From the NCBI GenBank assembly GCA_018716385.1, contig DVJZ01000048.1, positions 62,001 to 126,000 of the forward strand: a DNA stretch of 64,000 nt. Direction: 5' to 3'. The translations under genes were made by a program, and so were the position numbers. Below are positions 1-64,000 of this stretch, piece by piece (the first letter of the stretch is position 1; each line of letters opens with the position of its first letter). The DNA is from Candidatus Enterenecus merdae. Lineage in GTDB: Bacteria > Bacillota > Clostridia > Oscillospirales > Oscillospiraceae. Under the pieces are notes generated by a model, which was not told the DNA's origin, did no database searches, and saw nothing but the letters and a program-made list of their open reading frames with translations.

Positions 1-381
1 CTTGGTGATCCGTGCCCAGGAGGAAAAGGGAAACAGGGAGGTGTCCACCGCCGAGGTGGAGCAGTCATACCGCCAGCGGGGAGGCTCTGGAGCAGGGGGG
101 GGCACGTCCACCGCAGGGCGAGGGGTGAGGGGGATCAGGTCGGCCACCACATATCCACTGCGGGGCCGGGCAATGAGATAGCCCTCCGCTGTGAGCAGGC
201 TGTAAGCGGTCTCCACCGTGCTCATGCTCACCCCCAGCAGGGCGCACAGCTGCCGCTTGGAGGGCATCCGCGCTCCAGGGGCGGGCCGGCCCTGGCGGAT
301 CTCCTCCACCAGGTGGCGGTAGAGTTGCTCATACAGGGGCAGGCCAGGCTGAAAGACTGGCAGAGAGCCAACCCCTTCCAT
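1..381 (-). CDS. MocR/PdxR-type GntR-family regulator, N-terminal part (cut by window edge)
   Basis: The reverse strand from ATG at 381 to the window edge encodes 127 residues without a stop. Residues about 10-80 form a GntR-type winged helix (SKRQLCALLGVSMSTVETAY, then GYLIARPRSGYVV). A linker follows, then the start of a fold-type I aminotransferase-like domain (DTSLFPFSSWARIT), the usual order in MocR proteins. These bind PLP in the aminotransferase-like domain, and many control vitamin B6 synthesis or uptake. It is divergent from an ECF vitamin-transporter S component, so control of that gene is likely. The C-terminal domain lies outside the window, so the PLP lysine cannot be checked. 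Confidence 0.85.
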   Translation of the reverse strand, partial: MEGVGSLPVFQPGLPLYEQLYRHLVEEIRQGRPAPGARMPSKRQLCALLGVSMSTVETAYSLLTAEGYLIARPRSGYVVADLIPLTPRPAVDVPPPAPEPPRWRYDCSTSAVDTSLFPFSSWARITK

Positions 382-394
382 GTCAATCCCTCCA

Positions 395-455
395 AACTGA
401 CCATATAAAAAATATGAAAACTGGATATTTCTATCATGCCAGTTGTGGGTATAAT
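395..455. promoter_or_regulatory. Divergent promoter region with AACTGG/CCAGTT repeats, candidate MocR operator
   Basis: A TATAAT at 450-455 could be the -10 box of the ECF S-component gene; no clear -35 is seen. An inverted repeat AACTGG (419-424) / CCAGTT (439-444) with a 14-base centre covers the expected -35 area. A related AACTGA lies at 395-400, 24 bases from the first arm. MocR regulators often bind mixed direct and inverted repeats between divergent genes. The link to this regulator is inference. Confidence 0.45.
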
Positions 456-502
456 AGCAGGTAACACCGCAGCCGTCAAGCCTGGCAGCTGGGAGGGGAG
501 GC

Positions 503-1087
503 ATGATAATGACACACACAAGCAGCCGGGACCGGGTGCTGAAGCTATGCGCGACGGCACTGCTGGCCGCCCTGGTGGCGCTGAGCGCCAAACTGCAAAT
601 TCAGATTCCAGCCATCCTGGGGGTGGAGCGCTTCCACCTGGGCAACGCCTTTTGCGCCCTGTCCGGCATCCTGCTGGGTCCCTGGTGGGGGGGGCTGGCC
701 TCGGGGATTGGCTCCATCGTCTTTGACCTGACCGATCCGATGTACGTAGCGGAGAGCCCCATCACCTTTGTCACCAAGGGGCTGTACGGGGTGATCGCCG
801 GGCTGGTGTTCCATAAGTTGTGCAAGGGCAAGAGCAACTACCGCTCCGAGCTGGCAGCTACGCTTTGCGCAGCGGCGGGGTATATCGTGCTCTACCTGGC
901 CAAGAACTACTTTTATAACGGCCTGCTGCTCTCGGGGCTGGACGGGATGACAGCTTGGGCGGCGGTGGTGCAAAAGGCCCCCTCTTCCCTGTTCAACGCA
1001 GCGGTGGCAGTGCTCATCGCCCCTGCCCTGGGTGTGGCCATCCGCCGCGCTCTGCGGGCGGCGCGGCTGGACGGGATGCTGGCATAG
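503..1087 (+). CDS. ECF transporter S component (substrate-binding membrane subunit)
   Basis: This 194-residue hydrophobic protein has about six membrane segments and the look of the riboflavin/pantothenate-like S-component families (FHLGNAFCALSGILLGPWWGGLASGIGS near the N-terminus, then a conserved lysine in FVTKGLYGVIAGL). S components bind a vitamin and dock with the EcfT/EcfA energising module, which is not in this window. Divergence from a MocR regulator points to a vitamin B6 compound as substrate, but this is inference. A GGGAGGGGAGG stretch at 491-501 serves either ATG 503 or the in-frame ATG 509; spacing slightly favours 509. It is monocistronic. Confidence 0.8.
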   Translation: MIMTHTSSRDRVLKLCATALLAALVALSAKLQIQIPAILGVERFHLGNAFCALSGILLGPWWGGLASGIGSIVFDLTDPMYVAESPITFVTKGLYGVIAGLVFHKLCKGKSNYRSELAATLCAAAGYIVLYLAKNYFYNGLLLSGLDGMTAWAAVVQKAPSSLFNAAVAVLIAPALGVAIRRALRAARLDGMLA

Positions 1088-1267
1088 CGGGGACGGTGAG
1101 AGCCTGGGCGCACCTTCAGAACATAGCCGAGGCAAAAGTTCCCCGCACCCATATTCTCTGTGTCCTATGATCATAAAACTTCCAAGGTAAAGGCCTTTCC
1201 TGACAGCACTTCACCACAAGATCAAGGGAATGATAAGATCAGGCTGACAAATCGGAAAAACAAAGCC

Positions 1268-1304
1268 GGCGTGGCGACCTTTTACAGGTCGCCACGCCTT
1301 TTTA
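1268..1304 (+). terminator. Rho-independent terminator
   Basis: A perfect 13-base stem (1268-1280 with 1286-1298) with a 5-base loop is followed by TTTTTAT. It lies 180 bases after the ECF S-component gene and before the DUF4157 gene. In the rest of 1088-1434 I see only the next promoter. Confidence 0.85.
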
Positions 1305-1324
1305 TCTCGCAAAGAGAAATTTAC

Positions 1325-1353
1325 TTGCTATTTCCGCTGTATTTATGTATCAT
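1325..1353 (+). promoter_or_regulatory. Sigma-A-type promoter of the DUF4157 gene
   Basis: TTGCTA (1325-1330), 17 bases, TATCAT (1348-1353). The predicted start point near 1360 falls downstream of ATG 1345, which argues for the later ATG at 1435 as the true start. Confidence 0.45.
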
Positions 1354-1434
1354 TTTAGCAGTAGGGTCCCATGCGATCCTTTTCTTACGGCAAAGCGGAA
1401 AGAATATGATCCACAGCGTTTCGGGGGTGGCTTC

Positions 1435-2748
1435 ATGCTGGAGTATCTGCGTAAGAAACAGACGGGAACCCAGGCTCAAGGCGCTGGGCCGGAGCACACA
1501 GCCCTGTCCACGGGGATGGGCAATCAGGCCATGCTGTCTATGCTGAAGGGCCAGGGGACGCGGCAGTCTGCCCGGCCCGCGTCCGGGGGAGAACCCCTGG
1601 CCGACGCCATGCGGGCAAAGTTCGAGCGGCGGTTCGGGGTTCCCATGGACGATGTACAGGTATATCGCAACTCTCCGAAACCAGCGCAATTAGGGGCGCT
1701 TGCCTATGCAAAGGGAACAGATGTCTTTATTGGCCCTGGTCAAGAACAGCATTTAGAGCATGAGCTGGGACATGTGGTGCAGCAGAAGTTTGGCCTGGTA
1801 AAGCCTACCACAACGATTGACGGGCTTCCAGTCAATCTGGATCAGGGGTTAGAGCAGCGCGCAGATATGCTTTCGATCCATGGAAATCAAGCGGCTCAAG
1901 GGGATTGTGTTGTACAGATGAAATTGCCCTATATGTATCATCAGCTGGCCCTGAATTGTGGTTTTAGCGCTTTGGCCAGGGCGATATCGAAACTAATTCC
2001 TGAGGACGGAAATGATCTGGAGTCCAGAGAAGACTTGGAAGAAAGGCTGTCCAACCACGCGGTTCAAAGTAATTATTCCGTCGTCGGCGAAGCCTTTGAC
2101 CCGGAAACGATCGTGAGAACTTGCGACGATATTTATGGAAGAGAACTTTCCGCAACAACCGTCAACATTGATGAAGAACATAGTTTGCAATCCATTTTGG
2201 AAGCAGCTAAGGGCAAAAATCAGGTTGTGTTGCTTCCATATTTTACGGGCCCTGACTGCTCTTCCCCCAAAGTAAATACCATTGGGGTTTCAAATGCCCA
2301 CTGGGCAGCCCTTGATCCCGACGATTTAACCCCAAAAGGGAATATTCTACTGTATGAAGGGAACAAACAAGGCGTCGTGAAGGAAAATGGCGCCTTACCC
2401 CCGAAAAGATGGTCAACAAAGCATTTGCAACAGTCCAATGGATCAATCACAGACACCTTTGATTGGGAGCGCTTCATTGATAACCCAAGAGTCTCGAGCG
2501 AGGTGAAGAAAAAACATTTTAATATGTTTTTGGAAACACCCCAAAAGTATTATACGCACAATTACTTTTTGAATTGGCGGATGAAAACACATATTAAGTC
2601 CTCCCTTTCGTACAAAAAAAGAATGATGGATAAGGCTGGAAGATTGAATGCCGGAGACTTTCAAGAAAGCGTGGATCTAAAGGGAAAAGCGATTATCATT
2701 TCTCTGAAATGGCAGCCGCAAAATCCGCTATCTGATGAAGTTGATTAG
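1435..2748 (+). CDS. DUF4157-domain protein with cysteine-protease-like C-terminal domain, candidate effector
   Basis: The 437-residue product starts at ATG 1435; an in-frame ATG at 1345 overlaps the likely promoter. Residues about 55-150 form a DUF4157 domain: FERRFGVPMDDVQVYRNS, GALAYAKGTDVFIGPGQ, the HExxH-type motif HELGH (109-113) and LEQRAD (139-144). DUF4157 is often found on cargo of extracellular contractile injection systems. The C-terminal 270 residues resemble a papain-like or C39-like peptidase, with NCGF (Cys175) near their start and AHW (His289) later; no third residue is certain. This half is clearly AT-richer than its neighbours (for example 22 G/C in bases 2161-2220), which suggests transfer. 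No immunity gene or injection-system gene is adjacent. Toxic activity is not shown. Confidence 0.75.
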   Translation: MLEYLRKKQTGTQAQGAGPEHTALSTGMGNQAMLSMLKGQGTRQSARPASGGEPLADAMRAKFERRFGVPMDDVQVYRNSPKPAQLGALAYAKGTDVFIGPGQEQHLEHELGHVVQQKFGLVKPTTTIDGLPVNLDQGLEQRADMLSIHGNQAAQGDCVVQMKLPYMYHQLALNCGFSALARAISKLIPEDGNDLESREDLEERLSNHAVQSNYSVVGEAFDPETIVRTCDDIYGRELSATTVNIDEEHSLQSILEAAKGKNQVVLLPYFTGPDCSSPKVNTIGVSNAHWAALDPDDLTPKGNILLYEGNKQGVVKENGALPPKRWSTKHLQQSNGSITDTFDWERFIDNPRVSSEVKKKHFNMFLETPQKYYTHNYFLNWRMKTHIKSSLSYKKRMMDKAGRLNAGDFQESVDLKGKAIIISLKWQPQNPLSDEVD

Positions 2749-2948
2749 GCGAATCCTAAATATGAGATCCATTGTATCAAGTCCAACTCCTACATTGGCA
2801 TGGTTTTTTCAATCGCGCCAAGTGGCGCATCACCGAAATGCACCATAAAGTTGTTCCGAGGAAAATTTGTTGATCTGCCCACTCCTTTGACAAGCCTGGG
2901 CACTCCCCGGCGGGCACATCAGTTTGATTTCTCGCAGAAGCAAAATGT

Positions 2949-2982
2949 CCTCACCCTGGATTGCAGAGTATCCAGGGTGAGG
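2949..2982. terminator. Perfect 12-base hairpin between convergent genes
   Basis: Arms 2949-2960 and 2971-2982 pair perfectly. On the minus strand the hairpin is followed by ACATTTTGC, so it probably ends queT transcripts. It also lies 200 bases after the DUF4157 gene. Nothing else is visible in 2749-3001. Confidence 0.6.
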
Positions 2983-3001
2983 ATGTTGCTTGCCACTCCC
3001 C

Positions 3002-3517
3002 TCAGGCGGTCTGCCGCAGGGCGGGCTTGAGGGCAGGGATGACAGGCAGCACCTTGAGCAGGATGGTGCCCAACACGTAGCAGGCGATAGCCTCGCCCAC
3101 GGCAAAGGTGACGGCGTTCCACCCCAACGCGGCCCAGAATGCGCCGTTGAGCGCCCCCACCTCCGCCCAGGCCCACATGGGGGTCAGGATCACCAGATTG
3201 ACCAGGATGGGAGGGATCCCAGCTAGGTACCACCGTGGCATCCTCCTGGTGAGCCAGGCGGCGATGGCGGTGGCCAGGGTGCCGAAGATGATGTCCACCG
3301 GCCCATAGGGAGAGAGCAGGTTGGTGATCAGGCAGCCCACCGCCAAACCGGGAGCGGTGGCGGGAAAGAGGAAGGGCAGCACGGTGAGGGCCTCGGAAAA
3401 ACGGCAGTTGATGGGGCCGAAGGCCAGCCCGAAGATGCCGCTGAAATGGCTCATGGCCACATACAGCGCGGCCACCACGGCAGCCAGGGTCAGGTTGTGG
3501 ATGGGAAATTTGCGCAT
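3002..3517 (-). CDS. queT: QueT-family ECF transporter S component (queuosine precursor uptake)
   Basis: The 171-residue membrane protein carries QueT signatures: RFSEALTVLPFLFP, GCLITNLLSP, DIIFGTLATAIAAWL and the WNAVTFAVGE segment. QueT supplies preQ1 or a related queuosine precursor through the shared ECF module. ATG 3517 is preferred over the in-frame ATG at 3535 because the latter reads through the ribosome site GGAGG (3525-3529). It has its own promoter and a long structured leader, typical of preQ1-regulated queT genes. It ends at a hairpin facing the DUF4157 gene. Confidence 0.87.
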   Translation of the reverse strand: MRKFPIHNLTLAAVVAALYVAMSHFSGIFGLAFGPINCRFSEALTVLPFLFPATAPGLAVGCLITNLLSPYGPVDIIFGTLATAIAAWLTRRMPRWYLAGIPPILVNLVILTPMWAWAEVGALNGAFWAALGWNAVTFAVGEAIACYVLGTILLKVLPVIPALKPALRQTA

Positions 3518-3647
3518 AAAAAAACCTCCAATCAATCTTTAGAGTGCCTGCGTGGGGCACAGCGGCGGGCGTTCCTTCCAGGCAGCTTCACGCCTTGGCT
3601 GCCTGCGGCTGTCTGCCCGCCGGTTGGACCGGAGTGGAGACCGGTCA
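3518..3647 (-). promoter_or_regulatory. Structured queT leader, candidate preQ1-type riboswitch
   Basis: The leader, about 130 nt from the predicted start point to the ATG, folds into several strong stems on the minus strand. GACCGG pairs with CCGGUC near the 5' end. CGGCGGGC pairs with GCCCGCCG and encloses an 8-bp hairpin CAGGCAGC/GCUGCCUG. GUGCC/GGCAC sits close to the ribosome site. A leader of this size ahead of queT in this family recalls class III preQ1 riboswitches, known from Ruminococcaceae. I cannot match the consensus by eye. Confidence 0.5.
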
Positions 3648-3653
3648 GGAGGT

Positions 3654-3682
3654 ATTCTATCACAGGTAGGACGGCTTGTAAA
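3654..3682 (-). promoter_or_regulatory. Sigma-A promoter of queT
   Basis: On the minus strand TTTACA (3682-3677), 17 bases, TAGAAT (3659-3654). Transcription would start near 3647, just before the structured leader. The -35 box abuts the spoIIE terminator hairpin. Confidence 0.7.
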
Positions 3683-3725
3683 GAACCCATCGCCGGGAAG
3701 GGCATACCTTCCCGGCGATGGGTTC
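3683..3725 (-). terminator. Terminator of spoIIE
   Basis: Arms of 19 bases (3683-3701 and 3707-3725) pair perfectly. The hairpin overlaps the spoIIE stop codon and is followed on the minus strand by CTTTAC. Confidence 0.75.
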
Positions 3726-6048
3726 ACTTCCGCACATCCAGTTTCAGCACCATCACCGTCCGGTCATCCCCAGTGCCCGTGCGCGCCCCGCTCTCCTGGA
3801 GAATGCGCCCGGCCAGTTCCTGGGGAGACAGCCCGTCAAAATCGGCCAGGTCCCGGCGCAACCATCCATCGTCCCGCCCGGTGGCCACCCCGTCGCTGAC
3901 CAGTACCACGCAGTCCCCCGCGTCCAGGGTGAGGGGGAACACGTCCGCCCCGTCGTGGCTCAGCCCTGCCGGCAGGGAACTGCCCTCCACCCGCTCTACC
4001 TCGCCCCCCCGGCGCAGGTAGGTGGGGGCCGCCCCCAGCTTGTAGATGGCGCTCTTGCCGCTGAACAGGTCCACCTGCAGCAGATCCACCGTGGTAAAGC
4101 CCCCCTGCTCCTCCCCCCGCAGGGCCAGGGCCTCCCCCACAGTGCGCAGCGCCTCCTCCGGGTTCAGCCCCGCCCGCAGAAACTTCTCCAGAAGGCGCAG
4201 GGCGCAGTCGCTGTCGGCCCGGGCGGCGGCGCCGCTGCCCATCCCGTCACATAGGATCACGTTGAGCCGGCCGCTCTCGTCCTTGAACCAGGCCCCTGTG
4301 TCCCCGCTCACCGCCTGGCCCGCCCGGTCAGCGCTGGCCACCCCGGCCACGGCCACCAGCGGCTCACGCTGGCTCAGCCGGGCCTGGTCCCGCTCACCTC
4401 CCTGCTCCGGGCGCAAGGGGCAGCCCAGCAGGTTGGATAGTCGGGCCACCTCCCCGCCCTGAGTCAGCCGCTCCACCCCGCTGCCCTCCACCTCCAAATG
4501 CAGGTGTCCATACCCGTCCTCATAGACGGTGCACCGTCCCTCCAGCCCCAAGGACGCCATGTACTGCTTGACCAGCCGCTGGCGGCGCACATCCACCGCC
4601 GGCTCCCGGGCAGCCTCCATGGCCGCCTGGTCCAGCACCTGGGCCAGCTGTCCGTATTGCGCGCACACCGCCGCCCGGCTCTCCCGTACCCGGCTGTCAT
4701 ATCGCCGGCGATGGAGCAGGGCGGCCAGCTCTTGGTTGGCCTGGGCCAGAAAGGCGTCAAACCGGGCGCATCGGCTGGCAAAATAGGCGGGAAAGTCCTC
4801 TCGGATCCCCTCCCCCCGGTCCAGCATGGGGGTCAGCGCGTCGGACAGGGCGGTTCGGGTGGATTGGTACTCCTTCTGCCAACACCGCTCCCGCTGGCGG
4901 CACTTGGCGCACACTTGCTCCGCCGCCCGGTCGAAGATACGGGCCCCGTCCCCGTCATTGTCCGCCACCGGGGCCTGGAAAGCCCCCCGTAACCCACCCG
5001 CCACCGCCCGGAAAGCGGTGGCCGCCTGGCGCAGGCGGCGCACGGCCAGCTGCCTGGCCCGGTCAGGCTCCCCCTCTGGCCGCTCCTGGCGGGCCAGGGC
5101 GGACAGCCGACCCAGCAGCCGGTCTGGCAGCAACAGGAAGACCACCGTGCCACCTACGATCTCATAGATGCGGGCCGCTGCCTGGGCCGCCTCTCCCCAG
5201 GTCCACAGGGCGGCCACACCCCCCGTCAGCACATAGGCCAGGGCCGCCTGTAGCCGCCCCTGGCCAGAGAAGATCCCAGTGGCCAAGCCGGGCAGGGCGT
5301 AGAGGATGGTGTGGCCGGTGGACATCCCGCTGGTCAGGTCCATGGCCAGTCCCACCGCCACCCCGGCAGCCGCCCCTGTCCCCGCGCCCCCTTTCCAGCC
5401 GGCAATGAGCACCGCCGCCACGCACAGCACCCGCCCCAGGGAGTAGTGCTCCAGCACCGTCACCCGGGCCAGGGTCATCAGCAGGGTGGCCCCAAGCACC
5501 ATCACTCCCACCATCTGCTCCACGCTCAGCTGCCCTTTGGGCCTCTGCCCCTCCCACAGCTCGAAGGCCAGCCGGTAGCAGTACACCACCCCCGCTGTAA
5601 GTAGCACCTCGGCGGCAAACCCCACCGCGGCTGAACCGTCCCAGCCCATCGCGGACTGGTAGACAAAGCCCACCATCCCGTTCAGGGCTGCGGCGGCCAC
5701 CGGCATAAACCAGCGCCGGCGATAGATCTGGAACTCGCCTAAGGCCAGCGCCACAGCATACACCATCATCGATGCGGCCAGATAGCGCAGCCCTCCCACA
5801 AATCCCCGGAAGGAGAGGTAGCCCAGGGCCGTGCCCAGCAGGGCGGCCAGCCCCTCCGCCCCAGGTCGGCACACCCCCACCAGCGCCAGACCAAACAGGG
5901 CATGTCCCCCCTGAAGCTCTGCCCCAGCCAGCACAGCCCCTAACAGGAAGCGCACCGCGCAGTCGGACAGCCGGGCGGCCAGGGGGACAGGCAGCTTCCA
6001 GATGGGCTTGTCCCGCCTGCCCCTTCGGGCCTTTTCCTTTTCAGCCAT
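3724..6048 (-). CDS. spoIIE: Stage II sporulation protein E (membrane PP2C phosphatase)
   Basis: At 774 residues it is close to the usual SpoIIE length. The N-terminal 300 residues hold about ten membrane segments. A central region with a CAKCRQRERCW motif follows. The C-terminal 220 residues form a PP2C-type phosphatase with metal-binding aspartates in LCDGMGSGAAA and VSDGVATG. SpoIIE dephosphorylates SpoIIAA to activate sigma-F in the forespore and acts at the polar septum. It stands alone here, whereas in Bacillus subtilis it follows yabP-yabQ-divIC-yabR; that cluster lies about 42 kb away in this window. A minus-strand TATAAT at 6088-6083 may be its -10 box. I saw no clear Spo0A box. Confidence 0.95.
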   Translation of the reverse strand: MAEKEKARRGRRDKPIWKLPVPLAARLSDCAVRFLLGAVLAGAELQGGHALFGLALVGVCRPGAEGLAALLGTALGYLSFRGFVGGLRYLAASMMVYAVALALGEFQIYRRRWFMPVAAAALNGMVGFVYQSAMGWDGSAAVGFAAEVLLTAGVVYCYRLAFELWEGQRPKGQLSVEQMVGVMVLGATLLMTLARVTVLEHYSLGRVLCVAAVLIAGWKGGAGTGAAAGVAVGLAMDLTSGMSTGHTILYALPGLATGIFSGQGRLQAALAYVLTGGVAALWTWGEAAQAAARIYEIVGGTVVFLLLPDRLLGRLSALARQERPEGEPDRARQLAVRRLRQAATAFRAVAGGLRGAFQAPVADNDGDGARIFDRAAEQVCAKCRQRERCWQKEYQSTRTALSDALTPMLDRGEGIREDFPAYFASRCARFDAFLAQANQELAALLHRRRYDSRVRESRAAVCAQYGQLAQVLDQAAMEAAREPAVDVRRQRLVKQYMASLGLEGRCTVYEDGYGHLHLEVEGSGVERLTQGGEVARLSNLLGCPLRPEQGGERDQARLSQREPLVAVAGVASADRAGQAVSGDTGAWFKDESGRLNVILCDGMGSGAAARADSDCALRLLEKFLRAGLNPEEALRTVGEALALRGEEQGGFTTVDLLQVDLFSGKSAIYKLGAAPTYLRRGGEVERVEGSSLPAGLSHDGADVFPLTLDAGDCVVLVSDGVATGRDDGWLRRDLADFDGLSPQELAGRILQESGARTGTGDDRTVMVLKLDVRK

Positions 6049-6124
6049 GTATGTTCCCTCCGCTTCGGTTCCGTTTGCGGCCTATTATAACGACCTGGGC
6101 AGAAAAAGGCCGTCGGAACCTGTC

Positions 6125-6153
6125 TTGCCCCGGCGGAAGAAATATGGTATTAT
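6125..6153 (+). promoter_or_regulatory. Promoter of the dihydrouridine synthase gene
   Basis: TTGCCC (6125-6130), 17 bases, TATTAT (6148-6153), about 75 bases ahead of the GTG start. Confidence 0.55.
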
Positions 6154-6227
6154 GGCAACATGTAGCGTCCCGCTCTCCCCGATGGGGTTCCCCATGGAGG
6201 TTGGAGCGGACGAAAAGGGGTTATCGC

Positions 6228-7199
6228 GTGAACATTGGAACTGTCAACATCCCCTCCCGGGTGGTGCTGGGCCCTATGGCGGGGGTGACCGACCTGGCCT
6301 TCCGCACGGTGTGCCGGGAGCTGTCCGGGTGCTATACCGTCACCGAGATGGTCAGCGCCAAGGCCCTGTGCTATGGCGACCGCAAGACCCGCACCCTGCT
6401 GCAGCTGGGCGACGGGGAACACCCGGCGGGGGTGCAGATCTTCGGTTCGGACGAGGCGTGCATGGAGCGGGGGGCCGCCCTGGCCCTGGAGCAGTCTGGA
6501 GCGGACATCCTGGATGTGAACATGGGCTGCCCGGTGCCCAAGATTGTCAACGCCGGAGACGGCTCGGCCCTGATGCGGGATCCGGATCAGGCCGTGCGGG
6601 TCATCCGGGCCGTCATCCGAGGGGCGGCAGGGGTACCGGTTACGGTGAAGTTCCGCCTGGGTTGGGACAAGGGCTCCATCAACTGCGTGGACTTTGCCCG
6701 GCGGATGCAGGACGCAGGGGTGGCAGCGGTGGCCATCCACGGCCGCACCCGGGCCCAGATGTATTCCGGCCCCGCCAACTGGGACTACCTGCGCCAGATC
6801 AAGCAAGCGGTGTCCATCCCCGTGATCGCCAACGGCGACGTGTTCCAGGGGCGGGACGCCGTGCGCATCCTGCGCTACACCGGGGCGGACATGGTCATGG
6901 TGGGCCGGGGCGCCTTTGGCAACCCCTGGCTGCTGGCCCAATGCGCCGCCGCCCTGGACGGGCGGGACATCCCGCCCCTGCCGCCCCTGTCCGAGCGCTG
7001 CGAAACCGCCGCCCGGCAGTTTGAGCTGGCCATGGCCCAGAAGGGGGAAAAGATCGCCTGCCTGGAGATGCGCAAGCACTATGCCTGGTATCTCAAGGGG
7101 GTGCCCTACGCCGCCTACTGGAAGGAACAGATCTGCCGGATGCAGACTGCCCAGGACTTCTACACCGTCACCCGGGGCATCCAGCGGGAGCTGTGCTGA
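6228..7199 (+). CDS. dusB: tRNA-dihydrouridine synthase
   Basis: The 323-residue protein reduces specific uridines in tRNA to dihydrouridine with FMN and NAD(P)H. Motifs in order: LGPMAGVTDLAFR (FMN site), TEMVSAKAL, VNMGCPVPKIVNAGDGSALM with the catalytic-type cysteine, KFRLGWD, IHGRTRAQMYSGPANW, and VMVGRGAFGNPWL at the phosphate site. GTG 6228 is chosen because AAAAGGGG lies 7 bases upstream and the family's N-terminus begins here; the open frame extends far upstream without homology. The dusB-like subfamily is a family-level guess. It is followed after 38 bases by an ECF sigma gene. Confidence 0.88.
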   Translation: MNIGTVNIPSRVVLGPMAGVTDLAFRTVCRELSGCYTVTEMVSAKALCYGDRKTRTLLQLGDGEHPAGVQIFGSDEACMERGAALALEQSGADILDVNMGCPVPKIVNAGDGSALMRDPDQAVRVIRAVIRGAAGVPVTVKFRLGWDKGSINCVDFARRMQDAGVAAVAIHGRTRAQMYSGPANWDYLRQIKQAVSIPVIANGDVFQGRDAVRILRYTGADMVMVGRGAFGNPWLLAQCAAALDGRDIPPLPPLSERCETAARQFELAMAQKGEKIACLEMRKHYAWYLKGVPYAAYWKEQICRMQTAQDFYTVTRGIQRELC

Positions 7200-7237
7200 G
7201 GGGGCGGGCCGGCTGTCTGCTGGAAGGAGGTGTCCCC

Positions 7238-7804
7238 ATGCAGGAGGAGCAGGCACTGCTCCAGCGGGCAAAACAGGGCGACCAGGCCGCCTTTGGCCAG
7301 CTGGTAGCGCGGTATGAAAAGCAGGTCTATCACCAGGCGCTGCGCCTGCTTGGGCAGGCGGAGGACGCTGGCGACGTCACCCAGGAGGTGTTTTTCAAGG
7401 CATGGCGGGGTCTGCCCTCCTTCCAGGGGGATAGCACCCTGTCCACCTGGCTGTACCGTCTGACGGGCAACGCCGCCATCGATCTGCTGCGCCGGGAGGG
7501 CAAGCGCCGGGGAGAGGTCTCCCTGGACGACGAGGCGGGGGGCTGGGACAACCGGCTGGCCAGCCCCGACGACCCGCCGGAGCGGGCTCTGGAACGGGAG
7601 GATCTGAAGCGGGCCGTGGCCTGGGGGCTGTCCCAGCTCTCTTTGGAACACCGGCAGGTGCTGGTGCTGCGGGAGATCAACGGCGCCTCCTATGAGCAGA
7701 TCGGGCAGGTGCTGGACCTGCCCCCAGGCACGGTGAAATCCCGGGTGGCCCGGGCCCGGCTGGCCTTGGCCCGACTGCTGCGGGAGGCGGGATATGGCCC
7801 CTGA
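7238..7804 (+). CDS. ECF-type RNA polymerase sigma factor
   Basis: The 188-residue product has sigma region 2 (FGQLVARYEKQVYHQALRLL, DAGDVTQEVFFKAWRGL, STWLYRLTGNAAID) and region 4 (LSLEHRQVLVLREINGASYEQIGQVL, GTVKSRVARARLAL). It starts at ATG 7238 with AAGGAGG 7 bases upstream. A zinc-finger anti-sigma gene follows after 122 bases, the standard ECF partner. The signal and regulon cannot be read from the sequence. Confidence 0.93.
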   Translation: MQEEQALLQRAKQGDQAAFGQLVARYEKQVYHQALRLLGQAEDAGDVTQEVFFKAWRGLPSFQGDSTLSTWLYRLTGNAAIDLLRREGKRRGEVSLDDEAGGWDNRLASPDDPPERALEREDLKRAVAWGLSQLSLEHRQVLVLREINGASYEQIGQVLDLPPGTVKSRVARARLALARLLREAGYGP

Positions 7805-7849
7805 GCCACCCTGCCCGGCCCCTGGGCCAATCGGACAAAAAACTTTTTT

Positions 7850-7880
7850 CAGGGGGGAACTTTTTCTTCCCCCCTGCGTC
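7850..7880 (+). promoter_or_regulatory. ECF-type promoter with inverted repeat ahead of the anti-sigma gene
   Basis: GGAAC (7856-7860), 16 bases, CGTC (7877-7880) fits the GGAAC-N16-CGTC form of ECF sigma promoters. The -35 part lies in a perfect inverted repeat, CAGGGGGGAA (7850-7859) with TTCCCCCCTG (7867-7876). It sits between the sigma and anti-sigma genes, so anti-sigma alone might be autoinduced. The hairpin could instead attenuate read-through. Confidence 0.45.
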
Positions 7881-7926
7881 TATTCCTAATAGGAAAGTAA
7901 GATCCCAACGGGAAGGGGGCTCGGTC

Positions 7927-8595
7927 ATGGACTGTTCCGATTATCTGGAATTGATGAGCGAGGGGCTGGACGCCCCCCTGCCCCCTGCCCGCCAGGCCGA
8001 ACTGGAGGCCCACCTGGCCGTCTGCCCCTCCTGTGCCCTCCTGGCTCGGGCCATGGCCAAGCAGTCCCAGGCCCTGCGGGAGCTGGACTGCTCCGTCCCC
8101 GAAGGGCTGCACCAGGAGATCCTGGCCCATCTGCCCACTCAGCGACCGGCCAAAAAGGTTCGAATACTCCATCCGCGCCGATGGGCCGCTCTGGCCGCCT
8201 GTGCGGTGCTGGCCATTGCCCTGGGGGTAGCCAAACCCTGGCAGAATTCGGGAGATGATGCTGTCCCCGCGCCTGCCAGCGCAGAAGGGGTCAGCCCCTA
8301 CCGGCTGATCCCCGATGAACACCCGTCCACCGCCGATCCCAGGGCAAAGCTCTCCCCTGATCCGGGACAGTCTGACCAGGCTGCCCCGGCAGCGGACGCC
8401 ACCCTCACCATCCCTCGTCTACCCGACGGCTGGGAGGCAGTAGTGGATGGCACTGTGTCCCACGCAGCGGTGCTTACCGGGGAGCAGGCCAGCGCCCTCA
8501 TCGCACTGCTGGAAGCCCAGGATATCTCCTACCAACTGGAGGGGGATGAAACCCTCTCCGGCTCCTGTCAGCTGATCTTAGCGGGAGAGAATTGA
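7927..8595 (+). CDS. Membrane anti-sigma factor with ZAS zinc finger
   Basis: The 222-residue protein begins with a zf-HC2/ZAS domain, H29-x3-C33-x2-C36 in HLAVCPSC, which normally holds the cognate ECF sigma factor. One membrane segment follows at about residues 90-107 (WAALAACAVLAIALGVA), then an extracytoplasmic domain with no family I recognise. It likely anchors the sigma factor encoded just upstream and releases it on an envelope signal. GGAAGGGGGC gives a ribosome site before ATG 7927. Confidence 0.85.
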   Translation: MDCSDYLELMSEGLDAPLPPARQAELEAHLAVCPSCALLARAMAKQSQALRELDCSVPEGLHQEILAHLPTQRPAKKVRILHPRRWAALAACAVLAIALGVAKPWQNSGDDAVPAPASAEGVSPYRLIPDEHPSTADPRAKLSPDPGQSDQAAPAADATLTIPRLPDGWEAVVDGTVSHAAVLTGEQASALIALLEAQDISYQLEGDETLSGSCQLILAGEN

Positions 8596-8609
8596 CCTCC
8601 CCGTTCCCA

Positions 8610-8647
8610 CCCCCGCCTGGGCTGTTTGCCCAGGCGGGGGTTCATTT
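8610..8647 (+). terminator. Terminator after the sigma/anti-sigma unit
   Basis: An 11-12 base stem of CCCCGCCTGGG with CCCAGGCGGGG and a GCTGTTTG-type loop is followed by TTCATTT, 15 bases after the anti-sigma stop. Confidence 0.75.
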
Positions 8648-8683
8648 GTCCAAAAGAGATTGGGCAAAATCCTCAATCCGCCA

Positions 8684-8712
8684 TTGCCAACTCACGCTTT
8701 TTATTGTATAAT
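8684..8712 (+). promoter_or_regulatory. Sigma-A promoter of the EF-G-like gene
   Basis: TTGCCA (8684-8689), 17 bases, TATAAT (8707-8712). The untranslated leader is about 75 bases. Confidence 0.75.
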
Positions 8713-8791
8713 TGCCGATAAGGATGCCCATTCTGGGCCGCCATGCCCGGGCAGGGCCGACCGTATCATCGTGAAGGAGTGGAAGCAAGCC

Positions 8792-10864
8792 ATGAGCTAT
8801 TCTGTGCAAAACATTCGAAATGTCTGCCTGCTGGGCCATGGGGGAAGCGGGAAGACCGCCCTGGCGGAGAGCCTGCTGTATCGGACCGGGGCCATCGACC
8901 GGATGGGCCGGGCTACGGATGGCAACACCACCTGCGACTATGATCCTGAAGAGGTCAAGCGCCAGATCTCCATCTCCCTGGCGGTGGCTCCCTTGGAGTA
9001 CAAGGGGTGCAAGGTCAACGTGCTGGATACGCCGGGCAGCTTTGACTTTTCCGGCGAGGTGATGGAAGCCCTGCGGGCGGCGGACGCGGCCATCATCGTC
9101 TGCTCGGCCAAGGACGGGGTCTCGGTGGGCCTGGAGAAGGCCTGGCAGTACTGCCAGGAGCGCAATATGCCCCGCTTTGTCTATATCTCCAAAATCGACG
9201 AAGAGCACGCCGACTACAACGCCACCTTTGACGCGCTGCGTGCCCGGTATGGCAACAAGATCGCCCCCGTGGTAGTCCCCATCTGGGACGAGAGCAAGCG
9301 GGTCACCGGCCTTATCGACGTGCTTAACAAGCGGGCCTATGAGATCCAAGCGGGCAAGCGGACGGAGATCGACATCCCCGAGGGCAAGGCTGAGGTGGTC
9401 ACCCAGTTCAACGACGCGCTGAAGGAATCGGTGGCGGAGACCAGCGAGGCGTTCATGGACAAATTCTTCTCCGGCGAGGACTTCACCTACGCCGAGATGA
9501 TCCAGGGCCTGCGCCAGGGCGTGCGGGAGCTGTCCCTGTTCCCGGTGCTGTGCGGCTCGGCCGTCCAAGGCATGGGTTCGGGAATGCTCCTGGATTTCAT
9601 CGCCGACCTGCTGCCCAACCCCATGGAGGGCAACTACCACAAGGCCACCCGCCAGGATGGGGAGACGGAGGAGTTCGTAGTATCCTCCGGCGGGGTGCCC
9701 ACCGCTTTCGTGTTCAAGACGGTGGCCGACCAGTATGGCAAGTACTCCCTGGTCAAGGTGCTCTCCGGCACGCTCACCCCCGACCTCACCCTGGTCAACG
9801 CCCGCACCGGTGACAGCGAAAAGCTGGGCCGGCTGTATGTCATGCGGGGCAAAAAAACGGAAGAGGTCAAGGAGCTGGCCTGCGGAGACATCGGGGCCAT
9901 CGGCAAGCTGGAGCGGGTCAAAACCGGGGACACCCTGTGCGATCCCCGTAAGGTAGTGGCCCTTAAGCAGATCCCCTTTGCCGAGCCCAACTACTCCAAG
10001 GCCATCGCGCCCAAGGCCCGGGGACAAGAGGACAAGGTGGCCGCCGGCCTGGCCCGCCTCAACGAGGAGGACCCCAGCTTCACCGTGACCCACAACGCTG
10101 AGACCCGGCAGATGGTGGTTACCGCCGCCGGCGACATCCAGATGGACGTACTGGTGTCCAAGCTGAAAAACCGCTTTGGGGTGGACGCGGAGCTGTCCGA
10201 GCCCCGGGTCCCCTACCGGGAGAAGATCCGCAAGAGCGTGTCCAAGCAGGGCCGGCACAAGAAGCAGACGGGCGGCTCCGGCCAGTTTGGCGACGTGTGG
10301 ATCCGCTTTGAGCCCAACCCCGACAGCGAAGAACCCGTCTTTGCCGAGGAGGTCTTTGGCGGCTCGGTGCCCAAGAACTTCTTCCCCGCGGTGGAAAAGG
10401 GCATCCGGGAGGCCTGCCTCCACGGGGTGCTGGCCGGCTATCCGGTGGTCAACCTGAAGGCGGTGCTGTACGACGGCAGCTATCATCCGGTAGACTCCTC
10501 CGAGATCGCCTTCAAGACTGCCGCCCAGCTGGCCTACAAGGCCGCCCTGCCCGAGGCCAGCCCCGTGCTGCTGGAACCGGTGGGCGAGCTGAAGGTCACC
10601 GTACCCGATCAGTACATGGGCGAAGTGATTGGCGACCTGAACAAGCGCCGGGGCCGGGTGATGGGGATGGACCCCCTTCCCGACGGCGGGCAGGTCATCA
10701 CCGCCGAGGTGCCCATGGCCGAGATGTCCAGCTATGCCATTGACCTGCGGGCCATGACCCAGTCCCGGGGCAGCTTCACCTTCCACTTCGTACGCTACGA
10801 GGATTGCCCCCCCGCCGCGCAGGAGAAGGCCATCGCCGCGGCCAAGGCTATGCAGGAAGAATAA
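8792..10864 (+). CDS. EF-G-like translational GTPase
   Basis: The 690-residue protein has the full EF-G layout: GTPase domain with G1 GHGGSGKTAL (15-24), G3 DTPGSFDF and G4-like SKID, then domains II-V ending in the typical alanine-rich tail (AQEKAIAAAKAMQEE). The G1 loop differs from the canonical AHIDAGKTT of housekeeping EF-G. This places it in the second EF-G-like group common in Clostridia, whose role (ribosome recycling or stress translation) is less certain. ATG 8792 is chosen because GHGGSGKT then falls at the usual distance; GAAGGAG lies upstream. A decayed copy of the 3' end seems to lie at about 18.0-18.1 kb. Confidence 0.9.
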   Translation: MSYSVQNIRNVCLLGHGGSGKTALAESLLYRTGAIDRMGRATDGNTTCDYDPEEVKRQISISLAVAPLEYKGCKVNVLDTPGSFDFSGEVMEALRAADAAIIVCSAKDGVSVGLEKAWQYCQERNMPRFVYISKIDEEHADYNATFDALRARYGNKIAPVVVPIWDESKRVTGLIDVLNKRAYEIQAGKRTEIDIPEGKAEVVTQFNDALKESVAETSEAFMDKFFSGEDFTYAEMIQGLRQGVRELSLFPVLCGSAVQGMGSGMLLDFIADLLPNPMEGNYHKATRQDGETEEFVVSSGGVPTAFVFKTVADQYGKYSLVKVLSGTLTPDLTLVNARTGDSEKLGRLYVMRGKKTEEVKELACGDIGAIGKLERVKTGDTLCDPRKVVALKQIPFAEPNYSKAIAPKARGQEDKVAAGLARLNEEDPSFTVTHNAETRQMVVTAAGDIQMDVLVSKLKNRFGVDAELSEPRVPYREKIRKSVSKQGRHKKQTGGSGQFGDVWIRFEPNPDSEEPVFAEEVFGGSVPKNFFPAVEKGIREACLHGVLAGYPVVNLKAVLYDGSYHPVDSSEIAFKTAAQLAYKAALPEASPVLLEPVGELKVTVPDQYMGEVIGDLNKRRGRVMGMDPLPDGGQVITAEVPMAEMSSYAIDLRAMTQSRGSFTFHFVRYEDCPPAAQEKAIAAAKAMQEE

Positions 10865-10885
10865 CGAATAACACCATCCCATGGC

Positions 10886-10919
10886 AAAGGCCCGTCCGGG
10901 AGTCCGGACGGGCCTTTTA
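10886..10919 (+). terminator. Terminator of the EF-G-like gene
   Basis: AAGGCCCGTCCGG pairs with CCGGACGGGCCTT and is followed by TTAT. Between here and 11092 I see only an imperfect nested inverted repeat (GAATCCAC 10945-10952 with GTGGATTC 10970-10977) of unknown role. Confidence 0.85.
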
Positions 10920-11092
10920 TGTGGGAAAGGGCCGGCACCCATCAGAATCCACGGTGGGAGATCCGTGGCGTGGATTCCTGTCGCTTGATGCTCGGGCCCA
11001 CTGCTTATCCCATACTTTGATTGTGCGGGGTTGCTCGCTTTATGTCCTGAAAGCAGGATCGCTGCCCTGCATGGGGATAGGACGCCGCCTGC

Positions 11093-11461
11093 TCACTTGA
11101 GGGCGATGGCCTCAATCTCACACAGGGCCCCCTTGGGCAGGGCCTTGACCGCCACACAGGAGCGGGCGGGCTTAGAGGTGAAGTACTTGGCGTACACCTC
11201 GTTGAAGGCGGCAAAGTCGCCCATATCGGCCAGGAAGCAGGTAGTTTTGACCACTTTGCCAAGGCCGGAACCGGCAGCCTCCAGGATGGCCCCTACGTTC
11301 TTGCAGCTCCACTCGGCCTGGGCGGCGATACCTTCGGGCATCTCCCCGGTCTCGGGGTTTACCGGCAGCTGACCGGAGGTGATGACCAGGCCCAGGGCCT
11401 CATACCCCTGGGAGTAGGGGCCGATGGCCCCGGGGGCATTTTTCGTATCAACGACGTTCAT
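11093..11461 (-). CDS. ridA: RidA-family enamine/imine deaminase
   Basis: The 122-residue product is a typical RidA/YjgF trimer subunit: GAIGPYSQGYEAL, ITSGQLPVNPETGEM, VKTTCFLADMGDFAAFNEVYAKYF, PARSCVAV with the conserved substrate-binding arginine, and CEIEAIALK. RidA hydrolyses 2-aminoacrylate and similar enamines released by PLP enzymes acting on cysteine or serine. It is last in an operon with a dicarboxylate-type symporter (57-base gap) and a MalY/PatB C-S lyase, which produces exactly this intermediate. AAGGAGG precedes ATG 11461. Confidence 0.95.
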   Translation of the reverse strand: MNVVDTKNAPGAIGPYSQGYEALGLVITSGQLPVNPETGEMPEGIAAQAEWSCKNVGAILEAAGSGLGKVVKTTCFLADMGDFAAFNEVYAKYFTSKPARSCVAVKALPKGALCEIEAIALK

Positions 11462-11518
11462 GACAGATTCCTCCTTGGAAATTTATAATCTATGATCATC
11501 CGTTGTGGCCAAAATGAG

Positions 11519-12796
11519 TCAGTCCTGCGGCTGCTTCTTCTTGGCCGCCACCGCCTTGACCAGCCAGTCCTTGCCCTCCACCAGACGGGTGACCATCATG
11601 GAGGCAATGGTGTCGCCAGAGGAGTTCAGACAGGTGGCGGCGGGGTCAAAGATGAAGCCCAGAGTGGCGATGATGGGGAAGGCCTCAGCGGGGAAGCCGA
11701 ACATGCTGACGATGAGCATCTCACCCACCAGGCCGCCGCCGGGGGCGCCGGAGAGGACGAAGGCGGACAGGATGGCCACCACGATGGACATGGCGTAGGT
11801 TCCCACGCCGGAGAAATTCATACCGAAGATGCCATAAAGGAAGCAAATTTTCACAATGGAACTGAGCACCGAGCCGTCCATATGCATGGTGCAGCCCATG
11901 GGGAGCACCAGATCGCTGATATCTTTGGGTACGCCGATGTTATCGCAGGCCTCTTTATTTACCGGGATGGTGGCAGCGGAGGACTGGGTGGCAAAGGCGG
12001 TAATGGCAGGCGGGAAAATGTGCTTGGCCATGAGCTTCACACCCAGTTTGCCGCCGGATAGGAAGGCGTACAGGGGGAAGAAAATGACGCCGTAGAGCAG
12101 ACACAGAGGATAGTAGACCAGCATGGACCGGCCATAGTCGCCGATGATCTGAGGGCCGTAGGTGGCCACCAGGTTGGCGAAGTAAGCGCCCAGACCCAGA
12201 GGGGCGATGAGCATGATAACGCCAACAAACTTCATGATGATATCGTTGAGGTTGATCAGCAGCTTGCCCATGGGGGTCTCATCGCCGCCGCAGGCAGACA
12301 CACAGAAGCCGAAGATGATGGCGAAGATGATCAGGGGCAGCATGTTGGATTTGTTCCACAGTTGGGAGAAGTCGTCCACCGTCAGGGAACTGACGATCAG
12401 CTCGGCGGCAGTCTTTGCCTCTCCCACCTCACCGGTCGTCAGCTCGATGGCAGTTCCGGCGGAGGGGCTGAAGATGTTCACCCAGATTAGCACGCAGGCT
12501 GCGGCGATGATGCCGGTGAAGATAAAGGTGCCGATGGTGCTGCCCAGGATCTTGCCCAGTCGCTTCATGTTGGCCATGCTGCCCACGGCGGAGGCGATGG
12601 ATACGAATACCAGGGGTACCACGATGGTGAACAGCAGGTTCAGGAAGATATCGCCGATGGGCTTGATAGCGGTTCCCACATTGGGGGCAAAGGCGCCAAT
12701 GAGCGCGCCGATGATGATGCCGCCCAGGATCAGGATTAGGCTTCCGTACTGCTGCCAGAAGGACTTCTTCTTAATGATGGCCGACGAAGTTGACAT
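11519..12796 (-). CDS. Dicarboxylate/amino acid:cation symporter (SDF/DAACS family)
   Basis: The 425-residue membrane protein has the family hallmarks: IGDIFLNLLFTIVVPLVFVSIASAVG, the serine-rich hairpin AFATQSSAATIPVN, PMGCTMHMDGSV in the binding region, and FDPAATCLNSSGDTIASMM near the end. Members import glutamate, aspartate, serine, threonine, cystine or C4-dicarboxylates with sodium or protons. The C-S lyase and ridA partners suggest a cystine-, cysteine- or serine-type substrate, which is inference. It lies 50 bases after the lyase gene and shares its sigma-54 promoter. Confidence 0.9.
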   Translation of the reverse strand: MSTSSAIIKKKSFWQQYGSLILILGGIIIGALIGAFAPNVGTAIKPIGDIFLNLLFTIVVPLVFVSIASAVGSMANMKRLGKILGSTIGTFIFTGIIAAACVLIWVNIFSPSAGTAIELTTGEVGEAKTAAELIVSSLTVDDFSQLWNKSNMLPLIIFAIIFGFCVSACGGDETPMGKLLINLNDIIMKFVGVIMLIAPLGLGAYFANLVATYGPQIIGDYGRSMLVYYPLCLLYGVIFFPLYAFLSGGKLGVKLMAKHIFPPAITAFATQSSAATIPVNKEACDNIGVPKDISDLVLPMGCTMHMDGSVLSSIVKICFLYGIFGMNFSGVGTYAMSIVVAILSAFVLSGAPGGGLVGEMLIVSMFGFPAEAFPIIATLGFIFDPAATCLNSSGDTIASMMVTRLVEGKDWLVKAVAAKKKQPQD

Positions 12797-12846
12797 GATG
12801 GATGCTCCTCTCTTTTTTATATTGATCAGTATCTGTCAGGGCAGCC

Positions 12847-14022
12847 TCACAGGGCCTTGACCGCCGCCTCCAGCTGTTTCATGGCCTGCTCCAGCACGCT
12901 GCGGGGGCAGGCGCAGTTGAGCCGCATGTAGCCACTCAGGCTGCGGCCGAAGGTGTCCCCCTCGTTCAGGCCCAGCTTGGCCTTCTCAATCATGAAGCGG
13001 CGCAGTGCCGCATTGTCCAGCCCCAGCGCTCGGCAGTCTAACCACATCAGATAGGTGGCGTCGGGAGCGTAGGTCTTGATCTGGGGGATGTGTTTCTCGC
13101 AGTAGTCCACCACAAAGTCAAAGTTATCGGACAGGTAGGGCAGCAGCTGGTCCAGCCACTCCTCCCCCTCGTTGAAGGCCGCCTGCATGGCCGTGAGTGA
13201 GAAGGCGTTGTTGCGATGGATGTCCATACACTGCCAATAGCGGTCAAAAACCTGCTTCATGTGGGCGTTGGGGAAGACCACCGTGGATGCCTGCAGGCCT
13301 GCCAGGTTAAAGGTCTTGGTGCCCGAGATGCCGGTAACCACATACTTGGCCGCCTCAGGGGAGACCATGGCGGTGGGGGTGTGCTTCCTGCCGTGGAACA
13401 CCAGATCGGAGTGGATCTCGTCGGAAAAGAGGACCACATGGTGCTTGATGCACAGATCCACCATGCGCCGTAGCTCCTCCGGGGTCCACACGATGCCCAG
13501 GGGGTTGTGGGGGCTGCACAGCAAGAACAGGTCGCTCTCGGCCAGCTTCGCTTCAAAGTCGGCCCAGTCCACCTCCCACTTGCCGTCCTTCTCCACGAAG
13601 CGGTTCTCCACCACTTTGCGGTTCCATGCCTCGGTCATGTCGTAGAACTCGGAGTACACCGGTGTCTGGATGAGCACACTGCCTCCTTCCGGCGTGAACA
13701 GCTTGACCATAGCGCTGATGGATTGCACCACCCCAAGGCTGAAGCTCATCAGGCTCTGGTCGATCTCCCAGCCGTGGCGGCGCTTCTGCCAGCCCCGGAC
13801 GGCCGCAAAGTAGCTGTCCGGGCGGCTGGTGTACCCCCAGATGCCCTCCTGGGCCCGCTGGCCCAAAGCGTCAATGACGGGCTGGGCGGTCTTGAAATCC
13901 ATGTCCGCGATCCAAAGCGGGATCACGTCGTCGGTCCCGAACTTCTTTTTCCGCTCGTCATACTTGGCCGAACAATTCCGGCTGCGGTCAATGACCACAT
14001 CAAAATCATACTTCATCTCCAC
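12847..14022 (-). CDS. MalY/PatB-type PLP-dependent C-S beta-lyase
   Basis: The 391-residue protein matches the MalY/PatB branch of fold-type I aminotransferases: DVIPLWIADMDFKT, GIWGYTSRPDSYF, LLCSPHNPLGIVWT, LFSDEIHSDLVFHG, and the PLP lysine in SGTKTFNLAGLQ. These enzymes cleave cystathionine or cysteine to pyruvate, ammonia and a thiol or sulfide through 2-aminoacrylate; some also act as aminotransferases. It is first in an operon with the symporter and ridA. A -24/-12 promoter lies 57-71 bases upstream, and the enhancer-binding protein gene is the next gene upstream. Confidence 0.92.
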   Translation of the reverse strand: MEMKYDFDVVIDRSRNCSAKYDERKKKFGTDDVIPLWIADMDFKTAQPVIDALGQRAQEGIWGYTSRPDSYFAAVRGWQKRRHGWEIDQSLMSFSLGVVQSISAMVKLFTPEGGSVLIQTPVYSEFYDMTEAWNRKVVENRFVEKDGKWEVDWADFEAKLAESDLFLLCSPHNPLGIVWTPEELRRMVDLCIKHHVVLFSDEIHSDLVFHGRKHTPTAMVSPEAAKYVVTGISGTKTFNLAGLQASTVVFPNAHMKQVFDRYWQCMDIHRNNAFSLTAMQAAFNEGEEWLDQLLPYLSDNFDFVVDYCEKHIPQIKTYAPDATYLMWLDCRALGLDNAALRRFMIEKAKLGLNEGDTFGRSLSGYMRLNCACPRSVLEQAMKQLEAAVKAL

Positions 14023-14078
14023 TTACCTACCTTTCCTTCCCGGCCCTATACCTGACCGTGCGTTCGACTTGATAGAGA

Positions 14079-14093
14079 GCAATCCCCGTGCCG
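14079..14093 (-). promoter_or_regulatory. Sigma-54 (-24/-12) promoter of the C-S lyase operon
   Basis: On the minus strand CGGCACG-GGGA-TTGCT matches TGGCACG-N4-TTGCW with one change. The invariant GG is at 14092-14091 and GC at 14080-14079. Spacing is identical to the second sigma-54 promoter at 16471-16486. Transcription would start near 14067, about 45 bases before the ATG. Confidence 0.8.
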
Positions 14094-14163
14094 AAAGGGC
14101 CGCTTCTTCCAAAATTGTCTGACTGTCCTAAAATTCTATGTCTTATTTTTGGCCAAAATGCAT

Positions 14164-14202
14164 AAAAATACTGCCGGGTCATCCGAAGCCGCCCGGCAGT
14201 AT
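14164..14202 (-). terminator. Terminator of the enhancer-binding protein gene
   Basis: On the minus strand ATACTGCCGGG pairs with CCCGGCAGTAT and is followed by TTTTTATG. It separates the regulator transcript from the sigma-54 promoter of the lyase operon. Confidence 0.85.
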
Positions 14203-14225
14203 CCTTTGTGACTGGGGCGTAAATA

Positions 14226-14250
14226 GGCCAAACAGGCTAAATTGGTTAAA
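14226..14250 (-). promoter_or_regulatory. Candidate upstream activator sequence: three 9-base-spaced repeats
   Basis: On the minus strand TTTAACC (14250-14244), TTTAGCC (14241-14235) and TTTGGCC (14232-14226) recur every 9 bases, straddling the regulator's stop codon. They lie 134-158 bases upstream of the -24 element of the lyase operon, the usual range for an enhancer site. The same TTTAACC-N2-TTTAACC unit occurs upstream of the other sigma-54 target at 16359-16374. Confidence 0.65.
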
Positions 14251-16333
14251 CTGTTTTGTCCGGAAACTGCCCCTCCAGGCGCCTGCACAGGTCACGGCCG
14301 GCCGGGGTGAGGCGGGTCCCCCCTCTTCCCCGGCTGATCCGCACCAACCCCGCCTGGTCCAGGTCGGATAGGATACGCCGCACCTGCTGCTGAGAGCAGG
14401 GCAGTCCCGCTGCCCTGGCGGCGGCCAGGATCGGCTCCCGGCCCAGGCTCTGCCCCATCCGGTCTGCCCTTGCCAGCTGTTCCAGCACGAAGCGCTCATC
14501 CTCCCCGGGGCAGTCAGGCAGGCCGGGCAGCTCTGCCCCGGTGGGCGCGGCAAGGGGCTCGGCCCCGGCGGGCAGGTAGTGGAAGGTGGGCGGTAGATCC
14601 CCCGGTTCCACCACCTGGCTGCCGGTATAGCTGAAGTATTCCACTACGTTGCGCAGCTCCCGGATGTTGCCCCGCCACTGATGGGTGAGCAGCATCCGCT
14701 CCAGTTCAGGGGAAAGGGTAAACGAGGCCCCGATCCCCCGCCGGAACTGGTCGATGAGCACCAGCAGGTCCCCCTCCCGCTCCCGCAGCGGCGGGATGAG
14801 GACGGGCAGGGTGTTCAGCCGGTAGTACAGGTCCCGGCGGAAGCTGCCCTCCTCCACCCGGCGCTCCAGGTCCTCGTTGGTGGCCGCCACGATACGCACA
14901 TCCACTGAGATGATCCGGTTGCCCCCCACCCGCATGATCTCCCGCTCCTGGAGCACACGCAGCAGCTTACACTGCAGGGCGGTGCTCATCCCCTCCACTT
15001 CGTCCAGGAACAGGGTGCCCTTGTGGGCAAACTCGAACAGGCCGGGCTTACCCCCCTTCCGGGCGCCGGTGAAGGCCCCCTCCTCATAGCCGAACAGCTC
15101 GCTCTCCAGCAGGTTTTCCGGCATGGCCGCGCAGTTGATGGCCACAAAGGGTCCGTTCCGCCGGGGGGATGCATTGTGGACCGCATGGGCGAAGATCTCC
15201 TTGCCGGTACCTGTCTCCCCAATGAGCAGGACGGGCAGCTGGGTCTGGCACATCTTTTTCAGAATGGTGATACACCGCTGGATGGCCGGGGAGCGGCCCA
15301 CCACATCCTCAAAAGTATACTTGGCCCGGTAGCCCTTGTGGAACAGCTGGGTACGCAGCTCGTTCTGCTGGTTCTCCGCGTCGCTAAACCGCTGGACGGT
15401 GGCAAACGCGCCGATGCACACATCCCCGCGGAGCACAGGGGTCACCGCGACATTGATGTTGATTCCCCCCGCACTCACCACCTGGGTGGGCTGGGGCGCC
15501 CTCTCCTCCAGGCACCTCGCAAAGGGCAGGAAGGGGTAGACCTCTCCGGCGGGCCGCCGGAGCGCGTCCTGGCTTGAAATGCCGGTGATCTCCTCCATCT
15601 TGTGATTGCAGGCAAACACCTCCCCCCGCTCGTTGACCCCCACGACCCCCTTGTCCAGAATCTCCATGAGCATCTCAAACTGGCTCTCCAACCTCAGCCC
15701 CCTGGCAAACACCCGATCAAAGTTGTAGGTGTTGGTGGCCATCTCCTGCTGGTAGCGCTCAAAGGCCTCTGTCTCCAGCAGATCATCAAATCCCATGCGC
15801 AGGGCTGCCTCAATCATAGTGGAGCTGTCGCACCCCCGCTGGCCAATGTCGATGATCTCCTTGGCCCCGGCGGGGACATACCGGGTCTCCTGGGGCGTGA
15901 TGACCAGGTCGTACTGGCCCATATCCGGTTCCGGCGCGCCGGGATAGTACAGGTCGAACTCCAACTGGTTGACCCCAAGCTGTTCCAGGCGGCTCACCGC
16001 CTCCCGGCACATCTGGTCACTCAGGTTGACGAAGAGGGCCCGCTTGCCAGCGGGCAGGGTCTGGAGCCGGTGAATCACGTCCCAGCGGAAGGTCACATGG
16101 ATCTCCATCATCTCCCCGTCAATGGGCACATACCGGCGCAGATCCCCCAGGGAATTGAGCGCGTCAGTGGTGACCATATACAGGTCGTGCTTCCGGGGCA
16201 TGTGTTCCACTGAACCGTCCCGCACACTGTAGGAGCACGCGGCCACCCGATCCCCAAACAGCTCCTGCACCTGCTGGGCATAGAACTGGCCCGCATAGGC
16301 GTCCAGGGAGATCACCGCCACGTCTTTTTTCAT
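14246..16333 (-). CDS. Sigma-54-dependent transcriptional activator (PAS plus AAA+)
   Basis: The 695-residue enhancer-binding protein has an N-terminal sensory region of about 200 residues that I do not recognise and a PAS-like domain at about 220-320. An AAA+ module follows with Walker A GETGTGKE (372-379), the sigma-54-contacting GAFTGA (419-424) and Walker B LFLDE (441-445). The C-terminus looks like a winged helix (SQQQVRRILSDLDQAGLVRI) rather than a Fis-type helix-turn-helix. ATG 16333 is chosen because AAAGGAGGGG precedes it; the frame stays open upstream without homology. It lies between two operons with -24/-12 promoters and shared repeats, so it very likely controls both. Confidence 0.93.
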   Translation of the reverse strand: MKKDVAVISLDAYAGQFYAQQVQELFGDRVAACSYSVRDGSVEHMPRKHDLYMVTTDALNSLGDLRRYVPIDGEMMEIHVTFRWDVIHRLQTLPAGKRALFVNLSDQMCREAVSRLEQLGVNQLEFDLYYPGAPEPDMGQYDLVITPQETRYVPAGAKEIIDIGQRGCDSSTMIEAALRMGFDDLLETEAFERYQQEMATNTYNFDRVFARGLRLESQFEMLMEILDKGVVGVNERGEVFACNHKMEEITGISSQDALRRPAGEVYPFLPFARCLEERAPQPTQVVSAGGININVAVTPVLRGDVCIGAFATVQRFSDAENQQNELRTQLFHKGYRAKYTFEDVVGRSPAIQRCITILKKMCQTQLPVLLIGETGTGKEIFAHAVHNASPRRNGPFVAINCAAMPENLLESELFGYEEGAFTGARKGGKPGLFEFAHKGTLFLDEVEGMSTALQCKLLRVLQEREIMRVGGNRIISVDVRIVAATNEDLERRVEEGSFRRDLYYRLNTLPVLIPPLREREGDLLVLIDQFRRGIGASFTLSPELERMLLTHQWRGNIRELRNVVEYFSYTGSQVVEPGDLPPTFHYLPAGAEPLAAPTGAELPGLPDCPGEDERFVLEQLARADRMGQSLGREPILAAARAAGLPCSQQQVRRILSDLDQAGLVRISRGRGGTRLTPAGRDLCRRLEGQFPDKTV

Positions 16334-16345
16334 AGAGGCCCCTCC

Positions 16346-16374
16346 TTTAACCGATTTCTTTAACCAGTTTAACC
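16346..16374. promoter_or_regulatory. Candidate enhancer/operator: three TTTAACC repeats
   Basis: TTTAACC occurs at 16346-16352, 16359-16365 and 16368-16374. The last two form TTTAACCAGTTTAACC with the same 9-base period as the site near 14.24 kb. The array is 98-126 bases upstream of the -24 element of the cysteine desulfidase-family gene. It also lies just inside the predicted 5' end of the regulator transcript, so activator binding could also repress the regulator. Confidence 0.7.
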
Positions 16375-16385
16375 GTTTTATAACT

Positions 16386-16414
16386 ATTGTGCCGCTTCCC
16401 CTCGCCCTTGTCAA
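16386..16414 (-). promoter_or_regulatory. Sigma-A promoter of the sigma-54 activator gene
   Basis: On the minus strand TTGACA (16414-16409), 17 bases, CACAAT (16391-16386). The start point would be near 16379, directly before the TTTAACC repeats. Confidence 0.55.
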
Positions 16415-16469
16415 GGTCAAATCCACCCATTTTCCACACTTCTCCCGGGGATTCCGCGCCGCTTTCGAT

Positions 16470-16486
16470 TTGGCACGCCGGTTGCA
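16470..16486 (+). promoter_or_regulatory. Sigma-54 (-24/-12) promoter of the cysteine desulfidase-family gene
   Basis: TTGGCACG-CCGG-TTGCA is a perfect match to the YTGGCACG-N4-TTGCW consensus, with GG at 16472-16473 and GC at 16484-16485. Transcription would start near 16497, about 60 bases before ATG 16556. Confidence 0.92.
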
Positions 16487-16555
16487 ACAATGTTGGGATA
16501 GAACGTCCGGAAAACACAGCCGCCCCAACCGGGAGGCGGAAAGGAGAGAAACACG

Positions 16556-17848
16556 ATGCAACTGAGTAAGGAAGAAATGTTGACCCTGCTGCGCCAGGAG
16601 GTCGTCCCTGCCCTGGGCTGCACCGAGCCCGTGTGCGTCGCCCTGTGCGCTGCCGACGCCTACCACGCCATCGGCGGACAAGTGGTATCCATCAAGATGG
16701 AGGTCAACCCCGGTATCTATAAAAACGGCATGTCGGTGGGCATCCCCGGTTTCGACCGGGTAGGTCTGAAGTACGCCGCCGCCCTGGGCGCCTGCTTAGG
16801 CAATCCGGAGAAAAAGCTGCAGCTGCTGGAGGAGATCAACAGCATCGTCAGCAAGGAGGCCATCCGCCTGGTGGAGGAAAAGAAGGTGAGCGTCACCATC
16901 GCCGAGGCGGAGACACAGCTCTATGCCCATGCCGAGGTCATCACCACCCGGGGCATCGGCATCAGCACCATCCGAAATACCCACGCCAATATCGTCTACA
17001 CCAGCGCCAACAATCAGGTGCTCTTCGAGCAGGAATATTCTGTGGCAGGCGAGGACGCCCTCCACCAAAAGCTCAAAAGCATGAGCGTGGCCCAGATCCG
17101 GGAGCTGGTGGACTCCGCCACCGAGGAGGAGCTGGCCTTCATGCTGGAGGGGGCGGAAATGAACGAGGCCCTCTCCGACTACGGCCTGGAACACCGTCTG
17201 GGCATCGGCATCGCCGACACCCTGAAAACCCAGCTGGACACCAATGTCATGGGGCCCAGCCTGATGAGCCGCATCATGGTGCGGGTGGCTTCCAGCGCCG
17301 AGGGGCGCATGTCCGGCTGCCCCTACGCGGTGATGAGCAGCGCCGGCAGCGGCAATCACGGCATCACCGCCATCATCCCCGTGGTGGAGATGGCCAATCA
17401 CCTGGGCGCCAGCCGGGAGGCCACCGAGAAAGCCCTGGCCCTATCCCACCTGCTCAACGTTTACATCAAGCTCTTCACCGGCAAGCTCAGCGCCACCTGC
17501 GGCTGCGGGGTATCCGCCGCCGCCGCGGCCAGCGCCGCCATGGTCTGGCTGCTAGGCGGGGATAGCACCCAGATGGGAGCGGCCATCATCAACATGAGCG
17601 CCAACCTCACCGGCATGATCTGTGACGGGGGCAAGATCGGCTGCGCCCTCAAACTGACCACTGCGGCCAGCGCCGCCATCATGAGCGCCTATCTGGCCGT
17701 GGGCGGCGTGGTGGTCAGCGCCACCGACGGCATCTGTGCCGACACCCCGGAGCAGGCCATCCGCAACATGGGCCGGGTGAGCAATCCCGGCATGACCGCC
17801 ACCGACCGCACCATTCTGGATATCATGATGGAGAAGGATCAAAGCTGA
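16556..17848 (+). CDS. L-cysteine desulfidase / L-serine dehydratase alpha-like protein (UPF0597 family)
   Basis: The 430-residue protein is a UPF0597/SDH_alpha-fold member. It has [10 protein letters not shown] near residue 21, the family's catalytic-type cysteine motif, and cysteines suited to an iron-sulfur cluster in [10 protein letters not shown] and [14 protein letters not shown]. Characterised relatives (Methanocaldococcus L-cysteine desulfidase, Escherichia coli CyuA/YhaM) convert cysteine to pyruvate, sulfide and ammonia; serine dehydration is the alternative. It starts at ATG 16556 after GGCGGAAAGGAGAG. Transcription from a perfect sigma-54 promoter, with a nearby activator gene, implies inducible amino acid catabolism. 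Confidence 0.88.
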
Positions 17849-17947
17849 CCCTCCGCTTCAGCTATGCTCCCCTACCTTTCCCGGGCAGCGCGAGGCGCTA
17901 TTCAAGGAGAGGATATCCCCCGACTAAGCCGTCTCGCCGCGCCGCCC

Positions 17948-18113
17948 GCCCATGGACCACGGCCAAGCTCCAGGGCGGATCTGCTCCGCGCAAAGATCCT
18001 GATCCACCCTGGAGAGCTCCTATCGTGATCCCTTGCGCAGGGAGTGAGACTGCCCGCCCGCCACCCAGGGAAAGGCCATCGCTGCAGTGAAAGCGATGCA
18101 AGGGAAAGGCTGA
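17948..18113 (+). pseudogene. Decayed 3' end of an EF-G-like gene
   Basis: Codons 18051-18113 read CPPATQGKAIAAVKAMQGKG and stop, almost the same as the tail of the EF-G-like protein at 8792-10864 (CPPAAQEKAIAAAKAMQEE, stop). Upstream, broken by a stop and small shifts, RRE-stop-D matches RYED, and fragments starting CCCATGG (17948) and GATCTG recall the preceding codons. A terminator follows, as in the intact gene. No translatable frame remains. The confident part is only the last 21 codons. Confidence 0.6.
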
Positions 18114-18129
18114 TCCCATCCAAAACGAC

Positions 18130-18164
18130 ACAGCACCCGTCCGAATATCCCGGACGGGTGCTGT
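18130..18164 (+). terminator. Hairpin downstream of the EF-G remnant
   Basis: ACAGCACCCGTCCG (18130-18143) pairs with CGGACGGGTGCTGT (18151-18164) and is followed by ATCTAT. It may be a relic of the remnant's terminator or may end the transcript from 16556. I see nothing else in 17849-17947. Confidence 0.55.
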
Positions 18165-18260
18165 ATCTATCTCATGCTTTCGATTCCCCTTCTTCCAAAC
18201 TCTGGTCTGCATAGTGCACATTTGGGATGGGGTTATCGGCCCAACGACAGCCAGAAGTTC

Positions 18261-18473
18261 TTACGTCGCTGCTCGAAATACGCCTTGCGCTTTGCCCGCG
18301 TCATTCATCGCCCGGCGGAAGTGGAGGAACCGGCCACTGCCGGTACCGGTACAGGTGCCGATGAAGTGCAGGCTGGTCTGCCGCAGGATGTGGGAGGTGA
18401 CCAGCATCCCAACCATGCACAGGGCAGCCATGGCCAGGAGTATCTGCTTGTTCTCTTTGACAAATTGACACAT
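18261..18473 (-). CDS. Possible small membrane protein, unknown function
   Basis: A 70-codon frame starts 36 bases downstream of the pyc stop. It begins MCQFVKENKQ and continues with one hydrophobic stretch (ILLAMAALCMVGMLVTSHIL), then a basic C-terminus. An AAGGGA lies upstream at a long spacing. I recognise no family, and chance is possible in GC-rich DNA. Its position would put it at the end of the pyc transcript. Confidence 0.3.
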   Translation of the reverse strand: MCQFVKENKQILLAMAALCMVGMLVTSHILRQTSLHFIGTCTGTGSGRFLHFRRAMNDAGKAQGVFRAAT

Positions 18474-18508
18474 GGGACCGAGTCCCTTTCTGGTATGTCC
18501 GCTGGTGC

Positions 18509-21500
18509 TCAGTCCTTCACTTTTATAGTCATCAGCAGTTCTCCAGCCTTGACGGAGGTGCCCTCCTGGATGGACACCTGGTCCACGATCCCGTCCATCC
18601 GGGCCACCACCGAGGTCTCCATCTTCATGGCCTCGATAACCGCCAATACCTGGTTCTCCGTCACCACGTCCCCCGGCTTCACGTTCACCTTAGACACCAT
18701 GCCCGGGATGGAGGAACCCACCTGGCTCTTATCCTCAGGGTCGGCCAGCACCACGTTCTTGCCCTTGACCTGGGCCCGCTTGTCGGGCACGGCCACCTCT
18801 CGGCGCATCCCGTTGAGCTCGAAGTTGACGGTGCGGGTTCCATCCTCGTTCTGGTCGCCCAGGCCCAGGTAGCGAATGACCAGGGTCTTGCCATCCTCAA
18901 TGTTGATCTTGTTGGTCTCACCCAGGGCCATGCCGTTAAAGAAGACATGGCTGCCCATGCGCATGATGTAGCCGTACTCCTGGCGGTGGCGGCAGTAGTC
19001 CTCATACACTTTGGGGAACAGGCAGTAGGACAGCATCCCCCGCATGTTGATGCGCCCCTCGTCCATGAAGCGGAGCATCTCCTGCCGGGTCTTGTCAAAG
19101 TCCACGGGGGGCAGCAGCTCGCCGGGCCGGCAGGTGATGGGCTGCTCGCCCTTGAGCACCACCTCCTGCAGCCCCTCGGGCTGGAAGCCCCAGGCAGGCT
19201 GGCCCATCATGCCCTTGAAGTAGCTGACCACCGAGTCTGGGAAGGACAGATTTTTGCCCCGCTCGATGATGTTCTCTGGGGTGAGGTCGTTTTGCACCAT
19301 GAAGATGGCCAGATCTCCCACCATCTTGGAGGAGGGCGTCACCTTGACGATATCGCCCAGCATCTCGTTGACGGTGCGGTACATCTCCTTAACTTCCTCA
19401 AAGCGGCTGCCCAGCCCCAGGGACACCACCTGGGGATACAGGTTGGTGTACTGCCCCCCGGGGATCTCGTAGCGGTAGATGTCGGTAGTGGGACTGCGCA
19501 GACCCTCGTCGAAGCTCTGGTAGCGCAGGCGCACGTCCGCCCAGTAGTTGTCCAGCCGCTGGATCTCCCGCAGGTCCAGGCCAGTGTCCCGCTCCTGCCC
19601 CTCCAGGGCGGCCACCACCGCCGACAGGGAGGGCTGGCTGGTCAGGGAGGACAGGGAAGCGGTGGCACAGTCCACGATGTCCACCCCCGCCTCGGCGGCC
19701 ATCAGATAGGTAGCCACCTGGTTGGCGGTGGTGTCGTGGGTGTGCAGGTGGATGGGCAGGCCCACCTCCTGCTTCAGGGCGGACACCAACTTCTTAGCCG
19801 CATAGGGTTTCAAGAGGCCGGACATGTCCTTGATGCACAGGGTGTGGGCCCCCCGGCGCTCCAGCTCCTTGGCCATGTCTACATAATACTTTAAGGTATA
19901 CTTATCCCGCTTGGGGTCCAGGATGTCGCCGGTGTAGCACATGGTGGCCTCCAGCAGCTTGTTCTGCTTGAGCACCTCGTCCATGGCCACCTCCATGCCG
20001 GGCAGCCAGTTGAGCGAGTCGAACACCCGGAACACGTCGATGCCCGACCGGGCCGCTTCCTTGACAAACTCCCGCACCAGGTTGTCCGGGAAGTTGGCGT
20101 AGCCCACCATGTTGGACCCCCGCAGCAGCATCTGGAAAGGGATGTTGGGGATCTTCTCCCGGAGCATATCCAGCCGCTCCCAGGGCGACTCATGGAGGAA
20201 GCGGTAGGCGGTGTCGAAGGTGGCCCCTCCCCACATCTCCAAGGAGAAGCAGTCATTGAGGATCTCCGCCACCCCGTCAGCCCCCTTGACCATGTCCCGG
20301 GTGCGCATCCGGGTGGACAGCAGGGACTGGTGGGCGTCACGCATGGTGGTGTCGGTGATGAGCAGCTTCTTTTGCTCCAGCACCCACTGCTTGACCGCCT
20401 CTGGCCCCTTGGTGTCCAGCAACTGCTTGAGCCCGCACAGCGGCCGGTCCCCCTTGGGGGTGGGGAAGCGGGGGGTATCGTACTGGTGGCGCTCGGTATC
20501 CGGATTGTCCACCTGGATCTGAGCGATGTACTTGAGCACCTTGGTTGCCCGGTCCCGGCTGTTCTCAATGTCAAACAGCTCTGGGGTGTCGTCGATGAAC
20601 TTGGTGTGGCACTTGCCCGCGTGGAAATCCGGATGGGTCAGGATATTGGTGATGAAGGGGATGTTGGTCTTGACCCCCCGCACATGCTCCTCGCTCACGG
20701 CCCGGGTGGCCCGGCGGCAGGCCCCCTCAAAGGTATTGTCCCAGGAGGTGACCTTCACCAGCAGCGAGTCATAGTAGGGGGAGATGACGGTACCCGCCGC
20801 GGCGTTGCCGCCGTCCAGGCGCACCCCGAAACCGCCCCCGGAGCGATAGGCGGTGATCTTGCCGGTGTCGGGGGCGAAATGGTTGGCCGGATCCTCGGTG
20901 GTCACCCGGCACTGGATGGCGTAGCCGTTCATGCGCAGGTCCTCCTGCCGGGCCAGGCCGATGGCCGGGTGGGACAGGGGATGCCCCTCGGCGATGAGGA
21001 TCTGGGCCCGCACCAGGTCCACCCCGGTGACCATCTCGGTGACGGTGTGCTCCACCTGGATGCGGGGATTCATCTCGATGAAGTAGTGCTGGCCGGTCTT
21101 TCCATCCACCAGGAACTCCACGGTGCCGGCATTGACATAGTTGACGTGCTTGGCAATCTTCACCGCGTCGGCCCGCAGGGCCTCGATGGTGTCCTCGGGC
21201 ACCGACCAGGCGGGGGCGTACTCCACCACCTTCTGGTAGCGCCGCTGGAGGGAGCAGTCCCGCTCCCCCAGGTGCATCACGTTACCGTGCTCATCGGCCA
21301 GGATCTGCACCTCGATGTGCTTGGGCTGCACCAGGAACTTCTCGATGAAGATATCCTCGTTGCCAAAGGCTTTCCGGGCCTCGTTCTTCACCAGCTGGAA
21401 CTCCCGGCGCACGTCCTCCTCGTTGTCACACCGGCGCATGCCCCGGCCGCCGCCGCCGGCCGCCGCCTTTAAGATGATGGGGAATCCGTAGCTCACCGCC

Positions 21501-21955
21501 AACTCCACCGCCTCATCCGCGTCCCGCAGCGGCTGGGTGGAGCCGGGGATGATGGGTACGTCGCAGGCGATGGCCGTGGCCTTGGCCGCCAGCTTGTCCC
21601 CCATCTGGGCCAGGATGTGGGAGGGAGGGCCAATGAACTTGATGCCGTTTTGCTCGCAGGCCTTGGCAAACTCCGCGTTCTCGCTGAGAAAGCCATAGCC
21701 AGGGTGGATGGCGTCCACCCCCCGGCGCCGGGCCAGGTCGATGATACCCGGGATGTCCAGATAGGCCCCCAGAGGGGACTGGTTCTCCCCGATGAGGTAG
21801 GCCTCGTCCGCTTTGATGCGGAACATGGAGTTGATGTCCTCATTGGAATACATAGCTACGGTGTGCACTCCCAGGTCGTAGCAAGCCCGGAAAATGCGGA
21901 TGGCGATCTCGCCGCGGTTTGCCGCCAATACCTTAGAAAACTGTGCTGCGGGCAC
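18509..21955 (-). CDS. pyc: Pyruvate carboxylase
   Basis: The 1148-residue protein is full length for a single-chain pyruvate carboxylase. Domains in order: biotin carboxylase (KVLAANRGEIAIRIFRACY, KAAAGGGGRGMR, EMNPRIQVEHTVTEMVTG), carboxyltransferase (DTTMRDAHQSLLSTRMRT, ALCIKDMSG-type metal region), the PYC/OADA conserved domain, and a C-terminal biotinyl domain with EAMKMETSV. It makes oxaloacetate from pyruvate, bicarbonate and ATP. Start is GTG 21955, six bases after GAAGGAGGGG. It lies alone, with malic enzyme and fructose bisphosphatase encoded elsewhere in the window. Confidence 0.97.
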   Translation of the reverse strand: MPAAQFSKVLAANRGEIAIRIFRACYDLGVHTVAMYSNEDINSMFRIKADEAYLIGENQSPLGAYLDIPGIIDLARRRGVDAIHPGYGFLSENAEFAKACEQNGIKFIGPPSHILAQMGDKLAAKATAIACDVPIIPGSTQPLRDADEAVELAVSYGFPIILKAAAGGGGRGMRRCDNEEDVRREFQLVKNEARKAFGNEDIFIEKFLVQPKHIEVQILADEHGNVMHLGERDCSLQRRYQKVVEYAPAWSVPEDTIEALRADAVKIAKHVNYVNAGTVEFLVDGKTGQHYFIEMNPRIQVEHTVTEMVTGVDLVRAQILIAEGHPLSHPAIGLARQEDLRMNGYAIQCRVTTEDPANHFAPDTGKITAYRSGGGFGVRLDGGNAAAGTVISPYYDSLLVKVTSWDNTFEGACRRATRAVSEEHVRGVKTNIPFITNILTHPDFHAGKCHTKFIDDTPELFDIENSRDRATKVLKYIAQIQVDNPDTERHQYDTPRFPTPKGDRPLCGLKQLLDTKGPEAVKQWVLEQKKLLITDTTMRDAHQSLLSTRMRTRDMVKGADGVAEILNDCFSLEMWGGATFDTAYRFLHESPWERLDMLREKIPNIPFQMLLRGSNMVGYANFPDNLVREFVKEAARSGIDVFRVFDSLNWLPGMEVAMDEVLKQNKLLEATMCYTGDILDPKRDKYTLKYYVDMAKELERRGAHTLCIKDMSGLLKPYAAKKLVSALKQEVGLPIHLHTHDTTANQVATYLMAAEAGVDIVDCATASLSSLTSQPSLSAVVAALEGQERDTGLDLREIQRLDNYWADVRLRYQSFDEGLRSPTTDIYRYEIPGGQYTNLYPQVVSLGLGSRFEEVKEMYRTVNEMLGDIVKVTPSSKMVGDLAIFMVQNDLTPENIIERGKNLSFPDSVVSYFKGMMGQPAWGFQPEGLQEVVLKGEQPITCRPGELLPPVDFDKTRQEMLRFMDEGRINMRGMLSYCLFPKVYEDYCRHRQEYGYIMRMGSHVFFNGMALGETNKINIEDGKTLVIRYLGLGDQNEDGTRTVNFELNGMRREVAVPDKRAQVKGKNVVLADPEDKSQVGSSIPGMVSKVNVKPGDVVTENQVLAVIEAMKMETSVVARMDGIVDQVSIQEGTSVKAGELLMTIKVKD

Positions 21956-22156
21956 GAAAACCCCTCCTTCTATGGTGACGCTGCGTGCTGCGTATACTCT
22001 GTTTCTATTATAACGCTGAACCGACTGCCATGCAATGCGGGAAATGCAGCCGATGGGAAAAATCAGCGTTACTGCTATGAAAACCGTGCCCGGTGTCTGC
22101 GGTTTATGCGAAAAAGACGAAAGTCCGCCAGCGGCGGACAGTCTGTCTCCCCCTCC

Positions 22157-22678
22157 TCAGCCAAACAGCAGACGCACCGCCCAGCCCGCAGCCAGAAAGC
22201 CTACGACGTCGGCACACAGGGCGGCTGGGATGGCATAGCGGGTCCGGGCGATCTTGGCCGCGCCGAAGTAGACCGCCACCGTATAGAAAGTGGTCTCGGT
22301 GGAGCCCAGCATCACCGCCGCCGTCCGGCCCACCGGGGAGTCGGGGCCATAGGCGGCCATCAGCTCCGCCCCTACCCCCAAAGCGGCCGAGCCACTCACC
22401 GGCCGCACCAGCAACAGCCCGACCGTCTCCGGCGGGATACCCACCGCCGTCAGGACAGGCTCCAGCACCTCTCCCAGCAGCTCCAGGGCTCCGGAGGCCC
22501 GGAGCATATACACCGCCGTAAGCAGGCAGATCAGAGCCGGGGCGATGCCCACGCACACCTTCAGCCCCTCCCCCGCCCCGTCGATCAGGGCGCTCCACAG
22601 GTCCACCTTCCGGATCAACCCCCACAGGGACACGCCCAGCATCAGCCCCGGGACCACCATAGCCATGGCCAGCTCCAT
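22157..22678 (-). CDS. spmB: Spore maturation protein B
   Basis: The 173-residue membrane protein has the SpmB/nucleoside-recognition fold: GIAPALICLLTAVYMLRASGAL, PVSGSAALGVGAELMAAYGPDS, MLGSTETTFYTVAVYFGAAKI. With SpmA it is needed for spore core dehydration and heat resistance. ATG 22678 is used because GGAGGTAAGGGGA precedes it; it starts 5 bases after the spmA stop, so the two are probably translationally linked. Confidence 0.93.
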   Translation of the reverse strand: MELAMAMVVPGLMLGVSLWGLIRKVDLWSALIDGAGEGLKVCVGIAPALICLLTAVYMLRASGALELLGEVLEPVLTAVGIPPETVGLLLVRPVSGSAALGVGAELMAAYGPDSPVGRTAAVMLGSTETTFYTVAVYFGAAKIARTRYAIPAALCADVVGFLAAGWAVRLLFG

Positions 22679-22683
22679 TCCCC

Positions 22684-23259
22684 TTACCTCCACACCCGGG
22701 CCAGCAGCTTGGCCGCCAGGATCCCCGCCGTCACCGACAGCGCTGAGGTCAGCCATACCGCCGGCAGAATATCAAAGGGGGTCTGGCAGCCGGCGGCCGC
22801 GCGCAAGCTGGCCACCGTAGCGGGGATGAGCTGGATGGAGGCGGTGTTGCACACCACCAGCATACAAAGGCTGTCTGAGGCCACCCCCGGCGAGTGCCTG
22901 GCCATACGCCGGGCCGCCTCCAACCCCAAGGGGGTGGCTGCATTCCCCAATCCCAGCAGATTGGCCGATACATTGGCGCTCACCGCGTCCATTACCGCCT
23001 CCTCCCGGGCAAAGTCGGGGTAGAGCCGGCCCAGTGCCGGGCGCAGCAGCCGGGATAGCCCCCGGGCCAGGCCACCCCGGCGCATCACCTCCATCACCCC
23101 CATCCAAAGGCACAGCGCCCCGGCCATGCTCAGGCACAGCTCCACTCCGGCCCCCGCCCCCTCCAGGGCGGCAGCTGCCACCGCATCCGCCCGGCCGGTG
23201 GCCAGCCCGCACAGGATGGCCGCCCCCACCATCACCGTCCAGATCACCGCCATGGCCAT
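22684..23259 (-). CDS. spmA: Spore maturation protein A
   Basis: The 191-residue membrane protein has the SpmA signatures: GVELCLSMAGALCLWMGVM, SANVSANLLGLGNAATPLGL, LVVCNTASIQLIPATVASLR. It is the partner of spmB, which follows directly. AAGGGGGAAGGG precedes ATG 23259. In related Clostridia the pair is expressed in the forespore; no sporulation promoter was recognised here. Confidence 0.94.
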   Translation of the reverse strand: MAMAVIWTVMVGAAILCGLATGRADAVAAAALEGAGAGVELCLSMAGALCLWMGVMEVMRRGGLARGLSRLLRPALGRLYPDFAREEAVMDAVSANVSANLLGLGNAATPLGLEAARRMARHSPGVASDSLCMLVVCNTASIQLIPATVASLRAAAGCQTPFDILPAVWLTSALSVTAGILAAKLLARVWR

Positions 23260-23389
23260 ATCCCTTCCCCCTTTCCCGCAAGTCCTCTTCCACTATACGC
23301 CCGGGCCGGGGGGATCATGTCCCCGCCGGCACACCTTCCTTCTCTTCGCCTCAGACCGGCAGAAAATTCTATTTTTCCCCATTTTACGA

Positions 23390-23417
23390 TTGACAAAATT
23401 ATACGATATGTTATAAT
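23390..23417 (+). promoter_or_regulatory. Sigma-A promoter of the AbrB-type gene
   Basis: Consensus TTGACA (23390-23395), 16 bases, TATAAT (23412-23417) in a locally AT-rich stretch. It is one of the strongest-looking promoters in the window. Confidence 0.85.
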
Positions 23418-23474
23418 GATCTTGGTCGACGAGAAACAAGCTATCTACCGTTCCATGCCAAGGAGGGAACCCAA

Positions 23475-23723
23475 ATGAAATCTACTGGAATTGTACGAAA
23501 AGTCGACGAATTGGGCCGAATTGTTCTACCCATCGAGCTGCGCCGCACCCTGGACATTGCGGAGCGTGACCCCCTGGAGATCTATGTTGAGGGCACCTCT
23601 GTCGTACTGAGAAAGTACCTCCCTGCCTGTATTTTTTGCGGGGAATCCCGGGATGTCATCAATTTTAAGGACAAAAATGTGTGTGCAAACTGCCTGAAGG
23701 AGCTGTCCCAGAGCCCGAGGTGA
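23475..23723 (+). CDS. AbrB/SpoVT-type transition-state regulator with C-terminal zinc ribbon
   Basis: The 82-residue protein begins with a swapped-hairpin AbrB domain (STGIVRKVDELGRIVLPIEL, then DPLEIYVEGTSVVLRKY). The tail has two CxxC pairs, C52/C55 and C70/C73, suggesting a small zinc ribbon in place of the usual AbrB C-terminus. AbrB proteins are global DNA-binding regulators of the shift from growth to stationary phase. It has its own consensus promoter, an AAGGAGGG site before ATG 23475, and a terminator. Confidence 0.9.
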   Translation: MKSTGIVRKVDELGRIVLPIELRRTLDIAERDPLEIYVEGTSVVLRKYLPACIFCGESRDVINFKDKNVCANCLKELSQSPR

Positions 23724-23738
23724 GCCCCCATAGGCAGA

Positions 23739-23769
23739 GGGACCGCGGAAAATATCCGCGGTCCCTTTT
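23739..23769 (+). terminator. Terminator of the AbrB-type gene
   Basis: GGGACCGCGGA (23739-23749) pairs with TCCGCGGTCCC (23755-23765) and is followed by TTTT. Confidence 0.85.
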
Positions 23770-23813
23770 CGCTTCTATGCCTGGAAAATTTTGATTCAAA
23801 AATATACGCATTG

Positions 23814-24644
23814 TTATCTTTTCCCCAACACACGCTCATACAGCGTCCGGCGGCTGCAGCCCATTTCCCGGGCAGCCTGGGCGGCGGCCTGCTTCAGCGC
23901 CAGCCCCTGCCCCCGCAGCTGCTCTACCCGGGCCTGGGCAGCGTCCAGGTCCACCTCCTCCGGCGCCGGCGCGGCCCCCTCCACCACCAGCACAAACTCC
24001 CCTCTGGGCTGCTGCTGGCGGTACCGCTCTGCCAGCGCCCCCAGGGGCAGGCGCAGGATCTCCTCATGGAGCTTGGTCAGCTCCCGGCACAGCACCGCCC
24101 GGCGGTCCGCCCCCAGGACGTCGGCCAGCTCAGCCAGGGTGGCGGCCAGCTTGTGGGGCGCCTCGTAGAATACCATGGTCCGTTCCTCCTCCCGCAGGGC
24201 GTCCAGCTGGGCCCTGCGGTTTTTTCTGTTCTGGGGGAGGAAACCCTCAAAGGTGAACCGGGAGGTGGGCAGCCCCGCCACGGACAGCGCGGTGGGCAGG
24301 GCGCAGGGCCCGGGGATGGCGCAGACCGGCACCCCCGCCGCAGCGCACAGGGCCACCAGGTCCTCGCCAGGGTCGGAGATGGCCGGGGTGCCCGCGTCGG
24401 TGACCAGGGCGCAGTTCTCCCCCGCCAGCAAGCGGTTCAGGATGGCCGGCCCCGCCGTGTCCAGATTGTGGCGGTGGTAGGCCGCCATGGGCTTTTTGAT
24501 CCCCAGGTGGTTGAGCAGCTTCACCGTCACCCGGGTGTCCTCGGCGGCAATGAAGTCAGCCTGGGCCAGGGTGTCCGCCATCCGCCGGGAGATGTCTCCC
24601 AGGTTCCCGATGGGAGTTGGGACCAGGTATAGGGTTCCACTCAT
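23814..24644 (-). CDS. rsmI: 16S rRNA 2'-O-ribose C1402 methyltransferase
   Basis: The 276-residue protein is an SAM-dependent tetrapyrrole-methylase-fold enzyme: LYLVPTPIGNLGDISRRM, FIAAEDTRVTVKLLNHLGI, VTDAGTPAISDPGEDLV, IPGPCALPTALSVAGLPTSRFTFEGFLP. RsmI methylates C1402 in the ribosomal P site. ATG 24644 is chosen because GGAGGAGAGG precedes it and the family starts with SGTLYLVPTPIGN. The C-terminus keeps a helix-turn-helix-like RsmI tail. Confidence 0.95.
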   Translation of the reverse strand: MSGTLYLVPTPIGNLGDISRRMADTLAQADFIAAEDTRVTVKLLNHLGIKKPMAAYHRHNLDTAGPAILNRLLAGENCALVTDAGTPAISDPGEDLVALCAAAGVPVCAIPGPCALPTALSVAGLPTSRFTFEGFLPQNRKNRRAQLDALREEERTMVFYEAPHKLAATLAELADVLGADRRAVLCRELTKLHEEILRLPLGALAERYRQQQPRGEFVLVVEGAAPAPEEVDLDAAQARVEQLRGQGLALKQAAAQAAREMGCSRRTLYERVLGKR

Positions 24645-24724
24645 AACCTCTCCTCCAAACATGACCGTTGCGCCGGGGCACATCCCCCGTTGGGGCCATT
24701 GGCGCGATCTGCATAGAACGTCCT

Positions 24725-26905
24725 CTATCTCCCCGCGCCTGCCTTTTCGCCGCCCCGGCGCATGGTCAGGGCGATGCGCTTGCGCTGCTCGTCCACGTCC
24801 TTGACCCATACGGTGACCACATCCCCCACCGAGAGCACCTGGGAAGGGTGCTTGAGATATCGCTCACAGATCTGGCTGATGTGAACCAGCCCGTCCTGAT
24901 GCACACCGATGTCCACGAAGGCGCCAAAGTCCACGACGTTGCGCACCGTCCCCTTTAGCTCCATGCCCGGCTTCAGATCCTTGAGCTCCAGCACGTCGGC
25001 CCGCAGCAAGGGGGCGGGCAGCTCGTCCCGGGGATCCCGGCCGGGCCGCATGAGCTCGTCGGCCACGTCCAACAAGGTGGGCACCCCCACGCCGCATTCC
25101 CGGGCCGCCTGCTCCAGGCCATAGGTTTCCAGGCGCTGTTTCAGGTCGGGCAGCCGCCCCGCTTCCACGTCGGCCATGGTGCAGCCACATAGGGCCAACA
25201 GCTTTTCCGCCGCGGCGTAGCTCTCGGGGTGGACGGCGGTGTGGTCCAAGGGGGACCGACTGTCCGGCACCCGCAGGAAGCCCGCACACTGCTCAAACGC
25301 CTTGGGGCCCAGCTTGGGCACCTTCAAGATCTGCTTGCGGGTGGCAAAGGGGCCGTTGTCCTCCCGGAACTTCACGATGTTTTTGGCCGTGGTTGCGTTC
25401 AGTCCCGCCACTCGGGCCAGCAAGGGGGCAGATGCGGTATTCACGTCCACCCCCACCGCGTTGACGCAGTCCTCCACCACCCCGTCCAAAGCCTGGCCCA
25501 GACGGGCCTGGGGCATATCGTGCTGGTACTGCCCCACGCCGATGGACTTAGGGTCGATCTTCACCAGCTCGGCCAAGGGGTCTTGCAGCCGCCGGGCGAT
25601 GGACACCGCCGAGCGCAGGTTGACGTCCAGGTCGGGCAGCTCTTCCGCCGCCAGCTGAGAGGCGGAATAGACCGACGCCCCCGCCTCGTTGACCATCACA
25701 TAGCGTACCCCGCCTCCGATCCGGCCGATCAGCTCCGCCGCCATCCCCTCAGTCTCCCGGCTGGCGGTACCGTTTCCAATGGCGATGTGGGCCACGCGGT
25801 GCCGGGCAATGAGCTTGGCCAGCTTGTCCATTGCCTCCTGCCTGCCCCGTTGGCCATGGGTGGGATAGACCACCGCAGTGTCCAGCACCTTGCCGGTGGG
25901 GTCCACCACCGCCACCTTGCAGCCCATGCGATAGCCGGGATCCAGCCCCATGGTGACAAAGCCCTTCACCGGCGGCTGCATCAGCAGCGGCCGCAGGTTC
26001 AGGGCAAACTGGGCGATGGCCCCCTCGTCCGCCCGCTGGGTGAGGCCACTGCGGGTCTCCCGCTCCAGAGAGGGGGCGATGAGCCGATCATAGGCGTCCT
26101 CCGCCGCCCCCTGGACAAACCCAGCCGCGGCGCTGCCGGGGCGCACCGCCGTCCGGCAGAGGACCGCCAGGGCATCCGCCCGCTCCAGCTCTACGGCCAC
26201 CTTCAGCACCCCTTCCCGCTCCCCCCGATTGATGGCCAGCACCTGGTGGCCCTGCACCCGGCCCACGGGGCTGGAGAACTGGTAGTAGAGGCGGTAGACC
26301 GTGTCCTCCGGCTCCCTGTCCGCAGCGGTGGACACCAAGTGGGCTTTGCGCTGGTACAGCGCACGGAGGGCGGCGCGCACCCCTGCGTCGTCGGACAGCT
26401 GCTCGGCCACGATGTCCGACGCGCCCTGCAGGGCCTGCTCCACCGTCTCCACCCCCCGTTCCAGATCCACATACCCCTGCGCCGCCCGCAGTGGATCCGG
26501 GCAGTCCCGCTCCTGGGCAAACAGCAGCAGGGCCAGGGGCTCCAACCCCTTCTCCCGGGCCATGGAAGCACGGGTGCGCCGCTTCTGCTTATAGGGGCGG
26601 TACAGGTCCTCCACCTCTGCCAGGGTGGCGGCCTGGTCGATGGCGGCAGACAGTTCTCGGGTCAGCTTGCCCTGGTTCTCGATGGACTGCTTGACCTCGT
26701 CCCGGCGGGCCTGGAGGTTGCGCAGGTATTGCAGCCGGTCGGCCAGTCGCCGCAGGCGCTGGTCGTCCATGGCCCCATGCAGCTCCTTGCGGTAGCGGGC
26801 GATGAAGGGGAGGGTGTTCCCCTCGTCCAGCAGCTGGATCACGTTGGCCGCGTGCCGCTCCTGGCAGTCCAGCTCCCGGGCCAAAATTTGTGCGATGGTC
26901 TCCAT
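24725..26905 (-). CDS. tex: Tex-family RNA-binding protein
   Basis: The 726-residue protein has the Tex layout: N-terminal helical domain (LPFIARYRKELHGAMDD), a YqgF/RuvX-like RNase H fold domain (GLDPGYRMGCKVAVVD), helix-hairpin-helix repeats (GVDVNTASAPLLARVAGL), and a C-terminal S1 domain (GTVRNVVDFGAFVDIGVHQDGLVHIS). Tex binds RNA and acts with the transcription machinery. TAGGAGGGAC precedes ATG 26905. A GNAT gene starts the same run 14 bases upstream. Confidence 0.96.
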   Translation of the reverse strand: METIAQILARELDCQERHAANVIQLLDEGNTLPFIARYRKELHGAMDDQRLRRLADRLQYLRNLQARRDEVKQSIENQGKLTRELSAAIDQAATLAEVEDLYRPYKQKRRTRASMAREKGLEPLALLLFAQERDCPDPLRAAQGYVDLERGVETVEQALQGASDIVAEQLSDDAGVRAALRALYQRKAHLVSTAADREPEDTVYRLYYQFSSPVGRVQGHQVLAINRGEREGVLKVAVELERADALAVLCRTAVRPGSAAAGFVQGAAEDAYDRLIAPSLERETRSGLTQRADEGAIAQFALNLRPLLMQPPVKGFVTMGLDPGYRMGCKVAVVDPTGKVLDTAVVYPTHGQRGRQEAMDKLAKLIARHRVAHIAIGNGTASRETEGMAAELIGRIGGGVRYVMVNEAGASVYSASQLAAEELPDLDVNLRSAVSIARRLQDPLAELVKIDPKSIGVGQYQHDMPQARLGQALDGVVEDCVNAVGVDVNTASAPLLARVAGLNATTAKNIVKFREDNGPFATRKQILKVPKLGPKAFEQCAGFLRVPDSRSPLDHTAVHPESYAAAEKLLALCGCTMADVEAGRLPDLKQRLETYGLEQAARECGVGVPTLLDVADELMRPGRDPRDELPAPLLRADVLELKDLKPGMELKGTVRNVVDFGAFVDIGVHQDGLVHISQICERYLKHPSQVLSVGDVVTVWVKDVDEQRKRIALTMRRGGEKAGAGR

Positions 26906-26919
26906 GGGTCCCTCCTATC

Positions 26920-27423
26920 CTACTCCGCCCCGCCGGCCTGTCCCGGCCCAGGGCCTCCTGAACCGGGCTGCCCGGGGGACAGCTCCATGCGCAAGTATAC
27001 CAGGTCTGTCAACCTCTGGCCCCCCTCCCAAATGGGGTGGTCGTAATGCTCTAAAAAGAAGTTTTGCACCCGGTGGGACTCCTGGAAGCCACAGGCCTGG
27101 TAAAAGGGGATGGTGAGCGGACTGTCCCCCGTCCCCACCAGCAGCGTGTGGCAGCGGGCCCGATAGGTCTGCCGGACGAACTCCACCAACCGCCTGCCAT
27201 ACCCCTGCCGCTGGTGACACGGCTCTACCGCCAGGTTCTTGATCTCCGCCACCCCAATCGCCGGGCAAGTCACCACGCACACCGCCAGGGCCTTTCCACC
27301 GTCCTGCAAGACATACAGGTCGCCCTGTTCCAGATAACGGTCGATCATGGACTCCTGCTCGTCCCCAAGTAAAAGCAGGGGCAGAAAGCGTTTCTTCTCC
27401 TCCCATATCTGGATCATCTCCAT
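26920..27423 (-). CDS. GNAT-family N-acetyltransferase
   Basis: The 167-residue protein shows the GNAT core: EIKNLAVEPCHQRQGYGRRLVEFV, in which QRQGYG is the acetyl-CoA pyrophosphate loop, followed by LLVGTGDSPLTIPFYQACGF. The tail is rich in Gly and Pro. Substrate unknown. It lies 57 bases after recG and 14 before tex, all on one strand, so a shared transcript is likely. The start could be ATG 27423 or ATG 27417; neither has a strong ribosome site. Confidence 0.85.
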   Translation of the reverse strand: MEMIQIWEEKKRFLPLLLLGDEQESMIDRYLEQGDLYVLQDGGKALAVCVVTCPAIGVAEIKNLAVEPCHQRQGYGRRLVEFVRQTYRARCHTLLVGTGDSPLTIPFYQACGFQESHRVQNFFLEHYDHPIWEGGQRLTDLVYLRMELSPGQPGSGGPGPGQAGGAE

Positions 27424-27480
27424 GCCTGTCCCACCATTTTCCCCTCTCCCGAAACCTTCTGGAGCCAGCCCCGGCCCCCG

Positions 27481-29739
27481 TCAGTTGAAGATCTCCGGCT
27501 CCTGCTCAAACATCTTGCGCACCCGCCGGCGCAGGGGGGCGTGCTCCGGCCTGTCCAGCCCCGGGTCGGCGGCCACCAGCGCCTCGGCCGCCTGCTTGGC
27601 CTGCTGGAGCAGGTCCACATCAGCGGCAAAATCCGCCACCTTCAACTGAGGCAGCCCATGCTGACGCTTACCAAAGAAGTCCCCCGGCCCCCGCAGCCGC
27701 AGGTCCTCTTCCGCGATCTGGAACCCGTCGTTGGTGGCGCACAGCGCCCGCAGCCGCTCCCGGGCGGCCTCACTCTTGCTGGAGGTGACCAGCACGCAGT
27801 AACTCTGGTGCTTTCCCCGGCCCACCCGGCCCCGGAGCTGGTGCAGCTGGCTCAGACCAAAGCGCTCGGCGTTCTCGATGATGATCAGCGCGGCATTGGG
27901 CACATCCACCCCCACCTCCACAACAGTAGTGGCCACCAGCACATCTACCTCTCCGGCTGCAAAGGCGGCCATCACCGACTCCTTCTCCCGGGTCTTCATC
28001 CGGCCGTGGACCAGGCCCACCCGCAGCTCTGGAAACACCCGCTCCTGGAGATCCTTGGCATAGGTGGTCACCGCCTTCAGATCCAGAGCCGGGCCGTCCT
28101 CCTGGCCCCACCGGGCTCCGCCCTCCCCCTCCTCCACCGCGGGGCAGACGATGTACACCTGCCGGCCCTGGGCCACCTGGGTGCGCACAAAGCCATACAG
28201 GCGCTGGCGCTTATCCTCCCCCACCAGGTAGGTGGCTACCGGGGAGCGGCCGGGGGGCAGCTCGTCTAAGATGGACACGTCCAGGTCCCCGTAGATGATC
28301 AGGGCCAGCGTTCGGGGAATGGGGGTGGCGGACATCACCAGCACATGGGTCTGCCCGTCCTGCTCCTCCACGCCATCCTGCGCGGCTAAAGCCGCTCGTT
28401 GGGCTCCCCCGTCCCGGCAGGCCGTAACGGGGCCCCCTGGGCCCATCCCATTTGCGGCGGTGGGAATAAAATCCCCACCGCCTTCGCCGCTCTCGCGGCG
28501 CCCCATCTTCGATGGGGCCCACGGCGTGGCCCCCTTCACGGCTAAAGCCGCTCGTTGGGCCACGCCGAAGCGATGCTGCTCGTCGGCGATGACCAGCCCC
28601 AGATTGGCATACACCACATCCGAGGAAAACAGTGCGTGGGTGCCCACCAGCAGGTCAATCTCCCCCGCCGCCAAAGCGGCCAGCAGCGCCTTGCGTCCGC
28701 TGCCCCTTCCACCGCCGGTGAGCAGCCCCACCCGGACGCCCGCCGGCCCCAGCATGGCATCCAACGTCCTGGCGTGCTGCTCTGCCAACAGTTCGGTGGG
28801 GGCCATCAGGGCGCATTGGCAGCCGCTGCGCGCGCACAGCCAGGCCCCAAAGGCGGCCACCGCCGTCTTGCCTGACCCCACGTCCCCTTGCACCAGCCGG
28901 TTCATGGCCCGGCCCGAGGCCAGATCCCCAGCAATGTCCACCATGGCCCGTTGCTGGGCTCCCGTGGGCGCAAAGGGGAGCAGGGCGGCAAACTCCGCCG
29001 GCGTGCCGCCCCGAAGCACCCGGCCTGCCCCATGGCCCCGACGCCCCTTGAGCAGGGCCATGCCGCAGGTGAGCGCCAGCAGTTCCTCAAAGATCATCCG
29101 CCGCCGAGCTGCCTCCAGCGCCTGGAAGTCTGCGGGAAAGTGGATGTTCTGATAGGCAAACTCCACTTGACACAGCCCGTGTTCCATCCGCACCCGCTGA
29201 GGGACAGTCTCCTCCCGCCTGGGGGCATACAGCGTCACCGCCCGCTGGGCCAGCTCCACCATCACGCGGTTGGTGATGCCCGCCGTCAGGGAGTAGACGG
29301 GCAGGATGCGCCCGGTGACCTGTCCCGTCCCCTCCCGCTCAAAGACCGGGTTGGTCATGGATCTGCGCCGGCCCATCACCTCTATGCGCCCATAAAAGAC
29401 ATAGCGCTCTCCTGGCCGCAGCGCATCCCTCAGGTAAGCCTGGTTAAAGAAAGTCAGGTGCAGCGCCCCCGTGTCATCCACCACCTGGGCCTTTACCAGC
29501 TCCAGCCCCTTACGCACCCGGGACAGCTCCGGCCGCCTGGCCACCATGGCTACCACGCAGCACACCTCGCCGTCCTGGGCCTCCCCAATGGCCTGTATGC
29601 TCCGGCGGTCCTCATAGCGGAAGGGGAAGTAATCCAGTACGTCCTCCAGCCGCTCCAGCCCCAGCCGGGCCAGCTTGGCCGCCCGGGCCGGCCCGATCCC
29701 CGGCAGTCCCGTCAGCCCAATCCCCGACCGGTCCGACAT
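27481..29739 (-). CDS. recG: ATP-dependent DNA helicase RecG with in-frame insertion
   Basis: The 752-residue protein is some 50-70 residues longer than usual RecG. Features: N-terminal wedge/OB domain (VVDDTGALHLTFFNQAYLRDAL), Walker A GDVGSGKT, motif II DEQHRFGV, motif III MSATPIPRTLAL, and later VHGRMKTREKESVMAAFAAGEVDVLVATTVVEVGVDVPNA-type helicase motifs and RGRVGRGKHQSYC. RecG reverses stalled forks. The extra residues come from a 156-base insertion between motifs II and III that duplicates AQRAALA and keeps the frame. The site is a loop, so activity may be retained. GGGGAGGGGGGAG precedes ATG 29739. Confidence 0.95.
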   Translation of the reverse strand: MSDRSGIGLTGLPGIGPARAAKLARLGLERLEDVLDYFPFRYEDRRSIQAIGEAQDGEVCCVVAMVARRPELSRVRKGLELVKAQVVDDTGALHLTFFNQAYLRDALRPGERYVFYGRIEVMGRRRSMTNPVFEREGTGQVTGRILPVYSLTAGITNRVMVELAQRAVTLYAPRREETVPQRVRMEHGLCQVEFAYQNIHFPADFQALEAARRRMIFEELLALTCGMALLKGRRGHGAGRVLRGGTPAEFAALLPFAPTGAQQRAMVDIAGDLASGRAMNRLVQGDVGSGKTAVAAFGAWLCARSGCQCALMAPTELLAEQHARTLDAMLGPAGVRVGLLTGGGRGSGRKALLAALAAGEIDLLVGTHALFSSDVVYANLGLVIADEQHRFGVAQRAALAVKGATPWAPSKMGRRESGEGGGDFIPTAANGMGPGGPVTACRDGGAQRAALAAQDGVEEQDGQTHVLVMSATPIPRTLALIIYGDLDVSILDELPPGRSPVATYLVGEDKRQRLYGFVRTQVAQGRQVYIVCPAVEEGEGGARWGQEDGPALDLKAVTTYAKDLQERVFPELRVGLVHGRMKTREKESVMAAFAAGEVDVLVATTVVEVGVDVPNAALIIIENAERFGLSQLHQLRGRVGRGKHQSYCVLVTSSKSEAARERLRALCATNDGFQIAEEDLRLRGPGDFFGKRQHGLPQLKVADFAADVDLLQQAKQAAEALVAADPGLDRPEHAPLRRRVRKMFEQEPEIFN
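28383..28560. repeat. 156-base palindrome-rich insertion flanked by 22-base direct repeats, inside recG
   Basis: Bases 28383-28404 and 28539-28560 are identical (22 bases, starting CGGCTAAAGCCG, itself a small palindrome). The offset of 156 bases equals 52 codons, and the insert has no stop in the recG frame. It contains several inverted repeats, for example GGCGGTGGG...CCCACCGCC around 28458-28492 and CGCCGCTCTCGCGGCG near 28489-28504. It resembles a repetitive palindromic element that can sit within reading frames. I see no other copy in this window. Confidence 0.7.
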
Positions 29740-29851
29740 GGCGCTCCCCCCTCCCCTTCGTCCCGGCCATTATAGCACCTCGCGTGAAAAAAACCAAGCC
29801 TCCCCCACCCTTTCCCCCGGGAAATCGGGCAAATTTTCACCCTTCCCAGCC

Positions 29852-29915
29852 TCCACAATATTTTGCGTTTCTTTGCTTTTTCTCTCTTGCCAAGTCCTAT
29901 ATATAGTGTTATAAT
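29852..29915 (+). promoter_or_regulatory. nrdAB promoter with two candidate NrdR boxes
   Basis: TTGCCA (29887-29892), 17 bases, TATAAT (29910-29915) forms a good sigma-A promoter. TCCTATATATAGTGTT (29895-29910) fills the spacer, and TCCACAATATTTTGCG (29852-29867) lies 43 bases upstream. Both resemble the NrdR box (ACAC-AT-rich-GTGT) and are about four helical turns apart. NrdR normally represses ribonucleotide reductase genes this way. Confidence 0.65.
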
Positions 29916-30007
29916 GGTGCCTGTCCCATCTCATGCCAGCCCCGGCCGCCGGGGCGCAAGGCGTTTGAAACAGGGAGAACTTCAACGAAAAGAGAGCAGG
30001 TGCGGCG

Positions 30008-32521
30008 ATGGAAGTGATCAAGCGCAGCGGGGCTGTGCAGATCTATGACCCCAAAAAGATTGTAGCGGCCATGCAAAAGGCCTTTGAAAGCGTTTCCCAG
30101 CCCTGTGAGGAACTCACCTTGCAAGGGCTGCTGGGCCAGGTGGAACAGGCCATGGGGACGGGCCCCCACACGGTGGAGGCCATCCAAGATCAGGTGGAGC
30201 AGGTGCTGATGGCCAACGGCTTTTACCCCGTGGCCAAGAGCTATATCCTGTATCGGCAGAAGCGCTCGGAGCTGCGGGCGGCCCGGCGGGCGCTGGCAGA
30301 GGGGGTGCAGGCCCCCGGGCTGGAGGCGTGCCTGCTGTCCATCCAGCGGGACTTCCCGGAGGAGGAATATGCCCTGACAGTCCTGGGCGGCAAGTTTTCC
30401 AGCTTCCTGAAAAGCGGCATGTCCCGGCAAGAGGCCCTGAACGCCCTGGTGAAGGCCGCCGTGGAGCTGACCACTCAGCAGGCTCCCCGGTGGGAGTACA
30501 TCGCCGCCCGGCTGCTCAACTTCCGCTTCGAGCTGGAGCTGAACGAAGAGCTGGAGCGGCGGGGCATCCACAGCTTCTATGACAAGCTGCGCTACCTCAC
30601 CGACGAGGGGCTGTACGGCCCTTATATCCTGGAGCGCTACTCCCGCCAGGAGATTGAGCAGGCCGCCGGCTTTATCCAACCCAGGCGCAACGACCTATTC
30701 ACCTTTGCCGGGCTGGACCTGCTGCTCAAGCGCTATGTCATCCGCACCCATCACCGCGTGCCTCTGGAAACCCCCCAGGAGATGTACCTGGGCATTGCCC
30801 TGCATCTTGCCATGGAAGAGAAGAGCGACCGGATGAGCTGGGTGCAGCGGTTTTACGACATGCTCAGCAAGATGGAGGTGACCATGGCCACCCCCACCCT
30901 GTCCAATGCCCGCAAGCCCTATCATCAGCTGTCCAGCTGCTTTATCGACACCGTGCCCGACAGCTTGGAGGGTATCTACCGCTCCATTGACAACTTTGCC
31001 CAGGTGAGCAAGTTCGGTGGCGGCATGGGGCTGTACTTTGGCAAGGTGCGGGCCACCGGCGGCAGCATCCGCGGCTTTGAGGGGGCTGCGGGGGGCGTGA
31101 TCCGCTGGATCAAGCTGGTCAACGACACCGCCGTGGCGGTGGACCAGCTGGGTATGCGCCAAGGGGCGGCGGCGGTCTACCTGGACGCCTGGCACAAGGA
31201 TCTGCCCGAGTTTCTCCAGCTGCGCACCAACAACGGCGACGACCGGATGAAGGCCCATGACGTGTTCCCCGCGGTGTGCTACCCTGACCTGTTCTGGCGC
31301 CTGGCCGAGCAGGATCTGAACCACGACTGGCACCTGTTGTGCCCCCACGAGGTGCTGGCCGTCAAGGGCTACGCCCTGGAGGACTACTATGGCGAGCAGT
31401 GGGAACGGCGCTACCTGGAGTGCGTGAATGACCCGCGCATCTCCAAGCGCACCGTCACGGTCAAGGAGATCATCCGCCTGGTGCTCAAGTCCGCTGTGGA
31501 GACGGGCACCCCCTTCACTTTTAACCGGGACGCGGTGAACCGGGCCAACCCCAATGGCCACCAAGGCGTCATTTACTGCTCCAACCTGTGCACCGAGATC
31601 GCCCAGAACATGGCCCCCATCCAGAGCGTCTCCACCCAGGTACAGACCCAGGACGGGGACACGGTGGTGGTCACCACCACCCGGCCGGGGGACTTTGTGG
31701 TGTGCAACCTGGCCTCGCTGGTGCTGGGCAACATCCCCGTGGAGGACGGCGCCTACCTGCACCAGCTGGTGGCCACCGTGGTGCGGGCGCTGGACAACGT
31801 CATCGACCTGAACTTCTATCCCCTGGCCTACGCCAAGCTCACCAACCGCAGCTACCGCAGCATCGGCCTGGGGGTGAGCGGCTACCACCACATGCTGGCC
31901 AAGCGGGGCATCCAGTGGGAGAGCGGGGAGCACCTGGACTTTGCCGACCGGGTCTTTGAGCGCATCAACCACGCCGCCATCGCCGCCAGCTCCGCCCTGG
32001 CCGCGGAGAAGGGCAGCTACGCCCTGTTTGAAGGCAGTGACTGGCAGACGGGGGCCTACTTTGAAAAGCGGGGCTACACTTCCCCAGAGTGGAAGGCCCT
32101 GGCCCAGACGGTGGCCGCCCAGGGAATGCGCAACGCCTACCTGCTGGCCATCGCACCCACCTCCAGCACCAGCATTCTGGCGGGCACCACCGCCGGGCTG
32201 GACCCGGTGATGAACCGCTTCTTCCTGGAGGAGAAGAAGGGCAGTATGCTGCCCCGGGTAGCCCCCGAGCTGAGCGCCAAAACCTATTGGTATTATAAAA
32301 ACGCCCATCTCATTGACCAGAGCTGGAGCGTGCGGGCCTGCGGGGTGCGCCAGCGCCACGTGGACCAGGCCCAGAGCATGAACCTGTACGTCACCAACGA
32401 CTTCACCATGCGCCAGGTACTGGATCTGTACCTGCTGGCCTGGCGCAGCGGGGTCAAGACCATCTACTATGTGCGCTCCAAGTCCCTGGAGGTGGAGGAG
32501 TGCGAGAGCTGCGCGTCCTAA
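30008..32521 (+). CDS. nrdA: Class I ribonucleoside-diphosphate reductase, alpha subunit
   Basis: The 837-residue large subunit begins with an ATP-cone (residues about 1-95, KRSGAVQIYDPKKIVAAM), which sets activity by ATP/dATP. The catalytic barrel follows with LSSCFIDTVPDSLEGIY (active-site cysteine), NLCTEI (the N-x-C-x-E catalytic trio) and SSTSILAGTTAGLDPVM. The redox-active C-terminal pair is in ECESCAS. It reduces ribonucleoside diphosphates with the radical-bearing NrdB, encoded 26 bases downstream. The class needs oxygen or an oxidant for cofactor assembly, notable in a presumed gut anaerobe. Confidence 0.96.
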   Translation: MEVIKRSGAVQIYDPKKIVAAMQKAFESVSQPCEELTLQGLLGQVEQAMGTGPHTVEAIQDQVEQVLMANGFYPVAKSYILYRQKRSELRAARRALAEGVQAPGLEACLLSIQRDFPEEEYALTVLGGKFSSFLKSGMSRQEALNALVKAAVELTTQQAPRWEYIAARLLNFRFELELNEELERRGIHSFYDKLRYLTDEGLYGPYILERYSRQEIEQAAGFIQPRRNDLFTFAGLDLLLKRYVIRTHHRVPLETPQEMYLGIALHLAMEEKSDRMSWVQRFYDMLSKMEVTMATPTLSNARKPYHQLSSCFIDTVPDSLEGIYRSIDNFAQVSKFGGGMGLYFGKVRATGGSIRGFEGAAGGVIRWIKLVNDTAVAVDQLGMRQGAAAVYLDAWHKDLPEFLQLRTNNGDDRMKAHDVFPAVCYPDLFWRLAEQDLNHDWHLLCPHEVLAVKGYALEDYYGEQWERRYLECVNDPRISKRTVTVKEIIRLVLKSAVETGTPFTFNRDAVNRANPNGHQGVIYCSNLCTEIAQNMAPIQSVSTQVQTQDGDTVVVTTTRPGDFVVCNLASLVLGNIPVEDGAYLHQLVATVVRALDNVIDLNFYPLAYAKLTNRSYRSIGLGVSGYHHMLAKRGIQWESGEHLDFADRVFERINHAAIAASSALAAEKGSYALFEGSDWQTGAYFEKRGYTSPEWKALAQTVAAQGMRNAYLLAIAPTSSTSILAGTTAGLDPVMNRFFLEEKKGSMLPRVAPELSAKTYWYYKNAHLIDQSWSVRACGVRQRHVDQAQSMNLYVTNDFTMRQVLDLYLLAWRSGVKTIYYVRSKSLEVEECESCAS

Positions 32522-32547
32522 GGCGCGAAAGGAGGAGGCAACTGACC

Positions 32548-33591
32548 ATGGCAGAGCTGAAAAAGAAGCCCCTGTTCAACCCCACCGGGGACACCGAGGT
32601 GCGCCTGCGCCGGATGATCGGGGGCAATACCACCAACCTGAACGACTTCAACAATATGCGCTACCCCTGGGTGAGCGACTGGTACCGCCAGGCCATGAAC
32701 AATTTCTGGATCCCCGAGGAGATCAACCTGGCTCAGGACGTGAAGGATTATCCAAACCTGTCCGTCCCCGAGCGCACCGCCTACGACAAGATCCTCAGCT
32801 TCTTGGTCTTCCTGGACTCCATCCAGACGGCCAACCTGCCCGCCATCGGCGAGTACGTCACTGCCAACGAGGTCAACCTGTGCCTGTCCATCCAGACCTT
32901 CCAGGAGTGCGTACACAGCCAGAGCTACAGCTATATGCTGGACACCATCTGCAGCCCCACCCAGCGGGACGACATCCTCTATCAGTGGAAGACGGATGAG
33001 CACCTGCTGCGCCGCAACACCTTCATCGGCGATCTGTACAACGAGTTCCAGACCCGTAAGGATCCCTTCACCCTGCTGAAGGTGATGATGGCCAACTACA
33101 TCCTGGAGGGCATCTACTTCTACTCCGGCTTCATGTTCTTCTACAACTTGGCGCGGGTGGGCAAGATGCCCGGCTCCGCTCAGGAGATCCGCTATATCAA
33201 CCGGGACGAGAACACCCACCTGTGGCTGTTTCGCAACATCATCCATGAGCTGCAAAAGGAAAACCCCGAGCTGTTCACCCCCGAGAATGTGCAGGTGCTG
33301 CGGGAGATGCTGGAGGAGGGGGTTCGCCAGGAGATCGCCTGGGGGCACTATGTCATCGGCGACGACATCCCCGGCCTCACCCGGGACATGGTCACTGACT
33401 ACATCCGCTACCTGGGCAACCTGCGCTGGTCTGGCTTAGGTTACGGCAGCCTGTTTGAGGGCTGCGACGAGGAGCCGGAGAACATGGCCTGGGTCAGCCA
33501 GTACGCCAACGCCAATCTGGTCAAGACCGACTTCTTCGAGGCCAAGAGCACCGCCTACGCCAAGAGCACCGCCCTGGTGGACGATCTGTGA
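32548..33591 (+). CDS. nrdB: Class I ribonucleoside-diphosphate reductase, beta subunit
   Basis: The 347-residue ferritin-like protein holds the dinuclear metal site. Ligands are visible in LDSIQTANLP, the ExxH of FQECVHSQSY and the E..H of DENTHLWLFRNIIHEL. The radical tyrosine position (HSQSYSY) appears to be present. It supplies the radical to NrdA. Start ATG 32548 follows AAAGGAGGAGG; the longer open frame overlapping nrdA lacks homology. The C-terminus (about ASTALVDDL-like) fits the peptide that docks into NrdA. Confidence 0.96.
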   Translation: MAELKKKPLFNPTGDTEVRLRRMIGGNTTNLNDFNNMRYPWVSDWYRQAMNNFWIPEEINLAQDVKDYPNLSVPERTAYDKILSFLVFLDSIQTANLPAIGEYVTANEVNLCLSIQTFQECVHSQSYSYMLDTICSPTQRDDILYQWKTDEHLLRRNTFIGDLYNEFQTRKDPFTLLKVMMANYILEGIYFYSGFMFFYNLARVGKMPGSAQEIRYINRDENTHLWLFRNIIHELQKENPELFTPENVQVLREMLEEGVRQEIAWGHYVIGDDIPGLTRDMVTDYIRYLGNLRWSGLGYGSLFEGCDEEPENMAWVSQYANANLVKTDFFEAKSTAYAKSTALVDDL

Positions 33592-33770
33592 ATTCCCCCG
33601 GCCTGCTTCCAAGCTGTCTCCCCTGCATCCGGCTTATATGGAAGTGGTGACAAAATTTGAGTGGCCTGGCCGTCCATTTTATGCTATGCTGGAGCAAGTG
33701 GGTCGGGTGTTCCCCACCCCTACATCTTCCAAAGCGCCCGAACCGGGCGCAGGAAAGGAGTCTGTCAACC

Positions 33771-34235
33771 ATGCGCAAGATCTCATCCCATCTCCGGCTG
33801 GCCGCTGGCCTGCTGACCCTGTCCCTGGCGCTTTCCCCGGTCCTGGCCGGCTGCTCCAGTAACCCGGCCCAGTCCCAGTCCCCCACCCCGGCGGCCTCGG
33901 ACAGCCCGTCCGCCTCCCCCAGCGTTGTACCTAGCATCTCTCCCAGCCCTTCTCCCTCCCCTGCTATCTCCGCCTCTCCCTCGGGGGCTCAGCCCTATAC
34001 GGAGCAGGAGCTATGTAACTTGGCCCTGGATTACTACCGGGCCAACAGCGGCGCTTCCGCGGGGGAGACTCAGGATCTCGCCGCCGCGGCCCAGGCCAAC
34101 GAAGACGGCACGGTGACCATCCAGGTCTACGAAAACCTGGGGGATCACAACTCCACCGCCGCCTGGTACACCGTGGATCCCGTCACCGCCCAGGGCACGG
34201 ACGGGAATGGCCAGTCGGTGGATCTGGACGGCTGA
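33771..34235 (+). CDS. Small lipoprotein with Ser/Pro-rich linker, unknown function
   Basis: The 154-residue product has a signal peptide and lipobox LAGC (Cys about residue 25), then a low-complexity Ser/Pro stretch of some 45 residues and a small C-terminal domain (EQELCNLALDYYRANSG, GTVTIQVYENLGDHNSTAAWYTVDPVTAQGTD). It should be a surface-anchored protein. I recognise no specific family. GGAAAGGAG precedes ATG 33771. It follows nrdB by 179 bases and probably has its own promoter near 33645-33685. Confidence 0.75.
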   Translation: MRKISSHLRLAAGLLTLSLALSPVLAGCSSNPAQSQSPTPAASDSPSASPSVVPSISPSPSPSPAISASPSGAQPYTEQELCNLALDYYRANSGASAGETQDLAAAAQANEDGTVTIQVYENLGDHNSTAAWYTVDPVTAQGTDGNGQSVDLDG

Positions 34236-34255
34236 GCCCTTTCTTTCTCAAAAGC

Positions 34256-34290
34256 ATCCGCCCCACCCGGTATTCCCGGGTGGGGCGGAT
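34256..34290 (+). terminator. Terminator-like hairpin after the lipoprotein gene
   Basis: ATCCGCCCCACCCGG pairs with CCGGGTGGGGCGGAT around a TATTC-type loop, 20 bases after the stop. A second hairpin (AGCGGGCCGGG/CCCGGCCCGCT, about 34333-34360) lies in the convergent gap before the SDR gene. Neither has a long T-run. Confidence 0.55.
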
Positions 34291-34445
34291 ACGCTGTATC
34301 CTACTGGCTCAAGAGGAACGGCGGCAGCAGCGGGCCGGGATTGTTCCCGGCCCGCTGTCCTGTCGTGGTGCGCCTTTCACACAACTGCCTTGCCACCCCC
34401 TGTGACTTGTTGGCGCCTGGGTACGGCTGCTGCCGGTCCGCAGTC

Positions 34446-35198
34446 TCAGCTGGCGCCCTGGGCCCCGTCTACCGCAAAGATGGCTCCACTCACATAGCTG
34501 GCCTCGTCTGAGACCAGGAAGGCCGCCAGGTTGGCCACCTCCTCCGGCCGGCCAAAGCGGCCGAAAGGGATGCCCGCGGCGATGCCCTCTTCATGCGCCT
34601 TTGCCGCCTCCGGGGAGAGGTCGGTGACGTTCCAGATGTTGGTGCGGATGGCCCCGGGCGCAATCGCGTTGACCCGCACGCCGTCCCGGGCCAGCTCCAT
34701 GGCCCAAACGCGGGTAAAGTTCTCAACAGCGGCTTTGGCCCCCACATACATGGACAGATTTGGGGCTCGGTGGGTGGCCCCCACGCTGGACAGGTTGAGG
34801 ATGGTCCCCTTGCACGCCCTGATCAGCGGCAGGGCATGGATGGTCACTTCCACCAGGGCACGCACATCCAGGCTAAATGCCTTATCATAGTCCTGGATGG
34901 TCAGCTCCGTAATGGGCTGCACGGGGCACCATCCAGCATTGTTCACCAGGATGTCCAACCGCCCCTTGTATCTCTCTTGAACTGCCGCGATGAGCTGTTC
35001 AATGGTCTCCGTCTTTGTGACATCGCCCACCACATAGGAGATCTTTTCATCGGCTGCCGCCGTCTCTTGCAGCGGCCCTTCCTTGCGCCCTACGATCAAG
35101 ACCTGGGCGCCCTGCGCTGCAAAACGCTGGGCAATGGCCCGGCCAATCCCGGAGCCCCCTCCTGTGACCAGCGCCACCCTGTTTTCCAGCTCGCGCAC
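34446..35198 (-). CDS. Short-chain dehydrogenase/reductase
   Basis: The 250-residue classical SDR has the cofactor motif TGGGSGIG, NNAG, the catalytic Ser (NLSSVGA), YxxxK as MYVGAKAA, and the PGAIRTNIW region. The usual C-terminal SGAIFAVDGAQ is present. Substrate is unknown; cofactor preference cannot be fixed. Start is probably GTG 35198, preceded by GGAGCGAGGAG. It is last in a run of six redox genes on one strand starting with an iron alcohol dehydrogenase. Confidence 0.9.
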   Translation of the reverse strand: MRELENRVALVTGGGSGIGRAIAQRFAAQGAQVLIVGRKEGPLQETAAADEKISYVVGDVTKTETIEQLIAAVQERYKGRLDILVNNAGWCPVQPITELTIQDYDKAFSLDVRALVEVTIHALPLIRACKGTILNLSSVGATHRAPNLSMYVGAKAAVENFTRVWAMELARDGVRVNAIAPGAIRTNIWNVTDLSPEAAKAHEEGIAAGIPFGRFGRPEEVANLAAFLVSDEASYVSGAIFAVDGAQGAS

Positions 35199-35221
35199 TT
35201 CTCCTCGCTCCTTTCCGCTAC

Positions 35222-35779
35222 CTACTTCAGCGCGGCCCCATCCTGGAAGGCATTTCCTACCCGTTCGCCCAGGACATGATAGCCATTGTGGACCGGGTCA
35301 AAGGCGATGGGCCGGAACTTGCCCAGATCCAGCTGTCCCGCACCGTCCAGCACCGACTGGTCGATGCTGACGTTGACGATCTGGCCGATGACGTTGCCCT
35401 CCTCGTTGAATCCAATGAAGTTACACTCCATGGCCACGGGCAGCTCGTCGATCAGCGGGGCGTTCACAAAATCGCTCTTGGTAGCGTGGAAGCCGGACCG
35501 CTCCCACTTGTTCGGCTCCCGGTTGCCCGAAACCATTCCCACATAGTCCGATGGGATCACATGGTCTGCGTCGGCAAAGCTGACGGTGAAGGCCCCTGTG
35601 GCCTGGATGTTCTTCGTGGTCTTGTGTCCGGCGCTCAGGCAGAGCATCACCTTGTCCGCATCGCAGAGCCCACCCCAGGCGGCATTCATGGCGTTTGGCA
35701 CACCGGCCTGGTCGTATGCGGCCACGATGAGCACCGGCAGCGGGTAGAGCCAGGGCTTTGCCCCAAAGTTCTTACGCAT
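35222..35779 (-). CDS. Flavin reductase-like (FMN-binding split barrel) protein
   Basis: The 185-residue protein matches the flavin reductase-like / split-barrel flavoprotein family: LPVLIVAAYDQAGVPNAMNAAWGGL, LSAGHKTTKNI, TGAFTVSFADADHV, CNFIGFNEEGNVIGQIVNV. It likely binds FMN; a role in reducing flavin or a small substrate for its operon partners is inference. ATG 35779 is used because GAGGAGGGAG directly precedes it; the ATG at 35794 reads through that site. Confidence 0.85.
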   Translation of the reverse strand: MRKNFGAKPWLYPLPVLIVAAYDQAGVPNAMNAAWGGLCDADKVMLCLSAGHKTTKNIQATGAFTVSFADADHVIPSDYVGMVSGNREPNKWERSGFHATKSDFVNAPLIDELPVAMECNFIGFNEEGNVIGQIVNVSIDQSVLDGAGQLDLGKFRPIAFDPVHNGYHVLGERVGNAFQDGAALK

Positions 35780-35790
35780 ATTCTCCCTCC

Positions 35791-36636
35791 TCATTTCTGT
35801 CCGTCCACGTCGGGCACCATCTCCACATAGCGGCGCAGCATCTCGGGGGTGCTGGTGTAGTAGCGGGCATGCTTATCCAGGGCGGCGATCTGGGCCATCT
35901 CCTCATCGGTCAGGGCAAAGTCGAACAGGGCGAAGTTGTCCCGGATATGATCGGGGTTCTTGGAGCCGGGGATGACGATGTTGCCCGCCTGGATGTGCCA
36001 GCGCAGGATGACCTGGGCATTGGACTTTCCATACTTCTTCCCCAGCTGAGTAAACACCGGCTCCTCCAGCAGGGCTCGGTCCCCGTGGCCCAGTGGATAC
36101 CACGACTGGATGACCATGCCCTCCCGGGCCAGGAACTGCTTGAGCTGCGTCTCCTGATAGTAGGGGTGCACCTCGGTCTGGAGCACAGCGGGCTTCACCT
36201 CACATAGCCCCAGGATCTCCTGGATCTGCTCTTGGTTGAAGTTGGACAGGCCGATGGCCTTCACCTTGCCCTGCTGGAAGGCCCGTTCCATCTGCCGGTA
36301 CCCGGCCACATAGTTACCCGCGGGCTGATGGATCAGCAGCAGGTCGATATAGTCGGTGCCCAGGCGCTGCAAGGTCTTGTCCACTGCGTCCTCCTGTTCG
36401 TAGAAGCTGGGCCAGAGCTTGGTCTCCAGGAAGATCTCCTCCCGGAGCAGGCCGGAACCCCGCATCGCCCGGCCCACGGCCCGCTCATTGACATAGGCGT
36501 TGGCGGTGTCGATCAGCCGGTAGCCGCACTCCAGGGCGCTGAGTACAGAGGCCTCCGCCTCGTCTGGGGTGAGCAGGTAGGTGCCGATGCCTGCCATGGG
36601 CATCTGAAGTCCATTGTACAAAGTTGCAAATTCCAT
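35791..36636 (-). CDS. Aldo/keto reductase
   Basis: The 281-residue protein shows the AKR fold with the catalytic set spread over GYRLIDTANAYVNE (Asp, Tyr), ETKLWPS (Lys) and LLLIHQP (His). Later GLSNFN, QTEVHPYYQ and the NADPH-site VIPGSKNPDHIRDN follow. It resembles the 2,5-diketo-gluconate reductase-like AKR5 group. ATG 36636 is chosen since GGAAAGGAAG precedes it. The stop overlaps the upstream ATG option of the next gene. Confidence 0.92.
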   Translation of the reverse strand: MEFATLYNGLQMPMAGIGTYLLTPDEAEASVLSALECGYRLIDTANAYVNERAVGRAMRGSGLLREEIFLETKLWPSFYEQEDAVDKTLQRLGTDYIDLLLIHQPAGNYVAGYRQMERAFQQGKVKAIGLSNFNQEQIQEILGLCEVKPAVLQTEVHPYYQETQLKQFLAREGMVIQSWYPLGHGDRALLEEPVFTQLGKKYGKSNAQVILRWHIQAGNIVIPGSKNPDHIRDNFALFDFALTDEEMAQIAALDKHARYYTSTPEMLRRYVEMVPDVDGQK

Positions 36637-36669
36637 TTTTATTTCTTCCTTTCCACACATTGAAATGTT

Positions 36670-37665
36670 TTATTTTACAGGGGTACCGCCGAACACCGCC
36701 GACAGCTCCATACCGTCCAGGGCCTGGTCCAGGGCGCGCACCTGGTCGTGGGAGAGAACCACCTGCGCCGCACCGGCGTTTTCCGCCATCCGGTCCACCT
36801 TCCGGGTGCCTGGGATAGGCACGATCCAGGGGCGTTTGCACAGCATCCAGGCCAGGCTGATCTGCGCCGGGGTGGCCCGATGCTCCGCAGCCAGGTCGGC
36901 CAACAGCTCCAGCAGCTTCTGGTTCTGATCCATGGCCTCGTCGGTAAATTGGGGCATGAAGGCCCGGTAGTCGCTCTTGGGGTCAAAGCCCGCACCCTTG
37001 CCGTACCGACCGGTGAGAAGGCCGTTGGCCATGGGGGAGAAGGCCACCAGGCCCACCCCCAGCTCTTCCAGGACGGGGAAGAGCGACTCATAATGCCGGG
37101 CCAGCATGGAGTAGCGGTTTTGCACCGCCGTCACCGGGCATACGGCATGGGCCCGGCGCAGGTAATCCTCATTGGCCTCTGAAATGCCCCAATGGGTGAT
37201 CTTGCCCGCCTGGATGAGCTGGGCCATCACCTGGGCCACCGTCTCCGGTTCCACCTTGGGGTCAATCCGGTGCTGGAAGTACAGGTCGATGTGGTCCACC
37301 CCCAGCCTCTGCAAGGAGCCCTCCACCGAGCGCACAATGGTCTCCGGGCGGGAGTCCGGAATCAGGGGCAGGGGTGTCTGGCCGCTGTCAAAGTCAAAGC
37401 GCAGGCCGAACTTGGTGGAGATGACCACCCGGTCCCGCACCGGGGCCAGCGCCTTACCCACCAGCCGTTCGTTCACGTGGGGATCCTCTGGCGTGCCGTA
37501 CACCTCAGCGGTGTCAAAGAAGGTGTACCCCAGCTCCACCGCCCGGCGCAGGCGCTCCACTGTCTCCCCCTCGTCTGTGGGCGCTCCATAGGCGTGGGAG
37601 AACCCCATGCATCCCAGCCCCACGGCGGATACCTCCAGGTCCTTTCCCAGCCGTCTGATCTGCAT
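36670..37665 (-). CDS. Aldo/keto reductase (YakC-like)
   Basis: The 331-residue AKR belongs to the longer AKR13/YakC-type group: LGCMGFSHAYG, FDTAEVYG, ISTKFGLRF, IDLYFQHRIDP, HWGISEANEDYLRRAH, SPMANGLLTGRYG and the NADP-site PIPGTRKVDRMAEN. It reduces aldehydes or ketones; physiological substrate unknown. It lies 33 bases before a second, distinct AKR and 13 bases after the flavodoxin gene, so all are probably one transcript. AAGGAGGG precedes ATG 37665. Confidence 0.92.
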   Translation of the reverse strand: MQIRRLGKDLEVSAVGLGCMGFSHAYGAPTDEGETVERLRRAVELGYTFFDTAEVYGTPEDPHVNERLVGKALAPVRDRVVISTKFGLRFDFDSGQTPLPLIPDSRPETIVRSVEGSLQRLGVDHIDLYFQHRIDPKVEPETVAQVMAQLIQAGKITHWGISEANEDYLRRAHAVCPVTAVQNRYSMLARHYESLFPVLEELGVGLVAFSPMANGLLTGRYGKGAGFDPKSDYRAFMPQFTDEAMDQNQKLLELLADLAAEHRATPAQISLAWMLCKRPWIVPIPGTRKVDRMAENAGAAQVVLSHDQVRALDQALDGMELSAVFGGTPVK

Positions 37666-37678
37666 GGTGATTCCCTCC

Positions 37679-38374
37679 TTAGCCGTCTTCCCCTGGCCCG
37701 GTCAGCACCAATTCGGCTGCCAGGCTGTCCAGCCACGCCTGCACCTCATCCTGCCCGGCTTGAGTGGAAAAACGCATGCCCTCCTGCCAGTCACCGGCGC
37801 CCGCCAATTCCGCCAGCTCTTGCGCACTGCTACCCAGGCCGGAGCTGGCCGAGGTGCAAAATGGGATGACTGTCTTGCCGGTGAAGTCATTGGCCTCTAC
37901 AAAGCCGTTCACCGGCCAGGCCGCCTCCCCCCACCAGATGGGGTAGCCAAGAAACACCGTGTCGTAATCGTCCCAGTTCTCCACCGTATCGGCCACCAGC
38001 TCCACATCCCGAAGCGATGCATCGGCGTACTCCCGGGCGGCCCGGCTGTCATTGTCACCGTAGTTCAAATCCTCCTGGGTATAGGGCTCCACCGGCTCCA
38101 GCTCAAACAGATCGCCGCCGGTACGCTGGGCAATCTGGTCGGCCACCCGCTGGGTGTTGCCGGTGGCGGAGAAGTAGACCACCAAGGTGCTACCCGTCGT
38201 CGTTCCGTTCCACTCCGACCCCTCCGGCTGGGCAGAGGCCCCTTGGCTGGGGGTCTGCGGGGCAGAAATTTGAGGCTGGCTGGATCCATTGGAAGGCCCG
38301 GTTTCGCCACCGCAGGCGGCCAGACTCAGCGCCAGAGCCAGACTGAAGCAAAATGCTGCCGTTTTTCTCTTCAT
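37679..38374 (-). CDS. Flavodoxin-domain lipoprotein
   Basis: The 231-residue protein has a lipoprotein signal (LSLAACGG, Cys about residue 21), a Ser/Gln/Pro-rich spacer of about 40 residues, and a flavodoxin domain with the FMN phosphate loop YFSATGNTQRVA, GYPIWWGEAAWPVN and PFCTSASSGLGSS. Such tethered flavodoxin-like proteins occur in Firmicutes next to oxidoreductases. Export of an FMN protein is unusual and suggests electron transfer outside the membrane. It sits between the alcohol dehydrogenase and the aldo/keto reductases. Confidence 0.88.
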   Translation of the reverse strand: MKRKTAAFCFSLALALSLAACGGETGPSNGSSQPQISAPQTPSQGASAQPEGSEWNGTTTGSTLVVYFSATGNTQRVADQIAQRTGGDLFELEPVEPYTQEDLNYGDNDSRAAREYADASLRDVELVADTVENWDDYDTVFLGYPIWWGEAAWPVNGFVEANDFTGKTVIPFCTSASSGLGSSAQELAELAGAGDWQEGMRFSTQAGQDEVQAWLDSLAAELVLTGPGEDG

Positions 38375-38390
38375 GAGTTTGCTCCTTTCC

Positions 38391-39557
38391 CTATGCGTAG
38401 CATTCCCGGAAGATCTCCAGAATCTCCTCCGAGGTCATGGGCCGGTAGCTGCCCTGGGAGATGGGGCAGGAGGCGGCGATCTGCTGGAGCTGCTCCTCCT
38501 TTGCTCCCAGCTGCTTCAGGGTGTTGGGCAGGCCGATCTCCCGGATGAAGGCGGCCAGCGCGTCGATGCCCGCCTGGGCCAGGGCCAAGTCATCCCGCCC
38601 CGACCGGTCGATGCCCCACACCCGCTGGGCAAAGCGCACGAACTTGGGCAGCCCTGCCTGACAGATGTGCCGGTAATACACCGGGTGGAGCACCGCCAGG
38701 CCGCAGCCATGGTTGCAGTCGGTGTACGCCCCCAGCTGGTGCTCCATGTTGTGGACCTGGAAGTCGCACTGTTTGCCCATCTTGACCACCCGGTTTTCCG
38801 CCATGGTGGCCGCCCACATCAGGTTAGAGCGGGCGGTATAGTCCTCTGGGTTCTGGATGGCGGCGCGCAGGTTGCGGATCACGCTGCCCATCAGCGCCTC
38901 CATGAGATCATCGGAGACATTGTCCTCATCGGGCGGGCTGAAGTAGATCTCCATGATGTGGGAGAGGGTATCAAACCCGCCGGACACCATCTGGCCCTTG
39001 GGCACGCTGTATGTGTAAGTGGGGTCCATCAAGGCGAAGCGGGGGTTGAGCTGGGGATAGTCCCGGCCGGTCTTGATCTTCTTTCCCTCATGGGTGATCA
39101 CCGCGCCGCCGTTGCACTCGCTTCCGGTGCCCGCCACGGTGACCACCACCCCCAGCGGCAGTGGCTCCACCTCAATCACCCCCAGCCGGGCCCAGAAGTC
39201 CTCCCACACGTCCCCCTCGTACCGGGCGGCCAGGGACACCGCCTTGCAGCAGTCCATGACGCTGCCCCCACCCACGGCCAGGATCAGGTCGGCCCGGCAG
39301 TCCCGGGCCAACCGGGCCCCCTCCTGCACCTTGGTATAGGTGGGGTTGGACATGATGCCGGAAAACTCCACCACGGTTTTCCCCTCCTCCCGGAGGATGC
39401 CGGTGATCTCGTCATACACACCGTTTCGCTTGATGGAACCGCCGCCATAGGCCAGCAGGACGGTGGCCGCCCCCCGGGTCAGGCAGGCCAGGTATTCCCG
39501 CACACAGCCCGCGCCGAAGTAGACCTTGGTGGCATTTTGAAAGATGAAGTTGTTCAT
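38391..39557 (-). CDS. Iron-containing alcohol dehydrogenase
   Basis: The 388-residue group III alcohol dehydrogenase resembles the NADH-dependent butanol dehydrogenase branch: FIFQNATKVYFGAGCVREYL, LAYGGGSIKRNGVYDEI, LILAVGGGSVMDCCKAV, VVTVAGTGSECNGGAVIT, with metal ligands in GGFDTLSHIMEIYF and CNHGCGLAVLHPVYYRH. It interconverts aldehydes and alcohols. ATG 39557 follows GGCGGGAG; the longer open frame overlaps a hairpin and lacks homology. It is first in the six-gene redox run and lies 100 bases from a LysR-type gene on the same strand. Confidence 0.93.
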   Translation of the reverse strand: MNNFIFQNATKVYFGAGCVREYLACLTRGAATVLLAYGGGSIKRNGVYDEITGILREEGKTVVEFSGIMSNPTYTKVQEGARLARDCRADLILAVGGGSVMDCCKAVSLAARYEGDVWEDFWARLGVIEVEPLPLGVVVTVAGTGSECNGGAVITHEGKKIKTGRDYPQLNPRFALMDPTYTYSVPKGQMVSGGFDTLSHIMEIYFSPPDEDNVSDDLMEALMGSVIRNLRAAIQNPEDYTARSNLMWAATMAENRVVKMGKQCDFQVHNMEHQLGAYTDCNHGCGLAVLHPVYYRHICQAGLPKFVRFAQRVWGIDRSGRDDLALAQAGIDALAAFIREIGLPNTLKQLGAKEEQLQQIAASCPISQGSYRPMTSEEILEIFRECYA

Positions 39558-39602
39558 CTGCGCGCTCCCGCCTTTCTTCCTTTGCTGAGCCCAGGATAAA
39601 GC

Positions 39603-39630
39603 AATCGAGACCTCCTGAGAAGTCTCGATT
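39603..39630. promoter_or_regulatory. Perfect inverted repeat upstream of the redox operon
   Basis: AATCGAGAC (39603-39611) and GTCTCGATT (39622-39630) form a 9-base dyad with a 10-base centre. On the minus strand it lies 46-73 bases before the alcohol dehydrogenase ATG and 28 bases after the LysR stop. It may be a LysR operator, or a terminator for the LysR gene with a weak T tract. Confidence 0.45.
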
Positions 39631-39657
39631 CGTGATACACTATTTATCTCAAGGTTA

Positions 39658-40563
39658 TCACTCATCCGCTGACTGCCCTGCCGCCCGCTCCACCGCCCGC
39701 AGGAACCGCTCCACCACCGGGGTGGGTTGGGGAGCATGGAGCAGACCAAAGGGGATGGCGTACCCCCAGTCCACAGGTAGGATCTTCAGCATTGGATGGA
39801 CGTACCGCCAGTTCTCCACCGCCAGCAACACGCAGTTGTTGTGCTCGCACTGATTGAAGACATTGACGTCATAAAAGTCGAAGTCCACAATCTGGATCTG
39901 CGGATGGTTCTTCCACAGCTCGTCCCGCAGCAGGTCCACATAGTGGCTCCAGCCCCGGCGCATCAGCATGAGCCGCTCCCCGTACAGGTCGGACACGCTC
40001 AGCCGCTCCTTCCCCGCCAGCCGGTGGTGGACGGACACCGCGCAGCACAGCGGCTCCCGGGAGATCTCCAGCCCAATGCACTGGCGCAGGTTGAGCATGG
40101 TCTCATCAAAGATCCCCGCCACCACATCGATGTTCCTGCCCAGGTTGGCCAGGATCTCCCTGGCGTTTTCCGGGGTATTTTCAAAGGGAACCAGCTGGAA
40201 CCTAAGGTCGGGGCAGTAAGCCTGCAGCTTAGGCCAGAGCTCCACCAACACCTGGGCCGGGGTCATGGGGGAAGAGCCGATGCGGATGATCTCCCCGGTC
40301 TCCTGCATGGCGTTCCGGGCCCGCGTGAGCGAGTCTTTGCAATACTGGATGATATACTTGGTGTCCTGGTAGAACGACTGACCCGCCGGGGTCAGCCGCA
40401 GGCCCCGGTGGGTACGCTCAAACAGGCGCAGGCCCAGCCGGCCTTCCAGCAGGTTGACCTGTTTGATCACCGCCGGCGGCGAGATATACAGCTGCTCCGC
40501 CGCCCGGTTGAAGCTGCCCGCCTCAGCCACGCACAGGAAGGTATCCAACTGCGGATGATACAT
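39658..40563 (-). CDS. LysR-family transcriptional regulator
   Basis: The 301-residue protein has the N-terminal LysR helix-turn-helix (LDTFLCVAEAGSFNRAAEQL, SPPAVIKQVNLLEGRLGLRLFERTHRGLRLTPAG) and a substrate-binding C-terminal domain. The inducer is unknown. It lies directly upstream of, and on the same strand as, the alcohol dehydrogenase/aldo-keto reductase operon, so that operon is its likely target. Confidence 0.93.
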   Translation of the reverse strand: MYHPQLDTFLCVAEAGSFNRAAEQLYISPPAVIKQVNLLEGRLGLRLFERTHRGLRLTPAGQSFYQDTKYIIQYCKDSLTRARNAMQETGEIIRIGSSPMTPAQVLVELWPKLQAYCPDLRFQLVPFENTPENAREILANLGRNIDVVAGIFDETMLNLRQCIGLEISREPLCCAVSVHHRLAGKERLSVSDLYGERLMLMRRGWSHYVDLLRDELWKNHPQIQIVDFDFYDVNVFNQCEHNNCVLLAVENWRYVHPMLKILPVDWGYAIPFGLLHAPQPTPVVERFLRAVERAAGQSADE

Positions 40564-40674
40564 CGTCCTTGCCCCCTTCCCCCTGTCCCCTCCATGATAA
40601 CACCCCGGCCCTGGGGTTGCAAGCCCTGCCTCCCCCCGCAGTCTCCGGCGCCCTCCCGGTTGGGGGGCGGAAGC

Positions 40675-41469
40675 TCACACAGCCCTGTCCGGCCCCAGCA
40701 ACCGTCGGTAGAGGGCCAGATCCCGCTCCTGGAACACATTGAAGATCACCCGCTCCGGTCCCGGGTGGGCCCTCAGAAAGTCCGTCACCGTCTCCACCGC
40801 GATCTCCGCCGCCCGCGCCGGGGGGAAGCGGAACTCCCCGGTGGAAATGCAGCAGAAGGCAATGCTCCTGCACCTGTGCTCCGCCGCCAACTCCAGGCAA
40901 GCGCGATAGCAGCCGGCCAGCTGCCCCTCCTCCCGCCGGGTCAGCTCGCCAAAGACGATGGGCCCCACCGTGTGCAGCACATAGCGGCAGGGCAAGTTGT
41001 AGGCGGGTGTGAGTTTGGCCCGTCCAGGGGGTTCGTCGCGCCCCTGCGCCGCCATGAGCGCCTGGCATTTCAGCCGCAGCTGCACCCCCGCCACGCTGTG
41101 GATCATGTTGTCAATGCAGCCGTGAAGGGGCTGGAAGCAGCCCAATAGCTTGGCGTTGGCCGCGTTGACGATGGCGTCCACCTTTAGGGTGGTGATGTCC
41201 CCCTGCCACAGGACAATCCGGCCGTCAGCCCGGGTGGCGGGCAGCGCCTGCCCATCCACCACCCCCCGCTGCCGCACCCGTTCCGACAGGTAAGCGTCCT
41301 GCACCTGTAAGAATTCCTCCGAGACGGGCCGGGGCGGCCGGAGGCTGCAAAGCGCCCGGAACAGCCGCCATTGCCCCTCCTCGTCCGCCGGCAGCTGGGG
41401 CAGCGTCACCTGGGGCAACTCCCGGCCCAACGCCCGGATCAGGTACTCCCCCCGCTCCCGCTGGCTCAT
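40675..41469 (-). CDS. Zinc-containing macrodomain protein-ADP-ribose hydrolase
   Basis: The 264-residue protein has an N-terminal helical region and a macrodomain: GRIVLWQGDITTLKVDAIVNAANAKLLG, then GCFQPLHGCIDNMIHSVAG with the Cys/His/Cys zinc ligands typical of the SirTM-linked macrodomains, and CCISTGEFRFPP near the active site. Such proteins remove ADP-ribose placed on protein targets by class M sirtuins. Its ATG (41469) overlaps the stop of the sirtuin gene (ATGA), so the two are translationally coupled. Confidence 0.92.
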   Translation of the reverse strand: MSQRERGEYLIRALGRELPQVTLPQLPADEEGQWRLFRALCSLRPPRPVSEEFLQVQDAYLSERVRQRGVVDGQALPATRADGRIVLWQGDITTLKVDAIVNAANAKLLGCFQPLHGCIDNMIHSVAGVQLRLKCQALMAAQGRDEPPGRAKLTPAYNLPCRYVLHTVGPIVFGELTRREEGQLAGCYRACLELAAEHRCRSIAFCCISTGEFRFPPARAAEIAVETVTDFLRAHPGPERVIFNVFQERDLALYRRLLGPDRAV

Positions 41470-42401
41470 GCCGCATCTCCCCCTTCCAACCAGCGCTTCA
41501 GCTGGGTTAAGGTCTCCCCGATGTCTCCCTGGAGCTGGATGGCCCGCCCCTCCAGCCCCTGGGGCAGCGGCCCTGGCTGAGCATTGGCGCAGGCGTAGAC
41601 CGCCTGGGGATTGGCCGCCGCCATGCGCCAAAAGGGGTACTTGATGATGCCCGGGGTGTTGTACCCCACCCCCAGCTCCCAAAACAGCACCGCCCGCCCT
41701 TGGTTCCGGCTCAGGAAGCGGCTGTATCGCTCCGCCGCCCGGCGCCAGCCCCTGTCCTCCACGAAGGAGCCGTCCACCCGCAGGTTCATGGCCATGGGCC
41801 CGCCGCACTTGGGACAGCGGGGGAGCAGCTCTTTTGGCACCGTCATGGACGGGGCCCTCCCCACAGGCAGGGTGAGCACCCCGTCCGGGCCGATGGAGAA
41901 GCCCTGGGCCTCCACCATGGCCCGCACTTGACTCTGGTTGTCGTAGGTTTCAGCGTGGCAAGGCCGGGCGCATTGGAACAGCCCGTAATCCCCTTGGGTG
42001 TAGAACAGCCTGGCCCGATCCACCCCCGCCCGCTGGAAACAGTGATCCACATTGGTGGTCAGAACGAAGTAGTCCTTGTCCTCCACCAGCTCCATTACCC
42101 GCCGGTAGACCGGCCTGGGAGGCGACTGGTAGCGGTTGAGCCAGATCATCCGGCTCCAGTAGGCCCAATAGGTCTGGGGGTCTGGAAAGGGATAGAACCC
42201 CCCGGTGTACATATCCTGAAAGCCGTACTTCCGGCCGAAGTCCCAGAAATACCGGTCAAAGCGCTCTCCGGCGTAAGCAAAGCCCGCCGCGGCGGACAGC
42301 CCCGCCCCCGCGCCGATCACCACGGCCTGTGCCCCCTGAAGGGCCCGGCCTAGCCGCTCCACCGCTTCCGCCCTCTCCCGGGCGATCCTCTTGATATGCA
42401 T
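41466..42401 (-). CDS. Class M sirtuin (SirTM), protein ADP-ribosyltransferase
   Basis: The 311-residue protein is a sirtuin of the class M type: GAGAGLSAAAGFAYAGERF (NAD site), DMYTGGFYPFPDPQTYWAYWSR, LTTNVDHCFQRAG, a CPKCGG zinc-type pair, and ELGVGYNTPGIIKYPFW. Characterised SirTM enzymes ADP-ribosylate a lipoylated GcvH-like protein; the macrodomain partner reverses this. The usual gcvH-L and lplA genes are not next to it here. A divergently transcribed HxlR regulator lies 252 bases upstream. Confidence 0.92.
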   Translation of the reverse strand: MHIKRIARERAEAVERLGRALQGAQAVVIGAGAGLSAAAGFAYAGERFDRYFWDFGRKYGFQDMYTGGFYPFPDPQTYWAYWSRMIWLNRYQSPPRPVYRRVMELVEDKDYFVLTTNVDHCFQRAGVDRARLFYTQGDYGLFQCARPCHAETYDNQSQVRAMVEAQGFSIGPDGVLTLPVGRAPSMTVPKELLPRCPKCGGPMAMNLRVDGSFVEDRGWRRAAERYSRFLSRNQGRAVLFWELGVGYNTPGIIKYPFWRMAAANPQAVYACANAQPGPLPQGLEGRAIQLQGDIGETLTQLKRWLEGGDAA

Positions 42402-42578
42402 GGGATCCCTCCTGTCTGAAGGGCGCTTGCCCTCTGTCTCGCATCATAACGCAAATCGTCCCTCTTGACCAGTACGCACTTTTTGGTGCCTAACCCCCCT
42501 GACAGGTGCCTTTTGGCGGATCTCCGGCCCATCCGAGGGTAATCCCCCCGTCCGCCCCTTGCTTCCTCATCCCGATCC

Positions 42579-42607
42579 TTGACGCTGATCAGGCGGTATG
42601 ATAGTAT
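42579..42607 (+). promoter_or_regulatory. Promoter of the HxlR gene
   Basis: TTGACG (42579-42584), 17 bases, TAGTAT (42602-42607), about 46 bases before ATG 42654. Confidence 0.5.
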
Positions 42608-42653
42608 TGATATGTTAGGCTCTATTGGAAACCATAGAAGGGAGAAACAGATC

Positions 42654-42989
42654 ATGTCAAACGCGCAAGCCAAGCTGCCCGCCTGCCCGGTGGAGACCAC
42701 CCTGTCGCTGATCGGGGACAAGTGGAAGGTGCTCATCCTCCGGGACCTGCGTCCGGGCACAAAACGGTTTGGGCAGCTACGGGCATCCCTGGGCACGGTA
42801 TCCCAAAAAGTGCTCACCGCCCAGCTTCGGGCCATGGAGGCCAGCGGCCTGGTGGTGCGGAAGGTCTATCCCGAGGTGCCCCCTCGGGTGGAGTACTCCC
42901 TGAGCGAGCTGGGGCGCTCCATGGAGCCCATCCTGGACGCGCTGGAGCAGTGGGGCCGAGCCTACAAGGCCCGAACAGAGCCCTCCTGA
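42654..42989 (+). CDS. HxlR-family transcriptional regulator
   Basis: The 111-residue protein has the HxlR/MarR-like winged helix: CPVETTLSLIGDKWKVLILRDL, GTKRFGQLRASLGTVSQKVLTAQLRAMEASGLVVRKVYPEVPPRVEYSLSELG-type core, and LDALEQWG. Many HxlR proteins sense aldehydes, quinones or oxidants through the conserved N-terminal cysteine, present here in LPACPVE. It is divergent from the sirtuin/macrodomain pair. AAGGGAG precedes ATG 42654; the longer open frame upstream covers its own promoter. Confidence 0.9.
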   Translation: MSNAQAKLPACPVETTLSLIGDKWKVLILRDLRPGTKRFGQLRASLGTVSQKVLTAQLRAMEASGLVVRKVYPEVPPRVEYSLSELGRSMEPILDALEQWGRAYKARTEPS

Positions 42990-43006
42990 AGCACTTGACA
43001 AACGAC

Positions 43007-43046
43007 AAAAAACGCGCCAGTCCCCGTTGGGACTGGCGCGTTTTTT
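43007..43046. terminator. Bidirectional terminator
   Basis: ACGCGCCAGTCCC pairs with GGGACTGGCGCGT and is flanked by A6 and T6 runs, so it serves both the HxlR gene and the convergent anti-sigma-like gene. Confidence 0.9.
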
Positions 43047-43056
43047 GTGATTGTTG

Positions 43057-43941
43057 CTATTTTTCCAGCTGGGGGTCGGCGGGCCGGCCGGCCGCCGAGG
43101 CCAGGGTGTCCTCCAGGGCGTCCAGGTTCAGCCCGCCGCTCCCGGCGTAGCGCACGAAGCGGGAGACCAGAAGGGCTGCCGCTTCGCCGTCCGTGCCCGT
43201 CACCTCAAAGCGGTAGCCGTACCCATCGGTGAGAAAGGACGCCCGCAAAGTCTGGCTGTTTTCCCCCACATACCGGTCGGCGGTCACCTCCAGCTCGCCG
43301 ATCTGGTTGACCACCGACTCCTCGTAGACCAGGCAGGTGGGCGGCAGTTGTCCCAGCGCGAGGTTGACGGTCACATAGTCCTGCGGCCCCTTATAGCCGC
43401 TGAGCACCAGCATCCACAGCCTGCCGTCGGGGTAGACCATGGCATGGCCGGTCAGGGGGTACCCCTCCCAACCCAGGTGGCTGGCGATGGCCGCCTCCCC
43501 GCCCAGCAGGGTCTCCACCTCCGCCTCGGTCAGGTACCGATACGTTACCCCCGCCGGAGGGGCGATGGCCAGGTCTGCCTGCTCCTCCACCGTGCCGTAT
43601 TCCAGGTAGGGTAGGGCATAGTAGGACGTCACCTCACCATTTTCTACCTCATAGCCTCCCAAGGTGGGCGGTTGGGTGCCAGGAGACGCTGACTCCAACA
43701 CGGCGATGTCGGGCTGGGCGCCCTGCACCGCCGTCTCCCCCAAGGCGGTCTGGCTCTCCCCCGCCCCGGCCAGCCGGCTCACTCCCACCCCCCCCAGCCC
43801 CACCGCCAGCGCCAGGGCGGCGGCCAGAGGGGCATACCGCCTCCCGGCCGGCCGTTTGGCCGGGGCCTCCAGCTGGGTCAGCTTCCCATGCAGGGCGTCC
43901 GGCACGGTGATGCGGTCCATATAGTCCAGATAGCGTTTCAT
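43057..43941 (-). CDS. Probable membrane anti-sigma factor of unfamiliar type
   Basis: The 294-residue protein has a short cytoplasmic N-terminus (DYMDRITVPDALHGKLTQLE), one membrane segment (PLAAALALAVGLGGVGVSRL, about residues 42-62) and a large exported domain rich in Tyr and Gly. There is no ZAS zinc finger. It overlaps the upstream ECF sigma gene by 4 bases (ATGA), which makes an anti-sigma role likely by position. The exported domain is not recognised. Confidence 0.65.
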   Translation of the reverse strand: MKRYLDYMDRITVPDALHGKLTQLEAPAKRPAGRRYAPLAAALALAVGLGGVGVSRLAGAGESQTALGETAVQGAQPDIAVLESASPGTQPPTLGGYEVENGEVTSYYALPYLEYGTVEEQADLAIAPPAGVTYRYLTEAEVETLLGGEAAIASHLGWEGYPLTGHAMVYPDGRLWMLVLSGYKGPQDYVTVNLALGQLPPTCLVYEESVVNQIGELEVTADRYVGENSQTLRASFLTDGYGYRFEVTGTDGEAAALLVSRFVRYAGSGGLNLDALEDTLASAAGRPADPQLEK

Positions 43942-44408
43942 GGCTCTTCTCCTTTCAGATACCGGCGCAGGGCCTCTCGGGCCCGGCTGAGATGGGAGCG
44001 CACCGTCCCCGGCCGCTGGCCCAAAATCTGGGCGATCTCCCCGGTGGAGTATCCTTCATAATAGTGCAGGTGCACCGCCGCACGCTGGTTGGCGCTCAGG
44101 GTGAAGATGGCCTCCACCAGCTCCCGCCCCTCCGGGTCTGGGGCCGGGTAGACGTCCAGCAGCTCCACCGTGGGATGGCGCTTTTTGGCTCGCAGCCGGC
44201 TCTTGCAGCCGTTGGCGGTGACCTTGAGCAACCAGGCCTTGGCGTGCTCCCCGTCCCGGAACCGGGGTTGCTTTTCCAGGCAGCGCAGATAGGCGTCCTG
44301 CACCGCATCCTGGGCCTCGTGGGGCTCTTTGAGGATGGCCAGGGCCGCGCGGAACAGGGTATTTTCATATCTTGTCACAAGCTCTTCCAACCGGTTGGTC
44401 TGTTCCAC
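43938..44408 (-). CDS. ECF-type RNA polymerase sigma factor
   Basis: The 156-residue protein has region 2 (YENTLFRAALAILKEPHEAQDAVQDAYLRCLEK, AWLLKVTANGCKSRLRAK) and region 4 (LSANQRAAVHLHYYEGYSTGEIAQIL, GTVRSHLSRAREALRRYL). It is translationally coupled to the membrane protein downstream, its likely anti-sigma factor. This is the second ECF pair in the window and differs from the one at 7.2 kb in partner type. Confidence 0.93.
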   Translation of the reverse strand: MEQTNRLEELVTRYENTLFRAALAILKEPHEAQDAVQDAYLRCLEKQPRFRDGEHAKAWLLKVTANGCKSRLRAKKRHPTVELLDVYPAPDPEGRELVEAIFTLSANQRAAVHLHYYEGYSTGEIAQILGQRPGTVRSHLSRAREALRRYLKGEEP

Positions 44409-44480
44409 ACTTCGCCCTCCTCTCCACCCTATACACGCCCCAGCAGGGCAAATGGTTGCACCGGGACTGGTCCCGCACGC

Positions 44481-44515
44481 AAAAACCCGCCTCGCCGGAA
44501 TTCCAGCGAGGCGGG
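44481..44515 (-). terminator. Terminator of hpf
   Basis: On the minus strand CCCGCCTCGC pairs with GCGAGGCGGG and is followed by TTTTT, 20 bases after the hpf stop. Confidence 0.85.
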
Positions 44516-44534
44516 GAACTATTCCTGAGACCGG

Positions 44535-45077
44535 TCAGCCTTCGTCCTCAATCAGGCCGAAGCCGCCGTTGTTGCGCCGGTACACCACGCAAAAGCGCCC
44601 GCCTTCCTCGTTCTTGAAGGCAAAGAAGGTGTGGCCCAGCAGCTCCATCTGGAGGATGGCCTCATCCACCGTCATGGGCTTGAGGGGGAAGCGCTTGGCC
44701 CGTACCACCTCAAACTCCCGCTCCTCCCCATCGGGCACGAAGCTGGATAGTTCTTCCTCAGGGACGCTGCGGGCAAAGGCGTCCTGGCGCAGCCGCTTTT
44801 CCAGCCGGGTCTTGTGCTTGCGCAGCTGCCGTTCCAGGGCGGTCACCGCCCCGTCGATGGACGCGAACATATCCGAGGTGCTCTCCGCCACCCGCAGGAT
44901 CGTCCCCCCTGCCCGGACGGTCAGCTCCACCTTGTTGCGATCCTTTTCCACGCTGAACACCAGGTTGACCTCCGGCTCCGTCCGGAAGTAACGCTCCAGC
45001 TTGCCTACCTTCTTCTCCGCATAGCGGTGCACCGATTTGGGCAGGTCAACCTTCTTCTCCGTAAACGTAAACTTCAT
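44535..45077 (-). CDS. hpf: Long-form ribosome hibernation promoting factor
   Basis: The 180-residue protein has the N-terminal S30AE/YfiA domain (VHRYAEKKVGKLERYF, VELTVRAGGTILRVAESTSDMFASIDGAVTALERQLRKHK) and the C-terminal dimerisation domain (VVRAKRFPLKPMTVDEAILQMELLGHTFFAFKNEE, CVVYRRNNGGFGLIE). Long HPF joins 70S ribosomes into inactive 100S pairs in stationary phase. AAGGAGCTGAGCAG precedes ATG 45077. It appears monocistronic. Confidence 0.96.
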   Translation of the reverse strand: MKFTFTEKKVDLPKSVHRYAEKKVGKLERYFRTEPEVNLVFSVEKDRNKVELTVRAGGTILRVAESTSDMFASIDGAVTALERQLRKHKTRLEKRLRQDAFARSVPEEELSSFVPDGEEREFEVVRAKRFPLKPMTVDEAILQMELLGHTFFAFKNEEGGRFCVVYRRNNGGFGLIEDEG

Positions 45078-45212
45078 CTGCTCAGCTCCTTCCGCCCCCT
45101 AAGGGGCGCAGCGTTGGGAACGGCCCCGTTCCCTGTCATTAGGATAACACAACTTTCCAGATTGCGCCACAAGTTTATGGGTCTTTCCCAAAAATTTTCA
45201 CACCTTGGCCCC

Positions 45213-46058
45213 TCACAGCTGCCGGTGAGCGTGCCGGGTGACGTGACAGCCCAGGTTGACCGCGCAGGGCAGCCCCGCGATGTGGGTGGGCCAGGGCAGG
45301 ATGGCCACCGACAGGGCGGTGGCCACGCCCCCCAGCCCCTGGGGGCCGATGCCCAAGGCGTTGATGCGCTCCAGCAAGCGCTGCTCCATCTCCCGGTAGA
45401 GCGGATCCTCGCTCCACGTCCCCGCCGGGCGCAGCAGGGCCCGCTTGGCCAGCTGGGCCGCCAGTTCGGAGGTGCCCCCCAGCCCCACTCCCACCACAAT
45501 GGGCGGGCAGGGGTTGGAGCCGGCCTGGGAGACGCACTCCACGATGAAGTCCTCCACCTCCCGCTGGCCCACCGAGGGATTGAACATCTTCAACTTGGTC
45601 ATATTCTCGCTGCCAAAGCCCTTGGGCGCCACGGTGATGTCCACCCGCTCCCCGGGCACCATGCGCAGGTGCAGCACGGCGGGGGTATTGTTCTGGGTGT
45701 TCACCCGGCGCAGGGGGTCATCTACCACCGACAGGCGCAGGCACCCCTCCACATAGCCCCGGGCCACCCCGTCGTTCACCGCCTGCTCCAGGCTGCCCCC
45801 GGTCAGGTGGCAGTCCTGCCCCCAGTCCAGAAAGACCACCGCCATGCCGGTGTCCTGGCAGATGGGCAGCCCCTGCTCCTGGGCAAAAGTATAGTTGGCC
45901 TGGATGTCCTCTAAGACTGCCTGTCCCACCGGAGAGGACTCCCGGGCCCGGGCCGCGCCGATGGCCTGGCGCAAATCCTGGGGCAGGGTGGTGTTGGCCG
46001 TGATGCACAGCTCCCGCACTGCGTCGGACAGGGCCGCCGCCTGGATCTCTCGGATCAT
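45213..46058 (-). CDS. Class I fumarase/tartrate dehydratase alpha subunit (orphan)
   Basis: The 281-residue protein is the alpha (N-terminal) half of a two-subunit, oxygen-sensitive 4Fe-4S hydrolyase. Cluster cysteines are in PICQDTGM, SNPCPPIVVGVGLGGT and IAGLPCAVNLGCH. Such enzymes interconvert fumarate and malate, or act on tartrate, and need a beta subunit of about 180 residues. No beta gene is adjacent: the next gene downstream is hpf. Its ATG overlaps the stop of an amidohydrolase gene (ATGA), a coupling I do not recognise. Confidence 0.9.
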   Translation of the reverse strand: MIREIQAAALSDAVRELCITANTTLPQDLRQAIGAARARESSPVGQAVLEDIQANYTFAQEQGLPICQDTGMAVVFLDWGQDCHLTGGSLEQAVNDGVARGYVEGCLRLSVVDDPLRRVNTQNNTPAVLHLRMVPGERVDITVAPKGFGSENMTKLKMFNPSVGQREVEDFIVECVSQAGSNPCPPIVVGVGLGGTSELAAQLAKRALLRPAGTWSEDPLYREMEQRLLERINALGIGPQGLGGVATALSVAILPWPTHIAGLPCAVNLGCHVTRHAHRQL

Positions 46059-47221
46059 GTCCGCTCCACCTCCCGCCCGTCGATGAGCACATGGGTCACC
46101 CGGCTGCGCCAGTCCAGGGGGTGGCCGTCCATCACCACCACGTCCCCGTCCTTGCCTGGGGTCAGGGAGCCCAGACGGTCCCCTATCCCGGCGATGCACG
46201 CGGCGTTGATGGTCACCGCCGCCAGTGCCTCCTCCTCGTCCATGCCCGCCTTGGCGGCCAGGGCGGCGCACAGCAGCAGGTGCTGGATGGGGGTCTCCGG
46301 GTGGTCGGTACAGATGGCCACCTGCACTCCGGCCCGGGCCAGGATGGCGGTGTTCTCCATGGTCAAATTGGCCAGCTCCGGCTTGGAGCGGTCGGTGAGG
46401 ATGGGTCCGGTGATCACCGGCACCCCCTCCTTGGCAAGGTAGTCGGCGATCAGATAGCCCTCGGTGCCGTGGACCAGCACGCACTCCAGCCCGAACTCCC
46501 GGGCCAGGCGGATGGCCGTCACCATGTCGTCAGCCCGGTGGGCGTGGAAGTGGGCGGCCAGCTTGCCCGCCATCACCGGTCGCAGGGCGTCCAGCTTGGC
46601 GTCAAACTCCGGCCCGTCCTCCTCCTGGCTGGCCTGGGCCCGCTCCCAGCGCAGGTGGTAGTCCAGGGCCCGGGTCAGGCTCTCCCGGATGAGGGCGGCG
46701 GTGGCCATGCGGGTCACGGGGCCGCCCCCCTGTTTGCGGTGGGCCCCCTTGGGGTTCTCCCCCAGGGCAAACTTCATGGCCGCCGGGGCGCGCACCACCA
46801 TCCGGTCGGCCACCCGCCCCGTGGTCTTGAGCAGGACGGACTGGCCGCTGATGGGGTTGGTGGAGCCCGGCCCGGTGAGCAAGCAAGTCACCCCGGCCTG
46901 ACGGGCCTCCCGGAAGTAGTCGTCCAGGGGATTGACCCCGTCCAGGGCCCGCAGGTGGGGCGTGCAGGGGTCACAGGTCTCGTTCAGGTCGTCCCCCTCC
47001 ACCCCCATCCCGGCCCCGTACAGGCCCACATGACAGTGGATGTCCAGCAGGCCGGGCAGCACATGGCCCCCCCTGGCGTCCAGGATCTGCTCCTGCTCGG
47101 CGCCGGCGGGCAGCTGGCTCATGTGACCCACGGCCTGGATCCGCTCTCCCTGGAGCTGGACGAAGCCGCTGTCGATGGCCTCGCCATCCATGGTGTGAAT
47201 GGTGCCGTTGAGAATCAGCAT
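46055..47221 (-). CDS. Amidohydrolase-family protein
   Basis: The 388-residue metal-dependent hydrolase has LPGLLDIHCHVGLYG (HxH metal site), a conserved AAMKFALGENPKGAHRKQ segment with the bridging-type lysine, HFHAHRADDM, VLVHGTEGYLI and ICTDHPETP (metal aspartate). It is related to imidazolonepropionase-like amidohydrolases; substrate unknown. ATG 47221 is preferred over 47242 because the latter reads through GAGGGAAGGGAG. It is translationally coupled to the fumarase alpha gene. Confidence 0.85.
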   Translation of the reverse strand: MLILNGTIHTMDGEAIDSGFVQLQGERIQAVGHMSQLPAGAEQEQILDARGGHVLPGLLDIHCHVGLYGAGMGVEGDDLNETCDPCTPHLRALDGVNPLDDYFREARQAGVTCLLTGPGSTNPISGQSVLLKTTGRVADRMVVRAPAAMKFALGENPKGAHRKQGGGPVTRMATAALIRESLTRALDYHLRWERAQASQEEDGPEFDAKLDALRPVMAGKLAAHFHAHRADDMVTAIRLAREFGLECVLVHGTEGYLIADYLAKEGVPVITGPILTDRSKPELANLTMENTAILARAGVQVAICTDHPETPIQHLLLCAALAAKAGMDEEEALAAVTINAACIAGIGDRLGSLTPGKDGDVVVMDGHPLDWRSRVTHVLIDGREVERT

Positions 47222-47260
47222 CTCCCTTCCCTCTTTCGACAAAGCTCCCGTCTGGAGCTG

Positions 47261-47383
47261 TGCTATACTGGCCGTGCGGTGAACGCCGCGGCATGGGCCA
47301 CGCCCATGCGGTCATTCCATTCTCCCGCGCGACAAGACCTTTGGGCGCTTTCCCGGCCTGGCCGGGGAGGCGCCGCTTTTTTG
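47261..47383 (+). ncRNA. Candidate small RNA between two minus-strand genes
   Basis: An extended -10, TGCTATACT (47261-47269), would start a + strand transcript near 47276. It contains a stem GCATGGGC/GCCCATGC (about 47291-47310) and ends in a stem GGCGC...CCCGGCC/GGCCGGG...GCGCC followed by GCTTTTTT (to about 47382), a good terminator. No reading frame of note lies in it. The -35 area holds an inverted repeat (AGCTCCC/GGAGCT). No known RNA family was recognised. Confidence 0.3.
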
Positions 47384-47405
47384 TCCCCGCAGAACCTATA
47401 GGGCA

Positions 47406-47436
47406 GAAAAACGGGGCGGGCTTACGCCCGCCCCGT
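47406..47436 (-). terminator. Terminator of the yabP-yabQ-divIC-S1 operon
   Basis: On the minus strand ACGGGGCGGGC pairs with GCCCGCCCCGT and is followed by TTTTT, shortly after the S1 gene stop. Confidence 0.85.
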
Positions 47437-47444
47437 CAGAGCGC

Positions 47445-47909
47445 TCACCTGCGGCCCCTGCGGCTGCCCCGCTTCTCGGTCATATGCAGTTCAGACAACT
47501 TGCTGTCCGAGCTGGCCATGAACTGTTTGAGCCGGTCCTCAAAGCTGGCCGGGCCCTTGGGCTGGACCGGGTCGCCCTGAAAGGCGGAACCCGGCCTACG
47601 CCCCGGTCCACGGCGCTCCCCAGCCGGCGGGCCACCGGGCCGATGGGGGCCGCCCCGCTCCTGGCGGGGGGGCGGCGGCAGCGCCTGCTTGATCGACAGG
47701 TTGATCCGATTGCTCTGGTCAATGCCGATCACCTTGACGGTCACCGTCTGTCCCTCGGCCAGATGGTCGTGGACATCGTTGACGTAGGAGTAGGCAATCT
47801 CCGAGATATGTACCAGCCCGGAGCGGTTATCCGGCAGCGACACAAAGGCGCCGAACTTGGTGATCCCGCTCACTTTCCCCTCCAAAACAGAACCAACTTC
47901 AAACCCCAT
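47445..47909 (-). CDS. S1 RNA-binding domain protein (YabR-like)
   Basis: The 154-residue protein begins with an S1 domain (VGSVLEGKVSGITKFGAFVSLPDNRSGLVHISEIAYSYV-type, residues about 1-75), followed by a Pro/Gly/Arg-rich disordered stretch and a basic tail (KRGSRRGRR). It lies right after divIC, as yabR does in Bacillus subtilis. It probably binds RNA or ribosomes. Function in division or sporulation is not established. Confidence 0.88.
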   Translation of the reverse strand: MGFEVGSVLEGKVSGITKFGAFVSLPDNRSGLVHISEIAYSYVNDVHDHLAEGQTVTVKVIGIDQSNRINLSIKQALPPPPRQERGGPHRPGGPPAGERRGPGRRPGSAFQGDPVQPKGPASFEDRLKQFMASSDSKLSELHMTEKRGSRRGRR

Positions 47910-47944
47910 AAACCGTTTTGTTCCCTCTCCCTGTGCGTTTTTGT

Positions 47945-48223
47945 TTAGTAGGACGTGTCGATGAACTCGATCTCATCCGGCGCCAGAAGCCCCAACATGA
48001 CCCGGGCGATGTTGGCCAGGTAGTCCGGGTCATCGCTGTTTGCGATGCTGTCTGCCAAAGCGGCGTTTTCCTCCTGCTGCTCCTGCACCCGCACGCCCAG
48101 CGCGTCCCGCTCCTCCTGGGCCTTGCGCAGTTGGCCTTGCAGGGACAGCAGCGCCGTGGCGCACGCGGCCAGCAGGATCAGGATCAGCACCTTGGTCCCA
48201 ATGCCCGCTCGTTTGAGCTTCAT
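47945..48223 (-). CDS. divIC: Septum formation initiator (DivIC/FtsB-like)
   Basis: The 92-residue protein has a short basic N-terminus, one membrane segment (VLILILLAACATALLSL), a coiled coil (LRKAQEERDALGVRVQEQQEENAALADSI-like, residues about 38-70) and a C-terminal region with DPDYLANIARVMLGLLAPDEIEFID, as in DivIC. It is a divisome component. ATG 48223 follows GAGCGAGGGAAG; the ATG at 48256 reads through that site. Its gene overlaps the unshifted yabQ frame by almost 200 bases. Confidence 0.9.
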   Translation of the reverse strand: MKLKRAGIGTKVLILILLAACATALLSLQGQLRKAQEERDALGVRVQEQQEENAALADSIANSDDPDYLANIARVMLGLLAPDEIEFIDTSY

Positions 48224-48695
48224 CTTCCCTCGCTCCCTTCCCCGCGTCTGCCGCAAAATGATGTATCACGTTTATTTTATACCAATCCAGCCAATTTTGA
48301 AAGTGTTTTTTTCGCTTTTTCAAAAATTTTTTTGTCTGCCGTCCCGCCTGTCTGGCCGGAGCGGTGGCCAAGCGGCCCAGTGCGGCCAGCCCTCCCGCCG
48401 CCCACATCAGCAGCGGCAACGTCAGCCGGCTCAGGGTGAGCAGGTAGGCCGTCCCCCCCAGCAGCAGGGCGGCCACATGGAACACCTGGATCTGCCCATC
48501 TCCTCGGGTCAGGGCAAAGGCAAACAGCAGCACGGTGGTCCCCAGCCAAAACAGCAAGTCCAGGCCAAAGGCCAGCCAGCGCTTGCCAAACTGCCGGCGC
48601 AGCGCCCGCAGCCCATCGTACACAAACCCCAGCGCACCGCCCGCCAGCACCGCCTGACCAAAGGCCGCCGCCTGGGCCAGGATGTCCACCCCCAT
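48030..48695 (-). CDS. yabQ: Spore cortex biosynthesis protein YabQ, with a probable -1 frameshift near its end
   Basis: The first 140 residues fit YabQ: GGALGFVYDGLRALRRQFGK, FGLDLLFWLGTTVLLFAFAL, FHVAALLLGGTAYLLTLS and a lysine-rich stretch. The unshifted frame then continues 194 bases into divIC and encodes an Ala/Gly/Arg-rich tail without family likeness. Two A7 runs lie just before the divergence (about 48307-48335, minus strand). A -1 shift at the second gives KKTLSKLAGLV and a stop at 48277, before divIC. So the true gene end is probably 48277, through slippage or a sequencing length error. YabQ is a membrane protein needed for cortex formation. Confidence 0.75.
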   Translation of the reverse strand: MGVDILAQAAAFGQAVLAGGALGFVYDGLRALRRQFGKRWLAFGLDLLFWLGTTVLLFAFALTRGDGQIQVFHVAALLLGGTAYLLTLSRLTLPLLMWAAGGLAALGRLATAPARQAGRQTKKFLKKRKKHFQNWLDWYKINVIHHFAADAGKGAREDEAQTSGHWDQGADPDPAGRVRHGAAVPARPTAQGPGGAGRAGRAGAGAAGGKRRFGRQHRKQR

Positions 48696-48699
48696 GGCT

Positions 48700-48981
48700 T
48701 CAGCGCAGCAGCCGGGAGAAAAAGCCGCCCCGGCCTCCGGCCTGGTCGTCCTCATAGGTGATGGCGTCGATCTCCCCCTCCACCTTCAGATCCCCGCCGT
48801 CCAGGGACAGCTTCTCAATGTGCAGGTTCTCCCCTGACACCACCATGGTGCCCCGGGAGGTGGACAGCACGATGGTGCTCTCGTCAAATCGCTCCACGTC
48901 CTCCACACCGGACACCGTCAGGCTGCGCCGCTCCTCCAGCGTCACGTGGTGGGGGGCGCCCCCTCCGTTCTCATATCCCAT
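48700..48981 (-). CDS. yabP: Sporulation protein YabP
   Basis: The 93-residue protein matches YabP: HHVTLEERRSLTVSGVEDVERFDESTIVLSTSRGTMVVSGENLHIEKLSLDGGDLKVEGEI-type beta-rich core. It starts the yabP-yabQ-divIC-S1 run, four bases before yabQ, in the order known from Bacillus subtilis. It is needed for the sporulation programme. AAAGGAGTTGG precedes ATG 48981. Confidence 0.95.
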   Translation of the reverse strand: MGYENGGGAPHHVTLEERRSLTVSGVEDVERFDESTIVLSTSRGTMVVSGENLHIEKLSLDGGDLKVEGEIDAITYEDDQAGGRGGFFSRLLR

Positions 48982-49059
48982 TTTGGGCCAACTCCTTTCC
49001 GTGGATGGTCTGCCCTACCATCCTATGGAGTTTGTCCCGGGGATATGTCCCCCCCGCGG

Positions 49060-50184
49060 CTATTTCTCCTCCGCCCCTCCGGCCCGGGCGCGCAGGTCCT
49101 GCCGGAGCAGGGTGTAGAGCACCGCGGTGATGGGCACGCTGATCACCAATCCCACAAAGCCCAGCAGGCTGCTGCCCACCGTCACCGCCGCCAGCACCCA
49201 AATGCCGGGCAGGCCCAGGGAAGTACCCACCACCTTGGGGTAGATGAGGTTGCCCTCCAGCTGCTGGAGCACCACCAGGAAGATCAGGAACCACACCGCC
49301 TGCATGGGGTCGATCATCACCAGCAGCACCACCGCCACGATGGCCCCGATATAGGCCCCCGCCACCGGGATGAGGGCGGACACGCCGATGATCACCGAGA
49401 TCAGCGGGGCGTAGTCAAACTGGAACACGCACATGCCCACAAAGCACAGGCAGCCCAGGATGCACGCCTCGGTCACCTGGCCGGTGACATAGCGGGTGAA
49501 GGTCTGGGCGGTCAGCCGGGCCACGGCCAGGAAGGGCTCCACCATCTTCCGGGGCAGATAGGTCACCACCACCCGCCGGCACTGGGCCAGCAGGCGGGGC
49601 GCGCCGGAGAGCATATACACCGAGAACACCACCGCCAGCACCCCGGTGACCACCGCCGACACCACCACGCCGGTGGCGGAGATGACGTGGGGCATGGTCT
49701 CTGTCAGCAACTCCAGGGCCCGGGAGAGCACGCTGTTCAGATCATCAAAGGCCCCCATCACGTCCAGGTCGGCCAGGCTGTCCAGCTCCAGCCGCTCCAC
49801 CACCATGTCAAACAGCTGCTGGAAGTTGGCCCCATAGGTGCCCAGATTGTTCACCAGCCGCTCCAGGCTCTTGATGAGCTCGGGCACCACCAGGGACACC
49901 ACCACCCCCAGAAAGGCCAGCAGGATCACATAGGAGGTGGCCACCGCCAGCGGCCGGGCCGCCCGGACCGCCCGGGTGGGCAGGCGCTGGGCATACAGCC
50001 GAGCGAAGAAGTTGCACGGCTGGTGGAGCACAAAGGCGATGGCAAAACCGATGAACAGCGGCTCAAAGGCGGCCAGCACACCGCCCACCCAGCCCCACAC
50101 CGCGTCCAGCTTGACCAGGAAGGCCACCAGCACCACGGCAAAGGTAATCAGCAGGATCAACTGGCGAAACAGCTTCCGATCCAT
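49060..50184 (-). CDS. AI-2E-family membrane transporter
   Basis: The 374-residue protein has about eight membrane segments in the AI-2E/UPF0118 pattern: FIGFAIAFVLHQP, VVSLVVPELIKSLERLVNNL, a long amphipathic middle, SVIIGVSALIPVAGAYIGAI with the family PxxG motif, and QQLEGNLIYPKVVGTSLGLPGIWVL. Family members export small molecules or act as sodium/proton antiporters; the substrate is not predictable. ATG 50184 is chosen after GGGGAGGGGCGAC; the ATG at 50199 reads through that site. Confidence 0.9.
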   Translation of the reverse strand: MDRKLFRQLILLITFAVVLVAFLVKLDAVWGWVGGVLAAFEPLFIGFAIAFVLHQPCNFFARLYAQRLPTRAVRAARPLAVATSYVILLAFLGVVVSLVVPELIKSLERLVNNLGTYGANFQQLFDMVVERLELDSLADLDVMGAFDDLNSVLSRALELLTETMPHVISATGVVVSAVVTGVLAVVFSVYMLSGAPRLLAQCRRVVVTYLPRKMVEPFLAVARLTAQTFTRYVTGQVTEACILGCLCFVGMCVFQFDYAPLISVIIGVSALIPVAGAYIGAIVAVVLLVMIDPMQAVWFLIFLVVLQQLEGNLIYPKVVGTSLGLPGIWVLAAVTVGSSLLGFVGLVISVPITAVLYTLLRQDLRARAGGAEEK

Positions 50185-50306
50185 GTCGCCCCTCCCCATG
50201 GCCCGCCGCCATCCCGGCGGGGGCCTGTTTTATCCCCTTCAGTCTAACATCCCGCCGGCCCGCCGTCAAATGAAGATTCCTTGAAGATTCGACCCGGTTC
50301 CCCCGG

Positions 50307-51197
50307 TCAGAAGGGCGCGCGTACATCGTCCCCACGGGCCTGCTCAAAGTTGCGCTGCTTCTTGCGCTCCGAAGCCCGTTCCAGCATGGCCGCCAACCCC
50401 TCCCGGTCTCCAGCCTGGATGGCCAGGCGGTAGGCCCGCAGGCGCTGTTCCAGCTGGTCCACCACCCGGCACAGAGCGGGGGCATTGAGGGTAAACAGCT
50501 GGGTCCACAAGGGCACGTCCAGGGCGGCTACCCGGGTGCAATCCCGGAAGGAGCCCCCCTCAAACCCCATGCAGGAGAACAGTTCCTCATTGTCGCATAC
50601 CGACAGGGCGATGACGTGCATGAGCTGGCTGGTATAGGCGATCATCTCGTCGTGGCGCTGGCAGGTGGTGCGCACCACGTCCCGGAACTGGCAGTGGGCC
50701 GCCATGCGCTCCAACAGCGCCAGGTGTTCCGGGGTGCTGTCCTGCCCGGGGGTGATGATGAAGTGGGTGTTACGAAACAGGGTGGCCTCGGCGTTGTCGA
50801 TGCCGGACACCTCCTTGCCCGCCATGGGATGGCAGCCGATGAAGTCCACCGTAGGAGGCAGGCACCGGGCCGCCTGCTGGATGGCGGTTTTGACCCCGCA
50901 CACGTCCAACACTAAGCTGCCCGGGCGGAACCGGTCCCGGTTGTCCCACAAAAAATCCATGATGCCCTGGGGATCTTGGGCCAGGATGACCACATCCGAC
51001 TGGGACAGCTCCCCGGCCGGGTCAAAGCTCAGCCGTTGGGCCACGGCCCGGGCCTGCGCCTTGTCATAGGTAGCCTGGGAACGCACCGCCCCCACCACCA
51101 GGTAGTCCTCAAAGCCCTGCAAGGCCAGGGCCAGGGAGCCGCCGATCAGGCCCAGGCCCACGATCAGGATCTGCTTTTGCCGCCGTGGTCCGTCCAT
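50307..51197 (-). CDS. tyrA: Prephenate dehydrogenase
   Basis: The 296-residue protein oxidises prephenate to 4-hydroxyphenylpyruvate for tyrosine synthesis. It has the NAD site ILIVGLGLIGGSLALAL, VDFIGCHPMAGKEVSGIDNA, the catalytic-type histidines in HPMAG and SQLMHVIALSV, and GFEGGSFRDCTRVA. No ACT domain is present, so feedback may be weak or absent. It follows aroF by 2 bases (ATG 51197, GGGAGG 7 bases upstream), so both are under the aro leader attenuator. Confidence 0.93.
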   Translation of the reverse strand: MDGPRRQKQILIVGLGLIGGSLALALQGFEDYLVVGAVRSQATYDKAQARAVAQRLSFDPAGELSQSDVVILAQDPQGIMDFLWDNRDRFRPGSLVLDVCGVKTAIQQAARCLPPTVDFIGCHPMAGKEVSGIDNAEATLFRNTHFIITPGQDSTPEHLALLERMAAHCQFRDVVRTTCQRHDEMIAYTSQLMHVIALSVCDNEELFSCMGFEGGSFRDCTRVAALDVPLWTQLFTLNAPALCRVVDQLEQRLRAYRLAIQAGDREGLAAMLERASERKKQRNFEQARGDDVRAPF

Positions 51198-51199
51198 GC

Positions 51200-52216
51200 T
51201 CACACCTCCCGTCCCACGCAGTCGGCCAGGGCCCGCAGCTTGCCCATCAGAACCTCAAACTGCTGGGGAGTGACGGACTGTGCCCCGTCACACAGGGCGT
51301 TGGCCGGGTCGTTGTGCACCTCGATGAGCAGGCCGTCCGCCCCGGCGGCCACCGCCGCCAGGGCCATGCCCTCCACCATCCACGCCCGGCCGCAGGCGTG
51401 GGAGGGGTCCACCACCACGGGCAGGTGGCTGAGCCGCTTGACGGCCAGCACCGCCGACAGGTCTAGGGTGTTGCGGGTGTAAGTCTCAAAGGTGCGGATC
51501 CCCCGCTCGCACAGGATCACGTTGGGGTTTCCCTCATTGAGCACATACTCCGCGCTCATCAGCCACTCCTCCACCGTGGCCGACAGCCCCCGCTTGAGCA
51601 GGATGGGCTTACGGGTGCGCCCCACCTTTTTGAGCAGGTCAAAGTTCTGCATGTTCCGGGCCCCGATCTGGATCACGTCCACCGTCTCCAGGAACAGGGA
51701 CAGCTGGTCGGCGCTCATCAGCTCGGTGACGATGGGCATCCCCGTGGCCCGCTGGGCCTCCTGCAGCAGGGCGATGCCTTCCTCCCCCTTGCCCTGGAAG
51801 GCGTAGGGAGAGGTACGGGGCTTGTACGCACCCCCCCGCATGGCCACCGCCCCTGCCCGCTGCACCGCCTGGGCCACCCCTGTCATCTGTGCCCGGCTCT
51901 CCACTGAGCAGGGCCCGGCGATCACCGCCAGCTTCCGGCCACCCACCTGCACCCCTCGGCCCAGGTCGATCACCGAATCGTCAGGGTGGAATTTCCGGTT
52001 GGCCTTCTTATAGGGTTCGCTGACCCGCATCACCTGCTCCACCCCGGGCAGCTGGCCCAGCAGCCCCTGGTCCAGGCCGCTGATGTCCCCCTCCGCGCCC
52101 AGGATGGTGGTCTGTGCCCCTTGGGACACCATCACCCGCACCCCGCCGGCCTGCATGGCCCGCATCACCTGCTCCATCTGCTCCAGGGTGAACCCCGGCT
52201 TCATCACAACAACCAT
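51200..52216 (-). CDS. aroF: 3-deoxy-7-phosphoheptulonate (DAHP) synthase
   Basis: The 338-residue type I-beta DAHP synthase has the N-terminal ferredoxin-like regulatory domain (MVVVMKPGFTLEQMEQVMRA) and a barrel with AVIAGPCSVESRAQM, MRGGAYKPRTSPYAFQG, QIGARNMQNFDLLKKVG, LLKRGLSATVEEWL and VVVDPSHACGR. It joins erythrose 4-phosphate and phosphoenolpyruvate, the first shikimate step. The N-terminal domain in relatives gives Tyr/Phe inhibition. It is first in the aroF-tyrA operon, behind a leader peptide and attenuator. Confidence 0.96.
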   Translation of the reverse strand: MVVVMKPGFTLEQMEQVMRAMQAGGVRVMVSQGAQTTILGAEGDISGLDQGLLGQLPGVEQVMRVSEPYKKANRKFHPDDSVIDLGRGVQVGGRKLAVIAGPCSVESRAQMTGVAQAVQRAGAVAMRGGAYKPRTSPYAFQGKGEEGIALLQEAQRATGMPIVTELMSADQLSLFLETVDVIQIGARNMQNFDLLKKVGRTRKPILLKRGLSATVEEWLMSAEYVLNEGNPNVILCERGIRTFETYTRNTLDLSAVLAVKRLSHLPVVVDPSHACGRAWMVEGMALAAVAAGADGLLIEVHNDPANALCDGAQSVTPQQFEVLMGKLRALADCVGREV

Positions 52217-52275
52217 TTTTCATCTGACTCCTTTCCAAACTCCCGCCCGCACCCGCCCAGAAGCGGCACCTGTCC

Positions 52276-52314
52276 AAAAAAGGCGCGCGGCCGCCCCGAT
52301 AGGCAGCCGCGCGC
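52276..52314 (-). terminator. Attenuator terminator of the aroF-tyrA leader
   Basis: On the minus strand GCGCGCGGC (52314-52306) pairs with GCCGCGCGC (52291-52283) and is followed by CTTTTTT (to 52276), about 60 bases before aroF. Its 5' arm and loop include GGCTGCCTATC (52308-52298), which can instead pair with GATAGCGGCC (52363-52354) at the end of the leader peptide gene. The two structures exclude each other. Confidence 0.85.
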
Positions 52315-52345
52315 ATCCGCTTTCCCGGCAAACCGTTTCAGGACG

Positions 52346-52411
52346 TCACAAGAGGCCGCTATCCCAATAGCGGCAGCTTCCATACGCATATCCAAAGCGG
52401 CAATGGGCCAT
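52346..52411 (-). CDS. Leader peptide of the aroF-tyrA attenuator
   Basis: A 21-codon frame starts at ATG 52411 with GGAGGGG 7 bases upstream. It begins MAHCRFGYAYG and ends SCRYWDSGLL before TGA. Aromatic residues are Phe6, Tyr8, Tyr10, Tyr15 and Trp16, five of 21. Codons 13-15 form one arm (52374-52367) of a hairpin with codons 17-19 (52362-52355). Stalling at the Tyr/Trp codons would free the second arm to pair with the terminator's 5' arm. This is the architecture of ribosome-mediated attenuation. Confidence 0.8.
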   Translation of the reverse strand: MAHCRFGYAYGSCRYWDSGLL

Positions 52412-52441
52412 GGCGGATCCCCTCCTGCGGCGGTTTTTGAT

Positions 52442-52470
52442 AGTTTAACGCTTTTAAGCATAAAAGTCAA
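52442..52470 (-). promoter_or_regulatory. Sigma-A promoter of the aroF-tyrA operon
   Basis: On the minus strand TTGACT (52470-52465), 17 bases, TAAACT (52447-52442). The start near 52435 is 24 bases before the leader peptide ATG. Confidence 0.8.
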
Positions 52471-52602
52471 GGGCTTTTTTCTCCAGTAGCCGGCTGCAGG
52501 CCATGGCCTCCCCAGCCCTTGACGGGCTTTCCAATTCATGGTATCCTTTTGCCTGGATTTCCATGCATTTCCCCCATTTTAGACAGAGAAGGAGTTACTT
52601 CC

Positions 52603-53070
52603 ATGCACAAGGACCTCACCCCCCAGAAGCTGCGCGAGCTGGCAGAACACGCCCTGGCAACCTATCTGCGCATCCCCCATGCCACCCAGTTCAGCGCTGA
52701 CCTGGCCCCCCGTCTCGTGGACTGCTCATGCAACCCAGTCCAGCTGGAGATGGCCTTTGACACCAAACCCTGGATGACCAATCCCATGGGCGTGCTCCAC
52801 GGCGGCGTGGTGGCCGCATTTCTAGACAATGCCATGGGACTTACCTGTTCCTGCCTGTGTGACTGCGACACACCCACCATCAGCATGACGGTGCACTATG
52901 CTCGGCCCACTCCCCTGAACACGACCATCCACATCAAGGCCCAACTGGTGATGTTTGGGCGCACCTCCAGCCAGCTGTCCGCCCAGCTCTACCTGCCCCA
53001 GGAGCCGGAGCGGGTACTGGCCTTCGCCAGCGGTGTGTACAGCACCAAGCGCACTCCTGACCAGTCATGA
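52603..53070 (+). CDS. PaaI-type hotdog thioesterase
   Basis: The 155-residue protein fits the PaaI/YdiI hotdog family: NPMGVLHGGVVAAFLDNAMGL holds the HGG active-site turn and the aspartate of the central helix, followed by TISMTVHYARPTPLNTTIHIKAQL. It probably hydrolyses an acyl- or aroyl-CoA; substrate unknown. ATG 52603 is chosen after GAAGGAG; the open frame upstream lacks homology. It is divergent from the aro operon. Confidence 0.87.
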   Translation: MHKDLTPQKLRELAEHALATYLRIPHATQFSADLAPRLVDCSCNPVQLEMAFDTKPWMTNPMGVLHGGVVAAFLDNAMGLTCSCLCDCDTPTISMTVHYARPTPLNTTIHIKAQLVMFGRTSSQLSAQLYLPQEPERVLAFASGVYSTKRTPDQS

Positions 53071-53080
53071 CCTGATCCCA

Positions 53081-53119
53081 CAGCAGACCCCCCGGCCCAA
53101 ATGGCCGGGGGGTCTGCTG
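53081..53119. terminator. 17-base hairpin between convergent genes
   Basis: CAGCAGACCCCCCGGCC (53081-53097) pairs perfectly with 53103-53119. No T-run follows on either strand, but the position between convergent stops suggests transcript ends. Confidence 0.55.
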
Positions 53120-53121
53120 GC

Positions 53122-54117
53122 TCAACCGATGGGGACAGGATCAGGGGCCAGGCACAGCTGCTGCTCCCGCGCCAGGGGCCAGGTCAGCAGCACTCTCCCC
53201 TCCAGGTCGGCTTGATCCAGCCCCATCCTGGTGATCTGGCTGTTCTCATAAGTGGTATAGTAGTAGATCCCCCGGCGCGTATTGCAGCAGGAGGTATATA
53301 CCGTGCGCTCAAAGCCATCCTCCTCGGCCCGGGCCAGCCCCTTGGTCTGGGCCACGGTGCCCAGCACATGGAAGAACTGGGTGACCCGCTCCTCCTCCGT
53401 CTCTCCCGGCACGGCATTACACCGGGCAAAGGCCGCGCGCACGAACCGGGAGGGAGAGGATAAATCGCCGGGCAGCCCCACCGCCCCCATCCCCAAGCAG
53501 TATGGCGTCAGATCCAGCTGGGGTGCGAAACGGTTTTCCGGCTTCTCACGGCTCAGGTTCAGGTACTGCTTCAGATGGTAGATCTGAAACGGGAAGGGCG
53601 GATTGTTGGTCAGCACTCCCGCCGGATCTGGGTATATGTTCAGCCCCTCCTTCACGCACTCCACTACAACGGCCTGTTCCCCGTCCGCGATCATCCAGTG
53701 CAAGGGCGCCGGGGGAAGATTATCCTGGAAGGGCAAATCCGTCAGGTTGATCCGCGCCAGTAACCCCTGGGCCTGCCCCACGCTGTCGCACTGCCCCAAA
53801 ATCCATGGGATAAACTCAAAGGACGCCACATTGTCCCTGCCCTCGGCCATGGAGAAGTAATGGGCGTTGCCCGGAAAATTCAGTCCCGCCATGGCCAATC
53901 CCGCCTCATTGGCCGCCTCGTAGTACAGGGGATAGTCTTCCAGCACCAGGGCCATACCGATCATAGCGTGGTGGCGGCACAGCTCGCCGGACATACGAAA
54001 CCGGAAGGGGTAGTTTCGGGGCGTGACCACTACCTGCTCCCCAAAGGAGCGGTCCAGGTCCAGGGTGCGCCCAAAATAATGCTCCCCCTTCTGGGTGAAG
54101 GAAACTGCGGTGCACAT
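53122..54117 (-). CDS. Choloylglycine hydrolase-family enzyme, probable bile salt hydrolase
   Basis: The 331-residue Ntn-hydrolase exposes Cys2 as nucleophile after loss of Met1. The other catalytic-type residues are in place: Arg17 and Asp20 (FGRTLDLD), Asn80 (GLNFPGN), Asn171 (VLTNNPPF) and Arg224 (SPSRFVRAAF). This set and the TNNP motif favour bile salt hydrolase over penicillin V acylase, but the two cannot be separated by eye. It would free bile acids from glycine or taurine, in the cytoplasm as no signal peptide is present. ATG 54117 follows AGGAGGGC at good spacing. Confidence 0.87.
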   Translation of the reverse strand: MCTAVSFTQKGEHYFGRTLDLDRSFGEQVVVTPRNYPFRFRMSGELCRHHAMIGMALVLEDYPLYYEAANEAGLAMAGLNFPGNAHYFSMAEGRDNVASFEFIPWILGQCDSVGQAQGLLARINLTDLPFQDNLPPAPLHWMIADGEQAVVVECVKEGLNIYPDPAGVLTNNPPFPFQIYHLKQYLNLSREKPENRFAPQLDLTPYCLGMGAVGLPGDLSSPSRFVRAAFARCNAVPGETEEERVTQFFHVLGTVAQTKGLARAEEDGFERTVYTSCCNTRRGIYYYTTYENSQITRMGLDQADLEGRVLLTWPLAREQQLCLAPDPVPIG

Positions 54118-54220
54118 GCAAAGGCCCTCCTGTTCTGCCGGCGGGGAAAAGGCCCCAGGCCGGGGAAATCCAGCCTGGGGAGTTTTTCCGATTTGGCGGG
54201 TTTTATACCTCGGGGCGGCC

Positions 54221-56233
54221 CTACTGCCCCGCTGGACGGGAGGCGGCCCGGTGGTCCTCCACAATGGCGCCGCTGCGGTAGGCCGCCAGCAGGTCCATCA
54301 GATCACCGATCTGCTCCTTGAGCTGGCGGCCCACGTCCGTCTCGGCGATCTTCATCCGGTGCTCCAGCCGCTCGAAGATCACCGAGCTGGAAGCGATGTC
54401 CCGGTCGCCCCGGATAGCGCTCTCCCGTCCGGCAAAGGGCTCGTGGGACACCAGGCGCAGACAGGCAGAGTTGTAGATCAGAGTGTAGCCGGCGATGCCG
54501 GTGGTCTCCTGGTAGGCCCGGGAGAAGCCTCCGTCGATGACCAGCAGCCGCCCGCCCCCTTTGATGGGGCTCTCCCCTTTCTTGGACTTCACCGGCACAT
54601 GGCCGTTGATGATATGGCAGTGAGGCCCCTCCAGGCCAAACTGCCGCAACAGCTCCTGGCACACCTCTGGGTCGTTGCACAGGCGGTAGTAAGCGTTTTT
54701 GGGTTCGGCCCAGGTGCGCTCGTCCCGGATCAGCCGGCGCTCAAAGGTGGTCATCCGGTCTCGTCCGAACACGGGGCTGTTGCGCCCAGCCCAGAGGAAC
54801 CACAGAAAGTCCATGCCAAACTCCCGCTCCGCCGAACCCGGCTTGCTGTAATAGGCCCGGCGGGCGGTCAGGTCGGCGTAGTCCAAAAACTCCTTGCCCG
54901 CCAGGTCTTTGCAGCCGATGGAAAAGCGCATGAGCTGCCCGTCCTCTGTCATGGGAATGCAGCCGTGGAAGAGCAGGTTGCCGTTGTACACCCGGTAGAT
55001 GCTGCCCTTGGAATAGAGGAAGCGCACATGGCGCTGAAGCTTTTCGCTGTGCAGGAACGAGCGGGTGAGCTGGCTGATGAGCCGCTCCTCCTCGGGGGTC
55101 AGCGCATAAGGGTCCTTGGGGTCTACGGTGGGGAAGTCGGTGTCTGTCAGGGGGTAGTCCACTCCGTCGATGCACACCCGCTTGTTGGAATAGTCGATCT
55201 TGTCCAGCAGCAACCGGTCCTGCATCCCAAAACTGGGGTTGCGCAGGATCTTCTGCCCCTCCAGCTTGAACAGGAGGATGGTGATGGCCTTGTACATCCG
55301 GGCGGCCTGGAGCCTGCTTTTCTCGGTGTGGTGGGGTTCGTCCTTGCTGTCGATCTTGACAGCAAACTGCCCCACGTCGCTGTCCCGGTACACCTCGTCG
55401 GCAAACACCGACAGGGGCCGCAGGGAGATGCCGTAGCCGGTCTCGATCACGTCCAGATTGTCGTAGCGCAGGGAGTTTGCCAGCACCGTGGCCACCAGGG
55501 TGCGGGAGCCGGAGGCCGCCCCCATCCAGAGAATGTCGTGGTTGCCCCATTGGATATCCACGCTGTGGTAGTCCATCAGAGAGTCCAGGATGATATCCGC
55601 TCCCGGCCCCCGGTCGAAGATGTCGCCCACCAGGTGGAGGTGGTCCACCGCCATGCGCTTGATCAGCCCGCACAGCTCCACCAAAAAGTCGGCGGCCCGG
55701 TCGATGCGGATGATGGTGTGAATGATGTTCTCGTAGTAGTCCCGCTTGGCGCTGTCCTCATAGTGGGTGTGGAGCATCTCGTCGATGATGTAGGCATACT
55801 CCTGGGGCATGGCCTTGCGCACCTTGGAGCGGGTGTACTTGGAGCTGACCAGCCGGCACACCTCGATGAGCCGGTGGAAGGTGATCCGGTACCATTCCCC
55901 CATGTCCGCCGTCTCCCGGGCAATCTCCTCCAGCTTCTCCTTGGGATAATAGATCAAGGTGGCAAGCTGATCCCGGTCGGCCTGGGACAGGCTGGCGCCG
56001 AATAGATCGTCCAGCTTTTCCCGCACCACACCGGAGGCGGAGTTCAGGATGTGCTGGAACGCCTCGTACTCCCCATGGACGTCGGAGAGGAAGTGCTCGG
56101 TCCCCTTGGGCAGGTCCAGGATGGCCTGCAGGTTGATGATCTCGGTGCTGGCCGCCTGCACGGTGGGGTATTGCTTGGCCAGCATCTTCAGGTAGTGCAA
56201 ATTTTCCAGGCTGGATCCTTTGGATTGCTCCAC
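54221..56233 (-). CDS. fbp: Fructose-1,6-bisphosphatase, class III
   Basis: The 670-residue protein is a Firmicutes-type class III enzyme: LHYLKMLAKQYPTVQAASTEIINLQAILDLPKGTEHFLSDVHGEYEAF-type start, metal motifs SDVHGEY, GDIFDRGPGAD and GNHDILWMG, and later INGHVPVK and VIDGGFSRAYQ. It dephosphorylates fructose 1,6-bisphosphate in gluconeogenesis. GTG 56233 is the better start, 8 bases after GGAGGGT; the in-frame ATG 56248 contains that site and would lack its own. Confidence 0.96.
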   Translation of the reverse strand: MEQSKGSSLENLHYLKMLAKQYPTVQAASTEIINLQAILDLPKGTEHFLSDVHGEYEAFQHILNSASGVVREKLDDLFGASLSQADRDQLATLIYYPKEKLEEIARETADMGEWYRITFHRLIEVCRLVSSKYTRSKVRKAMPQEYAYIIDEMLHTHYEDSAKRDYYENIIHTIIRIDRAADFLVELCGLIKRMAVDHLHLVGDIFDRGPGADIILDSLMDYHSVDIQWGNHDILWMGAASGSRTLVATVLANSLRYDNLDVIETGYGISLRPLSVFADEVYRDSDVGQFAVKIDSKDEPHHTEKSRLQAARMYKAITILLFKLEGQKILRNPSFGMQDRLLLDKIDYSNKRVCIDGVDYPLTDTDFPTVDPKDPYALTPEEERLISQLTRSFLHSEKLQRHVRFLYSKGSIYRVYNGNLLFHGCIPMTEDGQLMRFSIGCKDLAGKEFLDYADLTARRAYYSKPGSAEREFGMDFLWFLWAGRNSPVFGRDRMTTFERRLIRDERTWAEPKNAYYRLCNDPEVCQELLRQFGLEGPHCHIINGHVPVKSKKGESPIKGGGRLLVIDGGFSRAYQETTGIAGYTLIYNSACLRLVSHEPFAGRESAIRGDRDIASSSVIFERLEHRMKIAETDVGRQLKEQIGDLMDLLAAYRSGAIVEDHRAASRPAGQ

Positions 56234-56332
56234 ACAAACACCCTCCATTCGCTTTGTCTCCCCACGGACAAGGCCCGTGGGGGCCCTTTTTTCATCCTGC
56301 TCGGGCGGAATCAATCCGCCCTGCAGCGGGGA

Positions 56333-57505
56333 TTACCCCCGCGCCACCCCGCTCTCCCGGGCAGCTTGGGCCACTGCATGGGCCACCGCAGGGCACACCC
56401 GAGGGTCAAAGGGGGCCGGGATGATGTATTCCGGCCTCAGCTCCGCCTCATCTACCAGCTCAGCCAGCGCCCGGGCGGCGGCCATCTTCATGGGCTCGTT
56501 GATGTCGCTTGCCCGCACGTCAAAGGCCCCCCGGAACACGCCGGGAAAGGCCAGCACGTTGTTGATCTGGTTGGGGAAGTCGCTCCGGCCGGTGCCCACC
56601 ACCGCCGCCCCCGCCCCCAGGGCCAGGTCAGGCATGATCTCGGGCACCGGGTTGGCCATGGGGAACAGGATGGGGCTATGGGCCATGGAGCGCACCATCT
56701 CCGGCGTCACCACCCCCGGGGAGGACACCCCGATGAACACGTCCGCCCCCGCCAGCACCTGAGCCATCGAGCCGCTCCGGTCCTCCCGGTTGGAGATGGA
56801 CAGCAGGGCCCGCTTCTCCTCGTTCAGGTCGTCCCGCCCTGACCAGATGGCCCCCTTCCGGTCGCAGATCACCCCGTCCTTCAGTCCCATGGACCGAAGC
56901 AGCTTGAAGATAGCAGTTCCCGCCGCCCCCGCCCCGGAGAACACCGCGGTGATCTCCTGCATCCGTTTGCCCACGATCTTCAAAGCGTTGAGCAGGGCGG
57001 CGGCCACGATGATGGCGGTGCCGTGCTGATCGTCGTGGAAGATGGGGATGTCGCAGCGCTGCTTCAGCTTGCGCTCGATCTCAAAACATCGGGGGGCGGC
57101 GATGTCCTCCAGGTTCACCCCTCCAAAGGAGCCCGCCAGCAGCTCCACGGTGCGCACAATCTCGTCCACGTCCTTGGAGCGGATGCACAGGGGGACCGCA
57201 TCCACCCCGCCAAAGGCCTTGAACAGCACGCACTTGCCCTCCATCACCGGCATACCCGCCTCGGGCCCGATGTCCCCCAGGCCCAGCACGGCGCTGCCGT
57301 CGGTGACCACCGCCACCGTGTTCCACCGCCCGGTGAGCTCATAGCTTTTGCCCACGTCCTTCTGGATCTCCAAGCAGGGCTGGGCCACTCCGGGGGTATA
57401 GGCCAGGGAAAGGGCCTGCCGGTCCCGCACCTCCATCTTGGGCACGGTCTCCAGCTTCCCCCGCCACTGATAGTGCAGCTTCAACGATTCCGCCGCGTAA
57501 TCCAT
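56333..57505 (-). CDS. Malic enzyme (NAD(P)-dependent malate dehydrogenase, decarboxylating)
   Basis: The 390-residue protein is the short bacterial malic enzyme: [60 protein letters not shown] (metal and substrate residues), the NAD(P) site [15 protein letters not shown], and [20 protein letters not shown]. It converts malate to pyruvate and carbon dioxide. There is no phosphotransacetylase tail. Cofactor choice is not clear. AAAGGAGCGCGACGGG precedes ATG 57505. It lies about 100 bases after fbp on the same strand. Confidence 0.94.
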
Positions 57506-57650
57506 CCCGTCGCGCTCCTTTCCAGATCAGTTGCCCCCAGTATAGCACAACAACGCCCCAGGGAAAAGCCCTTTCCCCCCTTGTATTTTCCCCCCCAGTC
57601 CGATATAATGGAGAACTTAGAAGCCTGTTTGACGAAAGGACGTCTTTGCC

Positions 57651-58748
57651 ATGAAACTAGGAATCGTGGGCCTGCCCAACGTGGGGAAATCCACCCTGTT
57701 CAACGCCATCACCAATGCCGGCGCGGACAGCGCCAACTACCCCTTCTGCACCATCGACCCCAACGTGGGGGTGGTGGCCGTGCCGGATGAACGGCTGGAC
57801 TGGTTGTCCGAGTTCTATCACCCGAAAAAGACCACCCCCGCCGTGGTGGAGTTTGTGGACATCGCCGGTCTGGTAAAGGGCGCATCCAAGGGGGAGGGGC
57901 TGGGCAACCAGTTCCTGGCCAACATCCGGGCCTGTGCCGCCATCGTCCATGTGGTGCGCTGCTTTGACGATGAAAACATCATCCACGTGGAAGGCTCCAC
58001 CGATCCCATCCGGGACATGGACATCATCAACCTGGAGCTGATCCTGGCCGATGCGGAGATGGTGGAGCGGCGTATTGACAAGGCCCGGAAAGCGGCCAAG
58101 GCGGACAAGAAGTTCCTCCACGAGGCCCAGGTCTTTGAGGGCCTGCGGGATTGGCTCAACGACGGCCAGCCCGCCCGCACCTACCTGGAGCGGGTGGACG
58201 AGGAGGACGGGACGCTCATCGCCACCAGCGAACTGCTCTCCCTCAAACCGGTGATCTACGCAGCCAACCTGGACGAGGACGGCTTTTCCCATCCTTCCGA
58301 CGTGGCCCACTACAAGCAGGTGGCCGACCGGGCCCGGGCCGAGGGAGCCCAGGTCCTGCCGGTGTGCGCCAAGCTGGAGGCAGAGATCGCCCAGCTGCCC
58401 GCCGATGAAAAGTCCCTCTTCCTGGAGGAGCTGGGTGTGGCCCAGTCCGGGCTGGACCGGCTGATCCAGGCCAGCTACACCCTGCTGGGGCTGATCTCCT
58501 TCCTCACCGCCGGCGAGGATGAGTGCCGGGCCTGGACCATCCCCCAGGGCACCAAGGCCCCCCAGGCCGCCGGCAAGATCCACTCCGACTTTGAGCGGGG
58601 CTTTATCCGGGCCGAGACGGTATCCTTCCAGGACCTGAAGGCCTGCGGCTCCATGTCCGCCGCCCGGGAGAAAGGGCTGATCCGCTCCGAGGGCAAGGAC
58701 TACGTCGTCCGGGACGGGGACATCATCCTCTTCCGCTTCAACGTATAA
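57651..58748 (+). CDS. ychF: Redox-regulated ATPase YchF
   Basis: The 365-residue Obg-family P-loop protein has [15 protein letters not shown] (G1), [21 protein letters not shown] (G3), a coiled-coil insertion, a NxxE-type motif AANLDED that favours ATP over GTP, and a C-terminal TGS domain ([35 protein letters not shown]-like). YchF binds ribosomes and responds to stress. GAAAGGAC precedes ATG 57651; a promoter probably lies just upstream. Confidence 0.97.
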
Positions 58749-58785
58749 CCCCCCGCTTGCCGACCTCCAGAACCGAGTAAACCAT

Positions 58786-58821
58786 GCAGGCCGCCAGAAC
58801 CAGATGGTTCTGGCGGCCTGC
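58786..58821. terminator. Hairpin between convergent ychF and dut
   Basis: CAGGCCGCCAGAACCA and TGGTTCTGGCGGCCTG form a 16-base stem with a 3-base loop. T-runs are weak on both sides. Confidence 0.6.
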
Positions 58822-58830
58822 GCTTGCCTG

Positions 58831-59277
58831 TCATCGTCTTCCGGTGGAGCCAAAGCCTCCCGTCCCCCGGGCGGTATCGTCCAGCTGGTCTACCTCCTGG
58901 AAGCGGGCGGCCAGGTAGGGGACCAGGATCAGCTGGGCCACCCGGTCTCCGCACTCCACCACCCGGCGCTCCCCGCTGTGGTTGTGCAGCGAGACCAGCA
59001 GCTCCCCCCGGTAGTCCGCATCGATCACCCCCACCTTATTGGCCGGAGCCAGCCCCTGCTTGGTGGCCAGCCCGGACCGGGCGCACACCAGCCCCACATA
59101 CCCTTGAGGGATGGCCAAGGCCAGTCCCGTGGGGATGAGCACCGTCTGCCCCGGGGCCACCTCCACCGGTCCGTCCGTCAGCGCGTACAGGTCGGCCCCC
59201 GCCGCATCGGCAGAGCCATAGGCGGGCAGCTGGGCCCGGGGATCCAGGCGGCGGATGGGTACCGTTTGATTCAACAT
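58831..59277 (-). CDS. dut: Deoxyuridine 5'-triphosphate nucleotidohydrolase
   Basis: The 148-residue trimeric dUTPase has all five motifs: SADAAGADLYAL, ARSGLATKQGL, NKVGVIDADYRGEL, ECGDRVAQLIL and the C-terminal RGTGGFGSTG. It hydrolyses dUTP to dUMP and keeps uracil out of DNA. ATG 59277 follows GGAGGAATCGG; the much longer open frame upstream runs antisense to the cysteine-rich gene and is a shadow. Confidence 0.97.
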   Translation of the reverse strand: MLNQTVPIRRLDPRAQLPAYGSADAAGADLYALTDGPVEVAPGQTVLIPTGLALAIPQGYVGLVCARSGLATKQGLAPANKVGVIDADYRGELLVSLHNHSGERRVVECGDRVAQLILVPYLAARFQEVDQLDDTARGTGGFGSTGRR

Positions 59278-59532
59278 TCCGATTCCTCCCAAGGCGGGGC
59301 CAATCCCCGCCGTTTTTTTCTGCTCCTCATGATACCACAGCCAGCCAGCCCTGTCCACGGCTGGTCCGGCAGGAGACAGAACACACCGCCCTGGCCAATG
59401 CGGAACCATGTAGATGGGTAGGGCGGGGCAGGGGCGGGACGCCATGCCCCCAGTGAGCATAGACTGGAGTGCACCACGGCGGCTCTTGGCCGGTCTTCGG
59501 CCCCGGGCCGCACTATGAAAGGAGTGTGCTTG

Positions 59533-60396
59533 ATGAACTACGCCAACTGGGACTGCCCCGGCTGCGGGCCCATTTCTGCGGAGGAGTTCGCCGCCCTGTC
59601 CGGGGTGGATCCCGCTTCCTCCCTTAGCTCCGCCCAGTCCTGCGGCTGTGAGAATTCCACCTGCCCATCGGACTCCAGCATGGTCTGCTGGTGCCGGCCC
59701 ACCTGTCCCCAGCCCACCCCCGAGCCGATAGAGGAGGGCGGCTGCTGCTGTAAGGCCAGCATGCGCGCGGCCTTCCAACTGCTGTGCGATAACCAGATCG
59801 CCAACCTGATCGACTTTGACGGCGCAGTTTTTGTCACCGACAATTACAGCGCCGGCTCCACCCTGAGCGCCACCATCCCCTCCACCACCCCGGCGGACAA
59901 TCTGACCACCCCCAGCGGCCGCTTCCTGCGTCTGTCCAGCTGCAACTGTGACCTGCTGGAGATCTCTGCGGCCCTGTATACGCCTCCCACCACCGCCACC
60001 GGGGTGACCGCCACCCAGGTCTCCCTGTGTGAGCTGGCCGGGGTGGCCCTGCAGGTGGCCCAAGGCACCGCCGAAGGGGACATCACCGTCCCGGAGGCCA
60101 CCACCCGGAACTACCGCCTGCTCAAGCAGCTGCTCATCCGGCGCCTCACCCCCTGCGGCTGCCACAGCGGGGAGTGCACCTGCAAGTGCGACTGCGGCAA
60201 CTGCTGCTGCGCGGCCGGCATCCTAAACTTGCTGGCCGACAAAAACCTCAGCCGGAGGGTCACCCTGGCCGCTGGCCTGCTGGTCCTCCAGGGGGTTACC
60301 CTGCTGGGCACCTTGGGCAATGTGCTGGTGCTGGCCAACGACGCCGATCAGCGCATCTACTTTGTGTGCGCCAGCAAGGTGCAGTTCCTGGGCTGA
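59533..60396 (+). CDS. Cysteine-rich protein of unknown function, possible spore surface protein
   Basis: The 287-residue protein has about 25 cysteines, clustered in four places: DCPGCG near the N-terminus, SCGCENSTC and VCWCRPTC, GGCCCK, and CGCHSGECTCKCDCGNCCC near residue 210. Between them lie Thr/Ser-rich beta-type stretches and a hydrophobic segment (LAAGLLVLQGVTLLGTLGNVLVL). There is no signal peptide. Cysteine-rich cytoplasmically made proteins of spore formers are often coat or exosporium components, so that role is plausible; no family was recognised. AAAGGAG lies 7 bases before ATG 59533. It is monocistronic. Confidence 0.75.
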   Translation: MNYANWDCPGCGPISAEEFAALSGVDPASSLSSAQSCGCENSTCPSDSSMVCWCRPTCPQPTPEPIEEGGCCCKASMRAAFQLLCDNQIANLIDFDGAVFVTDNYSAGSTLSATIPSTTPADNLTTPSGRFLRLSSCNCDLLEISAALYTPPTTATGVTATQVSLCELAGVALQVAQGTAEGDITVPEATTRNYRLLKQLLIRRLTPCGCHSGECTCKCDCGNCCCAAGILNLLADKNLSRRVTLAAGLLVLQGVTLLGTLGNVLVLANDADQRIYFVCASKVQFLG

Positions 60397-60430
60397 CCGG
60401 CCCAATAGGCTGTCCCCTCACCCCATCTGG

Positions 60431-60464
60431 AAAGGCCCGGCGAAAGCCGGGCCTTTCTCCTTTT
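60431..60464 (+). terminator. Terminator of the cysteine-rich protein gene
   Basis: AAAGGCCCGGC pairs with GCCGGGCCTTT around GAAA and is followed by CTCCTTTT. Confidence 0.85.
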
Positions 60465-60471
60465 CATATAT

Positions 60472-60511
60472 AGAACATTTGTTTGACTTTTCTCTGCCTG
60501 TGGAGTATACT
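60472..60511 (+). promoter_or_regulatory. dinB promoter with LexA box
   Basis: TTGACT (60483-60488), 17 bases, TATACT (60506-60511). AGAACATTTGTTTG (60472-60485) differs by one base from the Gram-positive LexA core GAAC-N4-GTTC and overlaps the -35 box, so LexA repression and SOS induction are likely. Confidence 0.75.
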
Positions 60512-60535
60512 GAGGTCAGAGGAGGGGGAAGGGCG

Positions 60536-61765
60536 ATGGATCGGGTGATCCTACACTGTGACTGCAATAGCTTCTATGCCTCGGTGGAGCTGCTCTCCCG
60601 GCCAGAGCTGTGGGGCCGGCCAGTGGCAGTATGCGGTGATCCGGACAGCCGCCACGGGGTTATCCTGGCCAAGAACGAACCGGCCAAGGCCCGGGGAGTA
60701 CGCACGGCGGAAACCATCTGGCAGGCCCGTCAGAAATGTCCCGAGCTGGTGCTGCTGCCCGCCCACCATGGCCTGTATCGGGACTACTCCCGGCGGGTCA
60801 ACGCCATCTACCAGCGCTTCACCGACCGGGTGGAGCCCTTTGGCATTGACGAGAGCTGGCTGGACGTCACCGGCAGCCTGCGCTTGTTTGGCAGCGGTCC
60901 GGCAGCCCTGGCCGACCGGATCCGGGCGGCCATACGGGAAGAGTTGGGGCTGACGGTGTCGGTAGGGGTATCCTTCAACAAAGTATTTGCCAAGCTGGGC
61001 AGCGACTATAAAAAGCCGGACGCCACCACCCTGATCACCCCGGACAACTTCCGGGCCCTGGTCTGGCCCCTGCCTGTCACTGATCTGCTCTTTGTGGGTC
61101 GGGCCTCCGCCCGGGTGCTGGCCCGCCACGGGGTGGCCACCATCGGGCAGCTGGCCGCCTTTGACCGGGCTGCCCTGACCGCCCTGCTGGGCAAGGCAGG
61201 GGGACAGCTGTGGGACTATGCCAACGGCCTGGAGCGGGGGGAGGTGGCCCTGGCTGGGCAATACACCCCGCCCAAGTCAGTGGGCAACGGCCTGACCTTC
61301 CCCCACAACCTGGTCACCTGGGAGCAGGTACACCGGGGGCTGGCCCTGCTGTGCGACCAGGTGGCCGTACGCCTGCGCCGTCACCGGCTCAAGGCGGCCA
61401 CCCTGCAGCTGACCATCCGGGATCCCGTCTTCCGGGACATCTGCCGGCAGCGTCCGCTGGAGGCCCCCGCCTGTACTGCTCGGGCCCTGGGGCGGACGGC
61501 CCGGGAGATCATCCACCACACCTGGCGCGCCGGCGCGCCCATCCGAGCCCTCACCGTCACCGCCCTGCACCTCATCCCAGAGGACCAGGCCGCCGAGCAG
61601 CTGGGTCTGTTCGACCCCCAGGCCCCCCGCCGCCGGGCCCGGGAAGAGCGGCTGGAGCGGGCCATGGACGTCATCCGGGGCAAGTATGGCCCCGGCGCGG
61701 TGACCACCGCCTCCCTGGCCCACCCCCCCAAGAGGGCAGATTGGGAGTCCCGCCTGCCTTTTTAG
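60536..61765 (+). CDS. dinB: Y-family DNA polymerase (DinB/Pol IV)
   Basis: The 409-residue translesion polymerase has LHCDCNSFYASVELL and GIDESWLDVTGSLRLFG with the catalytic carboxylates, SVGVSFNKVFAKLGSDYKKPD, the helix-hairpin-helix region (VGRASARVLARHGVATIGQLA) and the little-finger domain. The first metal motif reads DCNSFYAS, the form seen in Pol IV and Firmicutes UvrX-like proteins. ATG 60536 follows GAGGGGGAAGGG. The LexA-type operator fits SOS-induced mutagenic bypass. Confidence 0.95.
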   Translation: MDRVILHCDCNSFYASVELLSRPELWGRPVAVCGDPDSRHGVILAKNEPAKARGVRTAETIWQARQKCPELVLLPAHHGLYRDYSRRVNAIYQRFTDRVEPFGIDESWLDVTGSLRLFGSGPAALADRIRAAIREELGLTVSVGVSFNKVFAKLGSDYKKPDATTLITPDNFRALVWPLPVTDLLFVGRASARVLARHGVATIGQLAAFDRAALTALLGKAGGQLWDYANGLERGEVALAGQYTPPKSVGNGLTFPHNLVTWEQVHRGLALLCDQVAVRLRRHRLKAATLQLTIRDPVFRDICRQRPLEAPACTARALGRTAREIIHHTWRAGAPIRALTVTALHLIPEDQAAEQLGLFDPQAPRRRAREERLERAMDVIRGKYGPGAVTTASLAHPPKRADWESRLPF

Positions 61766-61822
61766 CCCCCGGGGGCTAAAGCAAGGCCCCTGGGGCGGCC
61801 TTTGGGCGTCCCAGGGGCGTGC

Positions 61823-64000
61823 TCACGCTTCCTGCCCGGCTCCGGCCTCTCCCGCCGGATCCTCTGGAGCGTCCGGACCGCTCTGGATGAGGGGAGCCCG
61901 CGGCAAGGTGACGGTGGCCTTGAACAGGTCGCCGTCAATGCTGATCTCAAACCGGCCGTGCTGCAGCTCGGTGAGGGACTGGGCGATGGACAGACCCAGG
62001 CCACTGCCCTCCGCCGCCCGGGATTCATCCCCCCGGACAAAACGCTCCAGCAGCCGTTGGGCGGGGATGTTCAGCTCCTCCCGGGAGATGTTTTTCAGGG
62101 AGAAGGCGGCGCTGTCGCTGTATGTCTGGAGCCCCAGGTAGATCCGGGTGCCCTCCAGGGCGTACTTGGCGCAGTTGGACAGCAAGTTGTCCAGCACCCG
62201 CCACAGGTGCCGGCCGTCGGCCAGCACCCACACCGGCTCCGCCGGCAAGGTGTGCACCAGGCTCAACCCCTTGGCCTCCAGCCGATCCAGCCACTCGGCC
62301 GACGCCTGATCCAGCAGCTGGCCCAGGTCCAACCGTTCCAGCGTCACCGTCAGGCTGCCTGTGGACGCCTTGGATGCCTCCACCAGATCCTCGGTGAGCT
62401 TTTTCAGCCGTTGGCTCTTCCGGTCCAGCACCTCGATATACTCCATAGCCTGGGGGTTGTCGATGTGCTCTTTCTTGAGCAGATCCACATAGTTGATGAT
62501 GGAGGTCAAGGGGGTTTTCAGGTCGTGGGAGACGTTGGTGATCAGCTCAGCCTTGAAGTGCTCAGACCGCATCCGATCCTCCACTGCCGTGGAGATAGCC
62601 TGGCCCAGGTTGTTCAGCTCGTCGGCGTGCCGCTTCAGGTCGGGGGGCATATAGCGGGTGTCAATGTGGTGCTCCGGGTTGCCTCCGATGATCTGCTGGG
62701 CTCCGGCCCGGATCTTCTTCCAATGGAAGGCCCACAGGCTCAGAAAGGCGATGGCCACTCCGCTGCCCAGCAGCCACAGCCCTCCCGCGCTGTTGAAGGT
62801 CAAAATGGTGAACAGCACATAGGCCAGGCCGGCCATCACCGCCTTCCACACCAGCGACACCGACCGGGCGGCCTGCCGGCATAGCTGCCACAGCCAGGCG
62901 CAGGCCCGCCACACCAGGGTGTTGCGCCACAGGGTGTGGGCCTTGCCCCGGACTACCACCGTCAGCAGCCCGCCCAGGCACAACCCGGCGCAGGCGGCAG
63001 TCAGCAGTCCGATGAGCACCAGCTGACCACCCATGGACAGATCGGTGTAGGCGTAAAACAGAGTGATCTCCCAAGCCATGCCCATGGAAATGGCCACCCC
63101 TGTGCCCAGCAGGAGCAGCAGCAGGTCGGCGGGCACCCGGTGGAACCAGTTGAGATAGATCCCATCCCGCCCGGGCCGGTGGCCCACTGCGGCGCACAGG
63201 TAGGCGGTCAGGATCACGCCCAGCACCGCGCACACGATGGTGCCGGCCAGCAGCAGTTCCCGATCCTCCCGCCATTGGTCCAAGCTCTGGAAGGCCTGCT
63301 GGTACTGGTCGGCTACAGGGAAGTCCTGATCCAACCACAGCACCAATTCCAGGGAATCACCTGAGACGCCCGGCTGGGTCCAGCTACCGCCGGCATAGCG
63401 AAAGCCGAAGGCGTTGTCCTCCATCATGGCCCGCACGGAAGGCCCGTAGAGGTACATCCCGTCCGCCCCCTCCACCACCAGCAGGGTGGAAGTGCCGTCC
63501 TCAGCCAGGAACACGGTATCCATATCCACCCCGAATATCGCCGGGGCCCCACTGACGGTGGGCGCCCCATCCTCTCCGCCCTGGCTGGCGGCCCAGGCGT
63601 AGTAGCTGTCCAGCAAGACCTCCCACCCGTTGGAGTAGACCACGTTGTCCGGGTCTTCCACGTTGACCGCCATATCTACCAGACGGCTCCACGTCACGTC
63701 CGTGACCACCTCGGCAGCGTTGCCCAGCCCCAGGGGCTCATAGGTGGTCATATACAGCCCCAGGGCCTGGTCGGGCAGGCGCTGCTGGGTGTTGCCCTGC
63801 AGCACCGTGCGCTGTTGGTACTGGCCGTCCTCCTGCCCCTCTTGTCCCTCCTGCGCCCGGGAGAGCAGCTGCCAGCGCAGGTTGGTGTTGTCCGCGGACA
63901 GCTTATCCTCCAGCCGGGCAATCTCCTGCTCCTGATACAGGGTGAGCTCCACCCCATCCTTCCGCCACTCATACAGGTTGAGCAGACGGGTGATGGACTG
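61823..64000 (-). CDS. Membrane sensor histidine kinase, N-terminus cut by window edge
   Basis: The frame is open from the right edge to a stop at 61823, some 725 residues. The N-terminal 200 visible residues look extracytoplasmic, followed by about six membrane segments, then an H-box (NVSHDLKTPLTSIINYVDLL), N-box (NLLSNCAKYALEG) and G-box (EGSGLGLSIAQSL). The GTG at 63952 is internal because the frame continues upstream (LYEWRKDGVEL). It is an intact transmitter kinase; its response regulator is not in view. The C-terminal tail is Pro/Gly/Glu-rich. Confidence 0.9.
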   Translation of the reverse strand, partial: QSITRLLNLYEWRKDGVELTLYQEQEIARLEDKLSADNTNLRWQLLSRAQEGQEGQEDGQYQQRTVLQGNTQQRLPDQALGLYMTTYEPLGLGNAAEVVTDVTWSRLVDMAVNVEDPDNVVYSNGWEVLLDSYYAWAASQGGEDGAPTVSGAPAIFGVDMDTVFLAEDGTSTLLVVEGADGMYLYGPSVRAMMEDNAFGFRYAGGSWTQPGVSGDSLELVLWLDQDFPVADQYQQAFQSLDQWREDRELLLAGTIVCAVLGVILTAYLCAAVGHRPGRDGIYLNWFHRVPADLLLLLLGTGVAISMGMAWEITLFYAYTDLSMGGQLVLIGLLTAACAGLCLGGLLTVVVRGKAHTLWRNTLVWRACAWLWQLCRQAARSVSLVWKAVMAGLAYVLFTILTFNSAGGLWLLGSGVAIAFLSLWAFHWKKIRAGAQQIIGGNPEHHIDTRYMPPDLKRHADELNNLGQAISTAVEDRMRSEHFKAELITNVSHDLKTPLTSIINYVDLLKKEHIDNPQAMEYIEVLDRKSQRLKKLTEDLVEASKASTGSLTVTLERLDLGQLLDQASAEWLDRLEAKGLSLVHTLPAEPVWVLADGRHLWRVLDNLLSNCAKYALEGTRIYLGLQTYSDSAAFSLKNISREELNIPAQRLLERFVRGDESRAAEGSGLGLSIAQSLTELQHGRFEISIDGDLFKATVTLPRAPLIQSGPDAPEDPAGEAGAGQEA

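Follow-up and report, generated by a model that had tools for sequence, protein, structure and literature searches.

Control of a cysteine desulfidase gene by sigma-54 and the activator CdsR has been shown by experiment in Clostridioides difficile (PMC5767170). Further sigma-54 regulons have been predicted for malY (XcyR) and for a RidA-family gene together with a PLP lyase (DioR; tdcF and dpaL) (PMC6615313), and RidA is reported to cluster with cystathionine beta-lyase and D-cysteine desulfhydrase (PMC4433059). Here we describe a locus in which a single sigma-54 activator gene lies between two sigma-54 units, a divergent desulfidase gene (cdsB) and an operon for a C-S lyase, a symporter and RidA (the patB operon). 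It was found in a 64-kb stretch of DNA, which we call the window, where its layout agrees with the preliminary description of the locus, and it recurs as a block in relatives.

The locus has the sigma-54 promoter, the adjacent activator, the upstream activator site and the cysteine desulfidase in common with CdsR-CdsB of C. difficile (PMC5767170; CdsR regulon, PMC6615313). It differs from CdsR-CdsB as described there (PMC5767170) in the predicted winged helix and other N-terminal domain of its activator, the divergent gene order, the 9-bp repeats and the second, PatB/symporter/RidA operon. The XcyR regulon malY-pepT-hyp, with a distribution that includes Flavonifractor (PMC6615313, Table 1), resembles it in that a MalY-family lyase is predicted to be under sigma-54 control; its table entry names no cdsB, RidA or symporter. 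In the DioR regulon a RidA-family gene and an ammonia lyase are likewise placed under one sigma-54 activator, but the enzymes and the activator differ from those of the module (PMC6615313, PMC7438776). C. difficile CD2732 / CD2733-CD2734.1 resembles the locus in that an activator adjoins a PLP-dependent enzyme and a transporter that are preceded by a sigma-54 promoter (PMC7438776, Table 4), whereas the CD2733 operon as listed holds no desulfidase or RidA, cdsB being a separate CdsR target there. E. coli cyuPA also combines an importer and a desulfidase for cysteine fermentation, is induced by its substrate and adjoins the tdc operon with the RidA-family gene tdcF (PMC9040844); in contrast to our locus, its regulators are CyuR and Crp, not sigma-54, and the operon as described there lacks PatB. 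A possible parallel is offered by the DVU0151 orthologues of Desulfovibrionales, sigma-54 activators that have, in place of Fis, a C-terminus matching a winged-helix model (PMC4641369).

The preliminary description had considered the combination not to be a standard described module. This is right for the union of the parts but not for the parts themselves, since CdsR-cdsB, the malY and RidA-family sigma-54 regulons and the clustering of RidA with C-S lyases were already known (PMC5767170, PMC6615313, PMC4433059). Our literature search, which covered open-licence papers, found no description of the combined module or of a winged-helix activator in such a module, and nothing beyond the XcyR table entry on the control of cysteine breakdown in Flavonifractor, Gemmiger or Fournierella. 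What is new is the union of known parts under one activator of predicted winged-helix type, mainly in Oscillospirales: a known principle in a two-promoter module.

Recurrence of the module in relatives

We used the N-terminal domain of the activator as a marker for finding module loci. Among 394 genomes of the order, the domain was found at E<=1e-6 in four, the source genome being one; in the remaining three the five genes are all present and arranged alike. The module is rare within the order. A scan of named genomes with two peptide patterns yielded 26 loci with the activator N-terminal domain, four of which are records already in the set under other identifiers. They belong to Flavonifractor (including F. 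plautii ATCC 29863), Gemmiger, Fournierella and other Oscillospiraceae, and to the more distant Enterocloster and Clostridiales 1_7_47_FAA. A divergent cdsB is found in 20/26 of these loci and a downstream patB in 23/26, while an SDF symporter of at least 70% identity (18/26) and RidA (16/26) follow less often, some loci ending early. The genes beyond the module differ between loci (ORF lists, compared by eye). A scan of relatives for the activator beside the same genes and promoters, which had been proposed as a check, thus shows that they recur together.

Since cdsB was not seen in six of the 26 loci (one a 4-kb contig), desulfurisation is not a universal target. The proposal that the regulon pairs producers of 2-aminoacrylate with a detoxifier and an importer is borne out in that the gene set recurs; RidA, however, is among the less constant parts, so that the detoxifier looks accessory more than core. 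In a more distant relative, L131, the activator is 50% identical to that of the window and a 12/12 site lies on each side, one before patB and one before an amidohydrolase-like gene. L131 also carries a second activator with a Fis-looking tail.

XcyR may belong to the same activator group as the activator of the module. F. plautii has two MalY-like genes at E<=1e-60; for the second, neither an activator match within 1.5 kb nor a site scoring at least 11 in the surrounding 14 kb was found. Within the limits of a malY search at E<=1e-60, this weakly favours the module's activator as the XcyR of Flavonifractor.

Protein families encoded by the module

The five open reading frames and the two -24/-12 sites were confirmed at the positions first assigned to them. 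The divergent gene (16556..17848, + strand) encodes a protein that is, by sequence, a CyuA/CdsB-family [4Fe-4S] L-cysteine desulfidase. Its residues C22, E24, C315, C317, C356 and C363 match the dyad and cluster residues of MmCyuA, which are Cys23, Glu25, Cys287, Cys289, Cys329 and Cys336 (PMC12647591). Both of its PDB matches are L-cysteine desulfidases, and nine of its ten cysteines, the MmCyuA-equivalent ones included, are invariant in 19/19 module proteins longer than 400 aa.

On the other side of the activator gene, the first gene of the operon (12847..14022, - strand) encodes a PatB/MalY-family C-S lyase (TIGR04350, 469 bits against a cut-off of 340), with an SGTK motif that we take to be the PLP lysine motif. 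The listed start is the GTG at 14022; the ATG at 14016, where the proteins of relatives begin, is the likelier one. The last gene (11093..11461, - strand) encodes a RidA/TIGR00004 enamine-imine deaminase (156 bits, cut-off 106.25) with an Arg within PARSCVAVKALPKGALCEIEAIA that is presumably the conserved functional residue of RidA. RidA hydrolyses 2-aminoacrylate.

Between them lies the gene for an SDF/DAACS-family symporter (11519..12796, - strand), assigned by family scan. PatB enzymes and SDF carriers have broad substrate ranges. In solved aspartate transporters, the Arg of the LDMART motif has a substrate-related role; the symporter has Ala (FDPAAT) at this position, which makes an acidic amino acid carrier unlikely. 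By this comparison, the symporter probably does not carry acidic amino acids; the Ala-for-Arg replacement points to a substrate that is neutral or a disulfide. The four NCBIfam models that matched for named SDF importers (SstT, GltP, DctA) all scored far below cut-off, and no cystine-importer model was among the NCBIfam matches listed for the symporter. We also observed an 85-aa small protein in the cluster of 12/26 loci, and at a further locus, L161, its gene lies behind a 12/12 site; the window has no such gene. Its thioredoxin-like nature is a reading of the sequence, and Pfam gave no match. Should this protein turn out to reduce disulfides, cystine would suit well as a substrate.

The activator (14246..16333, - strand; 695 aa) consists of an N-terminal alpha/beta domain (residues ~1-200), a PAS domain (219-281), an AAA+ domain (345-511) and a predicted C-terminal winged helix (~611-690). 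The match to PF00158 (237 bits at 345-511) and the GAFTGA motif identify it as a sigma-54 activator. The N-terminal domain matched no Pfam family, and a Foldseek search with it, for comparison with PrpR_N (PF06506), gave no match at E<=1e-3. It was found in 31 of 391 sampled genomes of Clostridia. The Fis family HTH_8 (PF02954) was not matched by the window activator in the Pfam scan and is missing among the best 25 of the 31 families matched by 20 C-termini of the activator group, for which Rrf2 (18/20) and the winged-helix family HTH_12 (16/20) are the commonest matches. The activator is not of the Fis type, and structure prediction gives its C-terminus as a winged helix; membership of CdsR, with its PAS, AAA+ and Fis domains, was rejected on domain make-up.

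Promoters, repeats and sigma-54 in the genome

The candidate -24/-12 promoter of cdsB, TTGGCACGCCGGTTGCA (16470..16486, + strand), matches at 12/12 fixed positions and that of the patB operon, TCGGCACGGGGATTGCT (14078..14094, - strand), at 11/12, so that the initial account of a perfect site and a site with one mismatch holds. The transcript starts of ~16497 and ~14067 are geometric predictions. The internal spacing of the two promoters is indeed identical, as had been pointed out, but this adds no evidence since sigma-54 promoters normally have that spacing. Three sites in the 64-kb window reach 11/12, two of them being the cdsB and patB promoters. A loose count (up to two mismatches) gives 27 sites in the window compared to 39.5 by chance, i.e. 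fewer than expected. Since the bare count is not significant, we turned to conservation across relatives. Among 21 cdsB regions (window included), the best site scores 12/12 in 20 and 11/12 in one; among 24 patB regions (window included), it scores 12/12 in 11, 11/12 in eight and 10/12 in five, the last being relatives in which the promoter carries two mismatches. On the other strand of these regions no site exceeds 9/12. Dinucleotide shuffles scored 11 in 4/1050 (cdsB) and 3/1200 (patB) cases and never 12. They scored at least 10 in 58/1050 and 50/1200 cases, which leaves each of the five patB sites that score 10 weak on its own. The elements are conserved at all orthologous loci examined (cdsB 21/21, at 11-12/12; patB 24/24, at 10-12/12), counts that are not independent trials because the loci share kinship. 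The evidence for both putative promoters is their position and conservation, not the bare count.

Upstream of both promoters we observed ~9-bp direct repeats of the type TTTRACCRA, which were absent from the preliminary description and are the probable site of the activator. Two candidate upstream activator sites are present in the window: that of cdsB, TTTAACCGATTTCTTTAACCAGTTTAACCGTTTT (16346..16379, + strand), has three repeat copies, and that of patB, TTTAACCAATTTAGCCTGTTTGGCCTATTT (14221..14250, - strand), has one full and two degenerate copies. The two blocks lie ~90-155 bp upstream of the -24 elements. The motif was spotted in four loci and then counted in the remaining ones. Outside the discovery loci there are 43 forward and 0 reverse matches in 17 cdsB regions (shuffle mean 2.4, maximum 8), and 29 forward and 2 reverse matches in 20 patB regions (shuffle mean 2.2, maximum 7). 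Over all 45 regions, the count is 88 forward and 4 reverse, the orientation toward the promoter being nearly constant, and the commonest spacing of successive repeats is 9 bp (18/48 pairs). A forward match is absent in five of the 45 regions, all of them patB regions and the window's among them. The patB regions were started 3' of the activator stop codon, and the patB block of the window is weak, with a full copy that overlaps this stop codon and two degenerate copies next to it.

The activator gene has a sigma-A-like promoter of its own (16386..16414, - strand), with TTGACA at 16409-16414 and, 17 nt further, CACAAT at 16386-16391. The TTGACA is found in 18/21 loci, while the hexamer 17 nt further is variable. 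Since the cdsB repeat block lies between this promoter and the start codon, over the 5' leader, its occupancy may damp the transcription of the activator gene itself; this arrangement suggests self-damping through the leader repeats. A likely intrinsic terminator of the activator gene, a GC hairpin with a T run (14164..14203, - strand), sits between the activator stop codon and the patB promoter. The hairpin reaches -18.8 kcal/mol or lower in 15 of 24 patB regions and is weaker or missing in the other nine.

A search for rpoN elsewhere in the genome, also proposed at the outset, found it once. The window activator is the genome's only PF00158 match above 33 bits, five others reaching at most 32.3 bits, and as the only strong activator it raises the possibility that sigma-54 serves this module alone. 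Both rpoN and a strong activator are missing from four genus-mates. Genome-wide, TGGCRYN5TTGCW occurs at eight sites, compared to three for the reversed pattern; no mismatch was allowed, and the patB site of the window falls outside the pattern. The seven sites other than that of cdsB are all within long stop-to-stop frames, with zero repeat matches in the 220 bp upstream of six and one match at the seventh. In a set of 150 genomes from the family, rpoN is present in 40, of which 13 carry exactly one strong activator. These numbers are approximate since rpoN and activator are unpaired in some genomes; the uniqueness of the single-activator state is weakened by these 13.

A proposed circuit for cysteine fermentation

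We consider it probable that the locus is a one-activator sigma-54 circuit for the fermentation of cysteine-type amino acids. The sigma-A-like promoter would provide a basal level of activator, which would bind the 9-bp direct repeats upstream of both promoters. Its N-terminal domain, its PAS domain or both would sense a substrate or product, upon which the AAA+ ring would open RNA polymerase-sigma-54 on both sides. This would induce the [4Fe-4S] cysteine desulfidase on the cdsB side and, on the patB side, a symporter that would import a neutral or disulfide amino acid and a PatB-type lyase that would split cysteine, cystine, cystathionine or S-conjugates. RidA would hydrolyse the 2-aminoacrylate/2-iminopropionate released by the desulfidase and PatB; the pathway would end in pyruvate, ammonia and sulfide or thiols. 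Activator bound to the leader repeats would perhaps damp its own transcription. Sequence and conservation show the gene set, both promoters, the repeats, the domain types, rpoN and the single strong activator, whereas binding, inducer, autoregulation, the transported substrate and flux through 2-aminoacrylate belong to the model. The 2-aminoacrylate route through desulfidase and PatB/MalY, cleared by RidA, had been postulated before and is supported by family chemistry: CyuA yields 2-aminoacrylate (PMC12647591) and cystathionine beta-lyase-type enzymes can yield it (PMC4433059). Taken together, desulfidase, lyase, RidA and importer point to a fermentation route to pyruvate like that of E. coli cyuPA.

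One alternative is that another lineage simply has the CdsR-CdsB switch known from Clostridia, and that patB, symporter and RidA are neighbours without a link to it. CdsR/sigma-54 control of cdsB has been shown (PMC5767170), and in a sample of 25 further cdsB-like loci of the class, ten have an activator in the 1.5-kb flanks and 15 have a site of at least 10/12 in the 300 bp upstream. However, CdsR has 591 aa and a Fis domain (PMC5767170), whereas the window activator has no HTH_8 match and a C-terminus predicted to be a winged helix. Of the ten activators beside other cdsB genes, eight match HTH_8 above cut-off and one below it (18.9 compared to 22 bits); the one without a match has an HTH_50 match below cut-off. 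Moreover, a conserved promoter of its own precedes patB, which is no less constant than cdsB (23/26 compared to 20/26), and we regard this alternative as improbable. Still less credible is a role of the genes in serine rather than cysteine use, with a serine dehydratase in place of the desulfidase. The sole Pfam match of the desulfidase-like protein is SDH_alpha (PF03313) and it matches TIGR00718 weakly, but the Cys/Glu dyad, which is not conserved in serine dehydratases (PMC12647591), is present as GCTEP in 21/21 module proteins, and the cluster cysteines are spaced as in MmCyuA (CxC and Cys-7-Cys). The serine dehydratase reading was rejected on the dyad.

A more serious competitor, to which we give an appreciable chance though short of even, holds that the module mainly lets PatB exploit cysteine S-conjugates or Cys-containing peptides, with cdsB a later addition to burn the resulting cysteine. 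The activator family occurs with patB and without cdsB in L042, L043 and L046, and also in L131, L133, L135 and L161 (4/35 further loci). Behind patB, L043 has genes for an AbgT transporter and an M24 peptidase (Pfam); by sequence reading, AbgT-like proteins are found in L046 and L131 and an M24-like one in L131. XcyR, with malY-pepT-hyp, was classed under peptide degradation by Nie 2019 (PMC6615313). Against this, the divergent partner with the best promoter is cdsB in 20/26 named loci.

In the gut, some of the sulfide comes from cysteine breakdown. A bolder reading, which we hold only tentatively and think rather doubtful, is that this genome retains sigma-54 for one purpose, its whole network consisting of two promoters and one predicted winged-helix activator with a sensor domain not described before; self-contained with rpoN, this network would switch on cysteine fermentation and 2-aminoacrylate clean-up, and the sensor would read the reactive product or its substrate directly. 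In conclusion, the module would be a small sigma-54 circuit of two promoters and one activator, and would provide a natural test of RidA co-induction with 2-aminoacrylate producers, while its predicted activator class, which lacks the usual Fis domain, is widespread in Clostridia.

A small thioredoxin-like protein of the cluster

In 12 of the 26 named relatives with the activator's N-domain (loci L023, L024, L025, L026, L027, L028, L029, L031, L033, L036, L039 and L045), the cluster includes a predicted 85-aa thioredoxin/glutaredoxin-like protein with an SHLCPDT motif, located at 12866-13117 in L025. This protein has no Pfam family and is absent from the window. We observed such a gene at 8209-8463 in L161, a further locus of the same activator family, where it lies downstream of a sigma-54 site and adjoins a disulfide-reductase-like gene.

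Further sigma-54 elements and the surroundings of cdsB

An additional sigma-54 activator with a Fis domain lies within the L033 cluster, 3' of patB (11910-13703), and the same match was observed in L045. In loci L142 and L152, other members of the window activator's family lie ahead of sigma-54-like sites of operons; from sequence reading only, these operons resemble indolepyruvate oxidoreductase and butyrate kinase genes. Within the window, TTGGCATGGTTTTTTCA at 2795 (+) is a third -24/-12-like site scoring 11 of 12 positions. Sequence reading also places a pyruvate carboxylase-like ORF (18509-21955, -) convergent with cdsB.

Exchange and possible transfer of the symporter

At L023, a different SDF subfamily (45% identity) occupies the operon's symporter position (11534-12754), and its neighbours are 89-95% identical to their window counterparts. 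The Enterocloster symporter (L042, 11556-12824) is 90% identical to that of the window, compared to only 54% for the activator and 68% for PatB. These differing identities suggest possible gene transfer of the Enterocloster symporter.
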